From: an uncultured Eudoraea sp.
Lineage (GTDB): Bacteria > Bacteroidota > Bacteroidia > Flavobacteriales > Flavobacteriaceae
Assembly (NCBI GenBank): GCA_947258555.1
Contig: CAMYJF010000035.1
Span: 1-57,727, forward strand
Direction: 5' to 3'
Length of the DNA: 57,727 bases
In this document: positions 1 to 57,727 of the stretch, piece by piece
Layout: every line of letters begins with the position of its first letter
Position numbering within the stretch: the first letter of the stretch is position 1
Translations under genes and position numbers: made by a program
The notes under the pieces: model-generated
Database searches by the model: none
What the model was told of the DNA's origin: nothing
The model's input: the letters and a program-made list of their open reading frames with translations, nothing else

Positions 1-612
1 GCTAATGCCATAGAAGATGATTCTTGTCTTGCTATCCTTGCTGTGTATCGCACAAGCGGAGAAGGGTTGTTACCTGAAAAAGATGAAGTACATTTTTGCA
101 TTGAAGTTATGTCCATTCCCAGTGTAACGTATACACTTAATACAACCCCTTATACCGTAGCCTTATATAAGGAGTATCGGATCGGGGAAAGGCACATTAG
201 CGCCATTACTTCTAACCACAAAGCATTACAAATAGCGGGAGCTGTATTTGCACGAGAGAATGGTTATCAAAATTGTTTATTACTCAACCATGCCAATATG
301 CTTGTCGGAGCCCTGGATGCCAATATTTTCCTGGTAAAAGGTAACTCAGTTCGCACACCGCGATTAGAAGATGGTTGCTACAATGGAATAATCAGGCGAC
401 AGCTTATCAAGATGATTGCGCAAATTCCGAACTATAGCGTAGAAGAGGTAGCAGTTTCGCCCTTCGAATTACAACAATGCGATGAAGTATTCTTGACAAA
501 TACCCGAATAGGAATTCAGCCGATCAGCCATTACAGGAAAAGCGAATTTGGCACTGAATTTACAGGGCAACTTCTAGAACTTTTAAATAAAAGTATTAAA
601 ACGACTAGTTAA
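1..612 (+). CDS. Class IV aminotransferase, 5' end outside the window
   Basis: This is a PLP-dependent class IV (branched-chain/aminodeoxychorismate lyase fold) aminotransferase. The reading frame is open from base 1, so the N-terminus lies upstream and about 203 residues are visible. The segment SNHKALQIAGAVFA carries the likely PLP lysine, and LLLNHANMLVGALDANIFLV resembles the following cofactor-phosphate region of the fold. The C-terminal EVFLTNTRIGIQPI also fits the family. In flavobacteria a gene of this type commonly sits next to yqgE and HU, as here. The exact substrate (aminodeoxychorismate or branched-chain amino acids) cannot be told. The stop codon overlaps the end of the convergent yqgE by 8 bp. 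Confidence 0.8.
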   Translation, partial: ANAIEDDSCLAILAVYRTSGEGLLPEKDEVHFCIEVMSIPSVTYTLNTTPYTVALYKEYRIGERHISAITSNHKALQIAGAVFARENGYQNCLLLNHANMLVGALDANIFLVKGNSVRTPRLEDGCYNGIIRRQLIKMIAQIPNYSVEEVAVSPFELQQCDEVFLTNTRIGIQPISHYRKSEFGTEFTGQLLELLNKSIKTTS

Positions 613-1136
613 GGCTGGGGTTCTCAGGTGCGTTGGACCACAACAAGTATTCGCCGCCCAATTCCTTCATTTTTTCCTTCCAAAAAGCATCAGAAGTCTT
701 TTGAATAATATCACTTTCATATTCATTGCTAAGTACGATCCAGGATTTGGACAATAATTCCTGGTCTAGTTGCAAAGAAGCCCAACCTGAATACCCCAAA
801 AAGAAACTTGAGCAATTGCACTGTAATATCAAAATCACCCCCCCAGAAAATGCCGTTTGAGATCTCTACACTGTTAGTGATCAACTCCGGGACTTTGTGT
901 ATAAAATAAAGATTGTCTTGTTCTACAGGTCCACCATTGTATACCGGTAGTGATATATGAATCTCAGGAATTAGATCACTTATGGAATAGTCCAGGGGTT
1001 TATTCAATATAAAACCCACAGACCCCTCATCGTTATGTTCTGCCAGCAATACAACAGACCTGTTGAAAGAGACGTCTCCGGTTAGCGAAGGCTCTGCTAT
1101 CAATAATTTTCCCTTATTTGGTTTAGGTCCTATCAT
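605..1136 (-). pseudogene. yqgE: YqgE/AlgH (DUF179) family gene, frameshifted by an internal deletion
   Basis: The N-terminal part (from 1136) has the family hallmarks: a start of the type KGKLLIAEPSLTGDVSFNRS, then VGFILNKPLD, YNGGPVEQDNLYFIH and GIFWGGDF. The C-terminal part, beginning FFLGYSGWASLQLDQELL and ending WSNAPENPSLN, is also well conserved but lies in a different frame. The break falls at about 800-830. Family members have roughly 14 residues between GGDF-x3 and the FFLGYSGW motif, but only about 4 are left here. The span is 532 nt. Adding 29 nt gives 186 codons plus stop, the usual flavobacterial length, so a loss of about 29 nt fits best. Function in the family is poorly known. 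Whether the lesion is real or an assembly fault cannot be told. Confidence 0.8.
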
Positions 1137-1200
1137 TTAATGAAGTCAATAATTAAAAATAAGATAAATAGTATAATTTACAAAAATGTGTTTCGGACAA

Positions 1201-1230
1201 AAAAAAAGCACCTCCAATAGGAAGTGCTTT
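1201..1230 (-). terminator. Rho-independent terminator after HU
   Basis: An inverted repeat AAAGCAC (1205-1211) / GTGCTTT (1224-1230) with a short inner stem is followed, on the minus strand, by a T-run (the plus-strand A-run at about 1199-1207). It lies 21 bp past the HU stop codon. Confidence 0.75.
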
Positions 1231-1250
1231 TATATATTTTTAGCAGCTAC

Positions 1251-1567
1251 TTAGTTTACAGCACCACTTAAATCAGAGCCTGCTTTAAATTTAACCACGT
1301 TTTTCGCAGCAATTTGAATTGTCATTCCAGTAGAAGGGTTTCTTCCTTCTCTAGCTTTTCTTCTGTTTACTGACCAAGATCCAAATCCAACCAGTGATAC
1401 TCTATTTCCTTTACGAAGAGAACCTTCAACATTACCAGTGATACTCTATTTCCTTTACGAAGAGAACCTTCAACATTACCAAGGAAAGACTCTAATGCTT
1501 TTTTTGCTGCTGCTTTAGTGATACCTGAATCAGCAGCCATAGCATCAATTAATTCTGTTTTGTTCAT
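1251..1567 (-). pseudogene. hup: HU-family DNA-binding protein, disrupted by a 44-bp tandem duplication
   Basis: The start MNKTELIDAMAADSGITKAA and the segment LESFLGNVEGSLRKGNRVSL are typical of the HU/IHF histone-like family, which bends and compacts DNA. After RVSLV the frame is lost. The rest of the protein is present in another frame: GFGSWSVNRRKAREGRNPST, then TIQIAAKNVVKFKAG and a final SGAVN before the stop at 1251. The cause is visible: a 44-bp segment is directly repeated. Taking out one copy turns 317 nt into 273 nt, exactly 90 codons plus stop, the normal HU length. As given, the product would be 66 residues without the DNA-binding arm. Confidence 0.9.
1390..1481. repeat. Exact tandem duplication, 44-bp period, inside HU
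   Basis: Bases 1390-1437 are identical to 1434-1481, a 48-bp perfect match at a 44-bp offset. There are no mismatches, so the duplication is very recent or artificial. Since 44 is not a multiple of three, it shifts the HU reading frame. Confidence 0.95.
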
Positions 1568-1610
1568 AATTTAAATTATTTATTTGTTGTTACTAATTTC
1601 AAAGCGTTAA

Positions 1611-1640
1611 CAAAATTATACGGATTTGCTCTCGGAGCAA
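1611..1640 (-). promoter_or_regulatory. Bacteroidota-type promoter for HU
   Basis: On the minus strand a -7 box TAATTTTG (plus 1611-1618) fits the TAnnTTTG consensus. A TTG -33 element (plus CAA at 1638-1640) lies 19 bp upstream. The HU start codon is about 44 bp downstream. Confidence 0.6.
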
Positions 1641-1743
1641 GTAAAATGGGGGGAAATAGGCATTTTTGTTAATAACTTCGGTTGTTTGTTGATAAACATG
1701 GCCTTAATTGTTGAAATTCAACCAAGTCAATAACAATGGGGCT

Positions 1744-2691
1744 TCACCTTAGTTTGGCTTCTGGTTCGAATCGAAGACCATGGATTAGTTGTTCAATCGC
1801 CAACTTTCGTTTCCCTGGCAATTGTATTTCCAGGAGGGATATAAAACCATCAGAAACGGCAACTTTCAACTCATTTCCAGATCTTATCAGCCTGCCTGGA
1901 TCCAGTGTATGTTCCTCTAATTGATATGCACATTGGTAGATCTTTAAATGAGACACCACATCGCCATTGCACATTTCACACCATGCACCTGGATACGGAC
2001 TCAAACCCCTGATATGATTATAGATCGATTCTGCATTGCCTGTCCAGTCTATTCGACAATTATCGGGATTAAGCTTAGGAGCTTTGTGCTGCATGGCTGT
2101 ATCATCTTGAGGAACAGCCACTGCCTCACCTTCAGCTATCATGTCCACTGTCTTTTTCAAGACATGGGCTCCTATTATCATAAGCTTGTCATGAAGATCC
2201 CCGGCCGAATCTTCAGGGTCGATCGGTACACGTTCCTGTAATAATATGGCTCCGGTATCTATATGCTCATTAATAAAGAAGGTGGTTACCCCGCTTTCTA
2301 CCTCCCCGTTAATGATCGCCCAATTAATTGGTGCAGCACCTCGATAATCAGGAAGTAAAGAAGCGTGGAGATTGATGGTTCCCATTGAAGGCATGGCCCA
2401 AACGATTTCAGGTAACATGCGAAATGCTACTACTACTATAAGGTCGGCTTCCAGATCTTTTAAGGACTGTACGAAGTCAGGATCCCTGAGTTTAGTGGGT
2501 TGGAGTAGGGGAAGCTCATGTGAGAGCGCGTATTCTTTGATGGCCGAATAGCGCATCTTTCTACCGCGCCCTGCAGGTTTATCAGGTGCCGTAACAACAC
2601 CGACAATCCTATGCTGACTTTGCATCAAGCTACTTAGCGATGCTAAGGCGAATTCAGGGGTGCCCATAAATACAATCCGAAGTGCTCTCAT
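1744..2691 (-). CDS. fmt: Methionyl-tRNA formyltransferase
   Basis: This enzyme formylates the methionine on initiator tRNA using 10-formyltetrahydrofolate. The N-terminal formyltransferase fold starts with RIVFMGTPEFA. The catalytic triad of the family appears as N107 and H109 in TINLHASLLP plus D145 in HIDTGAIL, and the signature SLLPDYRGAAP is at residues 111-121. The C-terminal domain (from about residue 205) is the tRNA-binding OB-like fold. The length of 315 residues is normal. The gene begins 4 bp after the recQ stop, so it should be co-transcribed with recQ and the AAA ATPase from the promoter near 5180. Confidence 0.97.
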   Translation of the reverse strand: MRALRIVFMGTPEFALASLSSLMQSQHRIVGVVTAPDKPAGRGRKMRYSAIKEYALSHELPLLQPTKLRDPDFVQSLKDLEADLIVVVAFRMLPEIVWAMPSMGTINLHASLLPDYRGAAPINWAIINGEVESGVTTFFINEHIDTGAILLQERVPIDPEDSAGDLHDKLMIIGAHVLKKTVDMIAEGEAVAVPQDDTAMQHKAPKLNPDNCRIDWTGNAESIYNHIRGLSPYPGAWCEMCNGDVVSHLKIYQCAYQLEEHTLDPGRLIRSGNELKVAVSDGFISLLEIQLPGKRKLAIEQLIHGLRFEPEAKLR

Positions 2692-2695
2692 CGGC

Positions 2696-4600
2696 CTATT
2701 TCAATTCATATTGATTACTCAATGTAACTCGTATAAATTCATCTTCCAAAAGTTCCTGAAGGCATTCTATTAATAGGTCTTTGTCTACCTGAATGGTTTT
2801 TGCCAATTGATCTGAAGATAATGGAGTGGAACCCAGTACTTCCACAATATCCCTCTTAACGGATACCTTTTCTGGTTTTCTTAGTGGATCTTTTGATACG
2901 CATACATCACAAAGACCGCAATGGCTATCATATTCCTCACCAAAGTAAGCCAGCAATTGAGCAGAGCGACACTGATTCTGATTGTCTATATACTTGAGCA
3001 TATGCTCCAGGTTTTCAATTTTGACAGAACGATTTTTTTCGATGGGATCTCTTCTCCTCAAAATTGATCTTTCATCTTCCCTGGGTTCTAAGAAGGTAAC
3101 TTCCACATCGTGATCCTGGAATTCGACCTTTGCGATCTGGTCAGTTGCCAATTGGTTTAATACCTTTCTTATAGCTGTTTCTGATCCAGCACCCTTTTTT
3201 GTAAGGCTGGCTATATTAATATAGGTCATGGCATCAAACACACCACCATAGCTCCTGATGATCATTTCAAGGATGTTTCTAATATCGGGATGAGATTCCA
3301 GATACGACCATAATTGCTCCTTGGAGGATGTAAATTGCACCATACTCCTATGCCTGAAATTTTGAGAAAGTGCAAATATTCCTTGCTGATCGAATATTTC
3401 CAGTGCCTTAAAGCACATCCTGGGCTCCAGATCATAGGCAATGCAAAATGTTCCGAAATGAAAGGGATAGGTTATACCCTTTCCTTCCCCATAGGCAATC
3501 TGAAAGTGATTGACCAGGTTATTATAAACCTTTTTTAGCATATCCAGATCTGGTAAATAGGACAGAAACTGGCGTCGAGATTGGCTTTCGTCATTGGGGC
3601 CAACGATCATAATTGCTTTTGCTGCCAGTCCATCACGACCCGCCCGACCGCTTTCCTGGAAATAGCTTTCAATACTTTCCGGTATCTCATAATGAATGAC
3701 GGCCCTGACGTCTGATTTGTCTATGCCCATACCAAATGCAGTAGTAGCCACCATAATTGTAACTTCTCCTTTCATCCAGGAGGTAAGTGCCGCTTTTCTT
3801 TCTAAAGAACTGAGTCCCCCGTGATATGCATGCGCCGTAATGCCCTTTTGGATAAGCGCATCCTTTATTTTCTCAGCTGAACGTCTTAGCCTGACGTAGA
3901 CTATATTACTCCCATTGTGATCATTTATCGCATCGTAAAGAGCCCTTTTTTTGTTTTCAGTATATAAGACTGTATACCCCAAATTAGGTCGGTGGAAGGA
4001 ATCCTTATAAACGTATTCAGTTCTTAGTGCTAAGCCTGATTGTATTTCTGAAATAACACGTGAAGTGGCCGTAGCTGTTAAGGCTATTATGGGTACTTCC
4101 GGATGGATATCTCTTATTTTACTACACTGCAAGTAAGCAGGCCTGAAATCATGACCCCATTGAGAGATGCAGTGGGCTTCATCAATAGCTATCAAAGAAA
4201 TATTTAATTCGGCCAGTCTGTCCAGGACAATTTCCTGTTGTAATCTTTCGGGTGATAGATACAATAGTTTATACCCGCCAAAAGCTGCATTATCTAAACT
4301 TTGTATTACTTCATTCCGACTCATTTTGCCAGTCAGTCCAAGCGCTTTAATTCCTTTGGCTTTTAAACTGCTGACCTGATCCTGGATTAATGCTATCAAG
4401 GGAGATATTACAATGGCGATGCCATCCTGGGCAACGGCAGGTAATTGATAACACAGCGATTTACCGCCACCGGTCGGTAAAAGAGCCAGTACATCCTTAT
4501 TATTTATGACAGCCGTAATTATATCTTCCTGTGAGCCTCGAAACTTGTCGTACCCCCAGTGCTTTTTTAATAATGCTATGAGATTGTCAGTTGCTGTCAT
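2696..4600 (-). CDS. recQ: RecQ-family ATP-dependent DNA helicase
   Basis: A 3'-5' superfamily 2 helicase involved in recombination and fork repair. Walker A is LPTGGGKSLCYQLPA (near residue 45), the DEAH box with RecQ aromatic-rich loop is AIDEAHCISQWGHDFRPAY (near 140), and motif VI reads SYFQESGRAGRDG. A zinc-binding Cys set (LLAYFGEEYDSHCGLCDVCV region) and a winged-helix RQC region follow. There is no obvious HRDC domain: the protein ends after a short winged-helix-like tail, at 634 residues. Its start overlaps the stop of the upstream ATPase by 4 bp (ATGA type), which suggests translational coupling. Confidence 0.95.
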   Translation of the reverse strand: MTATDNLIALLKKHWGYDKFRGSQEDIITAVINNKDVLALLPTGGGKSLCYQLPAVAQDGIAIVISPLIALIQDQVSSLKAKGIKALGLTGKMSRNEVIQSLDNAAFGGYKLLYLSPERLQQEIVLDRLAELNISLIAIDEAHCISQWGHDFRPAYLQCSKIRDIHPEVPIIALTATATSRVISEIQSGLALRTEYVYKDSFHRPNLGYTVLYTENKKRALYDAINDHNGSNIVYVRLRRSAEKIKDALIQKGITAHAYHGGLSSLERKAALTSWMKGEVTIMVATTAFGMGIDKSDVRAVIHYEIPESIESYFQESGRAGRDGLAAKAIMIVGPNDESQSRRQFLSYLPDLDMLKKVYNNLVNHFQIAYGEGKGITYPFHFGTFCIAYDLEPRMCFKALEIFDQQGIFALSQNFRHRSMVQFTSSKEQLWSYLESHPDIRNILEMIIRSYGGVFDAMTYINIASLTKKGAGSETAIRKVLNQLATDQIAKVEFQDHDVEVTFLEPREDERSILRRRDPIEKNRSVKIENLEHMLKYIDNQNQCRSAQLLAYFGEEYDSHCGLCDVCVSKDPLRKPEKVSVKRDIVEVLGSTPLSSDQLAKTIQVDKDLLIECLQELLEDEFIRVTLSNQYELK

Positions 4601-5157
4601 TTCCGGATCAGCTCTAAAATGTAGGAGACTCTTTCGGCTACAGATCCTTTCGGAATAAAAATCGGATCATAATGAAATCTGTTATAGGTCGCGAGTAAAT
4701 GTTCATGTATTTCGGCGGCTTCCCGGAAATTTTCAAGTCGACTACTATCACTGGAATATATCTCTTTCCATGGAGGAAGAATGATCGCCATATCATATCT
4801 ATATGAATTGCAGGCATGAATATATTCTTCAGAATAGACCTGCTTAAAAAAATCCATATAAGCCAGGACATCGGGGATCCCTCTATCGAAAAAGATCAAA
4901 TCCTGGTCTTCCTTGGAGGCATCTAAATATTGCTGTGTTCGCCCCTCAAGTAATTTGCGGTTAAAGGCCATGGGATCGTCTACAAAAGCCAAGGGGTTTG
5001 TGGCGACCTCATTCTTGTTATCTTTTAATTTAGCAGCCTCTGTCATGGTGCGAATGATCTCCGGAACACAGGTAAATCCCTTCTCAGCCAGATGCTGGAT
5101 CACGGATGTTTTACCTGTACCAGGCCCGCCTGTAATAACTACTTTTTTTACTTCCAA
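4597..5157 (-). CDS. AAA_28-type P-loop ATPase (NadR kinase-like)
   Basis: A 186-residue P-loop NTPase with Walker A VVITGGPGTGKTSVI near the N-terminus. A conserved EIIRTMTEAA segment and LIFFDRGIPDVLAYMDFF (Walker B-like aspartate and an arginine-rich lid) are typical of the AAA_28 family, which resembles the kinase domain of NadR. The substrate is unknown. The start is a TTG codon at 5157. No in-frame ATG lies between it and the predicted -7 box at 5175-5182, so TTG is preferred. The gene leads a tight unit with recQ (4-bp overlap) and fmt. Confidence 0.75.
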   Translation of the reverse strand: MEVKKVVITGGPGTGKTSVIQHLAEKGFTCVPEIIRTMTEAAKLKDNKNEVATNPLAFVDDPMAFNRKLLEGRTQQYLDASKEDQDLIFFDRGIPDVLAYMDFFKQVYSEEYIHACNSYRYDMAIILPPWKEIYSSDSSRLENFREAAEIHEHLLATYNRFHYDPIFIPKGSVAERVSYILELIRK

Positions 5158-5174
5158 AATATTTGTAATAAAGG

Positions 5175-5182
5175 CAAAAGTA
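5175..5182 (-). promoter_or_regulatory. -7 box for the ATPase-recQ-fmt unit
   Basis: TACTTTTG on the minus strand matches TAnnTTTG and lies 17 bp before the TTG start. The -33 region is only A/T-rich without a clear TTTG. Confidence 0.5.
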
Positions 5183-5221
5183 ATGATAATGGAAATGCCC
5201 TAAAAATTGGGTGTTAAGAGC

Positions 5222-5229
5222 TATATTTG
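5222..5229 (+). promoter_or_regulatory. -7 box for the DUF493 gene
   Basis: TATATTTG matches TAnnTTTG and lies 13 bp before the ATG at 5243. It is divergent from the box at 5175-5182, so a 40-bp region drives both directions. Because the box lies downstream of an in-frame upstream start at 5207, it also argues for the ATG at 5243. Confidence 0.55.
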
Positions 5230-5242
5230 CAAAAATTTGAAT

Positions 5243-5530
5243 ATGGATCAGGAAGAGGAAAAGGATTTTTACGATCGATTGAGAAAAGAACTGGCAGAAA
5301 GCACTACCTGGCCCTCTGATTACCTGTACAAGTTTATCGTCACTACAGATGATGATAAGATCCAGACAATTAACAAGATCTTTGACAATTCAGGGGCGGT
5401 GATAGAATCGCGCCAGTCTCGGAAAGGAAAATACACCAGCATATCTGTAACTATCCATTTGCCGGACCCGGAAGCTGTGATCAATTACTATAAGCAGGTA
5501 AGCCGCATTGAAGGTGTTATATCTCTTTGA
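5243..5530 (+). CDS. DUF493 (YbeD-like) small protein
   Basis: A 95-residue protein starting MDQEEEKDFYDRLRKELAES. The core WPSDYLYKFIV, then SRKGKYTSISVTIHLPDPE and the final YYKQVSRIEGVISL match the YbeD/DUF493 family, a small alpha-beta ACT-like fold thought to act as a regulatory or binding domain. The frame is open to a start at 5207, but that would place the promoter box inside the gene, so 5243 is chosen. It precedes the DUF4290 and murA genes in the same direction. Its function is not known. Confidence 0.8.
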   Translation: MDQEEEKDFYDRLRKELAESTTWPSDYLYKFIVTTDDDKIQTINKIFDNSGAVIESRQSRKGKYTSISVTIHLPDPEAVINYYKQVSRIEGVISL

Positions 5531-5618
5531 TAGCTGCTTTGTGCCATAATTTTAGTAATTTGCGGGCGTTTACAAGCCGTCCTGGCCTGTATAGGTATAA
5601 CGCTAATACACAAGACAT

Positions 5619-6275
5619 TTGAATCCAGTTGAAAATTTAGAATATAATTCAGAACGTCCCAAGTTGATAATACCGGAATACGGTCGTCATTTTCAGAAAA
5701 TGGTTGACCATGCGGTATCTATTACGGATGATGAAGAACGAAACAAGGTAGCAAAGGCTATCATAAGTGTTATGGGTAATCTGCAACCTCACCTCAGAGA
5801 TGTTCCGGATTTCCAACATAAGTTATGGGATCAACTTTTTATCATGTCCGATTTTAAACTTAAAGTTGAATCGCCCTTTCCAATTCCAATAAAAGAAGTT
5901 TTGGAGCAAAGTCCGGAGCCTTTGGAATATCCTCAAAACCATCCTAAATACAGGTTCTACGGGAACAATATAAAAAGGATGATCGACGTAGCCATAAACT
6001 GGGAGGAAGGTGATCTCAGATCCGGTTTGGAATTCGCCATTGCGAATCACATGAAAAAATGCTATCTCAATTGGAATAAAGACACGGTTGATGACAAGGT
6101 AATATTCAATCATTTATTTGAATTGAGCGAGGGTAAAATTGATCTGGCCAAAAGAGGTGAAAGTCTCACGGAGAGTGACCAATTCCTAAAGGCTAAAAGC
6201 AGTAAATCTAACCGCGGAGCAACCGCAAAGAAAAGCCATCGCAATTCAGGCCGCAATAAAAAGCGACATAAATAG
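5619..6275 (+). CDS. DUF4290 family protein
   Basis: A 218-residue soluble protein of unknown role, typical of the Bacteroidota and regularly found just upstream of murA, as here (12-bp gap). Conserved parts seen are LIIPEYGRHFQKMVDHA near the N-terminus, LWDQLFIMSDFKL in the middle, and YRFYGNNIKRMIDVAINWEE. The C-terminus (last 30 residues) is very basic, rich in Lys, Arg, Ser and Asn, and looks disordered or nucleic-acid-binding. The start is a TTG (5619) because no ATG fits the conserved N-terminus. Its link to murA suggests, but does not prove, a cell-envelope role. Confidence 0.75.
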   Translation: MNPVENLEYNSERPKLIIPEYGRHFQKMVDHAVSITDDEERNKVAKAIISVMGNLQPHLRDVPDFQHKLWDQLFIMSDFKLKVESPFPIPIKEVLEQSPEPLEYPQNHPKYRFYGNNIKRMIDVAINWEEGDLRSGLEFAIANHMKKCYLNWNKDTVDDKVIFNHLFELSEGKIDLAKRGESLTESDQFLKAKSSKSNRGATAKKSHRNSGRNKKRHK

Positions 6276-6287
6276 ATACCACCTTTA

Positions 6288-7604
6288 ATGGGGACATTTA
6301 AAATTGAAGGCGGACATAAACTAAAGGGCGAGATCACGCCGCAAGGAGCAAAAAATGAAGCGCTTCAAATACTTTGCGCTGTCCTCCTTACTGCAGAACC
6401 CGTAACTATCCACAACATTCCGGATATTCTGGATGTCAATAAACTTATTGGCCTCTTGGGCGATCTTGGATTAAAGGTGGAAAAACTCAGCAAGGGATCC
6501 TACAGGTTTCAGGCAGATTCTGTAGATCTGGAATACCTGCAAACAGAAGATTTTAAAAGAGATGGCCGCGGCCTACGCGGTTCCATTATGCTCGTAGGGC
6601 CACTACTGGGGCGTTTTGGCCAGGGGTATATTCCAAAACCCGGAGGCGATAAAATTGGCCGGCGCCGTTTGGATACGCATTTTCAAGGATTCATTAACCT
6701 GGGGGCTACCTTCCGTTATAATAGGGAAGAACATTTCTATGGCGTGGAGGCAGACCAATTGAAGGGTGCCTATATGTTACTCGATGAGGCCTCAGTCACA
6801 GGTACGGCAAATATTGTCATGGCAGCAGTTATGGCAGAAGGCACTTCCACCATATACAATGCCGCATGTGAGCCTTATTTGCAGCAATTGTGCAATATGC
6901 TTAACAGAATGGGGGCCAGGATTACCGGCATTGGATCTAATTTGCTTACAATTGAAGGCGTAGCCAAGCTCAATGGCACGGAGCACACTATGTTACCTGA
7001 TATGATCGAGATCGGAAGTTGGATCGGACTCGCCGCGATGACACAAAGTGCATTGACGATTAAAAATGTCAGCTGGGAAAATTTAGGGCAGATCCCTACC
7101 ATTTTTCAACGAATAGGGATCACCATTGAACGCCGGGGGGATGACATTTATATTCCCGAACATAAAAATGGGTATGAAATTCAACATTTTATTGACGGAT
7201 CTATCTTGACTATTGCAGATGCCCCATGGCCAGGCCTTACTCCTGATCTATTGAGTATTATTCTCGTAGTAGCGACACAAGCGAGGGGAGAAGTTTTGAT
7301 CCATCAAAAGATGTTTGAGAGCCGACTCTTTTTTGTAGATAAGTTAATAGATATGGGCGCCAAGATCATTCTTTGTGATCCGCATAGGGCAACCGTTATT
7401 GGTCATGATTTTAAATCGACTTTAAAAGCGACAACAATGGTCTCCCCTGATATCAGGGCCGGAGTCTCATTGTTGATAGCCGCCTTGTCTGCAAAGGGGA
7501 CTTCTACAATTCACAATATTGAACAAATTGATCGGGGCTATGAAGATATCGATACCCGTCTAAAGGCAATTGGGGCAAAAATCACCCGAAGCGAACTTAA
7601 TTAG
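6288..7604 (+). CDS. murA: UDP-N-acetylglucosamine 1-carboxyvinyltransferase, Asp-type
   Basis: MurA adds enolpyruvate from PEP to UDP-GlcNAc, the first committed step of peptidoglycan synthesis. The protein is 438 residues with the usual two-lobed EPSP-synthase fold. QGAKNEALQILCA (residues 19-31) holds the conserved Lys22 and Asn23. The catalytic loop reads PKPGGDKIGRRRLDTH: the residue equal to E. coli Cys115 is Asp121. Asp at this position is known from mycobacterial and chlamydial MurA and makes the enzyme insensitive to fosfomycin. The stop overlaps the stop of the convergent pirin gene by 4 bp. Confidence 0.97.
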   Translation: MGTFKIEGGHKLKGEITPQGAKNEALQILCAVLLTAEPVTIHNIPDILDVNKLIGLLGDLGLKVEKLSKGSYRFQADSVDLEYLQTEDFKRDGRGLRGSIMLVGPLLGRFGQGYIPKPGGDKIGRRRLDTHFQGFINLGATFRYNREEHFYGVEADQLKGAYMLLDEASVTGTANIVMAAVMAEGTSTIYNAACEPYLQQLCNMLNRMGARITGIGSNLLTIEGVAKLNGTEHTMLPDMIEIGSWIGLAAMTQSALTIKNVSWENLGQIPTIFQRIGITIERRGDDIYIPEHKNGYEIQHFIDGSILTIADAPWPGLTPDLLSIILVVATQARGEVLIHQKMFESRLFFVDKLIDMGAKIILCDPHRATVIGHDFKSTLKATTMVSPDIRAGVSLLIAALSAKGTSTIHNIEQIDRGYEDIDTRLKAIGAKITRSELN

Positions 7605-8587
7605 TTCATTTCTTCCAAGTTACCGTTCGGGTATAGCGCAAACCTGCCACGGTCTCTGTCGTGTACCTGCTCTGCAACAGGCCAGGGCCAACCACCAAAT
7701 TGAGTTTTACCGTAATCTCGCATTGCCTCACGTATCTCCTGATCCGTATTCATAACAAACGGACCGTATTTTGCCACAGGTTCTCCAATTGGCTTGCCTT
7801 CGAGGATCAGCATTCTACTTTCCTTATCCCCATTACGAAATTGCAAATCCATTTCGCCATCTATGTAAAGCCCTGAAAGTTCTGGGATAGGTTCATCGTT
7901 TAATTCTATAGTCTCTCCTTCAAAATAATAAAGAGACCTGTTTATGCCTTCCGGAATACTAGCTAAAGTAAACGTAGCATGTGGTACCAGCGTTACCAGC
8001 ATAATGCGTACGTGATTATTCTTATCAGCGGCCCATGAATCCGGCGCAGCGCCTGGTGCATCCTGTCCATTGTAAGTACCCGCGATCAATTTGATTTGCG
8101 CTCCATCTTCGTCGAGTTCGGGAATAGTTTCGCTCCAAAGCATTTTGAAATGCGGTTGAACAAATTTTTTCGCCCTTGGTAGATTTAACCACAACTGTAA
8201 AAGCTCTAAGGGATTGTCTGAATCTTGATTTATCAACGGGAACATTTCGGAATGCTGTACACCTATACCTGCCGTCATCCATTGGACATCACCGTTTCCA
8301 AAGCGACCCGCAGCGCCCAGGGAATCTGAATGGTCGCAATATCCTTTATTGGCTAAAGTAACCGTTTCAAATCCGCGGTGCGGGTGATAGGGAAAACCCG
8401 GAACTTTCTTACCGTGATACATACGCCATCCGTCCTTGATCTGGAAGTCACTGCCCAGAGCACGTCCTTCTAATGACTCGGCAGGTCCCATCTCTTCATT
8501 GCCTTTTGGGTAATGATCCAGGTGATAGGCACAAAAAAGGAAGGGATCTTGAGTATCCCAAATAGGACCTAAGGGGAATTTTTTCAT
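7601..8587 (-). CDS. Pirin-family protein
   Basis: A bicupin of the pirin family with 328 residues. The metal-binding set is visible: H68 and H70 in PYHPHRGFETVT, and H112 and E114 in TAGIGVQHSEMFPL. These match the four iron ligands of human pirin. The C-terminal pirin domain runs from about residue 200 to 310, with the family-like YGPFVMNTDQEIREAM near its end. Some pirins have quercetin dioxygenase activity and others act as redox-sensitive regulators, so the substrate is open. It is the last gene of a leftward group that includes an iron-sulfur protein, but a 30-bp gap separates it from the next one. Confidence 0.9.
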   Translation of the reverse strand: MKKFPLGPIWDTQDPFLFCAYHLDHYPKGNEEMGPAESLEGRALGSDFQIKDGWRMYHGKKVPGFPYHPHRGFETVTLANKGYCDHSDSLGAAGRFGNGDVQWMTAGIGVQHSEMFPLINQDSDNPLELLQLWLNLPRAKKFVQPHFKMLWSETIPELDEDGAQIKLIAGTYNGQDAPGAAPDSWAADKNNHVRIMLVTLVPHATFTLASIPEGINRSLYYFEGETIELNDEPIPELSGLYIDGEMDLQFRNGDKESRMLILEGKPIGEPVAKYGPFVMNTDQEIREAMRDYGKTQFGGWPWPVAEQVHDRDRGRFALYPNGNLEEMN

Positions 8588-8617
8588 AGCAATGGGATTA
8601 AAATTATTGGTATTTGT

Positions 8618-9556
8618 CTATTTCAACACATAGGAGACAAAGGCAAATTTTTTACCATCCGGAGACCATGAAGGTACGTTTATAGTTCCCTGGCCTCCAA
8701 AAAGGGTGCACAATGTCCTTATTTCCATAGTTTCAAGATCCAGTGATCTGAGCATTACATCTTTCAGCGGCGGATGTCGATCTCGCTGATCTTTTATGTA
8801 ACTAATAAACACAAGATACTTACCATCAGGGGAAGGGTGCGGGAACCAATTAGAGAATTCATCATTAGTGAGTTGCTCCAAATTGCCGCCCCGTTTGTTT
8901 AGTCGCCATAGCTCCATGGAATCCGATCGAAACGAGTTAAAGTAAATATAAGTCCCATCCGGACTATATTCCGGGCCATCATCCAATTCGGGGTGATCGG
9001 TGAGTTGCGTTTCCGTTTTTGTTGCCAGATCTATCTCGTAAAGATCATACGTGCCATTACGCTCTGCCGTGTAGACCAATCGTTGGTTATCTGGAGACCA
9101 GCCATGCCAGTAGGACGGCATCAAAGGGGTTATAAGTTGTGGAGTTCCGCCATCTATGGGTAGCACATAAATACGTGAGGTACCACTGTCCTTTCCAGGG
9201 ATCAGGTCATTATTACTAATTGCCAGCATCGTGCCATCAGGGGAAATCCCATGATCATTGTTACATTGCACGGCCTCTCCTGTAGGTATGACGGTTTTAT
9301 CGCTACCATCTAAAGGGATCTTATAAAGTCGGCCCTCCTGGTTGATCACAAAAAATTGTCCATCCAGGCTCCAGTTCGGAGCTTCAAAATGCCCTTCTTC
9401 TTCGTAGATGAGGGTTCGGCTACCGTCATCCATGGAATATACCTCCAGTTTAGATACCAGGTCTTGCCCATTGATTTCATTCATTGGAAGAAATATTAGA
9501 CACCCTAAAAAGGCGGTTAAACTAGAAGGAAATCGGATCTCCATAACATTGAACAT
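8618..9556 (-). CDS. Exported TolB-like beta-propeller protein
   Basis: A 312-residue protein with a hydrophobic N-terminal segment (signal-like, ending near NEINGQ) followed by repeated PD40/TolB propeller blades. At least four blades show the hallmark SPDG turn: [30 protein letters not shown] and [10 protein letters not shown]. No catalytic peptidase domain follows, so it is a propeller-only protein and probably a periplasmic or surface binding protein. An alternative ATG at 9544 is equally possible. It lies 3 bp after the iron-sulfur protein gene, so co-expression is likely. Confidence 0.8.
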
Positions 9557-9559
9557 TGA

Positions 9560-9994
9560 TCAACCCTCAAAGCCCACTTTTTTATGAGCGCCGTCACAAA
9601 AAGGTTTATTTTGTGAAGCCCCACAGCGACAGAAAGCCGTGGACCGCTCTCTTTCCATCTTACTTCCGTCAGGGAAAGCGATAGAAACAGTTCCTTTTAC
9701 CATCATGGGTCCGTTTTTGATCAGTTCCACAGATGTAGCCTCCGAAACAACATCACCGGCAGAATCAGAATCCCCGGCCATCTTGTAGGTAAGAGCTCCA
9801 GAAGGACATTGCTCAATTTGTGCTTTTAAGGCATCAATACTGGCATTTTCTGCCTTTATCCAGGGTTTGGCATTGGGATCGTAAACCTCGGGCAAGGTAT
9901 TCACACAAACAGCTGCATGAATACATTTTCCAGGTTTCCAGACAACGGTAAGATCTCCGTTGACATATTCTTTACTTTTTTCTTTAGCTTCCAT
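9560..9994 (-). CDS. Fused YjdI-type ferredoxin-like domain and CDGSH iron-sulfur domain
   Basis: A 144-residue fusion of two small iron-sulfur modules. Residues 10-70 match the YjdI (Fer4_19) domain, with Cys24, Cys30 and Cys63 visible. Residues 118-140 hold the CDGSH motif CRCGASQNKPFCDGAH, where Cys122, Cys124, Cys133 and His137 would bind a 2Fe-2S cluster. The middle (residues 72-118) looks like a linker with a beta-strand-rich segment. Such fusions are found in many bacteria, where they are thought to take part in redox or iron-sulfur handling, but no reaction is known. It sits between an M20 hydrolase and a propeller protein with 3-bp gaps on both sides. Confidence 0.9.
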   Translation of the reverse strand: MEAKEKSKEYVNGDLTVVWKPGKCIHAAVCVNTLPEVYDPNAKPWIKAENASIDALKAQIEQCPSGALTYKMAGDSDSAGDVVSEATSVELIKNGPMMVKGTVSIAFPDGSKMERERSTAFCRCGASQNKPFCDGAHKKVGFEG

Positions 9995-9997
9995 ATT

Positions 9998-11428
9998 TTA
10001 GTTATTTCCAATTGGCGGGGGTCCTTCTGGTACGATCGCTTCGTACACTGTCTCACCTTTGCGTTCTTTGTATTCATCTTTAACTGCCTCAACCATTGAA
10101 GGATTTTCAAAAAGATCTATCATGGTCATTCCCATGGCTTTGGCTGCATACACCATCCCTTTATGCCCAATACTCATACCTCCACATGCCACTACTGCCC
10201 AGGAGTGCCAGGGCGTGTCTTTAGGAGCTACTGTGACACTCAGATTTATGTTCGGCACATTCCAACTCACATCGCCTACATCTGTAGATCCTCCGCCCGG
10301 GTGTTCTTTAGTTGCCTCAAGAGGCTTGATATTACTATCGAGGCCCACCTGCGGTTTCCCCGTTTCTTCCTGTATCTTTTTACCAAAAGCTATCTCGTCT
10401 TCTGTATATGAAATGGGTCCGAGCATTTCCAGATTCTTCTGCATGATCTCGCCCCCTTTACGGTTGACTAAAACTTCGTATATCCCTGAAATAAGGCTGA
10501 TCTTGTGGTCTACATTAGCCATGATCGCGGCGCCTTCCGACATTGCCATGACGCGTTCATAGACAGGCATCATACCTTCCCTTTTTGTATCGCGCACCCG
10601 CACCCAAAGTTTGGAGTAATCCGGTACTACATTAACCACCTGGCCACCGTCCTGAATATGATAGTGGATCCGAACCGTTGGCTTTACATGCTCCCTGTAA
10701 TAGTTTATTCCGGTTGTATACAATTCTAAGGCATCCGATGCACTTCTGCCATTCCATGGATCTCCTGAGGCATGAGCTGCCTGCCCATAGAATTCGACCT
10801 TAAAATCAACTAAAGCCAAGGTGCTTTGTACATCGGCTTCTGTATTAGGTCCGGGGTGCCAGCTTACATTTACATCTACATCATCCCAGAGACCTTCTCT
10901 AACCATCCAGATCTTCCCAAAGTATTTTTCTTCTGATGGGGTGCCAAAGAATTTGATAGTACCCTTGATCATTCCTGATTCGATCATTTCTTTAACAGCA
11001 ATGGCAGCACCAAGGCTTCCGGCTCCAAATAAATTATGACCGCATCCATGCCCTGCTGCCCCTTCATTTAAAGGGGATTTTGTGGGTTGTGCTTTTTGAG
11101 AAATTCCCGGCAGGGCATCAAACTCGCCAAGCACACTTATTACGGGTCTGCCTGATCCGTATGTAGCAACAAATGCAGTAGGCATACCGGCCACTCCGCG
11201 TTGGACGCGAAAGCCATTTTTTTCTGCATAAGAGGCAAGGATCTCGGCTGAGTCATCTTCTTCAAATGCTGTTTCAGCTAGTGCCCAGATGGAATCACTT
11301 ATAGCGATCAGCTTGTCCTTATGCGCTTCTACCGAAGCTACAATGGCTTTTTTGGAAGAACTCATGCGCTGGGACTGCATGGTTTGTGTAAGGGCCAGAC
11401 TTAGTAACAGGAGGAGTAATTTTTTCAT
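9998..11428 (-). CDS. Exported M20-family amidohydrolase (AbgB-like)
   Basis: A 476-residue zinc hydrolase with an N-terminal signal peptide (MKKLLLLLLSLALTQTMQSQ). The M20 core is evident: GEFDALPGIS and AAGHGCGHNLFGAG supply metal ligands, GTPSEEKYFGKIWMVREG contains the catalytic Glu region, and AAHASGDPWNGRSASDALEL is the dimerisation-domain motif. The closest known families are aminobenzoyl-glutamate and indole-acetyl-amino-acid hydrolases, so an N-acyl or dipeptide-like amide is the likely substrate. It would act outside the cytoplasm. It leads a leftward unit with the iron-sulfur fusion and the propeller protein. Confidence 0.88.
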   Translation of the reverse strand: MKKLLLLLLSLALTQTMQSQRMSSSKKAIVASVEAHKDKLIAISDSIWALAETAFEEDDSAEILASYAEKNGFRVQRGVAGMPTAFVATYGSGRPVISVLGEFDALPGISQKAQPTKSPLNEGAAGHGCGHNLFGAGSLGAAIAVKEMIESGMIKGTIKFFGTPSEEKYFGKIWMVREGLWDDVDVNVSWHPGPNTEADVQSTLALVDFKVEFYGQAAHASGDPWNGRSASDALELYTTGINYYREHVKPTVRIHYHIQDGGQVVNVVPDYSKLWVRVRDTKREGMMPVYERVMAMSEGAAIMANVDHKISLISGIYEVLVNRKGGEIMQKNLEMLGPISYTEDEIAFGKKIQEETGKPQVGLDSNIKPLEATKEHPGGGSTDVGDVSWNVPNINLSVTVAPKDTPWHSWAVVACGGMSIGHKGMVYAAKAMGMTMIDLFENPSMVEAVKDEYKERKGETVYEAIVPEGPPPIGNN

Positions 11429-11474
11429 GTTGGTTATTTTGAAATTAAGAATCCTAAATATACAAAAACACTAC

Positions 11475-12785
11475 TTATGTCAGCGCCAATTTATATGCAC
11501 TCAAACATCGTTCTCGTGCCATTTTATGATCGACCATTGGTGTGGTCATGGCAGCTCCATTCGCTTCAGGGACCCAGCGGTTGCAATAGCTCCGATCTCT
11601 GTCGAATTTGTCGATTTGGGTGATCGGATTGAAAATTCGAAAGTAAGGAGCAGCATCTACGCCGCTCCCGGCCGCCCATTGCCAGTTACCCACATTGCTG
11701 CTCATCTCATAATCCAGCAGTTTTTCGGCAAAATAAGCTTCCCCCCAACGCCAATCTATCAGGAGGTGTTTGCATAGAAAACTGGCAACAAGCATTCGTA
11801 CCCTGTTATGCATTAAACCAGTGGCATTGAGCTCGCGCATGCCAGCATCGACCATGGTATAACCCGTATTTCCAGTTTTCCATTTCTCAAATTCTTCCGG
11901 CTCATTCCTCCAGATGATCCGATCGTACTGAGGTTTAAAAGCACGTGTGGTAGTATGGGGATAATGCCATAAGATCTGCATGAAGAATTCCCGCCAGATC
12001 AGTTCTTTCAGGAATGTATCTTCTTTGGCGCCGAGGGCTTGTTGTATGATTTGACGAATTGAAACCGTGCCAAATCTCAGGTGGGGACTTAGATATGAAG
12101 TACCCTTAGGAAGACCCGGATAATCCCTGGTTATCTTGTAGCTATTGATTAGGTCTGAGGAAATATTAAAGGAGGGAACTTCAATTTCAGATCTTGTAAA
12201 TCCGATTTCCGAGATCCCGGGAAAGGGTAAGGCGGTGTCTGCTATCAGGTTATTCAGCCTTTTTTCACTCTCATATGAGACGATGTGAGTATTTGGGTTA
12301 AAACGACTTCGCCATCGCTTCATATAGGGTGTATATACAACGTAGGGCGTTCCGTCATCCTTGAGCACATCGTTCTTTTCAAAGATTACCTGGTCTTTAT
12401 AACTGGTGAAAGGGATGCCTTCAGGTGCAAGCAACTCTGTAATCTGCCTATCCCTGTTTATGGCATAGGGCTCATAATCGTGATTGGTGTAGACAGATGT
12501 TATATCATATTCGTCAAGCAGTCGGGTAAAGATCTCATATGGGTCTCCATGGAAGACGGCCAGACTCGATTCGTATTGTTGCTTCAGGGTATCCCTTATT
12601 TGTGACAGTCTATCATAGATAAATGTGACTCGGGCATCGTCTTGAGGTAATTGATCCAGGATATGAGTATCAAAAATAAAGACAGGGAGTACAGCATCTG
12701 ATTCTGTTAGTGCATGGAAAAGGCCGCAATTATCGGTTAAACGCAAATCACGTCGAAACCAAAAAACCGCTGTTTTAATTTTCAT
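11475..12785 (-). CDS. phrB: Deoxyribodipyrimidine photolyase (class I type)
   Basis: A light-driven DNA repair enzyme that splits cyclobutane pyrimidine dimers using FAD. The N-terminal antenna domain starts with VFWFRRDLRLTDNCGL. The FAD-binding domain has KGTSYLSPHLRFGTVSIRQ, then ELIWREFFMQILWHYP, then RMLVASFLCKHLLIDWRWGE. The CPD-recognition block reads NVGNWQWAAGSGVDAAPYFR. The frame is open 11 codons further, but the ATG at 12785 begins the conserved MKIKTAVFWF and is preferred. The start lies just after the stop of the SDR gene, in an SRPBCC-SDR-photolyase unit, an arrangement that suggests light or stress-controlled expression. Confidence 0.95.
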   Translation of the reverse strand: MKIKTAVFWFRRDLRLTDNCGLFHALTESDAVLPVFIFDTHILDQLPQDDARVTFIYDRLSQIRDTLKQQYESSLAVFHGDPYEIFTRLLDEYDITSVYTNHDYEPYAINRDRQITELLAPEGIPFTSYKDQVIFEKNDVLKDDGTPYVVYTPYMKRWRSRFNPNTHIVSYESEKRLNNLIADTALPFPGISEIGFTRSEIEVPSFNISSDLINSYKITRDYPGLPKGTSYLSPHLRFGTVSIRQIIQQALGAKEDTFLKELIWREFFMQILWHYPHTTTRAFKPQYDRIIWRNEPEEFEKWKTGNTGYTMVDAGMRELNATGLMHNRVRMLVASFLCKHLLIDWRWGEAYFAEKLLDYEMSSNVGNWQWAAGSGVDAAPYFRIFNPITQIDKFDRDRSYCNRWVPEANGAAMTTPMVDHKMARERCLSAYKLALT

Positions 12786-12786
12786 C

Positions 12787-13479
12787 CTAAGAAAGATTGA
12801 GTACGGACAGACCTCCATCGACGCCCAGGACCTGTCCCGTTATCCAACTACTATTCTCACTGAGTAAAAAGAAGGCAGTCTGAGCAATATCTTCAGTACT
12901 GCCTACCCGCTTAAGGGGATGGCGATCGGCCATTGCCGCTTGTTTACGTTCATTGTTGAGTAGTCGACTAGACAAAGGTGTATCGACCAGTGAGGGTGCT
13001 ATGACGTTAGATCGAATTTTAGGGGCGTATTCGGCAGCTAATGCTCTTGCAAATCCCTCTATTGCTCCTTTTGCCCCGGCAACACTTGTATGAAAAGGCA
13101 TTCCTGTGCCGACGGCAACAGTACTAAAGAAAACCATACTGCCACCCTCTGCCATTTTCGGCAGAATATATTTGACTGTATTGACAAGGCCAAAATAATT
13201 GATCTCCATATCTTTTCTAAAGGTATCGATATCGAGCATTTTGACCGGCCTCAAGGTAATGGATCCAGGTAAATAAACGAAGCCATGGATTTGCTCCGGA
13301 AGCTCTAAAGTTTGAGGCGCCATTTGTAAGACATCATAGGTAATATGAGTTACATCTAAATTTTCTAAGCCGTCTTTGGTTCTTGAAGCTACTATAACAT
13401 TATGATCGGCCTGCAGAATTTTGGCCAGAGCCAAACCAATCCCAGAGGACCCCCCGATAAGTACGATTGTTTTCTTCAT
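12787..13479 (-). CDS. SDR-family protein lacking the usual catalytic tyrosine
   Basis: A short-chain dehydrogenase/reductase fold of 230 residues. The cofactor motif GGSSGIG (residues 9-15) and the C-terminal SSWITGQVLGVDGGLS are typical. The serine of the triad is in VFFSTVAVG (S119). The YxxxK motif is changed: the segment reads HTSVAGAKGAI, so Lys137 remains but Val133 occupies the tyrosine place. The NNAG-type motif is also altered to VYLPGS. It may therefore work without classical hydride-transfer chemistry or use another residue. It overlaps the SRPBCC gene by 4 bp and abuts the photolyase gene, so all three should be one transcript. Confidence 0.88.
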   Translation of the reverse strand: MKKTIVLIGGSSGIGLALAKILQADHNVIVASRTKDGLENLDVTHITYDVLQMAPQTLELPEQIHGFVYLPGSITLRPVKMLDIDTFRKDMEINYFGLVNTVKYILPKMAEGGSMVFFSTVAVGTGMPFHTSVAGAKGAIEGFARALAAEYAPKIRSNVIAPSLVDTPLSSRLLNNERKQAAMADRHPLKRVGSTEDIAQTAFFLLSENSSWITGQVLGVDGGLSVLNLS

Positions 13480-13973
13480 ATAGTTCTAAATTGAATAATG
13501 GGTTCTACGTCGGGGATCTCGCCGAAAAGGCTTTTAAGTTTTTCATACCTGAATTGAAATACTTTTTGCAATTGCTTGCGGACAAAGGCTCCGTGCATTG
13601 CGCGGCCAAGGATTCCAAGCGGCAATTTGTAATCTATCACATCCTCCATGATCACCCCATTTTCATGTGACTTGAGAAAATGCTTGTGGTGCCATAATGA
13701 ATATGGGCCAAAGCGTTGCTCATCAACAAAATAATCCCCGGATTTAAGATGGGTTATTTCAGTAACCCAACGGGTTTTAAATCCCGGGAAGGGGGAAACT
13801 TTGTATTGAATGATCTGTCCTTTAAACATGGGTATAGTTACCCCGGACAGGATCTCGAATTGCATGCTATCTGGCGTAATGGCCGATAAATTTTGTGGAT
13901 TACAAAGAAATTCCCAAGCTTCATTTTGAGAAACAGTTAACCCTTGACTTGTTTGTAATTGGTAGAATGACAT
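13476..13973 (-). CDS. SRPBCC (START-like) ligand-binding protein
   Basis: A 165-residue helix-grip protein. The start TSQGLTVSQNEAWEFLCNP followed by NLSAITPD is characteristic of the polyketide-cyclase/SRPBCC group found near photolyases and sugar epimerases. FVDEQRFGPYSLWHHKHFL and MEDVIDYKLPLG are family-like. These proteins bind hydrophobic ligands in a deep pocket, but the ligand here is unknown. It is the first gene of the SRPBCC-SDR-photolyase unit. A promoter box ends 4 bp before the ATG, so the mRNA would be almost leaderless. Confidence 0.82.
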   Translation of the reverse strand: MSFYQLQTSQGLTVSQNEAWEFLCNPQNLSAITPDSMQFEILSGVTIPMFKGQIIQYKVSPFPGFKTRWVTEITHLKSGDYFVDEQRFGPYSLWHHKHFLKSHENGVIMEDVIDYKLPLGILGRAMHGAFVRKQLQKVFQFRYEKLKSLFGEIPDVEPIIQFRTI

Positions 13974-13977
13974 GGCT

Positions 13978-14009
13978 TAAAGTTACAAAATGTTTAATAA
14001 TAAAACAAA
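13978..14009 (-). promoter_or_regulatory. Promoter and possible operator for the SRPBCC-SDR-photolyase unit
   Basis: On the minus strand a TTTG -33 element (plus CAAA, 14006-14009) is followed after 20 bp by TAACTTTA (plus 13978-13985), one base from the TAnnTTTG consensus. The region overlaps an inverted pair GTTTAA (13992-13997) and TTAAAC (14014-14019), plus repeated TTTTGT tracts, which could be a regulator site. Confidence 0.5.
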
Positions 14010-14119
14010 AAAGTTAAACAAAACTTAATAAATACTTTTTTCCCTGTTGCAATAGCTGTATGTCTAATATTTTAGCAAGGTCACGACCATTTTTGTAATT
14101 TCCCTTCGTGATCCCTGCT

Positions 14120-15286
14120 ATGAAAAACATCACCTTTTTCATATTGAGCCTTTTGACGAGCTCCTTCTTATGGAGCCAAAGCGATACCAACAGCCTGGGT
14201 GTGCTACCTGGCGAAGTATGGGAGAGTTCGGGCTTGTTATTTCATGATAATGCACTAATAACACACAATGATTCAGGGAATGAAGCCAATCTCTTTGTCA
14301 TAGATACCTTATCGCTGGCGATCACACGCACTGTTGCTATAAGCAATGCTGAAAACATTGATTGGGAAGACATGGCGCAGGACGACCAGTATATATATGT
14401 TGGCGATATCGGCAATAACCAGGGAACACGTACAGATCTTGGGATCTATCGAATAGCCAAACAGGATTTTGATGGATCTGATACCGTATCGGCCGAGAAG
14501 ATCAATTACGTCTACGAAGATCAGATGGATTTCAGCGGAGGCGCAAACAGCGACTGGGATGCAGAGGCCATGATCGTATTAGGAGAAAATATCATTTTAT
14601 TCACTAAACAGTGGCAGAGCAATGGAACAGTGGCCTATCAAATTCCGAAAACTCCAGGCGATCATGAGGCAGTGCGACTCGAAAGTTTTGCCAGTAATGG
14701 TCTTATCACGGGCGCTGTTTATAACCCGCTCAGTGAAGTAGTTTTTCTCTCAGGCTATTCCCAACAACTTTTTCCTTTTGTTGTACGAATTGAAAACCTT
14801 ACAGACACCTTTGTTTTTGGTACAGCAGAACGCATTACCTTGCCTCTAAGTTTTATGCAGATCGAAGCAATTACCTATGCTTCGGTAAACAAATACTTTT
14901 TAACCTCTGAGCGCTTTGTAAATGCCTCGCCACCCATTACATTGGAATCTCAACTGTTTGTTTTCACTACCAGTGATATGTTGCCTGCAGATCCACCACC
15001 TGAACCTGAGCCTGAACCCGAACCCGAACCAATTCCGGAGGGGCCGGAAGGCGACGTACTTCTTTATAGCACGCTTGGAAGTAGTATGATCAGCTATCAG
15101 AATGGCATTTCTGAAACCTTATATGGCCGGGCTATATTTGACAGTGCGGGCAGGCAGGTTAAATATACCCCTGCTACCGAGATCACAAATAACGACATCG
15201 ATTTATCTACGCTTACAAAGGCGGTATATTACCTTACCTTTTATTTCGAAGGGCAGATTGTCTCCAAGCCATTTGTCAGGCAATAG
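14120..15286 (+). CDS. Secreted protein with propeller-like domain and putative T9SS C-terminal sorting domain
   Basis: A 388-residue exported protein. A signal peptide is seen (MKNITFFILSLLTSSFLWSQ). The middle, about residues 25-290, has beta-propeller-like repeats with ALITHNDSGNEANLFVID and YIYVGDIGNNQGTR, a pattern seen in uncharacterised extracellular flavobacterial proteins. A Pro-Glu repeat linker (15002-15031) joins it to a C-terminal stretch of about 70 residues. That stretch ends in KAVYYLTFYFEGQIVSKPFV, as expected for a type A sorting domain of the type IX secretion system. The frame is open to a GTG at 14108, but the ATG at 14120 directly begins the signal peptide. Function is unknown. 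Confidence 0.75.
   Translation: MKNITFFILSLLTSSFLWSQSDTNSLGVLPGEVWESSGLLFHDNALITHNDSGNEANLFVIDTLSLAITRTVAISNAENIDWEDMAQDDQYIYVGDIGNNQGTRTDLGIYRIAKQDFDGSDTVSAEKINYVYEDQMDFSGGANSDWDAEAMIVLGENIILFTKQWQSNGTVAYQIPKTPGDHEAVRLESFASNGLITGAVYNPLSEVVFLSGYSQQLFPFVVRIENLTDTFVFGTAERITLPLSFMQIEAITYASVNKYFLTSERFVNASPPITLESQLFVFTTSDMLPADPPPEPEPEPEPEPIPEGPEGDVLLYSTLGSSMISYQNGISETLYGRAIFDSAGRQVKYTPATEITNNDIDLSTLTKAVYYLTFYFEGQIVSKPFVRQ
15002..15031 (+). repeat. Hexanucleotide repeat encoding Pro-Glu linker
   Basis: Five units of GA(A/G)CC(T/C/A) encode a run of Glu-Pro pairs between the main domain and the C-terminal sorting domain. It is likely a flexible linker and a place where copy number can change. Confidence 0.85.
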
Positions 15287-15316
15287 ATGTCTTATTTAAG
15301 GATTCCTTAACATTCC

Positions 15317-15347
15317 TTGCTCGGGTTTATCCGTAGTTTTATTTTCG
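15317..15347 (+). promoter_or_regulatory. Promoter for the DUF2911 gene
   Basis: A TTG -33 element at 15317-15319 is followed after 20 bp by TATTTTCG (15340-15347), which is one base from TAnnTTTG. The ATG at 15370 lies 22 bp downstream. Confidence 0.45.
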
Positions 15348-15369
15348 CAATAATAAAACACTTTAGAGC

Positions 15370-16212
15370 ATGAAAAAACTATTTTTATTAGCAGGTGCTT
15401 TTGTCCTTTCAATTTCGCTGCAAGGACAGATGCAGACACCGGCTCCAAGTCCATTTTCTAAGATCGAACAGAAAGTCGGACTCACTGATGTGACAGTGGA
15501 ATATTCACGACCTTCCATGAAGGGGAGAACCATATTTGGTGATCTGGTACCCTATGACAATCTTTGGAGAACCGGAGCCAATGCAAGAACGAAGATCACT
15601 TTTAGCGATGACATCAAATTTGGTGGTACGGATGTAAAGGCAGGATCCTATGGCTTATTGACAATTCCTGGTATGAGCAGTTGGGATGTGATCCTATATA
15701 CAGAAGCCAATGGGGGAGGAACCCCTGGTGAATGGGATGATGCCAAAGTTGCAGCCAAAGTTTCAGCACAAGTAAATGCCCTCCCATGGGATGTAGAAAC
15801 TTTCACGATCGTTATTGGGGAATTAACAAACACGGGTGCAAGCCTTGGTTTCTTTTGGGAAAAATCCTCAGTGATGGTTCCTTTCGAAGTGCCAACAGAT
15901 GCACTTGCTACCCAAAGTATCGAATCGGTTATGGCAGGTCCGAGTGGAAACGAATATTTCAGCGCGGCCTCTTATTATCTTGAGTCAGGAAAGGATCTTG
16001 AAAAGGCCAAAGGATGGATAGATAAAGCTGTTGAAATGAATGAGAATGCATTTTGGATGATGCGCGTTCAATCGCTCATTTATGCCAAAATGGGTGATAC
16101 CAAAGGCGCTATTGCAGCAGCCAAGCGTTCCCTGGAAGTGGCCAAGAAAGCAGGTAATGACGATTACGTACGTATGAACTCAGCCAGTTTAAAAGAATGG
16201 GGAGCTATGTAA
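15370..16212 (+). CDS. Exported DUF2911 protein with C-terminal TPR-like helices
   Basis: A 280-residue protein with a clear signal peptide (MKKLFLLAGAFVLSISLQGQ). The DUF2911 core is recognised by VTVEYSRPSMKGRTIFG, then VPYDNLWRTGANARTKI and GSYGLLTIPG. DUF2911 proteins are common in Bacteroidota and have no known activity. The last about 80 residues are helical, with KAKGWIDKAVEMNENAFWM and GDTKGAIAAAKRSLEVAKKA resembling two tetratricopeptide repeats, so a protein-binding role is possible. It is a single-gene unit with its own promoter and a strong terminator just after the stop. Confidence 0.85.
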   Translation: MKKLFLLAGAFVLSISLQGQMQTPAPSPFSKIEQKVGLTDVTVEYSRPSMKGRTIFGDLVPYDNLWRTGANARTKITFSDDIKFGGTDVKAGSYGLLTIPGMSSWDVILYTEANGGGTPGEWDDAKVAAKVSAQVNALPWDVETFTIVIGELTNTGASLGFFWEKSSVMVPFEVPTDALATQSIESVMAGPSGNEYFSAASYYLESGKDLEKAKGWIDKAVEMNENAFWMMRVQSLIYAKMGDTKGAIAAAKRSLEVAKKAGNDDYVRMNSASLKEWGAM

Positions 16213-16233
16213 TCTCCTTGAAAATAAAAATTA

Positions 16234-16260
16234 GAACCCGGGATTTTCCCGGGTTTTTTT
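16234..16260 (+). terminator. Rho-independent terminator after DUF2911
   Basis: A perfect GC-rich stem AACCCGGGA / TCCCGGGTT with a short T-rich loop is followed by a run of seven T. The convergent symporter gene ends immediately beyond it. Confidence 0.9.
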
Positions 16261-17965
16261 ATGTCTGTATGGGAGGGTTTCTAAGGAGTCTGTCGAATCC
16301 TTCGAGGATCAATGCCAGTACTATAACAAGTCCGCATCCAAAGGCATTGAGCCAGAGATAAGACATCCAGTCGAATTTAAATCCAACAATCACAATTACC
16401 TGGGTAATTATGGCTGCGGTAAACACAGCATTCCCCCGGATCCATCTAAAAAAGAAGGCCAAGAGGAAAATTCCCAGTACGTTTCCGTAGAATATCGAAC
16501 CGATAATATTGACCAATTGGATCAGGTTATCAAAAAGATCAGCAACACAAGCTATACATATCGCTATAACACCCCAAAGCAGGGTAAACCCTTTAGACGC
16601 TTTTACATAATGTGCTTCATTCTCCTCAGTTTTCCTGTTGCGCTTATAGAGATCCAACGCTGTTATTGTCCCCAGGGCATTAAGTTCACTGGCCGTACTT
16701 GACATGGCCGCAGACAGGATCACTGCCAAAAGCAATCCGATCAAGCCTCGCGGAAGAAAATTCAAAATGAAATGAATAAACACGTAGTCCTTGTCATTTG
16801 TCTGTACAAGGGAATCTGATTTGGCTATAACACTCTTAGCGGCCTCTCTGTTAGCTCGCTCTTCCTGGTTGATCAGTACCATTTGCTCGCCCAATTCTTT
16901 TTCACGGGCATGATCTTTCTCATCAATCGCCAGGGAATATAAGCCTTGAACAGCTTGCTTATCTATTTCTAATTTTTCATGTGCATCTACAAGCACCTGG
17001 TAATCCTGTGAATAATCGCTGTTCATCACGGCTTCAGTGGCCGCCGGATTAAAATTTAAAGGGGAAGCATTGAATTGATAAAAAACAAAGACCATGACAC
17101 CTACCAGCAAAATAAAGAACTGCATGGGAACCTTTAAAAGGGCGTTGAATATCAATCCAAGCTGACTTTCACGAACAGACTTCCCCGAAAGGTAGCGTTG
17201 CACCTGGCTCTGGTCCGTCCCAAAATAGGCTAGTGCCAAAAACATTCCCCCTGTTATGCCACTCCAAAACGTATATCGACTTGAAGTGTTTAAATCGAAA
17301 TCCAGAATATTCAGCTTTTCATTGGCCCCTGCGATCTTTAAAACTTTTGTAAAGGTGATATCGCCTGGCAAGAAACCGAGAATGAAGAAAAATGCCATGA
17401 ACATCCCCAACATAATGACAAACATTTGTTGTTTCTGAGTAACACTAACTGCTCGGGTACCCCCTGAGACAGTATAAATTATTACCAGGATCCCAATAAT
17501 GATGTTCAGCGTGTTTAAGTTCCAACCTAAAACGGCCGATAAGATAATGGCAGGTGCAAAAATGGTTATTCCTGCAGCCAGACCTCGTTGAATTAAAAAC
17601 AAAATCGCCGCCAAGGTGCGGGTTTTTAGGTCGAATCGGGATTCCAGGAATTCATAGGCCGTATAGACCTTTAATTTGTGATAGAGGGGAACAAAGACCA
17701 TACATATGATGATCATGGCCAGTGGCAGTCCGAAATAGAATTGAACAAATCCCATTCCATCGTGAAACGCCTGACCGGGTGTTGAAAGAAAAGTGATCGC
17801 ACTAGCCTGGGTCGCCATGACAGATAGGCCTATCGTCCACCATTTGGCGCGGTGGCCTCCCATTACATATTCTTCGACATTGGCGCTGCCACGGGTCTTC
17901 CAAACCCCGTAAAACACTATTGATAAGAGTGTTCCTGCCAATATCAGCCAATCGAGTCCGCTCAT
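16259..17965 (-). CDS. Sodium:solute symporter (SSS family)
   Basis: A 568-residue membrane transporter of the LeuT-fold SSS family. At least 12 hydrophobic segments are seen. Family-like parts are VMGGHRAKWWTIGLSVMATQ near the N-terminus, TIYTVSGG-like IYTVSGGTRAVSVTQ and YFGTDQSQVQRYLSGKS. An unusual hydrophilic insert of about 90 residues (roughly 305-395, with VLVDAHEKLEIDKQAVQGLY) breaks the membrane part and is probably a helical, non-membrane extension. The substrate is not known. The gene starts directly at the end of a 40-residue membrane protein and follows a PIG-L deacetylase, so uptake of a sugar or deacetylation product is a reasonable guess. Confidence 0.9.
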   Translation of the reverse strand: MSGLDWLILAGTLLSIVFYGVWKTRGSANVEEYVMGGHRAKWWTIGLSVMATQASAITFLSTPGQAFHDGMGFVQFYFGLPLAMIIICMVFVPLYHKLKVYTAYEFLESRFDLKTRTLAAILFLIQRGLAAGITIFAPAIILSAVLGWNLNTLNIIIGILVIIYTVSGGTRAVSVTQKQQMFVIMLGMFMAFFFILGFLPGDITFTKVLKIAGANEKLNILDFDLNTSSRYTFWSGITGGMFLALAYFGTDQSQVQRYLSGKSVRESQLGLIFNALLKVPMQFFILLVGVMVFVFYQFNASPLNFNPAATEAVMNSDYSQDYQVLVDAHEKLEIDKQAVQGLYSLAIDEKDHAREKELGEQMVLINQEERANREAAKSVIAKSDSLVQTNDKDYVFIHFILNFLPRGLIGLLLAVILSAAMSSTASELNALGTITALDLYKRNRKTEENEAHYVKASKGFTLLWGVIAICIACVADLFDNLIQLVNIIGSIFYGNVLGIFLLAFFFRWIRGNAVFTAAIITQVIVIVGFKFDWMSYLWLNAFGCGLVIVLALILEGFDRLLRNPPIQT

Positions 17966-18088
17966 CTAGCCGTATGTGATCATGAGATAAAAGAAAATAA
18001 CGATATACAGGGCGTTGAGGATAAGTACGACCGAGTACTCCTTCTTCCAGGAAAAGGTTTCAAATATGGATCTATCCTTTGGTATCAT
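17966..18088 (-). CDS. Small single-pass membrane protein, possible symporter partner
   Basis: A 40-residue protein from ATG at 18088 to TAG at 17966. The N-terminal half is charged (MIPKDRSIFETFSWKKEYS) and the rest is one hydrophobic helix (VVLILNALYIVIFFYLMITY). It overlaps the 3' end of the PIG-L gene by 17 bp, and its stop codon is directly followed by the ATG of the symporter with no spacer. That position suggests coupled translation and a role as a small subunit or regulator of the transporter, like the small partners known for some other SSS carriers. This function is inferred from position only. Confidence 0.6.
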   Translation of the reverse strand: MIPKDRSIFETFSWKKEYSVVLILNALYIVIFFYLMITYG

Positions 18089-20594
18089 GTGTCTCTTCAG
18101 GATCTGCTTTGCCAATGGAAAGCATATTGGCAAATAATTTATATGCTCCGGAAACTCCTGCAGGTAATTCCCGGAAAAAGCTTAGTCCGGTGTAAATATA
18201 GTAGCCTTTGCCAAAAGGAGCTACTAATAAACTCCCTTTCATTGCATCATATCCTTCATCCTGCATAGAAAGTACCGCTGTAAAGGCAGGATCCCATTCA
18301 TTGGGAAAATACAAGCCCCTTTCCTGCACCCAGCCCTCAAAATCGGCCAGGGATATAGAATTTGGATGTGTGATCAGTGGATGCTTTGGGGCAATAATAT
18401 CAACTTGGGAATTTTCATCGGTAACCCTGTCCCTCGATAACTTGAGTGGAAAGGGGGCGATCTCTTTGTAGGCAGAATCCCAGCGCCCAGCCGTATTGTA
18501 TTGAACGATCATCGTACCTCCATTCTTCACATAGTCCATCAAAGCAGGTTGCTTCAACTTCAATACATCATTTACATTATATGCCCTAATGCCTAAAACT
18601 ATGGCGTCGTAATTATCAAGGGAGCCCATTTGAATGGATTCCGGTTTGATCTCATCCACACGACAACCCATCTGCACCAGGCTTTCTGCAACGCCATCTC
18701 CGGCACCCTCTATGTATCCTATGGCTTCACTGTAGTTATCTATGTTTAGCCGTACAAATTTAGACTCCGCCGGCAATAAGACGGACTGCGTAGGTATATG
18801 GTCATAGGCAATAGTCACCAATTCACTATTATAATTCTGACCTTCCAGGTTAACAATGGCCTTAGCCCAGAGCTCATCCTGGTTCAATGGCGGGGTCACA
18901 TCGAAAGTTAGCGTGACTTCTTCCCCCTTCTGAGAAAGACTGAATTCCTGCTGATTATTTGCCACCTTCCAATTATCGGAAATGGCCAAAGAAACAGACC
19001 CGCTGATCGTATCTTTCTCTGCCCGGATCTTCACCGGAATACTCCGTGTAGCCCCATTAGAAAAAATAACAACTTTATCTTCAAAGGAGCTTGTCACCGC
19101 AGGTAATACTTCAAAAGGTCTGTATAATTCTCCCTGATCTGGTTCAGAATAGCGATAAACCAGCGGGCGCTCCAGGCTGATCATTGTTCCATTAAAATCG
19201 AGATCAAATTGGGCGATATAGCCTTCCGCTGCCTCAGGTTTACCGATCAGGTCTGTATCTTCTACAGAATACATACCAAGAGAGCCTTTTTTATTAAGCC
19301 AATAGGGACTGGTATATGAAGCATTGTCAGGCACTGAAACTTGAAATTCAATATTTTCTTTTTTGTTGTTCTGGAGGGCCAACTCTGCAGAGTCGATGTC
19401 ACTGCCATTGATTTTTATTGCCTTCAGGGTCAGGGGCAAGTCACTCCGATTTAGAGCTTCTACTTTAACGGACACTTCGCTTCCAGGTACAGTCACCGGC
19501 GAAGTCGTTGCCGCTTCCAGGTAGAGTCCGCTAACAGATCCAATGAGACTTTTTAGTTCTTCACTTTTAATTGTTTTCCAATGATCATCTGATACAGTTT
19601 GCAATAAACTATACGCCTTAAGCAGCTCATTCAAGTGCACAGAAGGGTTGGTAAAATTGAAATTCTCTTCTACTGCGTATAAGATCTCGCCGATCTTGTC
19701 GCCGCCTTCGATTCTTGACCAGCTCGTATCTATACCTTCAAATATGTTTTGTTCTCCTTGAGGAAGATCTCCTTTGATGATCTCCAGATATTCCGTTTCG
19801 GACCCCCGGGTTGTCAATCGGCCAAACCCTTGACATTTATGCTGACTGCTCGCCATAGATGCCAGTTCGTTGTTAGAGAGTCCCAGGATTGGGTAGAAGA
19901 CACCCGTATCTACCGAGATCAAATTCGATTTATCAGCTTTTTCAAAATTCTCCCTGCTTCCGTAGAACCACCAGGATGTATTAAAAAATAAACGCCTTGG
20001 TTGCCAAGTTTCCAAGCTTTCCAATTGTGAGGGATAGGACTTCTCTGATCCCACAAGGTCAAAAGCCTCTGTACTTAACATAGCTGATGAGGTATGTTGT
20101 CCATGGGTACTTCCCGGAGTGCGATGGTTGAAGCGATTTACGATAACATCAGGTTTGAACTGCCTTATGACTCGGACTACATCACCTAATACTTCCTCTT
20201 TGTTCCATATTCTGAGGGTTTCATCCGGATGTTTTGAATAGCCAAAGTCTACTGCCCTGGTGAAAAATTGTTGTCCGCCGTCAATGGAGCGCGCACCCAG
20301 CAATTCCTGGGTTCTCAGAAGTTCTTTTAATTCAGGGCCTATTAGATTTTGGCCCCCATCACCACGCGTAATAGAAAGGTATCCGGTACGGGCTTTAACG
20401 CCATTTGAGAGATAAGAAATTAAGCGTGTATTCTCATCATCGGGATGTGCAGCTATATAAAGTGCAGATCCAAGAAAATTGAGCTTCTGAATTGAATGAT
20501 AGATATCCGATGACGATGGCTTAACAGGCGCCTGCCCATGAATCTTGAGGAAGAAGAGACAGAAAAAAAGTAGCAGGGTGGGTTGGAATCGCAT
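18072..20594 (-). CDS. Large exported PIG-L family deacetylase
   Basis: An 840-residue protein with a signal peptide (ending near KIHGQ). The N-terminal PIG-L/LmbE zinc deacetylase domain spans about residues 40-300. The metal motif is AAHPDDENTRLI, followed by GYLSITRGDGGQNLIGPE, and a later NHRTPGSTHGQHTSSAML supplies the third ligand region. The middle (about 360-630) looks like beta-sandwich domains. The C-terminal about 190 residues have a ThuA/GATase-like alpha-beta pattern (YDAIVLGIRAYNV, then YVKNGGTMIVQYNTAG). Related enzymes remove N-acetyl groups from sugars. It precedes a small membrane protein and an Na+ symporter. Confidence 0.87.
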   Translation of the reverse strand: MRFQPTLLLFFCLFFLKIHGQAPVKPSSSDIYHSIQKLNFLGSALYIAAHPDDENTRLISYLSNGVKARTGYLSITRGDGGQNLIGPELKELLRTQELLGARSIDGGQQFFTRAVDFGYSKHPDETLRIWNKEEVLGDVVRVIRQFKPDVIVNRFNHRTPGSTHGQHTSSAMLSTEAFDLVGSEKSYPSQLESLETWQPRRLFFNTSWWFYGSRENFEKADKSNLISVDTGVFYPILGLSNNELASMASSQHKCQGFGRLTTRGSETEYLEIIKGDLPQGEQNIFEGIDTSWSRIEGGDKIGEILYAVEENFNFTNPSVHLNELLKAYSLLQTVSDDHWKTIKSEELKSLIGSVSGLYLEAATTSPVTVPGSEVSVKVEALNRSDLPLTLKAIKINGSDIDSAELALQNNKKENIEFQVSVPDNASYTSPYWLNKKGSLGMYSVEDTDLIGKPEAAEGYIAQFDLDFNGTMISLERPLVYRYSEPDQGELYRPFEVLPAVTSSFEDKVVIFSNGATRSIPVKIRAEKDTISGSVSLAISDNWKVANNQQEFSLSQKGEEVTLTFDVTPPLNQDELWAKAIVNLEGQNYNSELVTIAYDHIPTQSVLLPAESKFVRLNIDNYSEAIGYIEGAGDGVAESLVQMGCRVDEIKPESIQMGSLDNYDAIVLGIRAYNVNDVLKLKQPALMDYVKNGGTMIVQYNTAGRWDSAYKEIAPFPLKLSRDRVTDENSQVDIIAPKHPLITHPNSISLADFEGWVQERGLYFPNEWDPAFTAVLSMQDEGYDAMKGSLLVAPFGKGYYIYTGLSFFRELPAGVSGAYKLFANMLSIGKADPEETHDTKG

Positions 20595-20672
20595 AAAATT
20601 GATTTAATGGTGGCATTCAAATATAGGAAGAATGGGAGTGGACTATAAAAACGTTTAGAAGGTTTTAACACC

Positions 20673-21218
20673 TCAATCCGTCGCACTTTCTTCCGTATGA
20701 TCCTTCTCTGAATGCAATAACAATATGGCCCTCTGTAACAAAAGGTTATTGGGAAAGGTCAATAATTCGCCTGAGGTAGTACGTAAGTGCATATGATATG
20801 CCTTAATATCCTCGATCAGTAACTCGCCTTGATAATCAAGATCCTTATCATAGATCCGTATGTAATCTCCTATCTTGAAAGGGAAGGAAAAAAACAGGAT
20901 CACACCGGCTGTTATATTACTCAAAATCGACCATTGCGCAAATACAGCAACTCCAATCACTGCGAAAACAGAAGAAAGCAGGATGCTGATATCCTTAAAC
21001 TTGACCCCCCAAATAAAGATCAATACGATTATAAGAAAAGCGCTTAAGCCAAATATGACATACTTGCCTACTAAACGCGTACGCATTTCATCAAAATGCC
21101 CGGCTTTGGCCACTCTTCGTATGGTTTTCAAAGAAATAAATCGTATCAGAAGATAAATGACAAATACGACAGTGGAGGCAATGAGTGCCTCTTGGTTGGT
21201 TGAAATAAAAGTGTTCAT
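20673..21218 (-). CDS. Small mechanosensitive channel (MscS-like)
   Basis: A 181-residue membrane protein. Two or three transmembrane helices in the first 90 residues are followed by the MscS beta-domain start VFAQWSILSNITAGVILFFS and FPFKIGDYIRIYD, the most conserved part of the family. It lacks the extra N-terminal helices and the C-terminal cage of the full-size channel, as other short flavobacterial members do. It should release solutes on osmotic shock or serve as a small ion channel. It lies between a deacetylase and maf with short gaps. Confidence 0.85.
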   Translation of the reverse strand: MNTFISTNQEALIASTVVFVIYLLIRFISLKTIRRVAKAGHFDEMRTRLVGKYVIFGLSAFLIIVLIFIWGVKFKDISILLSSVFAVIGVAVFAQWSILSNITAGVILFFSFPFKIGDYIRIYDKDLDYQGELLIEDIKAYHMHLRTTSGELLTFPNNLLLQRAILLLHSEKDHTEESATD

Positions 21219-21272
21219 TTAAAGACCTAGTTTTTCATGCATATATTTTTCAAAAATACCGCTAAAATACGG

Positions 21273-21854
21273 TCATACCATGGCCCTTAACGATTTATAG
21301 AGGATTTGTGTGGGAAGTCCAACTACATTGGTGTAGGAGCCTCGTATTTCCTCAATTCCGGCCATGCCTATCCACTCCTGGATGCCATATGCTCCTGCTT
21401 TGTCCAAGGGATTGCCTTCCTCGATATAGTACATGATCTCCTCCGGGGATAAAAATGCCATTTTTACTTCCGTCTTGGCGTGAACTACATGTTGCTCTTT
21501 TGGTGTGGTAAAGCATATTGATGTATAGACCTCATGCCATTTATCAGAAAGACTTCTCAGCGTGCTAATGGCATCATTTTCATCTTTGGGTTTGCCCAGC
21601 ACCTGATCTTCAAACCATACAATGGTATCGGCAGTAATAATGATCTCATCGGGTTGCACTTTATTTTTAAAGGGCGAGGCTTTTAAGACAGCCAGATAAT
21701 TGGTGATCTCTTGCTTAACAAGCCCTTCAGGAAAGTTCTCTTCCACAGGTATGACCCGGACCTCAAAGGGGATTTTTAAAGCTGCAAGTAGTTCCTGTCG
21801 TCTGGGAGAAGATGAAGCTAATACTACTGAATATGCCGAAAGACCCGTAATCAT
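21273..21854 (-). CDS. maf: Maf-like nucleoside triphosphate pyrophosphatase
   Basis: A 193-residue house-cleaning enzyme that hydrolyses non-canonical or excess nucleotides (dTTP/UTP type in most members). The N-terminal signature LASSSPRRQELLAAL, the central IITADTIVWFEDQVLGKPKD and the C-terminal EGNPLDKAGAYGIQEW are all conserved. The gene starts 1 bp after the KdsC-like gene stop, so the two should be translated from one mRNA. Confidence 0.95.
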   Translation of the reverse strand: MITGLSAYSVVLASSSPRRQELLAALKIPFEVRVIPVEENFPEGLVKQEITNYLAVLKASPFKNKVQPDEIIITADTIVWFEDQVLGKPKDENDAISTLRSLSDKWHEVYTSICFTTPKEQHVVHAKTEVKMAFLSPEEIMYYIEEGNPLDKAGAYGIQEWIGMAGIEEIRGSYTNVVGLPTQILYKSLRAMV

Positions 21855-21855
21855 A

Positions 21856-22371
21856 CTACAATATTCCTTTGATCCACTTATCCTGTACCCTCATGACCTG
21901 TTCAATAAGATCCCGTACACAACCGTCGCCTCCATTTCTATGCGACACATAATCGCTGATGGCTTTGATCTCAGCGACAGCATTGTTAGGACAGGATGCC
22001 ACCCCAACTTTTCGCATGGCCTCTATATCCGGAAGATCATCGCCCATATAAGCAATAGAATCAGCCGCTATATCATTCTTTGCTATAAAATCATCGAGCA
22101 CTTTGATCTTGTCATGAATACCTAAATGGATATCGGTGACCCCCAAGCCTGCAAGTCGCTTCTCGACGCCGGGATTTGTACCCCCTGTGATCACACAGAT
22201 CTTGTACCCGGCTTCAACCGCTTGCTTAACTGCATAGCCATCTTTTACACTCATGGTTCGTAATAATTCACCCGATGTAGTTATTTGAACAGTGCCGTCC
22301 GTAAATACGCCGTCGACGTCAAAAACAAAGGCTCTAACTGCTGGAAGAAGGGTTTTATAATTGGCTTTCAT
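21856..22371 (-). CDS. kdsC: KdsC-like HAD phosphatase
   Basis: A 171-residue capless HAD phosphatase of the KdsC/YrbI group. Motif I is FVFDVDGVFTDGTV with the two catalytic aspartates, motif II is VITGG, and motif III/IV is IAYMGDDLPDIEAMRKVG. The typical reaction is hydrolysis of 3-deoxy-D-manno-octulosonate 8-phosphate in lipopolysaccharide core synthesis. Other KDO genes are not near, so some related sugar-acid phosphate is possible. Its start overlaps the DUF2520 gene by 17 bp, and maf follows 1 bp later. Confidence 0.88.
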   Translation of the reverse strand: MKANYKTLLPAVRAFVFDVDGVFTDGTVQITTSGELLRTMSVKDGYAVKQAVEAGYKICVITGGTNPGVEKRLAGLGVTDIHLGIHDKIKVLDDFIAKNDIAADSIAYMGDDLPDIEAMRKVGVASCPNNAVAEIKAISDYVSHRNGGDGCVRDLIEQVMRVQDKWIKGIL

Positions 22372-23119
22372 ACTCGTTTTGTATTGATACAGATATGGTT
22401 TTATACAGCTCTTGTTGGGCTGTATCAGGCAGCAATTTCAGGTGTTTTGCAATGACTGATCTATCACCACGCACTGCTGGTCCCGTTTGTGCATTCGCAG
22501 CCCCTAAGATCTTAGCTTTAGCAACAGTTTCATCTAACAATGGGTGTAGCATTTCTTTAGGAAGGTCATGTGCTTCACATATTTTTTCAGCTTGCCGAAT
22601 CATATGATTTACAAAGTTATTGGTAAATACGGCCGCGAGATGCAAGCGTATTCGTTTGCCGGAATCGACCCAACTGATCGACTCAGAAACGGTTCCCGCA
22701 AGTTGCTCCAACATCTTTCGGTCTTCTGTTTCTGCACATTCCAGGCATAAAGGGATAGTATTAAAGTCGACTTCCCGATCTGCGCTCAGTGTCTGCAGCG
22801 GGTAAAAAACACCACGTCTTTTAATAGGTAATAAATCATCCATGGGAATGCTCCCTGCCGTGTGAACAACCAAAGCGTTGGACGACCTGAATTGTTTTTG
22901 AACATCAGAGATAGCATCATCATGTACAGCGATCACAATGATATCGGCACTTTCATCAATATCACTTATTTCTTCAACTTCATGTCCCGTTGATAGGATC
23001 TCTCCCTTTCGTTCTTTTTTTCCGTAAATACCTAATAATTTTACATCTTCCGAATGGGAGAAGGCTTGTGCCAGTTTAGCAGAAACATTGCCGGTACCAA
23101 TAAGGATAATTGATAGCAT
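22355..23119 (-). CDS. Rossmann-like and DUF2520 domain protein
   Basis: A 254-residue protein. The N-terminal Rossmann fold has the dinucleotide motif IILIGTGNVSAKLAQAF. The C-terminal DUF2520 part includes PLQTLSADREVDF, CLECAE and AAVFTNNFVNHMIRQAEKI, as in 6-phosphogluconate-dehydrogenase-like C-domains. A role as an NAD(P)-dependent oxidoreductase is likely but no substrate is known. The frame is open to a TTG at 23125, but this overlaps the -7 box, so the ATG at 23119 is taken. It leads the DUF2520-kdsC-maf unit. Confidence 0.85.
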   Translation of the reverse strand: MLSIILIGTGNVSAKLAQAFSHSEDVKLLGIYGKKERKGEILSTGHEVEEISDIDESADIIVIAVHDDAISDVQKQFRSSNALVVHTAGSIPMDDLLPIKRRGVFYPLQTLSADREVDFNTIPLCLECAETEDRKMLEQLAGTVSESISWVDSGKRIRLHLAAVFTNNFVNHMIRQAEKICEAHDLPKEMLHPLLDETVAKAKILGAANAQTGPAVRGDRSVIAKHLKLLPDTAQQELYKTISVSIQNEYESQL

Positions 23120-23122
23120 GTC

Positions 23123-23130
23123 CAAAAGTA
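23123..23130 (-). promoter_or_regulatory. -7 box for the DUF2520-kdsC-maf unit
   Basis: TACTTTTG on the minus strand matches TAnnTTTG, with only 3 bp between it and the ATG at 23119. Transcription would begin at or near the start codon, giving a leaderless mRNA. A -33 element is not clear. Confidence 0.5.
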
Positions 23131-23221
23131 CACTTTTTTTTGCCTGGAGCTTGGATGAGAATAAACAGCGATTTCGACCTATTTCAATTCAATATGTCGC
23201 GTTAAAATCCCAAAAAGCATG

Positions 23222-23229
23222 TACTTTTG
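23222..23229 (+). promoter_or_regulatory. -7 box for the ResB-CcsA gene
   Basis: TACTTTTG matches TAnnTTTG and lies 27 bp before the ATG at 23257. It is divergent from the identical box at 23123-23130. Confidence 0.55.
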
Positions 23230-23256
23230 CATGCTAAAACCCTGCTAAAGCAATCC

Positions 23257-26200
23257 ATGCTAAATTTTCTTAAAAAGATCTTGTTCTCTAATCGGCTGAT
23301 GGCGGTACTCTTTCTGCTTTTCGCTGTCGCCATGGCTTTCGGAACGTTTATAGAAAGCTGGTACAGTACAGAGACCGCTCGGATCTATATCTATAATGCC
23401 ACATGGTTTGAAGCCATTATGGTATTTTTTGTGATCAATTTTTCTGGAAATATCTCCAAATACCGTTTATGGCGTAGGGAGAAATGGCCCATACTTGTTC
23501 TGCACCTATCGTGGATCCTTATAATAATCGGTGCCTTTGTGACCCGTTATATAAGCTATGAGGGCATGATGCCTATTCGGGAAGGGGCCACCGAGAATAT
23601 TTTTTATTCCGACAAGACCTACCTCACACTCAATGTGGATGGAGAGATCGATGGGCAGTTAAAGAGGAGACCTTTACAAGATGAGATCATTGCCACTCCG
23701 GAAGGGATAAAATCAAGCTTACCCTGGAAATTCGATTTTAATGGGGAGCCGTTTGAAGTTAGATATGAGGGCTTTATACAAGGGGCACAGGAGGGAATCA
23801 TTCCGGATGATAAGGGTGTTAAATTCTTAAAAATTGTTGAAGCAGGCGACGGCACACGACACGAACATTACCTGGAGGAAGGAAAAGTAGCTAGTATTCA
23901 CAATATGCTTTTTGCACTTAATGCGCCTACCGATGGGGCGATCAATATTATGGAGGAGAATGGCAATTACAAGCTCAAAACTCCTTTTGAAGGCAGCTTT
24001 ATGCGGATGGCAGATCAGTTATCCGGAGCGGTACTGAAAGACTCGATCCAAAAACTGGAATTACGCTCGCTATATACTATTGGAGGCATGGAATTTGTTA
24101 TTCCCGGACCTACAATTAAAGGTAGAATTGGAGTAACACAAACTCCTGATGATGAGCTTACTGAAGGCTCACAAGATGCTATTATAATTCAAATATCTTC
24201 AGGCGGAGAAACGGTAATAAGAGAAATACTTGGTGGGAAAGGAATTGCTAAGATGAATAGCGCTTTCAAGGTGGGTGATCTTCAGTTTTCCGCGGCCTAT
24301 GGATCCAAGGTTTATCAGCTCCCATTTCAAATTCAGTTACGTGATTTCATAGCGGAGAAATACCCCGGCACTGAGAAGGGTTATGCCTCATTTATGAGTA
24401 AGATCTCGGTAAAAGACGAACGTCCTTATGATTATGATATCTATATGAATCATATTCTGGATCATAAAGGGTATCGCTTCTTTCAGGCCAGTTTTGATCC
24501 GGATGAAAAAGGCACGGTGCTGTCAGTCAATCATGATGCATGGGGTACCCGAATTACATATGCAGGTTACTTTCTACTTTACTTCGGCCTAATGGCGCTC
24601 ATGTTTTTTGGGAAAACACGATTCAGGGAACAAGTGAAAAGCCTGGATAATCTTAAGCGCAAAAAAGCCGCCATGTTTGCTCTGGCCCTGTTTATTGGAA
24701 CATCTCAATTATGGTCACAAGATTCTCTTTCTGCAAACCATCAACATTCAGGGCCTACACAATTGCAAATAGATTCCCTTTTAAAGGCAACTGCGGTATC
24801 AGAGGAACATGCTGCCCGCTTCGGTAAGTTGGTTATACAGGATGATGGGGGCCGGATGAAACCAATGAATACTTTTGCATCGGAGATCCTTAGAAAATTA
24901 CGATTTAAAACATCCTACAACGACCTGAATGCAGATCAGATCATGTTATCCATGATGCTGAATCCTGCACTCTGGTACAATGTACAATTCATCACCCTTG
25001 ACAAGAAAAAACAAAATGATAGTCTTAGGAATATCATAGGAGTTCCTAAAGGCCAGGAATATGTCAAAGCCACCGATTTTTTTGATGCTAAGGGGAATTA
25101 CAAGCTGAGTTCGTATGTACAGGATGCATATGCTACGAATACACCCAATAAATATCAGCAAGACTTTAAGGATATTGATCTGAGGTTGGGTTTGCTCAAT
25201 AGGGCATTGAGTGGCGAGATCATCAAGATTTTCCCTTTATTGAATGATGATAACAATAAATGGATCTCTGCTGTTGAATACAGATCCGGCAAGTTTGTAG
25301 TAGGGGATACGCTTTACAGTAATTTTATTAAAAATGCAGTGCCTTTTTATCTATTGTCTGTACAAAATGGCATGGAGAAGGGAGATTACTCAGAGGCTAA
25401 TAAACTCCTCGAAGCCTTTCACCAAAACCAGGTCAACCATGGTAGCGAAGTGCTCCCTTCCGATAAAAAAGTGGAGACAGAGGTACTATATAACAAGCTC
25501 GATATATTTAACAGGCTCTACAAGTATTACGCCTTGATAGGGATACTGATGTTTTTCGTGCTGATCTTTCGTATTTTCAAGGATAGACGTATTTGGGATA
25601 TTGCCACTTATTTCTTTACTGGGATCATCTACATCTTCTTTATTTGGCATACAGCCGGATTGATCTTACGATGGTATATATCCGGTCATGCACCCTGGTC
25701 CGATGCCTATGAGAGTATTCTATATGTCTCCTGGGCAGCCATGGGTATGGGGCTATTAATGAGCAGAAAAAGCAAGTTAACCCTCGCCGCTTCTGCATTT
25801 GTAACAGCTATGCTGCTGTGGATCGCCCACCAGAGCTGGGTAGATCCTTCCATAGCCAATCTAGTACCAGTACTTGACAGCTATTGGCTGATGATACATG
25901 TTGCAGTCATTGTAGGCAGTTATGGACCCTTTACAGTGGGTATGATCCTGGGAGTCGTTTCTCTTCTACTGATCGTCCTGACGAATGAGAAAAACAAAAA
26001 GAAGATGAAGCTCAACCTAAAGGAATTAAGCATTATCAATGAAATGGTGCTTACTGTAGGGCTGGTTATGCTTACTATTGGGAATTTCCTTGGAGGGCAA
26101 TGGGCCAATGAGAGTTGGGGTCGGTATTGGGGTTGGGACCCAAAAGAGACCTGGGCCCTTATTTCAATAATGGTTTACGCATTTGTCCTGCACATGCGAC

Positions 26201-26424
26201 TAGTCCCCGGATTACGTGGACGTTGGGCATTAAGTTTTGCCAGCATCCTGGCATTTGGCAGTATTATGATGACATATTTTGGGGTCAATTTTTATCTGGT
26301 CGGATTGCATTCCTATGCAAGCGGGGCTCAGGTGATCACGCCAGACTTTGTATGGTACGCTCTTCTGGCAATTCTTCTTCTTGGCGCCATTAGTCGTTGG
26401 CGTTATAAAGTGCACTATAGCTAG
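23257..26424 (+). CDS. Cytochrome c biogenesis protein, ResB-CcsA fusion
   Basis: A 1055-residue fusion of the two subunits of the system II cytochrome c synthase. The N-terminal half has the ResB layout: four transmembrane segments (for example LMAVLFLLFAVAMAFGTFIE) around a large extracytoplasmic domain. The C-terminal half, from about residue 770, is CcsA with its WWD-type haem-handling signature WGRYWGWDPKETWALIS and the conserved histidines (IWHTAGLI, LIHV-like MIHVAVIVGSYG). The protein passes haem to the outer face and attaches it to CxxCH cytochromes. The in-frame TTG at 23227 overlaps the promoter box, so the ATG at 23257 is used. Confidence 0.93.
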   Translation: MLNFLKKILFSNRLMAVLFLLFAVAMAFGTFIESWYSTETARIYIYNATWFEAIMVFFVINFSGNISKYRLWRREKWPILVLHLSWILIIIGAFVTRYISYEGMMPIREGATENIFYSDKTYLTLNVDGEIDGQLKRRPLQDEIIATPEGIKSSLPWKFDFNGEPFEVRYEGFIQGAQEGIIPDDKGVKFLKIVEAGDGTRHEHYLEEGKVASIHNMLFALNAPTDGAINIMEENGNYKLKTPFEGSFMRMADQLSGAVLKDSIQKLELRSLYTIGGMEFVIPGPTIKGRIGVTQTPDDELTEGSQDAIIIQISSGGETVIREILGGKGIAKMNSAFKVGDLQFSAAYGSKVYQLPFQIQLRDFIAEKYPGTEKGYASFMSKISVKDERPYDYDIYMNHILDHKGYRFFQASFDPDEKGTVLSVNHDAWGTRITYAGYFLLYFGLMALMFFGKTRFREQVKSLDNLKRKKAAMFALALFIGTSQLWSQDSLSANHQHSGPTQLQIDSLLKATAVSEEHAARFGKLVIQDDGGRMKPMNTFASEILRKLRFKTSYNDLNADQIMLSMMLNPALWYNVQFITLDKKKQNDSLRNIIGVPKGQEYVKATDFFDAKGNYKLSSYVQDAYATNTPNKYQQDFKDIDLRLGLLNRALSGEIIKIFPLLNDDNNKWISAVEYRSGKFVVGDTLYSNFIKNAVPFYLLSVQNGMEKGDYSEANKLLEAFHQNQVNHGSEVLPSDKKVETEVLYNKLDIFNRLYKYYALIGILMFFVLIFRIFKDRRIWDIATYFFTGIIYIFFIWHTAGLILRWYISGHAPWSDAYESILYVSWAAMGMGLLMSRKSKLTLAASAFVTAMLLWIAHQSWVDPSIANLVPVLDSYWLMIHVAVIVGSYGPFTVGMILGVVSLLLIVLTNEKNKKKMKLNLKELSIINEMVLTVGLVMLTIGNFLGGQWANESWGRYWGWDPKETWALISIMVYAFVLHMRLVPGLRGRWALSFASILAFGSIMMTYFGVNFYLVGLHSYASGAQVITPDFVWYALLAILLLGAISRWRYKVHYS

Positions 26425-26492
26425 AAGGTATTGGCTCGCTTTAATTTCTCATCTTTACATCAGAAACAACCATATCCACTAACCTGGCGCAT

Positions 26493-27899
26493 ATGTCCAG
26501 TTCTTCTCTAACACCAGCTAAACTCTTTCGGGCTTTTGTAGATGCTGTTTTAGGCAAAGAAAAAGAGTTCACCACCGGAAGTATCCGAAAGGCAATTTTT
26601 TTCCTGGCCATTCCCATGATCCTGGAGATGATGATGGAATCCATTTTTGCCGTTGTGGATATCGCCTATGTGTCTCAGGTAAGTGTAAATGCCGTAGCAA
26701 CGATTGGTCTGACAGAATCTGTGATCACTTTGGTATATGCCATTGCCATCGGTCTGAGTATGGCAGCGACGGCAGTTGTTGCAAGGAGGATAGGGGAAAA
26801 GGATGTTCAAGGGGCCAGGGAGGCGGCGGCACAGGCAATATTACTGGGCGTAGTAGTTGCGGTCATTGTAGGTATAATCGGGATCTTTTATGCTAAAGAA
26901 ATCTTAGGGCTGATGGGCGGTGAACCTGATTTGATAGCCGAGGGCTATGGATATACTCAATGGCTGATCGGGGGCAACATTACCATCTTGCTTCTCTTCC
27001 TTATCAATGCCATCTTCAGAGGGGCCGGAGATGCCTCCATAGCCATGTGGACATTAGTTTTATCAAACGGACTAAATATTATTCTAGATCCTATATTCAT
27101 CTTTGGCCTTGGACCGATCCCCGAATATGGCGTGATGGGGGCAGGGATCGCAACTAATATCGGCAGGGGTACAGCAGTACTCTTTCAATTGGGAATTTTA
27201 TTTTTTGGCTGGAGTCGGATCAAACTAGGGATTCGGGATATGATTGTAAGAGTAAAAACAATGCTGAATTTGATCGAAGTTTCCTTAGGTGGAATTGCCC
27301 AGTTTTTTATCGGTACATCCAGTTGGGTCTTTTTAATGCGTATCATGTCGGAATTCGGGAGTGATGTATTGGCAGGCTATACCATAGCCATTAGAGTAAT
27401 GATGTTTACTTTTATGCCTGCCTGGGGCATGAGTAATGCTGCTGCTACTTTGGTAGGTCAGAATCTCGGAGCTAAAAAGCCGGATCGGGCCGAACGTTCG
27501 GCCTGGATCACGGGTAAATACAATGCCTGGTTTATGGCCATTTTGTCTTTGATCTATCTCTTTTTTGCCGAAAATATCATTCGATTGTTTAATGAAGAAC
27601 CTATTGTTGTTGAGAATGGCACCCTATGCCTGCAGATCATAGCAGCAGGATATATTTTTTATGCCTATGGTATGGTGATCTCACAGGCCTTCAATGGGGC
27701 TGGGGATACCCGCACTCCTACTAAGATCAATTTTATTGCCTTCTGGATCTTTCAGCTACCTTTTGCATATCTGGCTTCCATCACTTTTGAACTAGGGCCG
27801 CTCGGTGTCTTCCTTGCCATACTTTTAGCTGAGATATTGCTTTCTGTGATCGCCATGGTCTGGTTTAAGAAGGGCCGATGGAAAAAGGTTCAGGTCTAA
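26493..27899 (+). CDS. MATE-family efflux transporter
   Basis: A 468-residue polytopic membrane protein of the NorM/DinF type, which exports drugs or metabolites using Na+ or H+. Twelve hydrophobic helices form two similar halves. Family motifs are AIFFLAIPMILEMMMESIF in the first half and SNGLNIILDPIFIFGLG before the half-way point, with RGAGDASIAMWTLV and FNGAGDTRTPTKINF in matching places of the two halves. It lies upstream of the trans-sulfuration enzyme and bshB1 in the same direction with a 39-bp gap, so it may share their transcript. Confidence 0.93.
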   Translation: MSSSSLTPAKLFRAFVDAVLGKEKEFTTGSIRKAIFFLAIPMILEMMMESIFAVVDIAYVSQVSVNAVATIGLTESVITLVYAIAIGLSMAATAVVARRIGEKDVQGAREAAAQAILLGVVVAVIVGIIGIFYAKEILGLMGGEPDLIAEGYGYTQWLIGGNITILLLFLINAIFRGAGDASIAMWTLVLSNGLNIILDPIFIFGLGPIPEYGVMGAGIATNIGRGTAVLFQLGILFFGWSRIKLGIRDMIVRVKTMLNLIEVSLGGIAQFFIGTSSWVFLMRIMSEFGSDVLAGYTIAIRVMMFTFMPAWGMSNAAATLVGQNLGAKKPDRAERSAWITGKYNAWFMAILSLIYLFFAENIIRLFNEEPIVVENGTLCLQIIAAGYIFYAYGMVISQAFNGAGDTRTPTKINFIAFWIFQLPFAYLASITFELGPLGVFLAILLAEILLSVIAMVWFKKGRWKKVQV

Positions 27900-27938
27900 G
27901 TTGATTTTTGTATTTTTAATTTTCAAATTCCATCCCGT

Positions 27939-29120
27939 ATGAAGCCAAAAAAACCCGGTATAAATACCCTTTGCACACATTATGGAGAATTAGAAGATAA
28001 GCAGTTTCAGGGTGCTATTTCACCCTTGTACATGAGTACTTCTTATGCCTTTGAAGATGTAGATCAAAAGAGGTACCCTCGATATTACAACACCCCCAAC
28101 CAGGAAGCCTTGTGCAAGAAAATAGCAGCTCTGGAGCATGCGGAAGATGCATTGATCTTCGGGAGCGGAATGGCAGCTATAAGCACAGGTATGATGACTT
28201 TTCTAGAAGCAGGGGATCATATTGTCCTTCAGAATTTGATCTATGGGGGAACCTATAACCTGATCGTCAAGCAGTTTGAAAAATTCGGAATTTCCTATTC
28301 GTTTACAGACTCACTTGTCCCTGAGGATTTTGAACGTTTGATACGTCCAAATACTAAGGTGATCTATATTGAGACTCCTTCTAATCCCATGTTAACCATT
28401 ACAGATGTACGAGCGATCGCCGATATGGCGAAGCGACATGGGTTAGTATCTATGATCGATAATACTTTTGCCAGTCCAGTTAACCAAAATCCTATAGACC
28501 TGGGTATTGATGTAGTTATACACAGTGCGACAAAGTACATGGGAGGGCATTCAGATATATGTGCAGGTGCCATTGCCACAACAAAGGAATACCGGGATCG
28601 GATACACGATATGGGTATTCGGTTGGGAGGTAGTTTAAGTGATTACACGGTTTGGCTTTTAGAACGCAGCCTGAAAACTATGGGACTTCGCGTCCAAAGG
28701 CAAAATGAAAATGCCATGATGTTGGCTGAATACCTGGAGGCAATCCCGCATATCACTAAGGTATATTATCCCGGACTTCCAAACCATCCGGACCACGAAT
28801 TAGCACTAGCTCAAATGCACGGGTTTGGCGGCATGATGTCGTTTGAATTGGATCCTTCAATAGATCCGGTTGCTTTTAGAAAGGCATTAAAGCTGATAAA
28901 ATCTTCTATGAGCCTTGCAGGCGTGGAGAGCACAGTCCTATCACCGGCAGAAACATCCCATGCCTTGATTCCCAAAGAAGAACGGGAGAGACATGGAATT
29001 ACGGACGGACTCATCAGATTTTCAGTAGGAATTGAAGAATCGGACGATTTGATCGCAGACATTCACCAGGCACTTATGCAAGTGGCACCGGAAATGGTTG
29101 AGATTACCAATAAATCTTAA
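27939..29120 (+). CDS. Trans-sulfuration PLP enzyme (cystathionine gamma-synthase/lyase or methionine gamma-lyase type)
   Basis: A 393-residue PLP enzyme of the Cys/Met metabolism family. Motifs are INTLCTHYGELED near the N-terminus, FGSGMAAIST for phosphate binding, YIETPSNPMLTITD, and the Schiff-base lysine in IHSATKYMGGHSDICAGA. The C-terminal SLAGVESTVLSPAETSHA and IRFSVGIEESDDLIADI are also conserved. Sequence alone does not separate gamma-lyase from gamma-synthase. It lies 12 bp before bshB1, so its likely job includes cysteine supply for bacillithiol. Confidence 0.9.
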   Translation: MKPKKPGINTLCTHYGELEDKQFQGAISPLYMSTSYAFEDVDQKRYPRYYNTPNQEALCKKIAALEHAEDALIFGSGMAAISTGMMTFLEAGDHIVLQNLIYGGTYNLIVKQFEKFGISYSFTDSLVPEDFERLIRPNTKVIYIETPSNPMLTITDVRAIADMAKRHGLVSMIDNTFASPVNQNPIDLGIDVVIHSATKYMGGHSDICAGAIATTKEYRDRIHDMGIRLGGSLSDYTVWLLERSLKTMGLRVQRQNENAMMLAEYLEAIPHITKVYYPGLPNHPDHELALAQMHGFGGMMSFELDPSIDPVAFRKALKLIKSSMSLAGVESTVLSPAETSHALIPKEERERHGITDGLIRFSVGIEESDDLIADIHQALMQVAPEMVEITNKS

Positions 29121-29132
29121 AGTAAGAAATTG

Positions 29133-29855
29133 ATGAAATTAGATATACTTGTTTTCGCTTCTCATCCGGATGATGCAGAACTAGGGGCAGGCGCGACCAT
29201 TGCCAAATGTGTGGCTCAGGGTAAAAAAGTTGGGATCATAGATCTTACCAGGGGGGAATTAGGCACACGTGGTTCGGCGGAGATACGCGAAAAGGAATCT
29301 GAAGCGGCCTCAAAGATCCTCGGGATTCACGCGCGAGAAAATATGGAGTTTCGCGACGGATTTTTCGTCAATGATGAAGTGCATCAAATGGCCCTGGTTC
29401 GAATGATTAGAAAATATCGACCTGATGTAGTACTCTGTAATGCTGTGGAAGATCGTCATATTGATCACGCCCGCGGTAGTAAGCTGGTCAGTGATGCCTG
29501 CTTTCTAAGCGGATTATCCAAGATCGATTCTAAATTGGAGGGAGATGATCAATGGCAGGATCCCTGGCGTCCATCTAGGGTGTATCACTATATTCAATGG
29601 AAAAATTTGGAACCGGATTTTGTAGTAGATGTTTCGGAATTTATCGAGAAAAAGGTGGAGGCCATTAAGGCCTATGCCTCTCAGTTCTATGATCCTAACA
29701 GCGATGAACCGGAAACACCAATTAGCAGCAAGAATTTTATTGATAGTATTATCTATCGCAGCCGTGACTTAGGAAGGTTATCTGGGGTGCAATATGCTGA
29801 AGGATTTACGGTTGAACGCTATCCGGTAGTTAATGATCTGGACGATCTGAATTAA
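29133..29855 (+). CDS. bshB1: Bacillithiol biosynthesis deacetylase BshB1
   Basis: A 240-residue LmbE-type zinc enzyme that deacetylates GlcNAc-malate in bacillithiol synthesis. The metal motif is ASHPDDAELGAGATIAK, followed by IIDLTRGELGTRGS, and the third ligand lies in AVEDRHIDHARGSKLVSDA. SSKNFIDSIIYRSRDLGRLS near the C-terminus is typical of BshB1 rather than of other PIG-L proteins. The ATG at 29133 is used in place of an adjacent TTG. The stop overlaps the stop of the convergent histidine kinase by 4 bp. Confidence 0.94.
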   Translation: MKLDILVFASHPDDAELGAGATIAKCVAQGKKVGIIDLTRGELGTRGSAEIREKESEAASKILGIHARENMEFRDGFFVNDEVHQMALVRMIRKYRPDVVLCNAVEDRHIDHARGSKLVSDACFLSGLSKIDSKLEGDDQWQDPWRPSRVYHYIQWKNLEPDFVVDVSEFIEKKVEAIKAYASQFYDPNSDEPETPISSKNFIDSIIYRSRDLGRLSGVQYAEGFTVERYPVVNDLDDLN

Positions 29856-31918
29856 CTGGCTTTTCTGAACTTGTCTTTTGCTTTAGGTAGTGTAAAGAAG
29901 AAACAACTGCCTTTTCTGGGTGTACTTTCTACCCAAATTTGTCCCTGGTTTTTCTCTACCATTTCCTTGCAGAGAGAAAGGCCTAATCCTGTACCCTTTT
30001 CATTCTGGGTTCCGCTGGTGCTGGCATTAGTGTTTTCGGAAAAAAGCTGCTTACGCACCTCTTCAGTCATACCCACTCCGGTATCCCTAACAGAGATTTC
30101 CCAATGCGAATTGGCCTCACGCGCATTAATGGTGATCATACCATTGTCTGGCGTGAACTTGATCGCATTACTTATTAAATTTCGCACGACAATATCTATC
30201 TGATTTGCATCTGCCCAGGATTGCGTATTTCCCGAAAGGAGACTAGAAATGCGGATCGACTTGCCAGCGGCTTGTTCAGACAACAAATTGATATTATCAT
30301 CAATAATTGCCTCCAGTGCGACTAAGCCAGGTTTGGTAATAGCTCCGTTCATTTGGGTGTGACCCCATGAAAGGAGGTTATTTAAGGTAAAGGAAATATG
30401 TTCAATATCGTTGCGTAGTTTCGGGATCAAGTCAAGAAATTCGTTCTTGCTTACATCTCCCTGTGTATATAGATTTAATAAGCCCTGTAAGGCGCCAATT
30501 GGTCCACGGAGATCATGGCCAATGATTGAAAAGAGCTTTGTTTTAGTTTCATCGTTTTCGCGTAGCTGGGATTCACGCTCTTCCAGGATCTCTTTTTGGG
30601 CATTTAATTCTACATTCAATGCTTGATGTATCTTCCTGCTCCTGAACATCAGGTAGGCAATGAGCCCGATAATTAAAATGATAAATAAAGTGAGATTTAT
30701 ATAGCGCCTTTGTTTGGCCAATGCCTTGTCATTCTCAGTGATCAAATGCTCTTTCTGGCTCTCATATGCTGTTTTCGTCTTGAGCAGTTCGAGACTCATT
30801 TTGGTTTTGTTCTTGCTCAGGGTGTCCGATAGCTCCTGGAAAATTTCATGATATTCCAGAGCGCAAAGCAGATCTCCATTTTTCTTACTGAGATTGTAGA
30901 GTAGTTTGGCACATTCTTGTTTCCCTTCCAGGTAGTTAATACGATTAGACAAGGCCATTGATCTGTATGCGTAGTCCAAAGAAATACTGTCTTGTTGCTG
31001 CCCGAGATAAGCCGCAGCAATGCCATTGTAAAGGTTTATTTTACCTCGGTCATCGTGCAATTTCTTATGCAAAAGCTCCGCTTGTTTATACCAATAAAGC
31101 GCCCATTTGAATTCCCCGTCCTTTAAATAGGTTTTCCCCTTAATTTCATAGGCATATGCCAACCATTCCGGTATGTCTTCTTTTTCAAAGGTTGCAATAC
31201 TCTTGTTGACATGGAACATGGCATAGTCCAGTTTCTCCATGTCGGCATAAACAGATGCCAGGTTACTGTTCGTTTCTGCTGAGAATACTTCATTACCCAA
31301 ATCTTCATTAATCTTTTTAACAAGATTGTAGTATTGAAGGGCTTCTTCAAAATCTTTCTGATCGGCATACACATTTGCCACATTCTCATAAAGGATGGAT
31401 AGCATGGGCTTGTTTCCTGCCGCTTTTGCAAGTTCAATTCCTTCGAGATAAGTTTTTAAGGAGTGAGCATATTGCCCGTTAAATCCGTATTCATTGGCCA
31501 TGTAATTCAAGCTTTTAACCTCCAGGTTTGTATGTCTTGTATCCTGGGCAAGCTTCCTTGCTTTCCTGAGTTGTGCGAAAGCACTGTCCGAATTTCCTTT
31601 GTCTGAGTAATATGCGCCTAATAAAATCCGGGCATTGATCTTACCCTTGGTATAGGCAAGTTCCTTACTTAATTGTAGCGTTTTTTGGGCCAGGATAGCT
31701 ACACTATCCGTATGATGGTACCGTAACCCGGACGCCATATTAATCAGTTTATGAATGTATGTAGTGTCTTTGGTATATATATGTGCCGGAACATGCTGGC
31801 GAGAACCCTCGGATGTGCTCTTAGGTTCTTCAGCACCTTGTGCAATACCCCAGAAGGGGAGAAGAAGTAGGATACTCACATAAAGAGAGAGGCCTTTTAA
31901 GCTGATTCTCATGAGCAT
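29852..31918 (-). CDS. Sensor histidine kinase with periplasmic TPR repeats
   Basis: A 688-residue membrane kinase. An N-terminal signal sequence is followed by about seven tetratricopeptide repeats (residues 85-390, for example SLKTYLEGIELAKAAGN and EEALQYYNLVKKINEDLGN). One transmembrane helix lies near 425-445 (LTLFIILIIGLIAYLMF), then a coiled-coil. The H-box is LFSIIGHDLRGPIG, and the HATPase region has NLISNAIKFTPDNGM and KGTGLGLSLCKEMVEKN. No response regulator is adjacent. This architecture is common in flavobacteria, where such kinases often respond to envelope or nutrient signals. Confidence 0.93.
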   Translation of the reverse strand: MLMRISLKGLSLYVSILLLLPFWGIAQGAEEPKSTSEGSRQHVPAHIYTKDTTYIHKLINMASGLRYHHTDSVAILAQKTLQLSKELAYTKGKINARILLGAYYSDKGNSDSAFAQLRKARKLAQDTRHTNLEVKSLNYMANEYGFNGQYAHSLKTYLEGIELAKAAGNKPMLSILYENVANVYADQKDFEEALQYYNLVKKINEDLGNEVFSAETNSNLASVYADMEKLDYAMFHVNKSIATFEKEDIPEWLAYAYEIKGKTYLKDGEFKWALYWYKQAELLHKKLHDDRGKINLYNGIAAAYLGQQQDSISLDYAYRSMALSNRINYLEGKQECAKLLYNLSKKNGDLLCALEYHEIFQELSDTLSKNKTKMSLELLKTKTAYESQKEHLITENDKALAKQRRYINLTLFIILIIGLIAYLMFRSRKIHQALNVELNAQKEILEERESQLRENDETKTKLFSIIGHDLRGPIGALQGLLNLYTQGDVSKNEFLDLIPKLRNDIEHISFTLNNLLSWGHTQMNGAITKPGLVALEAIIDDNINLLSEQAAGKSIRISSLLSGNTQSWADANQIDIVVRNLISNAIKFTPDNGMITINAREANSHWEISVRDTGVGMTEEVRKQLFSENTNASTSGTQNEKGTGLGLSLCKEMVEKNQGQIWVESTPRKGSCFFFTLPKAKDKFRKAS

Positions 31919-32150
31919 GGTCAGGTTTATATTGGACGTTTAGGGGCCGTTTATTAGTGCTATAAAATTAAGGTAAGAGCTAAGGGGGTTATAATAATTG
32001 TTGTCAATAGCCCTATTTATGATGTTTTAGCGGAAAAAGAGTGTCATTCATCCGATATTGTAGGAAAAACACTACATATGTTAATCAACGTAAATTCTTA
32101 AAATTTAATGTCGATTTTCGCCCATTCTGCTTCAGATTCCGATGGAATCA

Positions 32151-32181
32151 TTTGACCAAATGATAAAAAAAAGTAACTTTG
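32151..32181 (+). promoter_or_regulatory. Full-consensus promoter for tRNA-His
   Basis: TTTG (32151-32154), 19 bp, then TAACTTTG (32174-32181) match both elements of the Bacteroidota housekeeping promoter exactly. The tRNA starts 17 bp downstream. No gene was seen in the 230 bp before it. Confidence 0.85.
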
Positions 32182-32198
32182 CCATCGCCTAAATCATG

Positions 32199-32272
32199 GT
32201 GGTTGTAGCTCAGCTGGTTAGAGCGCTGGATTGTGGTTCCAGAGGTCGCCGGTTCGAAACCGGTCTTCCACC
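32199..32272 (+). tRNA. tRNA-His (anticodon GTG)
   Basis: A complete cloverleaf: D stem GCTC/GAGC, anticodon stem CTGGA/TCCAG with loop TTGTGGT (anticodon at 32233-32235), and a T arm around GGTTCGAAACC. The acceptor GTGGTTG pairs with CTTCCAC except for two U-U oppositions. A G precedes position 1 (32198), as needed for the extra G of tRNA-His. CCA is not encoded. Confidence 0.95.
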
Positions 32273-32328
32273 CTTCCTGACACTCGCTGCACTCGGTCAG
32301 GATTACCCGAGAGCGGCGATTGTGTCAG

Positions 32329-32370
32329 AAGCACTGATAACTTGAAGAGTTTGTCAGTGCTTTTTCTTTT
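32329..32370 (+). terminator. Terminator after tRNA-His
   Basis: The stem AAGCACTGA / TCAGTGCTT with a loop of about 16 nt is followed by TTTTTCTTTT. A second hairpin CCTGAC/GTCAGG (32276-32301) lies right after the tRNA and may help processing. Confidence 0.7.
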
Positions 32371-32413
32371 ATCTGATTCCAAATTTCACTTTCAAATTTG
32401 ACATTTGGGTGAC

Positions 32414-32710
32414 ATGGAATACTGCACATATATTCTATATTCAAGAATAATCAAAGAATTCTATTTCGGACAAACTCAAAATTTGCCTAAGAGGATGGAG
32501 CAACATAATAAATATGGGGTTGGATATACCTCGATAGGAAGGCCGTGGGATTTGATTTGGTTTAAAATTTTTAGAACTAAATGTGAGGCAATGTCTTTAG
32601 AAAATAAACTAAAAAACCTCTCACGGAAACGAAAAATTGCCTTTATGATAAAATACAAAGATCATATAGCACAGGAACTAACAATAAAAGCACTGAACGA
32701 ATTGAAGTAA
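32414..32710 (+). CDS. GIY-YIG domain protein
   Basis: A 98-residue single-domain protein of the UPF0213/GIY-YIG endonuclease group. The core motif is CTYILYSRIIKEFYFGQTQN, a diverged GIY-YIG pair with the tyrosine kept, then LPKRMEQHNKYGVGYTSIG and the basic helix EAMSLENKLKNLSRKRKIAF. The expected Arg and Glu are present (KRME, CEAMSLENKLK). Such small genes are often found beside tRNA genes in flavobacteria. The ATG at 32414 is chosen over an in-frame TTG at 32405. The role is unknown. Confidence 0.85.
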   Translation: MEYCTYILYSRIIKEFYFGQTQNLPKRMEQHNKYGVGYTSIGRPWDLIWFKIFRTKCEAMSLENKLKNLSRKRKIAFMIKYKDHIAQELTIKALNELK

Positions 32711-32712
32711 AC

Positions 32713-32746
32713 AAAAAAAGTCCTTCCACCCGGAAGGACTTTTTTT
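32713..32746. terminator. Bidirectional terminator
   Basis: A 15-bp perfect stem AAAAAAAGTCCTTCC / GGAAGGACTTTTTTT with loop ACCC gives T-runs on both strands. It can stop the GIY-YIG gene and the convergent M28 gene. Confidence 0.92.
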
Positions 32747-32766
32747 ATTGTCTTTATATTGTAATC

Positions 32767-34326
32767 CTATTTAGCCATCGTATCAACTGCTACCCGGTTA
32801 TCTCTGTTTGCAACTTCCCAGGCCGTATGGAAGATCAGTTGAGCCCTGTTTTTTAAGAGATCAAAGTCGATTTTATCCACTGTATCACTTGGTCTATGGT
32901 AATCATCGTGAGTCCCGTTGAAATAGAAAATGATAGGAATGTTGTTCTTGGCAAAATTGTAATGATCGCTTCTGTAGTAAAATCGGTTGGGATCATTTTC
33001 ATTGTTATACTTATAATCCAACTCAATGTTGGTGTATTTAGCATTTACATTTTCTGAAAGTTTGTGTAACTCCTGGCTTAATTTATCGGACCCGATCAGA
33101 TAGACATAATTACGGTTTCCCTGACGTTTTGGATCGATCCTACCGATCATGTCGATATTTAAATTGGCCACCGTATTGGCTAATGGGAATACAGGATCAT
33201 GGTCCGTGTAATATTGAGAACCCAGCAAGCCCTTTTCCTCTCCTGTCAAATGCAGAAATACTACGGACCTTTTGGGGCCTTGTCCGTTTTTGGCTGCTTC
33301 TACAAAAGCTTCAGCGATCTCTAGCATGGCTACTGTTCCGGAGCCGTCATCATCTGCACCATTATTTATATTTCCGTCGGCATTCACGCCTATATGATCC
33401 AAATGAGAAGAAATAACAACGTATTCCTCGGGCTTTTCACTTCCTTTAATAAATGATACAACATTCTCAGTATCAATAATTTCATTGTCTGACTTTAAAC
33501 TAAAACTTATTGGTATATCGAGTACTTCCCCTGCTGTGGCAGTTTCGATATTCGGATATACTTTTTTAGCCAGATCTGTATTCATTAAGATCATTACCGT
33601 ATTGTCATCATCAGACTTCACCTGCATTTGACCCCGGTCATTAGTTCGCATATAGTTGTAATATCCCTCAAATCTTGGATAGTTCACCGGGTCATGGTAG
33701 AATATGGCTGAAGCTCCTTGTTCTTTTGCGATCTCAGCTTTTTTGCCAATAGCCTCGCTCATATTGCTCCAAACAGAAGATTCTTCTGTCCCGCTAATAA
33801 CAAAGGTGCCATCTTCATTCTTTGGCTCTCCTGCTTTTATCATAACCACCTTGCCTGACACATCAAGGTTGGCATAGTCAGAATAGCCATCGGCCTCAAT
33901 ACCATATCCTGCAAAGACGAGTCCCTGGTGTGAACTTTCGGATCGTGAAAAAGTAATAAAATCTGTTCCTATGGAATAGGTAGTGTTATTGATACTTACT
34001 TTTCCATCTGGCAGTTTCGTAAGTTCGAGGGGTACTTTCTGATAATAATTCCCATCAGATTTGGCAGCAGGAATATCCAATGTTTCATAAGCGCTTTTAA
34101 TATACTCCACAGCCAGTTTTTGACCCGGGGTTCCGGTCTCTCGTCCGGCATATTCATCTGAAGCATACACTTCCAAATGTTCACGCAGCTCCTCTTCGGT
34201 AATAGTCATTGCGAATGCCGTTGCATCCTGAGCCATTTCAGGTTTTACAGGCACTTCCGAGACAGGCTTTTGTGAAGAATTACAGGCAAATGCCAGTCCA
34301 AGCAACAAGAATATAATCTTTTTCAT
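32767..34326 (-). CDS. M28-family metallopeptidase lipoprotein
   Basis: A 519-residue zinc peptidase, probably an aminopeptidase. The lipobox lies in MKKIIFLLLGLAFACNSS, so the protein should be lipid-anchored. A PA domain (about residues 130-270, with LVFAGYGIEADGYSDYANLD) interrupts the catalytic part. The metal centre is seen in ISSHLDHIG, NNGADDDGSGTVAMLEIAEA and HLTGEEKGLLGSQYY, with a last His in YYRSDHYNFAKNNIP. It would digest peptides outside the inner membrane. The ATG at 34326 starts the signal peptide, 3 codons after an in-frame ATG. Confidence 0.93.
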   Translation of the reverse strand: MKKIIFLLLGLAFACNSSQKPVSEVPVKPEMAQDATAFAMTITEEELREHLEVYASDEYAGRETGTPGQKLAVEYIKSAYETLDIPAAKSDGNYYQKVPLELTKLPDGKVSINNTTYSIGTDFITFSRSESSHQGLVFAGYGIEADGYSDYANLDVSGKVVMIKAGEPKNEDGTFVISGTEESSVWSNMSEAIGKKAEIAKEQGASAIFYHDPVNYPRFEGYYNYMRTNDRGQMQVKSDDDNTVMILMNTDLAKKVYPNIETATAGEVLDIPISFSLKSDNEIIDTENVVSFIKGSEKPEEYVVISSHLDHIGVNADGNINNGADDDGSGTVAMLEIAEAFVEAAKNGQGPKRSVVFLHLTGEEKGLLGSQYYTDHDPVFPLANTVANLNIDMIGRIDPKRQGNRNYVYLIGSDKLSQELHKLSENVNAKYTNIELDYKYNNENDPNRFYYRSDHYNFAKNNIPIIFYFNGTHDDYHRPSDTVDKIDFDLLKNRAQLIFHTAWEVANRDNRVAVDTMAK

Positions 34327-34463
34327 AATCAACATCTACTTTTTGAAATCTCACAAAAATACACAAAAGAAACTGAACATTTTTGTATGCTTTTCAAGCA
34401 TCTGGAACCTATTTAAATCTACTCCTTAAAAAGTTGTAATTTGTGGCAAATCAACCAAATTTT

Positions 34464-36194
34464 ATGAAGACTCCTCTAATCTGTCTAGGTCTCTGCACCT
34501 TCTTCTTTTTTTCATGTAACTCCGTCAAGGAGGAAGCACCTTTGGCCGACTTGATCCGGGCGTATGAAGACTATGAAGCCTATGATGAAGAAACCTATCC
34601 AATGGGCTTACCGACAAGAGAGCGCTATAAAAAGACAGCTGAATTCGCAGATAGTTTATTGCAAAAGGTTAAGGCGATTAACATCGATGAACTTGAAGAA
34701 TCGGATGCCATATCGGCAGAGTTGCTTGCCTTTGTCTTACAGGATAGGATAGACTACTACGAATTCGAACGATTCCTTAATCCCTTGCTTTCAGACTCAG
34801 GATTTCACGTCAGCTGGCCCTATATGGTCAGACCGATCACAAATTATGAGCAGGCAAAAAAATACCTGAAGAAATTAAACGCGCTGCCGACCTATGTAGA
34901 CCATCAATTGGTAAATATTAGGGAAGGACTGAAGAAAGGAGTTTCCCAGCCTAAGGTAATATTTAAGGGATATGAATCCACATATGAAGATCATATCGTA
35001 TCAGATATAAAAGAGAGCTATTTCTATTCACCCTTTAAAAACCTCCCTGAAACCCTTACCGGACTTCAAAAAGATTCTGTTTTAACTGCTGCAGAGAAAG
35101 TAATTAATAACAAGTTGATCCCGCAATACGAGCGCATCAAGATATTCTTTGAAGAAGAATACTTCCCTGCTACAAGAACGAGTATCGGGGTAAGTGAAAC
35201 CCCGGAGGGCCAGGAGTACTATCAAAACCGCATTAACTTCTATACCACCAGTGCCAAGTACACTGCGGATGACATCCATCAGATTGGTTTAGGGGAAGTG
35301 GCGCGCATACGTGCAGCGATGAAGGAGATCATCGAAGAAGTTGGATTTGAAGGTAGTTTTGACGACTTCCTGGCATTTCTAAGGACCGATCCTCAATTTT
35401 ACGCGAAATCTCCCGAAGAATTATTAATGATCGCCAGGGATATGGCTAAACGAGCGGATGAACAGTTGCCCCGGTTCTTTAAAACATTGCCCAGGCAACC
35501 CTATGGGGTGGCTCCTGTACCGGCATCCATTGCACCAAAATATACTGGCGGCAGATATGTAGGTTCTGAATCAGGAGGTACGGATCCAGGCTATTATTGG
35601 GTGAACACCTATGATCTTCCCAGCAGACCTCTGTATACACTGCCCTCACTTACCGTTCATGAAGCAGTCCCCGGACATCACCTTCAAGGTGCACTGAATC
35701 AGGAACTGGGAGATAGCATACCGCAGTTCAGAAAAGACCTTTACCTATCGGCCTATGGGGAAGGGTGGGGCCTGTATACCGAATTCCTCGCAGATGAAAT
35801 GGGGATGTATACTACCCCATATGAACATTTTGGCAAACTCACCTATGAAATGTGGCGCGCAGCCCGACTGGTTGTGGATACCGGGATTCATGCCAAGGGG
35901 TGGACCCGAGATCAGGTAGTAGATTTTATGGCTTCTAATACGGCTTTGTCACTACACGAGATCAATACGGAAACAGATAGGTACATTTCATGGCCCGGCC
36001 AGGCGTTGTCCTATAAGATCGGGGAATTAAAGATCAGGGAACTTCGGAAAAAAGCTAAAGATGAATTGGGTGCCGACTTTGATATTCGGGAGTTTCATGA
36101 AGTATTACTGGGGCAGGGGACTGTAACGTTGGATCTTCTTGAAAAACGTGTAAATCAATATATTCTAGTAAACAAAAAAATCGAAGATGGATGA
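34464..36194 (+). CDS. DUF885-family metallopeptidase-like lipoprotein
   Basis: A 576-residue protein with a lipoprotein signal (LCTFFFFSCNS). The DUF885 family has the zinc motif HEAVPGHHLQGALNQ, followed by SAYGEGWGLYTEFLADEMGM, and both are visible here. The C-terminal WPGQALSYKIGELKIRELR is also a family hallmark. Most members are uncharacterised and a peptidase role is inferred from the zinc site. Divergent from the M28 peptidase with 137 bp between the two starts, so the two exported peptidases may share control. The ATG at 34464 is used because it begins the signal peptide. Confidence 0.9.
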   Translation: MKTPLICLGLCTFFFFSCNSVKEEAPLADLIRAYEDYEAYDEETYPMGLPTRERYKKTAEFADSLLQKVKAINIDELEESDAISAELLAFVLQDRIDYYEFERFLNPLLSDSGFHVSWPYMVRPITNYEQAKKYLKKLNALPTYVDHQLVNIREGLKKGVSQPKVIFKGYESTYEDHIVSDIKESYFYSPFKNLPETLTGLQKDSVLTAAEKVINNKLIPQYERIKIFFEEEYFPATRTSIGVSETPEGQEYYQNRINFYTTSAKYTADDIHQIGLGEVARIRAAMKEIIEEVGFEGSFDDFLAFLRTDPQFYAKSPEELLMIARDMAKRADEQLPRFFKTLPRQPYGVAPVPASIAPKYTGGRYVGSESGGTDPGYYWVNTYDLPSRPLYTLPSLTVHEAVPGHHLQGALNQELGDSIPQFRKDLYLSAYGEGWGLYTEFLADEMGMYTTPYEHFGKLTYEMWRAARLVVDTGIHAKGWTRDQVVDFMASNTALSLHEINTETDRYISWPGQALSYKIGELKIRELRKKAKDELGADFDIREFHEVLLGQGTVTLDLLEKRVNQYILVNKKIEDG

Positions 36195-36220
36195 GGCATT
36201 ATTCAAATATGTATAAAACT

Positions 36221-36248
36221 AAAAAGCCACGAATTAACGTGGCTTTTT
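36221..36248. terminator. Bidirectional terminator
   Basis: An 11-bp stem AAAAAGCCACG / CGTGGCTTTTT with loop AATTAA lies between the convergent DUF885 and YceI genes and can serve both. Confidence 0.9.
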
Positions 36249-36258
36249 AATGCACTTT

Positions 36259-36819
36259 CTATTGTTGTGCCATCTCGAGATTGATGGTAAGATCTACTTC
36301 CTCTCCTACAGGAAAGGGTTTACTCCCAATACCAAAATCCTTGCGATTGACCGTACCCTTAATTTTCAGGCCGGCCTTCAACTTTTGGCTACGTTGATCA
36401 GTTATTACACCATTCAATCTTCCATCCAGAGTCACCGATTTGGTCGTTCCATGCATTGTCAGGTCTCCTGTAAGAGAAAAAGTATTATCTCCTGTTTGCT
36501 CATAGGACGAAGTTGTGAACGAGATCGTCGGGTGGGTCTCAGCAGCAAAGAAATCATCACTGCGAAGATGATTGTCACGGCGTTCATTATGGGTGTTGAT
36601 ACTTGTTGTTTGGATTGTTACTGTAAAATTTGGTTCGTTGAAAGATTCATCAGCAACCGCCTCAATGTCAAAATCATTGAAGGTGCCGGTTACTTCAGAA
36701 ATCATCAAATGGGATATATCGAACCGAATACTGGAATGGGCCTTGTCTACTTTCCAGGTAGATTGGCCAACAGCTGTAAAAGCCATCAGGCCTAAGGAAA
36801 AAGCAATTAATTTTTTCAT
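36259..36819 (-). CDS. YceI-family periplasmic protein
   Basis: A 186-residue lipocalin-like protein with a signal peptide (MKKLIAFSLGLMAFTAVGQ). The family pattern is WKVDKAHSSIRFDISHLMIS, then TTSINTHNERRDNHLRSDDF and FSLTGDLTMHGTTKSVTLDG. YceI proteins bind long polyisoprenoid chains. The physiological role is unclear but often linked with stress or respiration. It is a single-gene unit ending at the shared terminator. Confidence 0.92.
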   Translation of the reverse strand: MKKLIAFSLGLMAFTAVGQSTWKVDKAHSSIRFDISHLMISEVTGTFNDFDIEAVADESFNEPNFTVTIQTTSINTHNERRDNHLRSDDFFAAETHPTISFTTSSYEQTGDNTFSLTGDLTMHGTTKSVTLDGRLNGVITDQRSQKLKAGLKIKGTVNRKDFGIGSKPFPVGEEVDLTINLEMAQQ

Positions 36820-36954
36820 GACACTACGTTATTAAGTTGTTTGTAAATATTTCAAGTAAAATCTAAAAATTTAAGGGTCGAATGTACCTAATATTCTTAC
36901 CTCCAAAAAACATTTTATGCTACCTTTAAGAATCTTGACTTAAAAATTATCAAA

Positions 36955-37839
36955 ATGAAATACTTATACGCATTATTGTTCATTGGCATTACCTCATCAC
37001 TAGTAGCCCAAAGAAATTTCGACGGTGTGGAGATCACCTCAGAACAACTCACGGCTAATATTTATGTGTTATATGGTGCCGGAGGTAATATGGGTCTGGC
37101 AATAGGGGAGGAGTTCGCCTATCTGATCGATGATCAGTTTGCCCCTTTATCTGAAAAAATACAGGGAGCTATTTCCGGGATCACGGACAAACCGGTGCGG
37201 TTTTTGGTAAATACGCATTGGCATGGCGACCATGTTGGCGGGAATAGGAATTTTGCAGAGTCTGGGGCTATTATCCTGGCTAATGATAATGTGCGCAAAC
37301 GAATGTCAACTCCCCAGGAGCGAAGAGGGCAAATGACAACTCCATGGCCACACAAGGCTCTCCCTCAAATCACCTTTACCGAAGCGATCACGCTGCATTT
37401 AAATGAAAGTCAGAGTATGCATGTGATGCACGTGAACGATTCTCATACAGATGGAGATTCATACATTTATTTTCCGGAAAGTAATGTGATCCATATGGGG
37501 GATAATTTTCCTAATGGCTATCCGTATATCGATTTGGGATCTGGAGGAAACGTGGACGGACTCATACAGAATCTCAGCATGGCACTCGCCATGGTAGATG
37601 AGGATACAAAGATCATTCGCGGACATGGGAAGGTGGCGAATAAGGCACTACTACAAGAATTCCACGACATTGTTAAGACACTGAGAGATCGGGTATCGGC
37701 TGCGATTGATGAGGGGAAATCCTTAGAAGAGGCACTGGCTATGGGGTTGTCCAAAGAATGGGATGCTGATTATGGTCAAGGCTTTATAGACGGTTCCGAA
37801 GTCATTACATCTATTTACAAGAGTTTAAAGAACGACTAA
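36955..37839 (+). CDS. Exported metallo-beta-lactamase-fold hydrolase
   Basis: A 294-residue protein with a signal peptide (up to about SSLVAQ). The zinc motif is NTHWHGDHVGGNRNF (H88, H90, D92, H93), with a further His/Asp region in HVNDSHTDGDSYIYFPE and the last His in IIRGHGKVANK. This layout is like subclass B3/cyclase-type MBL proteins. A true beta-lactamase is possible but unproven, as most such exported flavobacterial enzymes have unknown substrates. The region from 37840 to 37990 after it holds no recognisable feature. Confidence 0.88.
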   Translation: MKYLYALLFIGITSSLVAQRNFDGVEITSEQLTANIYVLYGAGGNMGLAIGEEFAYLIDDQFAPLSEKIQGAISGITDKPVRFLVNTHWHGDHVGGNRNFAESGAIILANDNVRKRMSTPQERRGQMTTPWPHKALPQITFTEAITLHLNESQSMHVMHVNDSHTDGDSYIYFPESNVIHMGDNFPNGYPYIDLGSGGNVDGLIQNLSMALAMVDEDTKIIRGHGKVANKALLQEFHDIVKTLRDRVSAAIDEGKSLEEALAMGLSKEWDADYGQGFIDGSEVITSIYKSLKND

Positions 37840-37990
37840 AGCTCAGCCTATTCATAGTCCTATTGTGCCGGAGGTTACAGAGATCCTGATTGTTTCTTAT
37901 GACGCCTCATTAGATTTCTTCATGTGTCTGTTTTTCTCGTGAATTCTTACTATTTTTACTGTATCATTATAAAAAACATCGTTTTACTAT

Positions 37991-38758
37991 ATGAAACGAT
38001 CGATACAAGAAATAGGAAATATTCTCGACCGGGCAGCACATTCGGCTACTGTCACACAACAAATAAGCCTTAGTCAGCAAATCGACTTGAAGGAGGCTTA
38101 TGATATTCAGGCGGTATCAATAGACCATCGATTTGAACGAGGAGAAAACCTTAGTGGGTATAAACTGGGTTTTACCAGTAAAGCAAAGATGGAACAAATG
38201 GGTGTCCATGACCTAATATGGGGCAGGTTAACTGATAAAATGCACCATCAGAATGGCGGTAGCCTGAACAGCGAACATTTTATCCACCCGCGCGTAGAAC
38301 CCGAAATAGCTTTTTTGATCGGGAAGACGATCGATCGCACCCTGGACTTGGATGAAGCTACGGACTACCTCGACGGTGTGGCTGCTGCCTTAGAGGTGAT
38401 CGATTCCAGATATGAAAATTTCAAGTTTTCACTGGAAGATGTCATTGCCGATAATTGTTCGTCGGCTGCCTATGTCATTGGGGAATGGCACCCTCCTAGC
38501 ACTGATGTAGGTGATTTGGACATCAACCTTAGTATTAACAAGGAATTAGTGCAGTCCGGTAATTCAAATGCCATTCTTGACAACCCCCTGGAATCGTTGG
38601 TAGCCATATCCAGGATCCTTAGTGAACAGGGGATGGAAATTATACCTGGAATGGTTGTCCTGGCAGGGGCCGCAACCCCGGCTTCTTTTATTCATCCGGG
38701 AGATCAAATTAAGGGGACTTTCAAAGGACTCGGTGAAGTTGGCCTAAGTGTGGCTTAA
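37991..38758 (+). CDS. 4-oxalocrotonate decarboxylase-type enzyme
   Basis: A 255-residue member of the 2-oxopent-4-enoate hydratase/4-oxalocrotonate decarboxylase family. SGYKLGFTSKAKMEQMGV, IHPRVEPEIAFLIG and EVIDSRYENFKFSLEDVIAD match the decarboxylase branch (DmpH/NbaG type) better than the hydratase branch. The C-terminal VLAGAATPASFIHPGD is also of the decarboxylase kind. In the 2-aminomuconate pathway it would convert 4-oxalocrotonate (2-oxohex-3-enedioate) to 2-oxopent-4-enoate and CO2. It lies 16 bp before the IclR regulator at the head of the tryptophan cluster. The second paralogue at 45592 would be the next enzyme. Confidence 0.82.
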   Translation: MKRSIQEIGNILDRAAHSATVTQQISLSQQIDLKEAYDIQAVSIDHRFERGENLSGYKLGFTSKAKMEQMGVHDLIWGRLTDKMHHQNGGSLNSEHFIHPRVEPEIAFLIGKTIDRTLDLDEATDYLDGVAAALEVIDSRYENFKFSLEDVIADNCSSAAYVIGEWHPPSTDVGDLDINLSINKELVQSGNSNAILDNPLESLVAISRILSEQGMEIIPGMVVLAGAATPASFIHPGDQIKGTFKGLGEVGLSVA

Positions 38759-38774
38759 CTAAATGCTAGCTTAA

Positions 38775-39554
38775 ATGAAGGAGTTAAAGAATTCGGTTCA
38801 GAAAACATTCGCCATCATGGAGTATTTTACTCCTCAGAAACCCGAGTGGGGTGTTACCGAATTAGCCAAAGAGATCGGCTCCAATAAAAGCACGGTGTTT
38901 CGTTTTTTGGCACAGATGCATACTATTGGGATCCTTGATAAGAACGATGAAACAGAAAAATACAGGCTCGGGCTCAAATTATTTGAGTTGGGCAATCGGG
39001 TTGAACTACGAACTGCCCTTGTCGATAAGACCCATCCTGTGCTGGAAACGGTGGCAAAGCGCATCACGGAGACGGTTCATATTGCTGTACTGAAAGACCT
39101 CCAGGTTTTTTATATCGACAAAGTAGAGAGTCCACAGGGCTTAAAGATAAGTAGTCAAATTGGTAGTTACTTACCCGCATATGCCACTTCTTTAGGGAAA
39201 GTCCTGTTAGCCTTTTTACCAGAAGATCAACAGAATAGGTCTCTAGAGTACTTATACGATGAAATGGGCGCTATTGCCTTTACAGGGAATACGATCACGA
39301 ACAAATCGCAAATGATGCGTGAACTTGCATTGATCAGGAAAAGAGAATACGCAATAGACAGGGAGGAGTTTGAAGTAGGACTGATCTGTGTGGCCATTCC
39401 TATTTTTAATCAAAATCAACAAGTAGTCGCAAGTCTCAGTGCCTCAGGACCTGCGAATAGGTTTAACGAAGATGAGGTAAAGAATTATGTCGCTATCTTA
39501 AAAGAAGGCGCCACAGCGATTCAAGATAAAATTGGAAACTTCAAGCTTACATAG
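38775..39554 (+). CDS. IclR-family transcriptional regulator
   Basis: A 259-residue regulator. The N-terminal winged helix-turn-helix covers about residues 8-65, with GVTELAKEIGSNKSTVFRFL as recognition region. The GAF-like effector domain follows, with LPAYATSLGKVLLAFLPED and REEFEVGLICVAIPIFNQNQ and an ending ANRFNEDEVKNYVAIL. IclR proteins usually bind a small pathway metabolite and control degradation genes beside them, so kynurenine or an intermediate is a likely effector. It sits between the decarboxylase and tryptophan dioxygenase genes. The dioxygenase ATG is 1 bp after its stop. Confidence 0.93.
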   Translation: MKELKNSVQKTFAIMEYFTPQKPEWGVTELAKEIGSNKSTVFRFLAQMHTIGILDKNDETEKYRLGLKLFELGNRVELRTALVDKTHPVLETVAKRITETVHIAVLKDLQVFYIDKVESPQGLKISSQIGSYLPAYATSLGKVLLAFLPEDQQNRSLEYLYDEMGAIAFTGNTITNKSQMMRELALIRKREYAIDREEFEVGLICVAIPIFNQNQQVVASLSASGPANRFNEDEVKNYVAILKEGATAIQDKIGNFKLT

Positions 39555-39555
39555 C

Positions 39556-40664
39556 ATGGATAAAAAGGAAGAAGGAAAATATACAACTATTCACTACCAC
39601 AATTATTTGGGACTGGATGCCATTCTAAATAGCCAGGAATTACGAAGTGAAAAGATGGGCAAACCGGCACATGAGGAAATGCTTTTTATAATTACCCACC
39701 AGGCCTATGAGTTGTGGTTCAAACAAATAATTCACGAGCTGGAATCTGTGGTTCAACTATTTTCCAAAGGTCAGATAGATGAACGCAGTCTGGGTACGGC
39801 CATTGCCCGTTTGGATAGGGTAGAACGCATTTTGGAATTACTGATTAGCCAGATTGGCATTATGGAGTCCATGACTCCGCTCGACTTTCTGGACTTCAGG
39901 GAGTATCTCTTCCCGGCTTCCGGATTTCAGAGCTTTCAATTCAGGGCTGTAGAGTCCATGTTGGGCTTACCGGAAGAAGAACGCATAACCTATCACAGTC
40001 AAAAATACAGCTCTGTCTTTCCTGAAGCACAACAAAAAATGCTGTCACAGATCTATGAGAATGGAACCTTGTTTGACTGGGTTAATGAATGGTTAGAACG
40101 CACACCATTCCTAAATCTAGACGGCTTTGATTTTATTTCCAAATACAAGGAAGCCGTGCAAAAGATGCTAAACAAGGAATATGCAGCGATAGAGGCATCG
40201 GATTACCTGTCAGACAAAGAAAAAGAGAAAAGAACGGAAATGGTGGGTGGTACAGACACCTATTTTAAAGCCATTTTAAGCGAGGAGAACCATAAAGAGT
40301 TGATGAAGGAAGGGAAGAAGCGTTTGAGTTATAATGCGACGATCGCGGCTCTTTTCATCAATCTGTACCGGGATGAACCCATCCTTCAGCTACCATTTCA
40401 ACTCTTGACCAATCTGGTGGATATTGACGATCTGATGACCAATTGGCGCTATCGTCATGCACAGATGGTGCTTAGATCGGTAATAAAATTGGTACCGGCG
40501 GATCTTCAGGTCATGAATATTTGGCCGAAACCGCCCGACAGCATAAGATCTTTTCAGATTTCCACACGATATCAACTTTGTTGATACCACGTTCTGAATT
40601 ACCTGAATTACCTCTGAATATCAGGCAGAAACTTAGTTTTCACTTTTCAAACATTGAATCGTAG
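39556..40664 (+). pseudogene. kynA: Tryptophan 2,3-dioxygenase, frameshifted near the C-terminus
   Basis: The haem enzyme opens the indole ring of L-tryptophan to N-formylkynurenine. Residues 1-306 are well conserved: HYHNYLGLDAILNSQELRSE, FIITHQAYELWFKQI (His48), FQSFQFRAVE and the proximal haem ligand His301 in NWRYRHAQMVLR. Right after this the frame is lost at about 40474-40482. The correct C-terminus is intact in another frame: IGTGGSSGHEYLAET (the substrate-binding loop), then HKIFSDFHTISTLLIPRSEL, ending FSNIES before TAG at 40664. The span of 1109 nt needs 1 or 4 more bases, and 4 give 370 residues. As given, the product would be truncated at 342 residues with a wrong tail (stop at 40584). 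Confidence 0.88.
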
Positions 40665-40708
40665 TAAACTGATTAAGATTATTTTAATAGTATAAAGATG
40701 ATTACGAA

Positions 40709-41794
40709 ATGAAGCAACTAAGAATAAATGGGCATTCACACCTACTTCCTTACCCGGAGCAGATCCCAGCCTATCTTAAGGAAAAAGAGATCTTCTGGAT
40801 AGATGAAGACAGGCAGCATATGCTTCAAAAAAACTGGAAACGCCCTGTGACCGATTCAAGTTTTTTCCTTGATGATAAACTGGAATGGATGGAGCGCAAT
40901 CATATAGACCATGCTGTGGTTTTGAATTTATCTCAGCTTTATGGCAACGGCTTGCGGATCAGGGATATGAAATATGCACTGCGTTTTCAAAATGATTTTA
41001 ACGCACAGGTGCAACATGATCACCCGACGAAATTCACTTGCGGATTTGTTGTACATGCAGGCTTTATTGACGGGGCCTGCTGGGAGATAGAACGCTGCGT
41101 TGAGGAATTAGGATTAAAAGTCCTTTGCTTGCCGACGCATTACATGGATTCGATAGGGAATTGGAGAGGAATTTTTGATGAAGAAACGGCTCCTATCCTT
41201 GAATTAGCCAATAAGTATAAACTGGCTGTGGAGATCCATCCCTATGATGGTGAGAAATTTATCAGCCTGGAGAATACTGCCTGGCGGTTTCATCTGATCT
41301 GGATGCTGGCTCAATGTGCCGATGCCTGCCATTTTTACACCTTGTACGGACTCTATGACAAGTATCCTGACATTCGGGTATGTTTTGCCCATGGGGGGCA
41401 GCTAAATCACCTGAATATTGGACGTCGTACGCAGGGATTCGACGGCAGGCCTGACTTGTTCGAAGGCATGTCCAGGCCCAGAAAAGCAATAGGACACCCG
41501 AATATCTATTTTGATACGCTGGTTCATGATACCATATCACTTGAATTAATGGTACGCAGGCAGGGTGGTACAGACCAAATCCTTGTTGGCTTAGATGACC
41601 CATATCCACTGGGTGAAATGGAAAGTATAGCACAATCTTCTTACCCCGGGAAAATCCTGGATCTGGCTGTTGAAGAAGGTATAATAACTGATAAACAACA
41701 AAACGAGATGTGGATGGATAATGTAGTCAGATGGATCTGCGGTGAGGAGCAGGAGAAGTTTATTAGTCGGATTTCAGAAAAAAGCAAAGTTTAA
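40709..41794 (+). CDS. 2-Amino-3-carboxymuconate-6-semialdehyde decarboxylase (ACMSD)
   Basis: A 361-residue zinc amidohydrolase-fold enzyme that decarboxylates ACMS to 2-aminomuconate 6-semialdehyde and so steers tryptophan carbon away from quinolinate and NAD. The metal ligands agree with the characterised Pseudomonas enzyme: H9 and H11 (INGHSHLLP), H177 (EIHPYDG), H228 (FAHGGQ) and the Asp in VGLDDPYPLGE. The stop overlaps the start of kynU by one base (TAATG), so translation is coupled. Its substrate-forming enzyme, 3-hydroxyanthranilate 3,4-dioxygenase, is not in this window. Confidence 0.93.
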   Translation: MKQLRINGHSHLLPYPEQIPAYLKEKEIFWIDEDRQHMLQKNWKRPVTDSSFFLDDKLEWMERNHIDHAVVLNLSQLYGNGLRIRDMKYALRFQNDFNAQVQHDHPTKFTCGFVVHAGFIDGACWEIERCVEELGLKVLCLPTHYMDSIGNWRGIFDEETAPILELANKYKLAVEIHPYDGEKFISLENTAWRFHLIWMLAQCADACHFYTLYGLYDKYPDIRVCFAHGGQLNHLNIGRRTQGFDGRPDLFEGMSRPRKAIGHPNIYFDTLVHDTISLELMVRRQGGTDQILVGLDDPYPLGEMESIAQSSYPGKILDLAVEEGIITDKQQNEMWMDNVVRWICGEEQEKFISRISEKSKV

Positions 41795-43065
41795 TGGTAA
41801 TAAAGGAATACGGAGCGGATCTGGACTATGCCCGACAAATGGATGAACAGGATCCATTAAAGGAATATCGATCCAAGTACCATTTGCCCATGCAGTCAAA
41901 TGGTGAGCCATTTATTTATCTCTGTGGAAATTCTTTGGGCTTGCAACCCAAGTCGACAAAGAAAAATATTGAACAAGAACTAATAGACTGGCAGAACCTG
42001 GGTGTAGAAGGGCATCTTCACGCTAGAAATCCGTGGCTTCCATACCATGAATTCTTGACACAAGCTATGGCTCGGGTAGTGGGGGCCAACCCTGCCGAGG
42101 TCGTAGTGATGAATACACTTACGGTCAACTTGCATTTTATGATGGTCTCTTTTTATCGGCCAGAAGGGAAAAGAAATAAGATTCTCATTGAGGCAGATGC
42201 ATTTCCTTCCGATCGATATGCGGCTCAATCCCAAATACGCTTCCACGGCCTATCACCAGACCAATGTCTTATTGAGTTAGAGCCCAGGGAGGGCGAGGTT
42301 TGCCTTCATGAAGAAGACATTGCGGAGATCATTGAATCACAAGGCGATGAGATCGCACTCATTCTCTTGGGAAATACAAATTACTACACCGGGCAGTATT
42401 TCAATATGAAGGAAATTACCCGGTTGGGACACACCAAAGGATGCAAGGTTGGTTTTGATTGTGCTCATGGAGCCGGAAACCTACCTTTAAATCTTCACGA
42501 TTCCGGCTGTGATTTTGCCGTCTGGTGCAATTATAAATACCTGAATGCAGGTCCGGGCGGCATGGGAGGCGCCTTTATACATGAACGTCATTTAATGAAT
42601 AAGGAAATACCGCGTTTTGAGGGCTGGTGGGGACACAACAAAAAGACTCGTTTTCAAATGAGAGATGATTTTGACCCGATCCCTACTGCGGAAGCCTGGC
42701 AGGTGAGCAACCCACCTATCCTGGCAATGGTTTCGGCCTGGTCTGCCCTGCAATTGTTTGACGAAGTGGGTATGGAAAAACTGAGGGAAAAAGCAATTGC
42801 CCTTACAGGGTATCTGGAGTATTTGGTCAATTCTTTTGAGCGTGACCAAATCCACATCATCACACCTTCGGATCCGGACAAGCGGGGCTCTCAATTATCC
42901 ATACAGGTAAGGGAGGCAGACAAAGGCTTATTTGCAAAAATTACGGAGGCAGGTGTGATCGCAGATTGGCGGGAGCCCGATGTTATCCGGGTGGCACCGG
43001 TTCCGATGTATAACTCCTTTGAAGATGTATTTTACTTTTATTCCATCTTGAAAAAAGCCCTTTAG
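41794..43065 (+). CDS. kynU: Kynureninase
   Basis: A 423-residue PLP enzyme that splits 3-hydroxykynurenine (or kynurenine) to 3-hydroxyanthranilate (or anthranilate) and alanine. Hallmarks are YLCGNSLGLQPKST near the N-terminus, MNTLTVNLHFMMVSFYRP, GFDCAHGAGNLPL and the Schiff-base lysine K248 in WCNYKYLNAGPGG. The C-terminal IADWREPDVIRVAPVPMYNS closes the active site. The start overlaps the ACMSD stop, and kmo follows 10 bp after the stop. Confidence 0.97.
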   Translation: MVIKEYGADLDYARQMDEQDPLKEYRSKYHLPMQSNGEPFIYLCGNSLGLQPKSTKKNIEQELIDWQNLGVEGHLHARNPWLPYHEFLTQAMARVVGANPAEVVVMNTLTVNLHFMMVSFYRPEGKRNKILIEADAFPSDRYAAQSQIRFHGLSPDQCLIELEPREGEVCLHEEDIAEIIESQGDEIALILLGNTNYYTGQYFNMKEITRLGHTKGCKVGFDCAHGAGNLPLNLHDSGCDFAVWCNYKYLNAGPGGMGGAFIHERHLMNKEIPRFEGWWGHNKKTRFQMRDDFDPIPTAEAWQVSNPPILAMVSAWSALQLFDEVGMEKLREKAIALTGYLEYLVNSFERDQIHIITPSDPDKRGSQLSIQVREADKGLFAKITEAGVIADWREPDVIRVAPVPMYNSFEDVFYFYSILKKAL

Positions 43066-43075
43066 AACTAGCAAA

Positions 43076-44428
43076 ATGAAAAAGGAAGAGAAAATTATCA
43101 TTGTAGGGGCAGGCTTATGTGGCACACTGTTAGCCGTACGCCTGGCGCAACGAGGATTTAAGGTCGCTTTGTACGAGAAGCGATGGGATATGCGTAAGAA
43201 ACAAATAGATGCCGGACGCTCAATCAACTTAGCACTATCAAATCGGGGATTGATGGCACTGGAAAGTGCCGGATTAAAGGAAAAGGTTATGGATAATTGT
43301 ATCCCTATGAGGGGTCGCATGATCCATCCCTTGGGTAAAAAGCCATTTTTATCACCCTATAGCGGTCGTCCTGAGGATTACATTAATTCCGTTTCTCGTC
43401 CGGGCTTGAATATGACTCTGTTGGATGCCGCCGAAGGGTATGAGAACATCGAAATGAAATTTGATGCAGATGTGGTAGATATAGATCTGAAGTCAGCCAG
43501 CATCCAATACCAGGATGCGCAAGGTACTATGCATACAGATGAAGGACAACTCATTATCGGTACAGATGGTGCCGGGTCTGTCGTGAGAAGAAGCATGATG
43601 AAATACACTTCTGAATTGCTCTTTAATTATTCGCAGGATTTTCTAAGGCATGGTTATAAAGAACTGAGTATTCTGCCTACTTCTGAAGGGGGTTGGCAGC
43701 TAGAGAAAGAAGTGTTGCACATTTGGCCACGCGGCGATTTTATGGTGATCGCATTGCCCAACCTGGATGGCAGTTTTACACTGACCATGTTCCATCCGTA
43801 TGACACTGAGATAGGGTTTAACAAGCTGGATACCAAGGAAAAGATCGCTGAATTCTTTGAAACGTATTATCCCACTTTACTGCCTTATATTCCACATTTA
43901 CAAGAAGAATATGCCGAAAACCCTGTTGGGAACTTAGGTACTATCAAGTGTTATCCCTGGCAGGCTTTCGGGAAAGGACTACTTATGGGAGATGCAGCTC
44001 ATGCCATTGTGCCATTTTACGGACAGGGCATGAATTCCTCTTTGGAAGATGTCCGGGTATTTGACGAAATTTTGGAACAACAAGGTACTAATTGGGATAA
44101 AGTATTTACACTTTTCCAAGATGCACGAAAAAAGAATACGGATGCGATCGCCGATCTGGCCATTGACAATTTTTACGAAATGCGTGATTATGTCGATGAT
44201 ATGGCATTTATTAGGAAGAGAAAACTAGAAATGCAACTCGAACAGGAGTTCCCGGACTATTATTCCAAATACTCCCTGGTTACATTCCGGCCTGAACTCT
44301 CTTATGATCAGGCGATGAGGCGAGGCAGACTCCAGGATAAGCTACTGTTATCCCTATGTAAAAACGAAAACATTGAAGAGTTACCCCTGCAGGAAGTCTA
44401 CAACCAAGTAAGAAAAATTGAAATTTAA
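43076..44428 (+). CDS. kmo: Kynurenine 3-monooxygenase
   Basis: A 450-residue FAD-dependent aromatic hydroxylase that makes 3-hydroxykynurenine from kynurenine with NADPH and oxygen. The FAD motif is IIVGAGLCGTLLAVRLAQRG, the second FAD contact is GRSINLALSNRGLMALE, and the DG motif is IGTDGAGSVVRR. GLLMGDAAHAIVPFYGQGMN is the GD motif of this family. The long C-terminal helix of KMO is present (about residues 375-450). The presence of this gene rather than an anthranilate route shows that the pathway runs through 3-hydroxyanthranilate. Confidence 0.96.
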   Translation: MKKEEKIIIVGAGLCGTLLAVRLAQRGFKVALYEKRWDMRKKQIDAGRSINLALSNRGLMALESAGLKEKVMDNCIPMRGRMIHPLGKKPFLSPYSGRPEDYINSVSRPGLNMTLLDAAEGYENIEMKFDADVVDIDLKSASIQYQDAQGTMHTDEGQLIIGTDGAGSVVRRSMMKYTSELLFNYSQDFLRHGYKELSILPTSEGGWQLEKEVLHIWPRGDFMVIALPNLDGSFTLTMFHPYDTEIGFNKLDTKEKIAEFFETYYPTLLPYIPHLQEEYAENPVGNLGTIKCYPWQAFGKGLLMGDAAHAIVPFYGQGMNSSLEDVRVFDEILEQQGTNWDKVFTLFQDARKKNTDAIADLAIDNFYEMRDYVDDMAFIRKRKLEMQLEQEFPDYYSKYSLVTFRPELSYDQAMRRGRLQDKLLLSLCKNENIEELPLQEVYNQVRKIEI

Positions 44429-44495
44429 TAAGCGGAGCATTTTTAGCCTTTAGAAAAGCAAATACCGAATAGTGAAAAATCATATACAAATGTAA

Positions 44496-45587
44496 ATGGG
44501 ATTGAATTTTAAAACATATATGCCGACAAGTACTTCGTATAAAGGAGGAAAATCTAAAGATGAAGTCAGTGTAACGGGCAAGAAGATATATAAGATGTCT
44601 TCAAATGAAAATCCGCTTGGGGCTTCGCCTAAGGCCATGGCAGCTCTTAAAAAATATCTCCCGTCCATTTCAGAATACCCGCCACCGCTGGATCATCGAT
44701 TCAGAGCAAAATTATCGGAATACTACCAGGGCGTATTAAGTCCGGATCAATTTGTCACAACAAATAGTGGTGTAGCCAATATTAATTTGATCATACGGGG
44801 CTTTCTGGATGCCAATAGTGAGTGCCTCTACTGCAGTCCTTACTTTAGTGCCTATAAGGGTTTTCCAAAAAAAGTGGGTGCGAAAGCCACTAATGTTCCC
44901 CTTCTTGGAAAAAATTTTGATCTGGATATTCGTGGGATCGAAAACGCGATCACTGAGAAAACGAGCTTGCTTTTCATTACCAGTCCGAATAACCCAACGG
45001 GCTCCTATATCCCAAAATCACAGGTAGATGAGTTGCTTAGTATTTTACCAGATCATGTTTTGCTGGTTTTCGATGAGGTCTATTATCAATATGCAGATGC
45101 CAAAGATTATGTAAGAGCCCTCCCATATGTTCTTGAGCACGAAAATGTGATCGCGATAAATAGTTTCTCAAAAGCCTATGGACTGGCAGGTATGCGAATT
45201 GGATATTCCTATGCCTCAGAAGAGGTAGCGACATATTTGCAAAAGTTGAGGATACCCTTTATGCTCAATACGCTGAGTATGGAAGCAGCTATTGGGGCTA
45301 TGCAGGACGACGAATTTATTGAGCGTACCGTTGCCTTGATTCATAAAGAGAAAAAGTATCTATACCAGGAGTTGGACGCATTTGGTATGGAGTATTGGAA
45401 GACACAGGCCAATTTTATTATGGTCCGACCACAATTGACACCGGAGCAATTTGAAGCCAGGATGATCGAAGAAGGGATCATGGTAAGACCCTTAGCCGGA
45501 TTTGGCGCACCAGATTGTGTTAGAGTTACAATAGGAGCTCACGAGGCGAATGAAGCATTTATTAATGCCCTTAAGAAGATCAGTTAA
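44496..45587 (+). CDS. HisC-like class I/II aminotransferase
   Basis: A 363-residue PLP aminotransferase of the histidinol-phosphate type. SSNENPLGASPKAM and FITSPNNPTGSYIPKSQ are typical, and the PLP lysine is K226 in INSFSKAYGLAGMRIGYSYA. The C-terminal FGAPDCVRVTIGAHEANEAF holds the substrate-carboxylate arginine. No other histidine gene is near. It lies inside the tryptophan run, 67 bp after kmo and 4 bp before the hydratase. A role in the pathway, such as kynurenine or amino-group transfer, is possible, but histidinol phosphate cannot be excluded. Confidence 0.87.
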   Translation: MGLNFKTYMPTSTSYKGGKSKDEVSVTGKKIYKMSSNENPLGASPKAMAALKKYLPSISEYPPPLDHRFRAKLSEYYQGVLSPDQFVTTNSGVANINLIIRGFLDANSECLYCSPYFSAYKGFPKKVGAKATNVPLLGKNFDLDIRGIENAITEKTSLLFITSPNNPTGSYIPKSQVDELLSILPDHVLLVFDEVYYQYADAKDYVRALPYVLEHENVIAINSFSKAYGLAGMRIGYSYASEEVATYLQKLRIPFMLNTLSMEAAIGAMQDDEFIERTVALIHKEKKYLYQELDAFGMEYWKTQANFIMVRPQLTPEQFEARMIEEGIMVRPLAGFGAPDCVRVTIGAHEANEAFINALKKIS

Positions 45588-45591
45588 GTAA

Positions 45592-46380
45592 ATGGTTTCA
45601 AAAGATAAATTAGCAGCGGCAGCCTTGCGATTGCACGAGGCAGATTTAAAGAAAGAAGTATGTGATCCTGTGCGTGATATCATTGGCACAACGGATCTCG
45701 ATGCTGCCTATGCCGTCCAACAAATTAATACAGCCAGGAGAATTGCATTAGGAGCAAAGGTTGTCGGGCATAAAATTGGTCTTACTGCACCGGTCGTTCA
45801 AGAACAATTAGGTGTAGACCAACCTGATTTTGGACTGTTGTGGGACGATAAAGAAGTTAAGGATGGGGGCGTGATCTCTGTTTCCGAACTGATGCAACCC
45901 AAAGTCGAGGCAGAGATTGCCTTTGTACTCGGCAAGGACCTGGACAAGGATCAGATAAGCCAGGAGGAAGTTGTCAATGCCATTGATCATGCAATGGCCT
46001 CTATCGAAATCGTGGGGAGTAGGATTAGAAATTGGGATATTAAGATCACAGATACCATTGCCGATAATGCTTCTGCCAGCCACTGGGTGGTGGGTGGTCA
46101 GCAAGTCGATACAAAAGAGCTGGATCTTCTCAATTGTAAAATGAATATGACAAAGAATGGCGAACTTGTATCAGTAGGGGAGGGTAGAAATTGCCTGGGA
46201 TCTCCTTTGTATTCCCTGGAATGGCTTGCCAGAAAAATGCTAGCTATGGGTGAACCTCTGAAATCGGGGGATCTCATCCTAACAGGTGCACTGGGCCCTA
46301 TGGTGCCCATTCATGCCGGAGATCTTATTGAGGCGAAGATCGATGGTCTGGGGATTGTAAGTGTCTCTTTTAAGGAGTAA
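45592..46380 (+). CDS. 2-Oxopent-4-enoate hydratase-type enzyme
   Basis: A 262-residue member of the same family as the enzyme at 37991. VVGHKIGLTAPVVQEQLGVD, LMQPKVEAEIAFVLGKDL and GSRIRNWDIKITDTIADNAS follow the DmpE/XylJ/NbaH hydratase pattern, as does the C-terminal LILTGALGPMVPIHAGDLI. It would hydrate 2-oxopent-4-enoate to 4-hydroxy-2-oxovalerate, the substrate of the aldolase at 47766. It starts 4 bp after the aminotransferase stop. Family members with the two functions are similar, so the exact split between this gene and 37991 rests on pattern only. Confidence 0.83.
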   Translation: MVSKDKLAAAALRLHEADLKKEVCDPVRDIIGTTDLDAAYAVQQINTARRIALGAKVVGHKIGLTAPVVQEQLGVDQPDFGLLWDDKEVKDGGVISVSELMQPKVEAEIAFVLGKDLDKDQISQEEVVNAIDHAMASIEIVGSRIRNWDIKITDTIADNASASHWVVGGQQVDTKELDLLNCKMNMTKNGELVSVGEGRNCLGSPLYSLEWLARKMLAMGEPLKSGDLILTGALGPMVPIHAGDLIEAKIDGLGIVSVSFKE

Positions 46381-46411
46381 TAAAATAAACTGCATTTAAG
46401 CAATACAAATT

Positions 46412-46831
46412 ATGGAAGGAAAAATTGTTGAAGACAAAGCAAAACCTTTAGGGGGTTACCCACATCTGAAGCGTGTTGGCGACTTTATTTTTGTTTCGGG
46501 AACAAGTAGTCGCAGAAAAGACAACAGTCATGCCGGCGCCACCCTGGATTCAGATGGCAATTGGCAATTAGATATAAAAGAGCAGACTAAGGCCGTGATA
46601 GAGAATATTGGAGAAATACTCCAAAGTGCAGGGGCAGATCTATCCCATGTGATTGATATGACCAGTTTTTTGGTAGATATGAAGGATTTTCCAGGGTATA
46701 ACGAAGTATACGGTTCCTATTTTAATGGGGAAACCGGGCCTGCGCGTACCACTGTTGGCGCACATCAATTACCACATCCTCATCTCTTAATAGAAATGAA
46801 GGCTATTGCCTATTTACCGCTCAAAAAGTAA
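46412..46831 (+). CDS. 2-Aminomuconate deaminase (RidA fold)
   Basis: A 139-residue YjgF/RidA-fold protein. The start VEDKAKPLGGYPHLKRVGDF and the central VSGTSSRRKDNSHAG are characteristic of 2-aminomuconate deaminases (NbaF/AmnD) rather than general RidA proteins. The active-site arginine is in NGETGPARTTVGAHQL. It would release ammonia from 2-aminomuconate to give 4-oxalocrotonate. It lies directly before the acetaldehyde dehydrogenase gene with a 3-bp gap. Confidence 0.88.
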   Translation: MEGKIVEDKAKPLGGYPHLKRVGDFIFVSGTSSRRKDNSHAGATLDSDGNWQLDIKEQTKAVIENIGEILQSAGADLSHVIDMTSFLVDMKDFPGYNEVYGSYFNGETGPARTTVGAHQLPHPHLLIEMKAIAYLPLKK

Positions 46832-46834
46832 GTG

Positions 46835-47730
46835 ATGGAAAAAGTTAAGGTAGCGATCCTGGGTTCTGGAAATATCGGTACAGATCTTATGATAAAGATC
46901 ATTCGAAATTCCCAGCAACTTGAAATGTCGGTCATGGTTGGCATCGATCCGGATTCTGATGGGTTGGCACGTGCAAAGAGAATGGGCTGTGCTACGACTC
47001 ATAAAGGCCTTGGAGGACTGGTAGAAATGCCTGAATGGGAAATCACCATAACTGGGAGATCGTAGAAAAATACCCGGATAAAAGGATCATCGATCTGACC
47101 CCGGCCGCTATTGGACCATTTTTAGTTCCTCCTGTAAATTTTGATGCGAGCCACAATGTAAGGAATGTCAATATGGTCACCTGTGGCGGGCAGGCAACGA
47201 TACCCATGGTCGCAGCTGTCAACAGGATTGCAAACGTTCATTACGGAGAGATCGTCGCCTCTATTTCCAGCAAATCAGCAGGTCCCGGCACACGGGCAAA
47301 TATTGATGAGTTTACTGAAACTACGGCACATGCCATAGAAAAAGTAGGAGGTGCGGCGAAAGGGAAAGCCATAATCATCCTTAATCCGGCTGAACCGCCG
47401 GTTGTGATGCGGGATACTATTTTTACGCTGAGTGAACAAGGCGATAGGGAGGCTATTAGGGATAGCATTCATCAAATGGTAGCGGAAGTGCAAAAATATG
47501 TACCCGAATATTCGCTACATCAGGAAGTACAATTTGACGATATCCCGGAAGACAAGCCTGTTTTTATTGAAGACCTGGGATACAGACATGGATTAAAAAC
47601 AACCGTACTACTACAGGTAGTTGGGGCGGGCCATTATTTACCCGAATATGCCGGGAATTTAGATATTATGACCAGTGCTGCCATGGCAACAGGCGATAAA
47701 CTGGCTACTCTAGATGTGGCTGCTTTGTAG
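46835..47730 (+). pseudogene. mhpF: Acylating acetaldehyde dehydrogenase, internal deletion with frameshift
   Basis: The family (MhpF/DmpF/NbaJ) oxidises acetaldehyde to acetyl-CoA, usually in a complex with the aldolase next to it. The N-terminal [20 protein letters not shown] and [17 protein letters not shown] are intact, and so is the region from [19 protein letters not shown] on, with the catalytic Cys in [16 protein letters not shown]. Between them, near 47035-47075, the frame shifts. The conserved VFDATSA segment of the NAD fold is absent. The span is 896 nt. Adding 43 nt gives 939 nt, 312 residues, the usual family length. An in-frame stop (47063-47065) would end the product at 77 residues. 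Confidence 0.88.
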
Positions 47731-47765
47731 GTCAAGTTGCTACATCGCAAATAATAGAACTGAAT

Positions 47766-48773
47766 ATGAAGCATAAACTATATATACAAGATGTAACCCT
47801 GAGAGATGGCATGCATCCTATGCAGCATCAATATTCGAAATCGCAAATAAAGGACATTGCCATTGCCTTGGATAAAGCCAGGGTCGATGCCATTGAAATT
47901 TCGCATGGAGACGGCCTGACAGGTGGGAGTTTTACTTATGGATTTGGCGCTCATACCGATTGGGATTGGCTGGAGGGCATTGCAGAACATCTGACCCATG
48001 CACGATTAACAACCTTACTCATTCCGGGTATTGGCACCATAGAAGACTTGAAAAGAGCCCGGGATCTGGGGGTCGAGTCGGTGCGGATCGCCACACATTC
48101 CACAGAGGCAGATATTTCTGCACAGCACATTGAAGCGGCGCGAAAAATGGGGATGGATGTAGCTGGATTTCTGATGATGGCCCATATGAATGAACCCAAA
48201 AAGTTGGCTGAGCAAGCCAAATTGATGGAAGAATACGGGGCTCTCTGTGTCTATGTGACGGATTCAGCAGGTGCTTTGTTGATGAATGAAGTACGGGATC
48301 GGATCAAGGCGTTTAAAGAGGTATTGAAGCCTGAAACTGAAATAGGGATCCATTGCCATCACAATTTATCCTTAGGCGTAGCCAATACCATTGTTGCCAT
48401 GGAAGAAGGAGCAAACCGACTAGATGCCTCCCTGGCAGGTATGGGGGCAGGCGCAGGAAATTGTCCGCTCGAAGTACTGATCGCATATTTAAATAGAATC
48501 GGTGCGGAACATAATTCGGATCTCTTCCAGTTAATGGACCTGGCAGATGATGTCATACGCCCATTACAAACACGACCGGTGCAGGTAGACAGGGAAACCC
48601 TTTCCCTGGGCTATGCCGGAGTGTATTCCAGCTTCTTATTGCACGCCGAAAGAGCGGCAAAGAAATATGGATTAGACACAAGAACACTTCTTAATGAATT
48701 AGGAAAGCGAAAAATGGTCGGAGGTCAGGAGGATATGATCATCGATGTGGCCTTAGACCTTGTAAACAAATAG
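47766..48773 (+). CDS. mhpE: 4-Hydroxy-2-oxovalerate aldolase
   Basis: A 335-residue HMGL-type TIM-barrel aldolase that splits 4-hydroxy-2-oxovalerate to pyruvate and acetaldehyde. The N-terminal metal-binding motif is [16 protein letters not shown], the substrate region is [19 protein letters not shown], and [15 protein letters not shown] holds the two metal-ligand histidines. The C-terminal communication domain that contacts the dehydrogenase partner is present. In known systems aldolase and dehydrogenase channel acetaldehyde, so the broken dehydrogenase upstream would leave this step exposed. The next gene starts 3 bp after its stop. Confidence 0.95.
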
Positions 48774-48776
48774 AAC

Positions 48777-50213
48777 ATGATCAAGATCAGCAATTATATC
48801 AACGGAAAATTGATTGGACCCAAAAAAGGGAAGTACCTGGAATCGTACAATCCGGCCAAAGGACAGGTCTATGCCAAAGTGCCGGATTCAGATGCCGTTG
48901 ATGTCGATCGCGCCTATAAAGCTGCTGCCAGAGCGTTCCCATCATGGTCTAAGACTTCAGCTAATGAACGGGCTCAGATCCTGACTAATATAGCAGATCA
49001 CATTCTTGCCGACCTGGAAAAGCTTGCCAAGGCGGAATCTATTGATAATGGAAAACCGGTAGCCCTTGCCAAAAAGGTTGACATTCCCAGGTCAGCTGCA
49101 AATTTCAGGTTCTTTGCCCAGGCCATTACGCAATTTGCAAGCCAGGCCCACGAGATGACAGATGGCATTAATTACACCTTGAGACAACCCTTGGGAGTAG
49201 TGGGGACTATTTCGCCCTGGAACCTTCCCCTGTATCTCTTCACCTGGAAAATTGCCCCGGCACTGGCAGCCGGGAATTGTGTGGTTGCCAAGCCTTCTGA
49301 AGTTACCCCAATGACTGCATTCTTGCTTTCCAGGATCTGCATTAAGGCAGGTTTGCCCAAAGGAGTTTTGAACATTGTGCATGGAGACGGGCTAAAAGTA
49401 GGAGCACAGATGACAAAACATCCGGGAATAAAGGCTATATCCTTTACCGGGAGTACAAGGGTAGGGAAGGAAATTGCAAAAGTGGCGGCTCCCATGTTTA
49501 AGAAAATTTCCCTGGAAATGGGGGGGAAGAATCCCAACATCATTTTTGCAGACTGCAACTATGATAAAATGTTGAACACGACAGTACGTTCATCTTTTTC
49601 CAATCAAGGGCAGATCTGTCTATGTGGTTCACGTCTACTTATTGAACGCTCTATTTACGATAAATTCAAAAGGGATTTTGTCAAGCGTGTAAAATCTCTA
49701 AAAGTGGGTCCGCCTGAGAGGCGTAATACAGATATTGGAGCCGTGGTTTCCCAAGCGCACTATGAAAAAGTTTTGTCTTATATCAAGCTGGCCAAAAAAG
49801 AAGGAGGAAGGATCCGCGCAGGTGGAAAGGCTGTATTTCCCAGGGGATATAAAGGTGGATGGTATATTGAGCCCACAATTATTGAAGGCCTGGATCCATA
49901 TTGCCGTACGAACCAGGAAGAGATCTTCGGACCTGTTGTCACCCTAATACCCTTTGATACAGAGGAAGAGGCATTGGAATATGCCAATGCAACAGACTAC
50001 GGGCTGTCTTGTTCTGTATGGACGGAAAATATCAGTCGGGCAAATCGCATTGCCAAGCACATTGATGCCGGGATCGTCTGGATCAATACCTGGATGCTTC
50101 GCGATCTGCGAACACCTTTTGGTGGAGTAAAAAATTCCGGTGTTGGCAGAGAAGGAGGTTTTGAAGCCCTTCGATTTTTCACCGAGGCCAAGAATGTGTG
50201 TATTCAGTTCTAA
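48777..50213 (+). CDS. 2-Aminomuconate 6-semialdehyde dehydrogenase-type aldehyde dehydrogenase
   Basis: A 478-residue NAD-dependent aldehyde dehydrogenase. The oxyanion Asn149 is in ISPWNLPLYLF, the general base Glu247 in SLEMGGKNPNII, and the nucleophile Cys281 in NQGQICLCGSR. The C-terminal INTWMLRDLRTPFGGVKNSG is characteristic of the hydroxymuconic/aminomuconic semialdehyde branch. In this cluster it would make 2-aminomuconate from the ACMSD product. It is the last gene of the tryptophan run. A decayed copy of its 3' end lies at 52513-52660. Confidence 0.9.
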   Translation: MIKISNYINGKLIGPKKGKYLESYNPAKGQVYAKVPDSDAVDVDRAYKAAARAFPSWSKTSANERAQILTNIADHILADLEKLAKAESIDNGKPVALAKKVDIPRSAANFRFFAQAITQFASQAHEMTDGINYTLRQPLGVVGTISPWNLPLYLFTWKIAPALAAGNCVVAKPSEVTPMTAFLLSRICIKAGLPKGVLNIVHGDGLKVGAQMTKHPGIKAISFTGSTRVGKEIAKVAAPMFKKISLEMGGKNPNIIFADCNYDKMLNTTVRSSFSNQGQICLCGSRLLIERSIYDKFKRDFVKRVKSLKVGPPERRNTDIGAVVSQAHYEKVLSYIKLAKKEGGRIRAGGKAVFPRGYKGGWYIEPTIIEGLDPYCRTNQEEIFGPVVTLIPFDTEEEALEYANATDYGLSCSVWTENISRANRIAKHIDAGIVWINTWMLRDLRTPFGGVKNSGVGREGGFEALRFFTEAKNVCIQF

Positions 50214-50504
50214 ATAAATCCCGCAGGTTTTTCAACAATTATCTTTATCCATAAGGTATAATCCTTGTCAAAATATTTGTCTTCACTTGGTTTATTTCTC
50301 AACCTTGACACCAGGCTATGGAACAATTAAATAGTGTCATTTTGAAAGTTAATATTTCAATATTATGAAGGAAAATACTGTCAATAATAATAAGAAACCA
50401 CAAATGTTGAATGTTTCACACTTCCTACGCGAGCTTTTGCAACAAAATTAATTTTAATGGTTACTCCTTATATAACTTAGACTTGAAAATCTTAATCACG
50501 TTGG
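50214..50504 (+). other. Intergenic region with one weak 28-codon frame
   Basis: This 291-bp AT-rich gap has no clear gene. One short frame, ATG at 50365 to TAA at 50451, encodes 28 residues ending in NVSHFLRELLQQN, an amphipathic helix-like tail. Nothing beyond this supports it as a gene. No strong terminator hairpin was found. Confidence 0.3.
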
Positions 50505-50915
50505 ATGATGTATTCGGAAATCTATTTAGTTGATGATATGTTATTAATAAATGTACAGCACCAAGTCCTTTTGCGGCAGATAGGCCTTGAGGATGGGGTT
50601 AGATCTTTTACCAACCCGGAAGAGGCGTTGGATGAACTACGTTTCAAGGTAGAGAAGCAAGAACCCATATTGGTGCTTTTGGACATAAATATGCCTGAGA
50701 TGACCGGATTAGAGTTTTTAGAATTTATGATTCTCGAGAATTTCCCTCAAACTATCGATGTAGTTATTGTGTCTTCTTCCAATTTCGAGGAAGATAGGAT
50801 TTTGGCAGAGCAATATCCGCAATACGTGCGGGACTATGTTACCAAGCCATTGACGATTCAAAGTTTAAAGGAAGTTACAACCGGGTCAAACAAGTCTGAT
50901 GCAGATTGCGCCTAA
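50505..50915 (+). CDS. Single-domain response regulator
   Basis: A 136-residue CheY-like receiver without an output domain. The acidic pair is in YLVDDMLLIN, the phosphorylated aspartate in LVLLDINMPEMTGLEFLEFM, and the switch Ser/Lys in VIVSSSNFEE and YVTKPLTIQSL. It would receive phosphate from a histidine kinase and act through protein contact. The kinase 144 bp downstream is the obvious partner. Confidence 0.9.
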   Translation: MMYSEIYLVDDMLLINVQHQVLLRQIGLEDGVRSFTNPEEALDELRFKVEKQEPILVLLDINMPEMTGLEFLEFMILENFPQTIDVVIVSSSNFEEDRILAEQYPQYVRDYVTKPLTIQSLKEVTTGSNKSDADCA

Positions 50916-51059
50916 AACTACTTTTTGAATTTCAACACCTCAATTTTTATGGGTTCTGACTACTAGAAGCTAATGGCCAATTTACTATTATTTCAAATTT
51001 TTAGTTCCACCGGGATCCGTTCGTTTCTTACGAATCAACTAACATAAACCTTAGCGCTA

Positions 51060-52295
51060 ATGATTCCACCAAAAGATCATGTTTATGAAAAGGAACGTCT
51101 GGCTTCACTGGATTCCTATAATGTAATGGACACACTTCCCGAGGAAGACTATGACAATCTAACGACAATAGCAGCGGAAATTTGTGGCGCACCGATTTCA
51201 GTGGTGAGTTTGCTCGATAACAAACGACAGTGGTTTAAATCGAAGTATGGTATAGATGCTTCGGAAACGCCAAAGGAACTTGCATTTTGCGCACATGCCA
51301 TTAACGATGAAGAAGACATTTTTATCATTCAGGATTCCAGGTTGGACGAGCGCTTTGTTCACAACCCGTTGGTAACCGGAGATCCACACGTTATATTTTA
51401 TGCCGGTGTACCCCTTTGCAGTGATGAAGGACTTCCCTTGGGCACTTTATGTGTTATTGACGACAAGCCAAGATTATTAAGTCAGAATCAGATTCGTTCT
51501 TTGAAAGCACTTGCGAACCAGGTTATGAAGCTTCTTCAATTAAGAAAGGCTAATGCCCAATTAAAAAAATCGATTGAAAATTTGGACGAAAAGAACGGTG
51601 AATTGGAGCAATTTGCTTTTATAGCAGCACATGACCTAAAATCCCCATTAAATAATATCTCGGGCTCTGCTGCGATACTTTTCGACTCCTATGGAAGTAA
51701 ATTGGATAATGATGGTAAGACCATGATATCGTTTATTCAAAGTGCCTCCGAAAAATTAAAAGAGCTCATCGATGGCCTTTTGGAATATAGTAGAAGCGAA
51801 GTCGTGCTAAAGGAAGAAAAATCCAAAATAGACCTACAGCTGCTCTGCAACGATATCCAGGGGCTTTTTTCCTTCGAAAATTCGCTATCCCTTGAATTAA
51901 AATCCGATCTAAAAAGTATCACACTTAACAGGACCGCTATAGACCAGATCCTGATCAATTTGGTCGGAAATGCCATAAAGTACAATGACAAAGACCATGT
52001 GAAGATCGAATTTGGTGTATCGGAAGTTTCAGATTCATATCAATTTTATGTAAAAGACAATGGACCAGGAATAATCGAGAAGCATCAGAACACAATATTC
52101 CAAATATTCAAAACGCAGAATCTATGCGATAAATATGGCAGAAAGGGAAATGGTATCGGGTTGGCCACGGTGAAGAAAATAGTGGGTAGAATGGGCGGTA
52201 CGATTAGAGTGGAGTCCGACCCCCCGAACGGAGCTTCGTTTATTTTTAATCTTAAGAAAGAGGTAGAACCCTTAATAGTCTTCACGAAGGTATAG
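51060..52295 (+). CDS. Cytoplasmic GAF-domain sensor histidine kinase
   Basis: A 411-residue soluble kinase. The GAF domain covers about residues 20-160 (ERLASLDSYNVMDTLPEEDY, then APISVVSLLDNKRQWFKSKY and FYAGVPLCSDEGLPLGTLCV). A short coiled-coil leads to the H-box EQFAFIAAHDLKSPLNNIS. The HATPase part has INLVGNAIKYNDKD, VKDNGPGIIE and GNGIGLATVKKIVGRMGG. No transmembrane helix is seen. It resembles bacteriophytochrome-like or GAF kinases of flavobacteria, and would pair with the receiver protein upstream. Confidence 0.93.
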   Translation: MIPPKDHVYEKERLASLDSYNVMDTLPEEDYDNLTTIAAEICGAPISVVSLLDNKRQWFKSKYGIDASETPKELAFCAHAINDEEDIFIIQDSRLDERFVHNPLVTGDPHVIFYAGVPLCSDEGLPLGTLCVIDDKPRLLSQNQIRSLKALANQVMKLLQLRKANAQLKKSIENLDEKNGELEQFAFIAAHDLKSPLNNISGSAAILFDSYGSKLDNDGKTMISFIQSASEKLKELIDGLLEYSRSEVVLKEEKSKIDLQLLCNDIQGLFSFENSLSLELKSDLKSITLNRTAIDQILINLVGNAIKYNDKDHVKIEFGVSEVSDSYQFYVKDNGPGIIEKHQNTIFQIFKTQNLCDKYGRKGNGIGLATVKKIVGRMGGTIRVESDPPNGASFIFNLKKEVEPLIVFTKV

Positions 52296-52512
52296 GGAGA
52301 AAGATACGATCACATGCCATGAAGAAACCCTTTGCTTGTGTAATGGCCCCGAATGACTTCATGTAATTATTTATCCTTTATTTGAACCATCATTTAACCC
52401 AGTTTGGAGGAGGAATTACCTTTGGTATTACCAACGTTCCTTTTTACTGCAAATGCACCTTCCAATCCTAACAGGGTTGACACCTTGAAATCAAAATTTC
52501 CATTAAAGTTAA

Positions 52513-52660
52513 CTTGCCGGGATCGGTTAGATCGATACCTGGATGCACCGTGACCTTCAAACACCTTTCAGGGGAGTAAAAAATTCAGGTGGGGGCTGGC
52601 AAGGGGATCTGAAACCCTGCGTTATTTGCGGAAGCAAAAAATGTGTGTATTAAATATTGA
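52513..52660 (+). pseudogene. Relic of an aldehyde dehydrogenase 3' end
   Basis: The segment aligns with the last about 150 bp of the dehydrogenase gene at 48777-50213. In frame from 52513 it reads LAGIG, a TAG where the intact gene has Trp, then IDTWMHRDLQTPFRGVKNSG, against INTWMLRDLRTPFGGVKNSG in the intact protein. A frameshift and another stop follow, after which the tail reads ALFAEAKNVCIKY, against EAKNVCIQF. It has no start and cannot encode a protein. The flanks (52296-52512 and 52661-52822) carry no gene that I recognise. Confidence 0.8.
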
Positions 52661-52822
52661 TAAATATGCGTTAGGTGACCATACTCAATTGCACTAACTG
52701 ACTTCCCTATTGGCTCACCTAGGAATTAGGTAGCCCATTACCTTCATTTCTTAACAATTTATTCGCATAATTTGTTTCTGAAATATCTTAATAATCACGT
52801 ATTTTCCCCAAAATTTAAGATC

Positions 52823-55660
52823 ATGATAAACTTCTTTAGAAAAACCCCTTTGCTATTACTCTTGATAGCAATGCCTTTATGGGCTCAGATAGAAAACAAG
52901 CCGGTCGAAACACCTTCCATAATGGAAGAAAAAATCCCTGTAGATCCCAAAGTCAGGATCGGAAAATTAGACAATGGACTTGTGTACTACATCAGGGAAA
53001 ACTCTAAACCGGAGGACAAAGTCGAACTCAGGTTAGTTGTGAATGCGGGTTCCATCATGGAGACAGACAGGCAATTAGGGCTTGCTCATTTTATGGAGCA
53101 TATGAATTTTAATGGCACTGCGAATTTTGAAAAGAATGACCTGGTCGACTATCTCCAAAGTATTGGTGTGAAATTTGGGGCTGATCTGAATGCCTATACC
53201 AGCTTTGATGAGACAGTCTATATTTTACCTATACCGAGTGATGACCCGGGAAAGCTGGAAAAGGGCTTTCAGATCCTGGAAGACTGGGCACATCAAACCA
53301 CCTTGTCTGAAGAAGCAATTGACGGGGAGCGAGGCGTAGTACTTGAAGAATTAAGGCTTCGTCTAGGTGCTGAAAAGCGGATGCGACGAATCACATTGCC
53401 CAAAATGATGTATGGTTCGAAATATGCTGACAGGATGCCTATTGGGACTAAAGAGAACCTTGAAAATTTCTCCTATGACGATGTAAGGGATTATTATAAT
53501 ACCTGGTATCGGCCAGACCTCATGGCTGTTGTTGCTGTAGGGGATCTGGATGCAGATGCCATGGAACAAAAAATAAAATCACACTTTGCAGGAATTGAAA
53601 AAGCAAAAGATCCGAAGGAAAGAGAATCATATCCACTACCCAATCATGAGGAGACCTTGATCGCTATTGCTTCGGACAAAGAAGCTGCTTTTACCAGGGT
53701 TCAGGTCATGTATAAAGACCGGAACGAAGCCCCTAACACGGTAACAATGAAGGATTATCGGGATCAGCTGATCCGGAACCTATTCTCTACGCTAATAAAC
53801 AACAGACTTGATGAAAGAAGAAATGAAGCCAATCCACCTTTCGTATTTGGTTTCTCTTACTATGGCGGTACCTTCGCGCGCTCAAAAAATGCTTACCAAT
53901 CTATAGCACAGACAAGTCCGGAAGGCATGTTGCAAGGATTGAAAGCGATCCTGGAAGAAAATGAAAGGGTTAAGCGCTATGGTTTCCAAAGTGCAGAATT
54001 TGAGCGGGCCAAGCAAATTCTACTTACAAGACTAGAGCAACGATTTAATGAAAGGGATAAGATGGAAAGTGGCCGGCTCATTGGTTCCTACGTACAGCAT
54101 TATCTGGATCAATCTCCGATACCGGGAATAGAATGGGGATTTGCAACGACAAAACAATTGCTCCCAACAATCCAATTGGAGGAGGTCAGTGAATTGATCA
54201 AATCATTTTTACACGATGATAATCGCGTCATCATATTAACAGGCCCTGAGAAGGAAGGCCTGGAAAAAATTTCTGAAGAAGAGGTTAGAACGCTTCTTGC
54301 CGAGATAGAAGCATCTGAACTAGCGCCCTATGAAGATGAAGAAGTGAAGTCGACCCTAATAGAGACCTTACCGGAACAAGGAAGCGTTGTTAATTCTGTG
54401 AGCGATGAAAAATTGGGTACTACAACGCTCACATTGAGTAATGGAGCTACGCTCACATACAAAAAGACAGATTTCAAGAACGATGAAGTACTTTTTCAAG
54501 CTTTTAGCCATGGAGGAACCAGTCTGTACTCGGATGAAGAACTAAAAGCTACAGCTTTTGCCAATGATGGTTTAGCAGAGGCGGGAATGGGCGGTTTTGA
54601 TCTAACGGAACTTAGCAAATTCAAAAGCGGTAAGATCGTGGATGTTTATCCCGGGATCGGACGATTTGGTGAAACCTTCAGAGGCTCCGCGGCCCCTAAG
54701 GATATGGAGACCCTTTTTCAAATGGTGCACTTATATTTTACAGACCTGAATAAGGATGATGAAGCCTATGCATCTTTTCTGCAAAAGCAAAAAAGCTTCC
54801 TGGGGAATATAATGGCCAATCCGCAGTTCTATTTCCAAATAGAATTGGGGAATATTAAAAACAAGGGTAATGGGCGTTACATGGGATTCCCTACTATTGA
54901 AAAACTAGATGCTGCTGATTATGATCTCGCTTATGAGAAATACAAGGAGCGCTTTGCCGACGCAGGCGATTTTCATTTCTATATGGTAGGAGCAATTAAT
55001 GAAGATGAATTGATCTCATTTGCCGAAAAATACCTTGCCTCGCTGCCGGGATTGAATTCAAATGAAAAATACATTCCTACTGCGTTCAGGCAAAAGGACA
55101 TGTTCCAAAAGCAGGTTATCAATAAGGGAAAAGACCCCAAGAGTAGTGTGAATATCACGTGGATAGAAGAAACCGATTATGATAGTGATACAGAAATGGC
55201 CATAAAAGCGTTAGGCGAAGTATTGACTATTAAATTAATTGAAAAACTCCGGGAAGAAGAAGGAGGCGTATATGGTGTTGGTGCCAGAGGGAGTCTGAGT
55301 AAGATCTCATTTTCCAGTATGACATTTAGCATATCGTTTCCCTGCGGACCTGAGAATGTGGATAAGTTAGTTGAGGCAGCCTTAGGAGAGGTAAATACGA
55401 TTCGTGAGAATGGAGTAACTGAGGAAGATATGAACAAGGTAAAAGAGACCTATTTGGTAAAGCGAAAAGAAGACCTTAAAACCAATAGATTTTGGATAGA
55501 TGTTTTACTGAGGTCAGATCAGGAGGAAAAAAATGTCCTGGCCGTCTTGGACTATGAAAAAAAGGTACAGGAATTGAGTTCCGAAGACCTGCAAAAAGTG
55601 GCCAAAGAATTTTTGGATGAAAATTATTTTCTAGGAATACTTATGCCGGAGGCTAATTAA
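52823..55660 (+). CDS. M16-family (insulinase-like) zinc peptidase, exported
   Basis: A 945-residue protein with a signal peptide (MINFFRKTPLLLLLIAMPLW). The inverted zinc motif HFMEH is at residues 89-93, with the third ligand region in RGVVLEELRLRLG about 75 residues on. Two peptidase halves are fused: the second begins near residue 540 and lacks the zinc motif, as in pitrilysin-like proteins. The C-terminal RLAEEEGGVYGVGARGSLS-like stretch (REEEGGVYGVGARGSLS) is the conserved R/Y element. It would degrade peptides outside the inner membrane. The frame opens 17 codons earlier, but the ATG at 52823 starts the signal peptide. Confidence 0.93.
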   Translation: MINFFRKTPLLLLLIAMPLWAQIENKPVETPSIMEEKIPVDPKVRIGKLDNGLVYYIRENSKPEDKVELRLVVNAGSIMETDRQLGLAHFMEHMNFNGTANFEKNDLVDYLQSIGVKFGADLNAYTSFDETVYILPIPSDDPGKLEKGFQILEDWAHQTTLSEEAIDGERGVVLEELRLRLGAEKRMRRITLPKMMYGSKYADRMPIGTKENLENFSYDDVRDYYNTWYRPDLMAVVAVGDLDADAMEQKIKSHFAGIEKAKDPKERESYPLPNHEETLIAIASDKEAAFTRVQVMYKDRNEAPNTVTMKDYRDQLIRNLFSTLINNRLDERRNEANPPFVFGFSYYGGTFARSKNAYQSIAQTSPEGMLQGLKAILEENERVKRYGFQSAEFERAKQILLTRLEQRFNERDKMESGRLIGSYVQHYLDQSPIPGIEWGFATTKQLLPTIQLEEVSELIKSFLHDDNRVIILTGPEKEGLEKISEEEVRTLLAEIEASELAPYEDEEVKSTLIETLPEQGSVVNSVSDEKLGTTTLTLSNGATLTYKKTDFKNDEVLFQAFSHGGTSLYSDEELKATAFANDGLAEAGMGGFDLTELSKFKSGKIVDVYPGIGRFGETFRGSAAPKDMETLFQMVHLYFTDLNKDDEAYASFLQKQKSFLGNIMANPQFYFQIELGNIKNKGNGRYMGFPTIEKLDAADYDLAYEKYKERFADAGDFHFYMVGAINEDELISFAEKYLASLPGLNSNEKYIPTAFRQKDMFQKQVINKGKDPKSSVNITWIEETDYDSDTEMAIKALGEVLTIKLIEKLREEEGGVYGVGARGSLSKISFSSMTFSISFPCGPENVDKLVEAALGEVNTIRENGVTEEDMNKVKETYLVKRKEDLKTNRFWIDVLLRSDQEEKNVLAVLDYEKKVQELSSEDLQKVAKEFLDENYFLGILMPEAN

Positions 55661-55793
55661 AACGAGAAGTCCTTACATGTGATTCTTTGGTGTTTACGGC
55701 TATTACTTCTGTGGTGAGTTAATTGATAAATTATACGCACCTTTCTATTTGTGACTAAATCCAATAAATCTTCAAGGAATCGAAAAAGCGTTA

Positions 55794-55801
55794 TATATTT
55801 G
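55794..55801 (+). promoter_or_regulatory. -7 box for tRNA-Ser
   Basis: TATATTTG matches TAnnTTTG and ends 11 bp before the tRNA. The region 19 bp upstream has no clear TTTG. Confidence 0.6.
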
Positions 55802-55812
55802 CACCCGCAAGA

Positions 55813-55900
55813 GGAGGAATGGCAGAGTGGTCGAATGCACTGGTCTTGAAAACCAGCGAGGGTCACACCTCCGGGGGTTCGAATCCCTCTTCCTCCGCCA
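55813..55900 (+). tRNA. tRNA-Ser (anticodon TGA)
   Basis: A long-variable-arm cloverleaf. Acceptor GGAGGAA pairs with TTCCTCC, the anticodon stem is CTGGT/ACCAG around CTTGAAA with TGA, and the T arm is GGGGGTTCGAATCCCTC. Discriminator G and CCA (55898-55900) are encoded, unlike in tRNA-His of this window. Confidence 0.96.
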
Positions 55901-55905
55901 TAAAT

Positions 55906-55930
55906 AACCCGCCGAAAGGCGGGTTTTTTT
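55906..55930 (+). terminator. Terminator after tRNA-Ser
   Basis: The stem AACCCGCC / GGCGGGTT with a GAAA tetraloop is followed by a T-run. It lies 5 bp after the CCA end. Confidence 0.92.
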
Positions 55931-56019
55931 ATTCAGAAATACATGATATGAGTATGAGAAAGTCTTTCCCCAGTTGGCTTTTTAACCGTATTAGAACCCT
56001 ATTTTTAGTGAGATCAAAA

Positions 56020-57727
56020 TCAATTTCTCACCATTAATTTTAGTACAATCGGATCTCCTTGATTCATGATCAAAGTCGCATAATAAATGCCATTTTCTAA
56101 ATTGGAAATAGGTAATTCATAGCCGGAATCTGAAACAACATGATGAGGATTGAAAGAATGTATTAGTCGCCCACTAGAATCGTGGCAATAAATTGCCATT
56201 ACATTCAAATCTGCAGGTTGATTAAAAATTTGGATTTTTGCCATGCCAATTTGTGCAGGGTTCTCCATCAATAAAACCGTCATTTTGTTAGCAATTTTTT
56301 CCACAGTGACAGTTACAAAGGACGAATTCTCAAGGCCATCCCCATCCGCTACAGTTAGTGAAACCTCAAACACGCCTTGAGTGGTAAAGCTATGTACCGG
56401 GTTGGGGTTTGATGAGACAACCCCATCCCCGAAATTCCAGGTATAGCTAACTACTCCTGTGTCATCTGTAGAATTACTGCCGATCTCACCTGAGGAAGGA
56501 GTAGCAGCGATCACGGCAACAGGAGATTGATTGGGTTCAGAGACTGATATGATAATACTTGCCGTGTCCGTTAGGCCTTCCCCATCTGTTACGGCAAGTT
56601 GTACTGTAAAATCCCCAGCTTTCGTAAAAGTATGTTGAGGATCTGCTGTGCTAGCGACAGCCCCATCGCCAAAATCCCAGGCATAAGTCACCACGGCAGT
56701 ATCATCTGTAGAATTACTACCTGTAAAGTCCACGTCCAAAGGGATCTCTCCTGAGGTAGGGGTAGCACTGATCACAGCCACCGGCGCTTGATTGGACGAT
56801 GTGCCCATTTGATCTATCCATTGTTGGATAAGAGCGGCACCATCAGCATCAACGACACCTTTGGCTAGAGGTGGCATCATGATTTGAGGATCTATGCTAT
56901 TTAACCGGTAATGGAGAATTGATTTTGAAGCATCTCCCGGAACCAGGATTTCTTCTCCTTCAATTCCCAGTGGGGTTAAAGTTCCTGCTGTCAAAAGTCC
57001 GGTTTCCTCCAGGGAATTGATCAATCGTAAATCAAATTCTGCCCTATTACCTGTTCCAGGCCTATGGCAGTAAGCACAATTTAAGTCAAGATAAGATCTT
57101 GCCTTGTCATCAATACTGGCATTTGTGTCATTAATGGATTTATGAGTAAGAAAATTGGGTGTATTACTATCATTAATGGACTGATCCAAAATCCCCAAAT
57201 AACTTAAGGTAACCAGTTGATTAGCAGTAATATTAGTTTTTTCGTACGTATAGTCTTTATTAAGATATCTGGTTCTTGGACCCAAAGTACCTTTTGAACT
57301 ATTGTTGTGACATGCTATACAATCGGAGTTCGAGGGAAAGTACCAGTTTTGATATCTTGTACCGCCGCTTGTTGTGGTAATGGCTATTGGCTCAGTTAAA
57401 CTAACTTCCTGTAAAGTAGCGTCAGTTTGTGCAGTATTCCAGTTATAAGTTAAAAAGTAAAAATCTCCGTTCTGGCCCTTAATGGAAAAGCGGGTCTCAA
57501 TTTTTCTTGTAATATTCGGATTGTTGTCATTTATGGGCAGATCAAAATGCTTTACGAGCGCTGTGCCCACAGGAAATTCCCAAACCCCATTTTCGGAAAA
57601 AGCAACAATTTCATCGGGCGCATTATGAGTGCCATCATTGGGAATGGCCATCCATCTTTTTTTATGGGCGCCATCGGACCAAAAGGGGTCCACCATATCG
57701 TAAGGGATCAAGCCATCTCTTGCACTT
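56020..57727 (-). CDS. Secreted di-haem cytochrome-like protein with PKD repeats and putative T9SS tail, 5' end outside the window
   Basis: The frame is open through the right edge, so the N-terminus is missing and about 568 residues are visible. The visible start IPYDMVDPFWSDGAHKKRWM belongs to a family of extracellular proteins with haem sites. Two CxxCH motifs are present (SDCIACHNNSS and LNCAYCHRPG). Two PKD domains follow, each with an FGDG turn and a GSNSTDDT element, and then a C-terminal domain ending in NGIYYATLIMNQGDPIVLKL, like a type IX sorting domain. The second PKD repeat lacks a 7-residue piece. It is likely a surface electron-transfer or oxidase-type protein. Its activity is unknown. 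Confidence 0.8.
   Translation of the reverse strand, partial: SARDGLIPYDMVDPFWSDGAHKKRWMAIPNDGTHNAPDEIVAFSENGVWEFPVGTALVKHFDLPINDNNPNITRKIETRFSIKGQNGDFYFLTYNWNTAQTDATLQEVSLTEPIAITTTSGGTRYQNWYFPSNSDCIACHNNSSKGTLGPRTRYLNKDYTYEKTNITANQLVTLSYLGILDQSINDSNTPNFLTHKSINDTNASIDDKARSYLDLNCAYCHRPGTGNRAEFDLRLINSLEETGLLTAGTLTPLGIEGEEILVPGDASKSILHYRLNSIDPQIMMPPLAKGVVDADGAALIQQWIDQMGTSSNQAPVAVISATPTSGEIPLDVDFTGSNSTDDTAVVTYAWDFGDGAVASTADPQHTFTKAGDFTVQLAVTDGEGLTDTASIIISVSEPNQSPVAVIAATPSSGEIGSNSTDDTGVVSYTWNFGDGVVSSNPNPVHSFTTQGVFEVSLTVADGDGLENSSFVTVTVEKIANKMTVLLMENPAQIGMAKIQIFNQPADLNVMAIYCHDSSGRLIHSFNPHHVVSDSGYELPISNLENGIYYATLIMNQGDPIVLKLMVRN

Follow-up and report, generated by a model that had tools for sequence, protein, structure and literature searches.

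A small membrane protein gene coupled to a sodium/solute symporter gene in Flavobacteriaceae and other Bacteroidota

A 40-residue protein with one predicted transmembrane helix is encoded immediately upstream of the gene for a Na+/solute symporter (SSS, SLC5 fold) in a 57,727-nucleotide stretch of DNA, here called the window, from an uncultured Eudoraea sp. (GenBank assembly GCA_947258555.1, contig CAMYJF010000035.1, positions 1 to 57,727). The small open reading frame (ORF) is a genuine gene under purifying selection, and it is closely coupled in genomes to this symporter subfamily. Its product is probably an accessory subunit of the adjacent symporter, to which it would bind. One-helix accessory proteins of transporters are a kind already known (MAP17, AcrZ); this protein family and its coupling to the symporter subfamily appear to be undescribed in the sources that we searched.

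The gene runs from position 18088 to position 17966 on the minus strand, with an ATG start and a TAG stop, and its translation is MIPKDRSIFETFSWKKEYSVVLILNALYIVIFFYLMITYG. A sequence-only reading of the window had proposed a 40-residue ORF at this place, left its strand unstated, and described it as overlapping the end of a deacetylase gene by 17 bp and abutting the start of a symporter gene. The ORF coordinates bear this out: the stop of the upstream PIG-L gene ends at 18072, giving an overlap at 18072–18088 on the minus strand, and the symporter ATG starts at 17965, the next base after the small gene's stop. A TTG start would lengthen the product to 55 amino acids; the start of the 40-residue form is the only ATG in the frame upstream of the helix. 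The same reading had given the product one charged end and one transmembrane helix, and hydropathy agrees. All seven charges (four positive, three negative) lie in residues 1–18 and none in residues 19–40, and the best 19-residue Kyte-Doolittle window, residues 20–38, has a mean of 2.54, as for a single helix. The predicted transmembrane helix, codons 19–38, corresponds to positions 17975–18034 (minus strand); a low-confidence structure model places a helix at residues 15–38. The small gene has a single significant copy in the window's own genome, where there are seven SSS matches.

That the frame is a gene is evident from its persistence and from how it changes. In an initial search of 60 genomes, the window's own included, the symporter was matched at E ≤ 0.001 in 55, and a small ORF lay upstream of it in all of the 30 best loci (window included), with symporters down to 59% identity. 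It was likewise present in every one of 80 named loci, which are the best 80 of 581 confirmed symporter relatives (identity 69–94%), lying 0–8 bases upstream of the symporter in 78 and 72 bases upstream in two. The two sets partly overlap; L152 and L002, for example, have identical small genes on contigs of equal length. Between the window and a congener (L002) there are 12 differences, all of them silent and in third codon positions (p = 1.9e-6 from position alone). Pooled over 56 independent pairs differing by 2–30%, dN/dS is 0.14 (95% bootstrap interval 0.115–0.170), which indicates purifying selection on the reading frame. The frame was found in 205 of the 236 genera in a sample of 299 Flavobacteriaceae genomes (the family sample), and no internal stop occurs in any of the matches listed from this sample or from a sample of 395 Bacteroidota genomes (the phylum sample).

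Conservation within the protein is concentrated in a few columns. The 215 loci used (those scoring below 2.5 bits, and L144 and L147, were left out) give 192 distinct peptides with Neff 119. Information content in these is highest at columns occupied by W (99%), Y (99%), V (91%), N (66%), Y (68%), F (97%), M/T (98%), and F/Y (80%), spaced 4, 3, 4, 3, 4, 4, and 3 residues apart and represented in the window protein by W14, Y18, V21, N25, Y28, F32, M36, and Y39. Across the final 24 columns, conservation shows its strongest periodicity at 100 degrees per residue (p = 0.0008 by permutation). This pattern places the conserved residues on one face of one helix, as expected of a helix packed lengthwise on a partner.

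To follow the gene independently of its neighbours, a profile built from the first 30 small proteins (A1) was run on whole genomes. It matched 259 of the 299 family-sample genomes at E ≤ 0.01 and 83 of the 395 phylum-sample genomes at E ≤ 0.001. The symporter was found at E ≤ 1e-100 in 143 of the latter; all 83 A1-positive genomes are among them, and none of the 252 other genomes has the small gene (Fisher p = 1.5e-46, a guide only, as the test treats related genomes as independent). Of these 83 genomes, 79 have the small gene as the symporter's immediate upstream neighbour: 39 of 39 within the family, judged by coordinates, and 40 of 44 outside it, judged by reading the DNA. For 58 of the 60 symporter genomes that A1 missed, the 600 bases upstream were read with a wider profile, and in 44 a small ORF outscored all 597 opposite-strand control frames, the highest of which reached 7.3 bits. 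Two genomes, G040 and G053 (L141 and L142), carry the small gene by position and by a motif recognized by eye; A1 gives them just 2.7 and 7.0 bits. A recognizable small gene is thus present in 129 of the 143 symporter genomes, and in 138 if position alone is counted, nine loci (L268, L270, L276, L277, L279, L280, L283, L286, and L295) having in its place a hydrophobic one-helix ORF that scores at noise level. Six of these (L277, L279, L280, L283, L286, and L295), from a single family (f52), encode a one-helix product that lacks the W/Y motif and may be either a strongly diverged form or a replacement.

The association has exceptions. No small ORF was found upstream in five of the 58 symporter loci read (L252, L269, L271, L274, and L285). 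Within the first 60 genomes, 39 of the 40 with a symporter at E ≤ 1e-130 have the upstream small gene (30 + 6, and 3 more judged by coordinates), and in the remaining one, G055 (L143/L237), none was found upstream. Twenty of the 40 A1-negative family genomes were named, and 16 of these are without a symporter at E ≤ 1e-60; two others, L232 and L234, carry the symporter with no small ORF visible upstream, L233 has a diverged small ORF recognized by eye, and in L235 the symporter match lies at a contig end. Since some lineages keep the symporter without the small gene, the small gene is nearly, not absolutely, tied to it and is not required everywhere. No fusion of the two proteins was seen among the matches listed, whose open frames reach at most 105 amino acids save for one of 170 in G406. 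This second G406 match was rejected as a chance one, its region being unrelated. A collection of plasmids yielded no symporter relative at E ≤ 1e-40. In G603, two equal-scoring copies of the small gene and symporter lie near both ends of one contig (G603:C1:21466 and 3845721), through either duplication or assembly overlap, and one of the symporter matches there has an internal stop.

One genus includes four genomes that have the small gene and the symporter gene on the same strand, separated by about 15 kb. Where the pair is separated (L236, at G417:C5:105900-125400, and L099, L118, L131, and L132), a WbqC gene precedes the small gene; the pair is together in four further genomes of the genus (L105, L109, L110, and L124). 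The intervening DNA was read in L236 and has its genes on the opposite strand. Pfam identifies ROK, MFS transporter, PIG-L, and glucosamine-6-phosphate isomerase family proteins among the products, and we read further genes there as encoding an SLC13-type symporter and SusC/D-like proteins.

The partner gene itself, at 16259–17965 on the minus strand, encodes 568 amino acids and scores above the cut-offs of two curated SSS profiles, TIGR00813 (248.4 bits, cut-off 184) and PF00474 (146.8 bits, cut-off 22.8); against the large-subunit profile of the VC_2705 type it reaches 43 bits, far under the cut-off of 321. Its closest solved sequences are SMCT1, SMVT, NIS, 5nv9 (SiaT), vSGLT, and SGLT. The predicted model has the LeuT-type SSS fold, aligning with NIS, SMCT1, SiaT, vSGLT, and SGLT at VIA Z of about 28–41 over 427–475 residues, and Foldseek matches it to SiaT at E = 7e-19. 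The VIA-align rows cover model residues 40–606, outside the small helix. Alignment to SGLT1/2 ends at about residue 548–552, before the presumed TM13 region, so that TM13 of SGLT, the docking helix of MAP17, appears to be missing from this symporter. From the extent of this alignment and the helix list of the joined-chain model described below, the symporter is predicted to have 13 helices. Between two of its membrane segments there is a long helical insertion, rich in charged residues and some 80 residues in length (approximately 305–385), as seen by eye and in the model's helix list.

AlphaFold models were made of a read-through chain consisting of the small protein, its stop read as glycine, and the symporter, one with the window's sequences (49 rows, a link of 1 residue) and one with those of L135 (48 rows, a link of 15 residues). 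The joined alignment A2 comprised the window and 48 of 55 in-frame chains, leaving out L001 (a duplicate of the window), L075 (partial), L025, L125, L191, L224, and L226. In both models the small part is helical, with a block-mean pLDDT of only about 40–62, and we therefore place no trust in any docking site on the symporter.

The gene's other close neighbour, at 18072–20594 on the minus strand, encodes an 840-residue PIG-L family deacetylase (PF02585, 45.2 bits, cut-off 28.2) with a signal-peptide-like N terminus by eye. The small protein might serve this deacetylase, or another neighbour, rather than the symporter, a reading that could draw on the 17-bp overlap in the window and on a PIG-L match in 72 of the 80 named loci. 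We regard it as very improbable. Reading about 3.5 kb of DNA on each side revealed nothing that matches the window's PIG-L protein in 19 of 44 loci from outside the family and in eight of the 80 named loci, the latter all from Tenacibaculum, although the small gene and the SSS gene are both there; this retention without a nearby PIG-L match makes PIG-L an unlikely partner, and so does the absence of the small gene from all 252 phylum-sample genomes without the symporter. The distance matrix of the small protein correlates with that of the symporter at r = 0.79 (partial r = 0.41, given PIG-L) and with that of PIG-L at r = 0.75 (partial r = 0.18), a weak sign pointing the same way. Mean-field direct-coupling analysis (DCA) of 165 loci (Neff ~101) gave no clear separation, with about four symporter pairs versus one PIG-L pair at z > 5 and 11 versus eight at z > 4, out of 6,670 each. 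One striking pair in a DCA of 198 pairings of small protein and symporter (Neff 78), symporter A120 with L22 of the small protein (z = 8.5), is absent from the top pairs in the 165-locus subset; the column filter may have removed it there, and 120 of the 165 loci share the A/L combination. Overall, the suggestion of the sequence-only reading that the protein is a small partner of the SSS carrier is supported by its conservation and by its tracking the symporter and not the deacetylase, and we infer that the partner is a subunit.

Two other explanations accept the symporter association and read it differently. The ORF could be a leader whose translation delivers ribosomes to the symporter start, the peptide itself being inert, and the spacing of the genes would suit such coupling: the small gene's stop lies 0–3 bases from the symporter start in 152 of 215 loci, and the two overlap by four bases in 20 more. 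An inert peptide would hardly explain the strong selection on its amino acid sequence or the one-faced pattern of its helix, and the frame stays intact in the four genomes in which the symporter is some 15 kb away, a weak point in itself, as silent changes are not clearly in excess among the four copies (8 of 10 between two of them, 3 of 6 between another two); we give this explanation little probability. Somewhat less improbable, and still unlikely in our judgement, is a factor for insertion, assembly, or turnover that helps the symporter to fold or shields it from proteolysis and is not a stable subunit. The same association data favour such a factor, and the occasional loss of the small gene with the symporter kept fits a role that is helpful and dispensable; a conserved face along the whole helix, on the other hand, is at least equally compatible with lasting packing.

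If the small protein is an accessory subunit, as we favour, the small gene and the symporter gene would probably be on one transcript, given that stop and start abut in the window and overlap by four bases elsewhere. The product would be a single-pass inner-membrane protein with its N terminus inside and its C terminus outside, and its conserved face, from W14 to Y39, would pack along the outside of the symporter's helix bundle. The packed helix might then stabilize the symporter or help in its assembly, a role like that attributed to MAP17 with human SGLT2.

The sequence-only reading had called the possible subunit undescribed, and this holds for Pfam-A (with 25 of 48 families listed in one search), for NCBIfam, and for the titles listed by our literature searches, none of which describes such a small protein. 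At E ≤ 1, neither Pfam-A nor NCBIfam yields a family for the window protein. Searches with 30 family members and with 69 diverse members gave scattered weak matches, the best at E = 0.0027, and named no subunit of an SSS symporter (25 of 48 families listed in one of them); PHROGs likewise gave scattered weak matches only, and profile A1 found no PDB chain at E ≤ 10. A widely conserved gene would thus lack an entry in Pfam-A or NCBIfam.

Several small partners of bacterial symporters are known: DUF4212/TIGR03647 with SSS proteins of the VC_2705 type, DUF485/YjcH with ActP, DUF997/YhdT with PanF, and MetS with MetP, the "symporter small accessory protein" being another kind. All are short membrane proteins encoded beside a Na+ symporter. 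None of these families is among those listed for the 30 and 69 members (25 of 48 in one listing), which sets the present protein apart from them. Like MAP17 (PDZK1IP1), which partners human SGLT2 and SGLT1, the present protein has one predicted transmembrane helix and goes with a transporter of the SSS/SLC5 fold. Unlike MAP17, the bacterial protein is encoded beside its own transporter, and that transporter apparently lacks the helix on which MAP17 docks. Nor was a match in sequence to MAP17 detected, either in the PDB search or as a MAP17 family in the Pfam listing for the 69 members (25 of 48 families), short helices limiting the sensitivity of such searches. The part of a report on SGLT2 available to us (PMC10803289) has MAP17 contacting TM13 and discusses its support of activity, surface expression, or thermal stability; in that part, structures argue against a direct effect of MAP17 on SGLT2 activity, and thermal stability drops without it. 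AcrZ is described, in the portion of the source available (PMC7267776), as a small transmembrane protein that binds AcrB and changes its activity; the pairing of small membrane protein and transporter is alike, whereas AcrB belongs to another superfamily.

A broader reading, which we put forward tentatively and hold to be possible though doubtful, is that this SLC5-fold symporter subfamily is, across the phylum as sampled, a two-subunit transporter in which a 13-helix SSS protein is joined by a co-encoded single helix that supplies in trans what occupies the SGLT TM13/MAP17 position, the arrangement having arisen independently. If so, it would be the equivalent in bacteria, and one amenable to genetics, of the SGLT2-MAP17 heterodimer. 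The need of SGLT2 for MAP17 is only partly understood, and the bacterial pair, together with the lineages that naturally lack the helper, would allow a simple genetic test. Should the protein be a subunit, members of the symporter subfamily that are expressed or purified alone may be incomplete.

As for the cargo, our guess is an amino sugar or a related sugar, because of the PIG-L neighbour and, in the one genome read, the glucosamine-6-phosphate isomerase family and ROK genes. On the other side of the symporter, a DUF2911 gene (15370–16212) is convergent to it and lies 46 bp from its end; a DUF2911 match is present in 60 of the 80 named loci.
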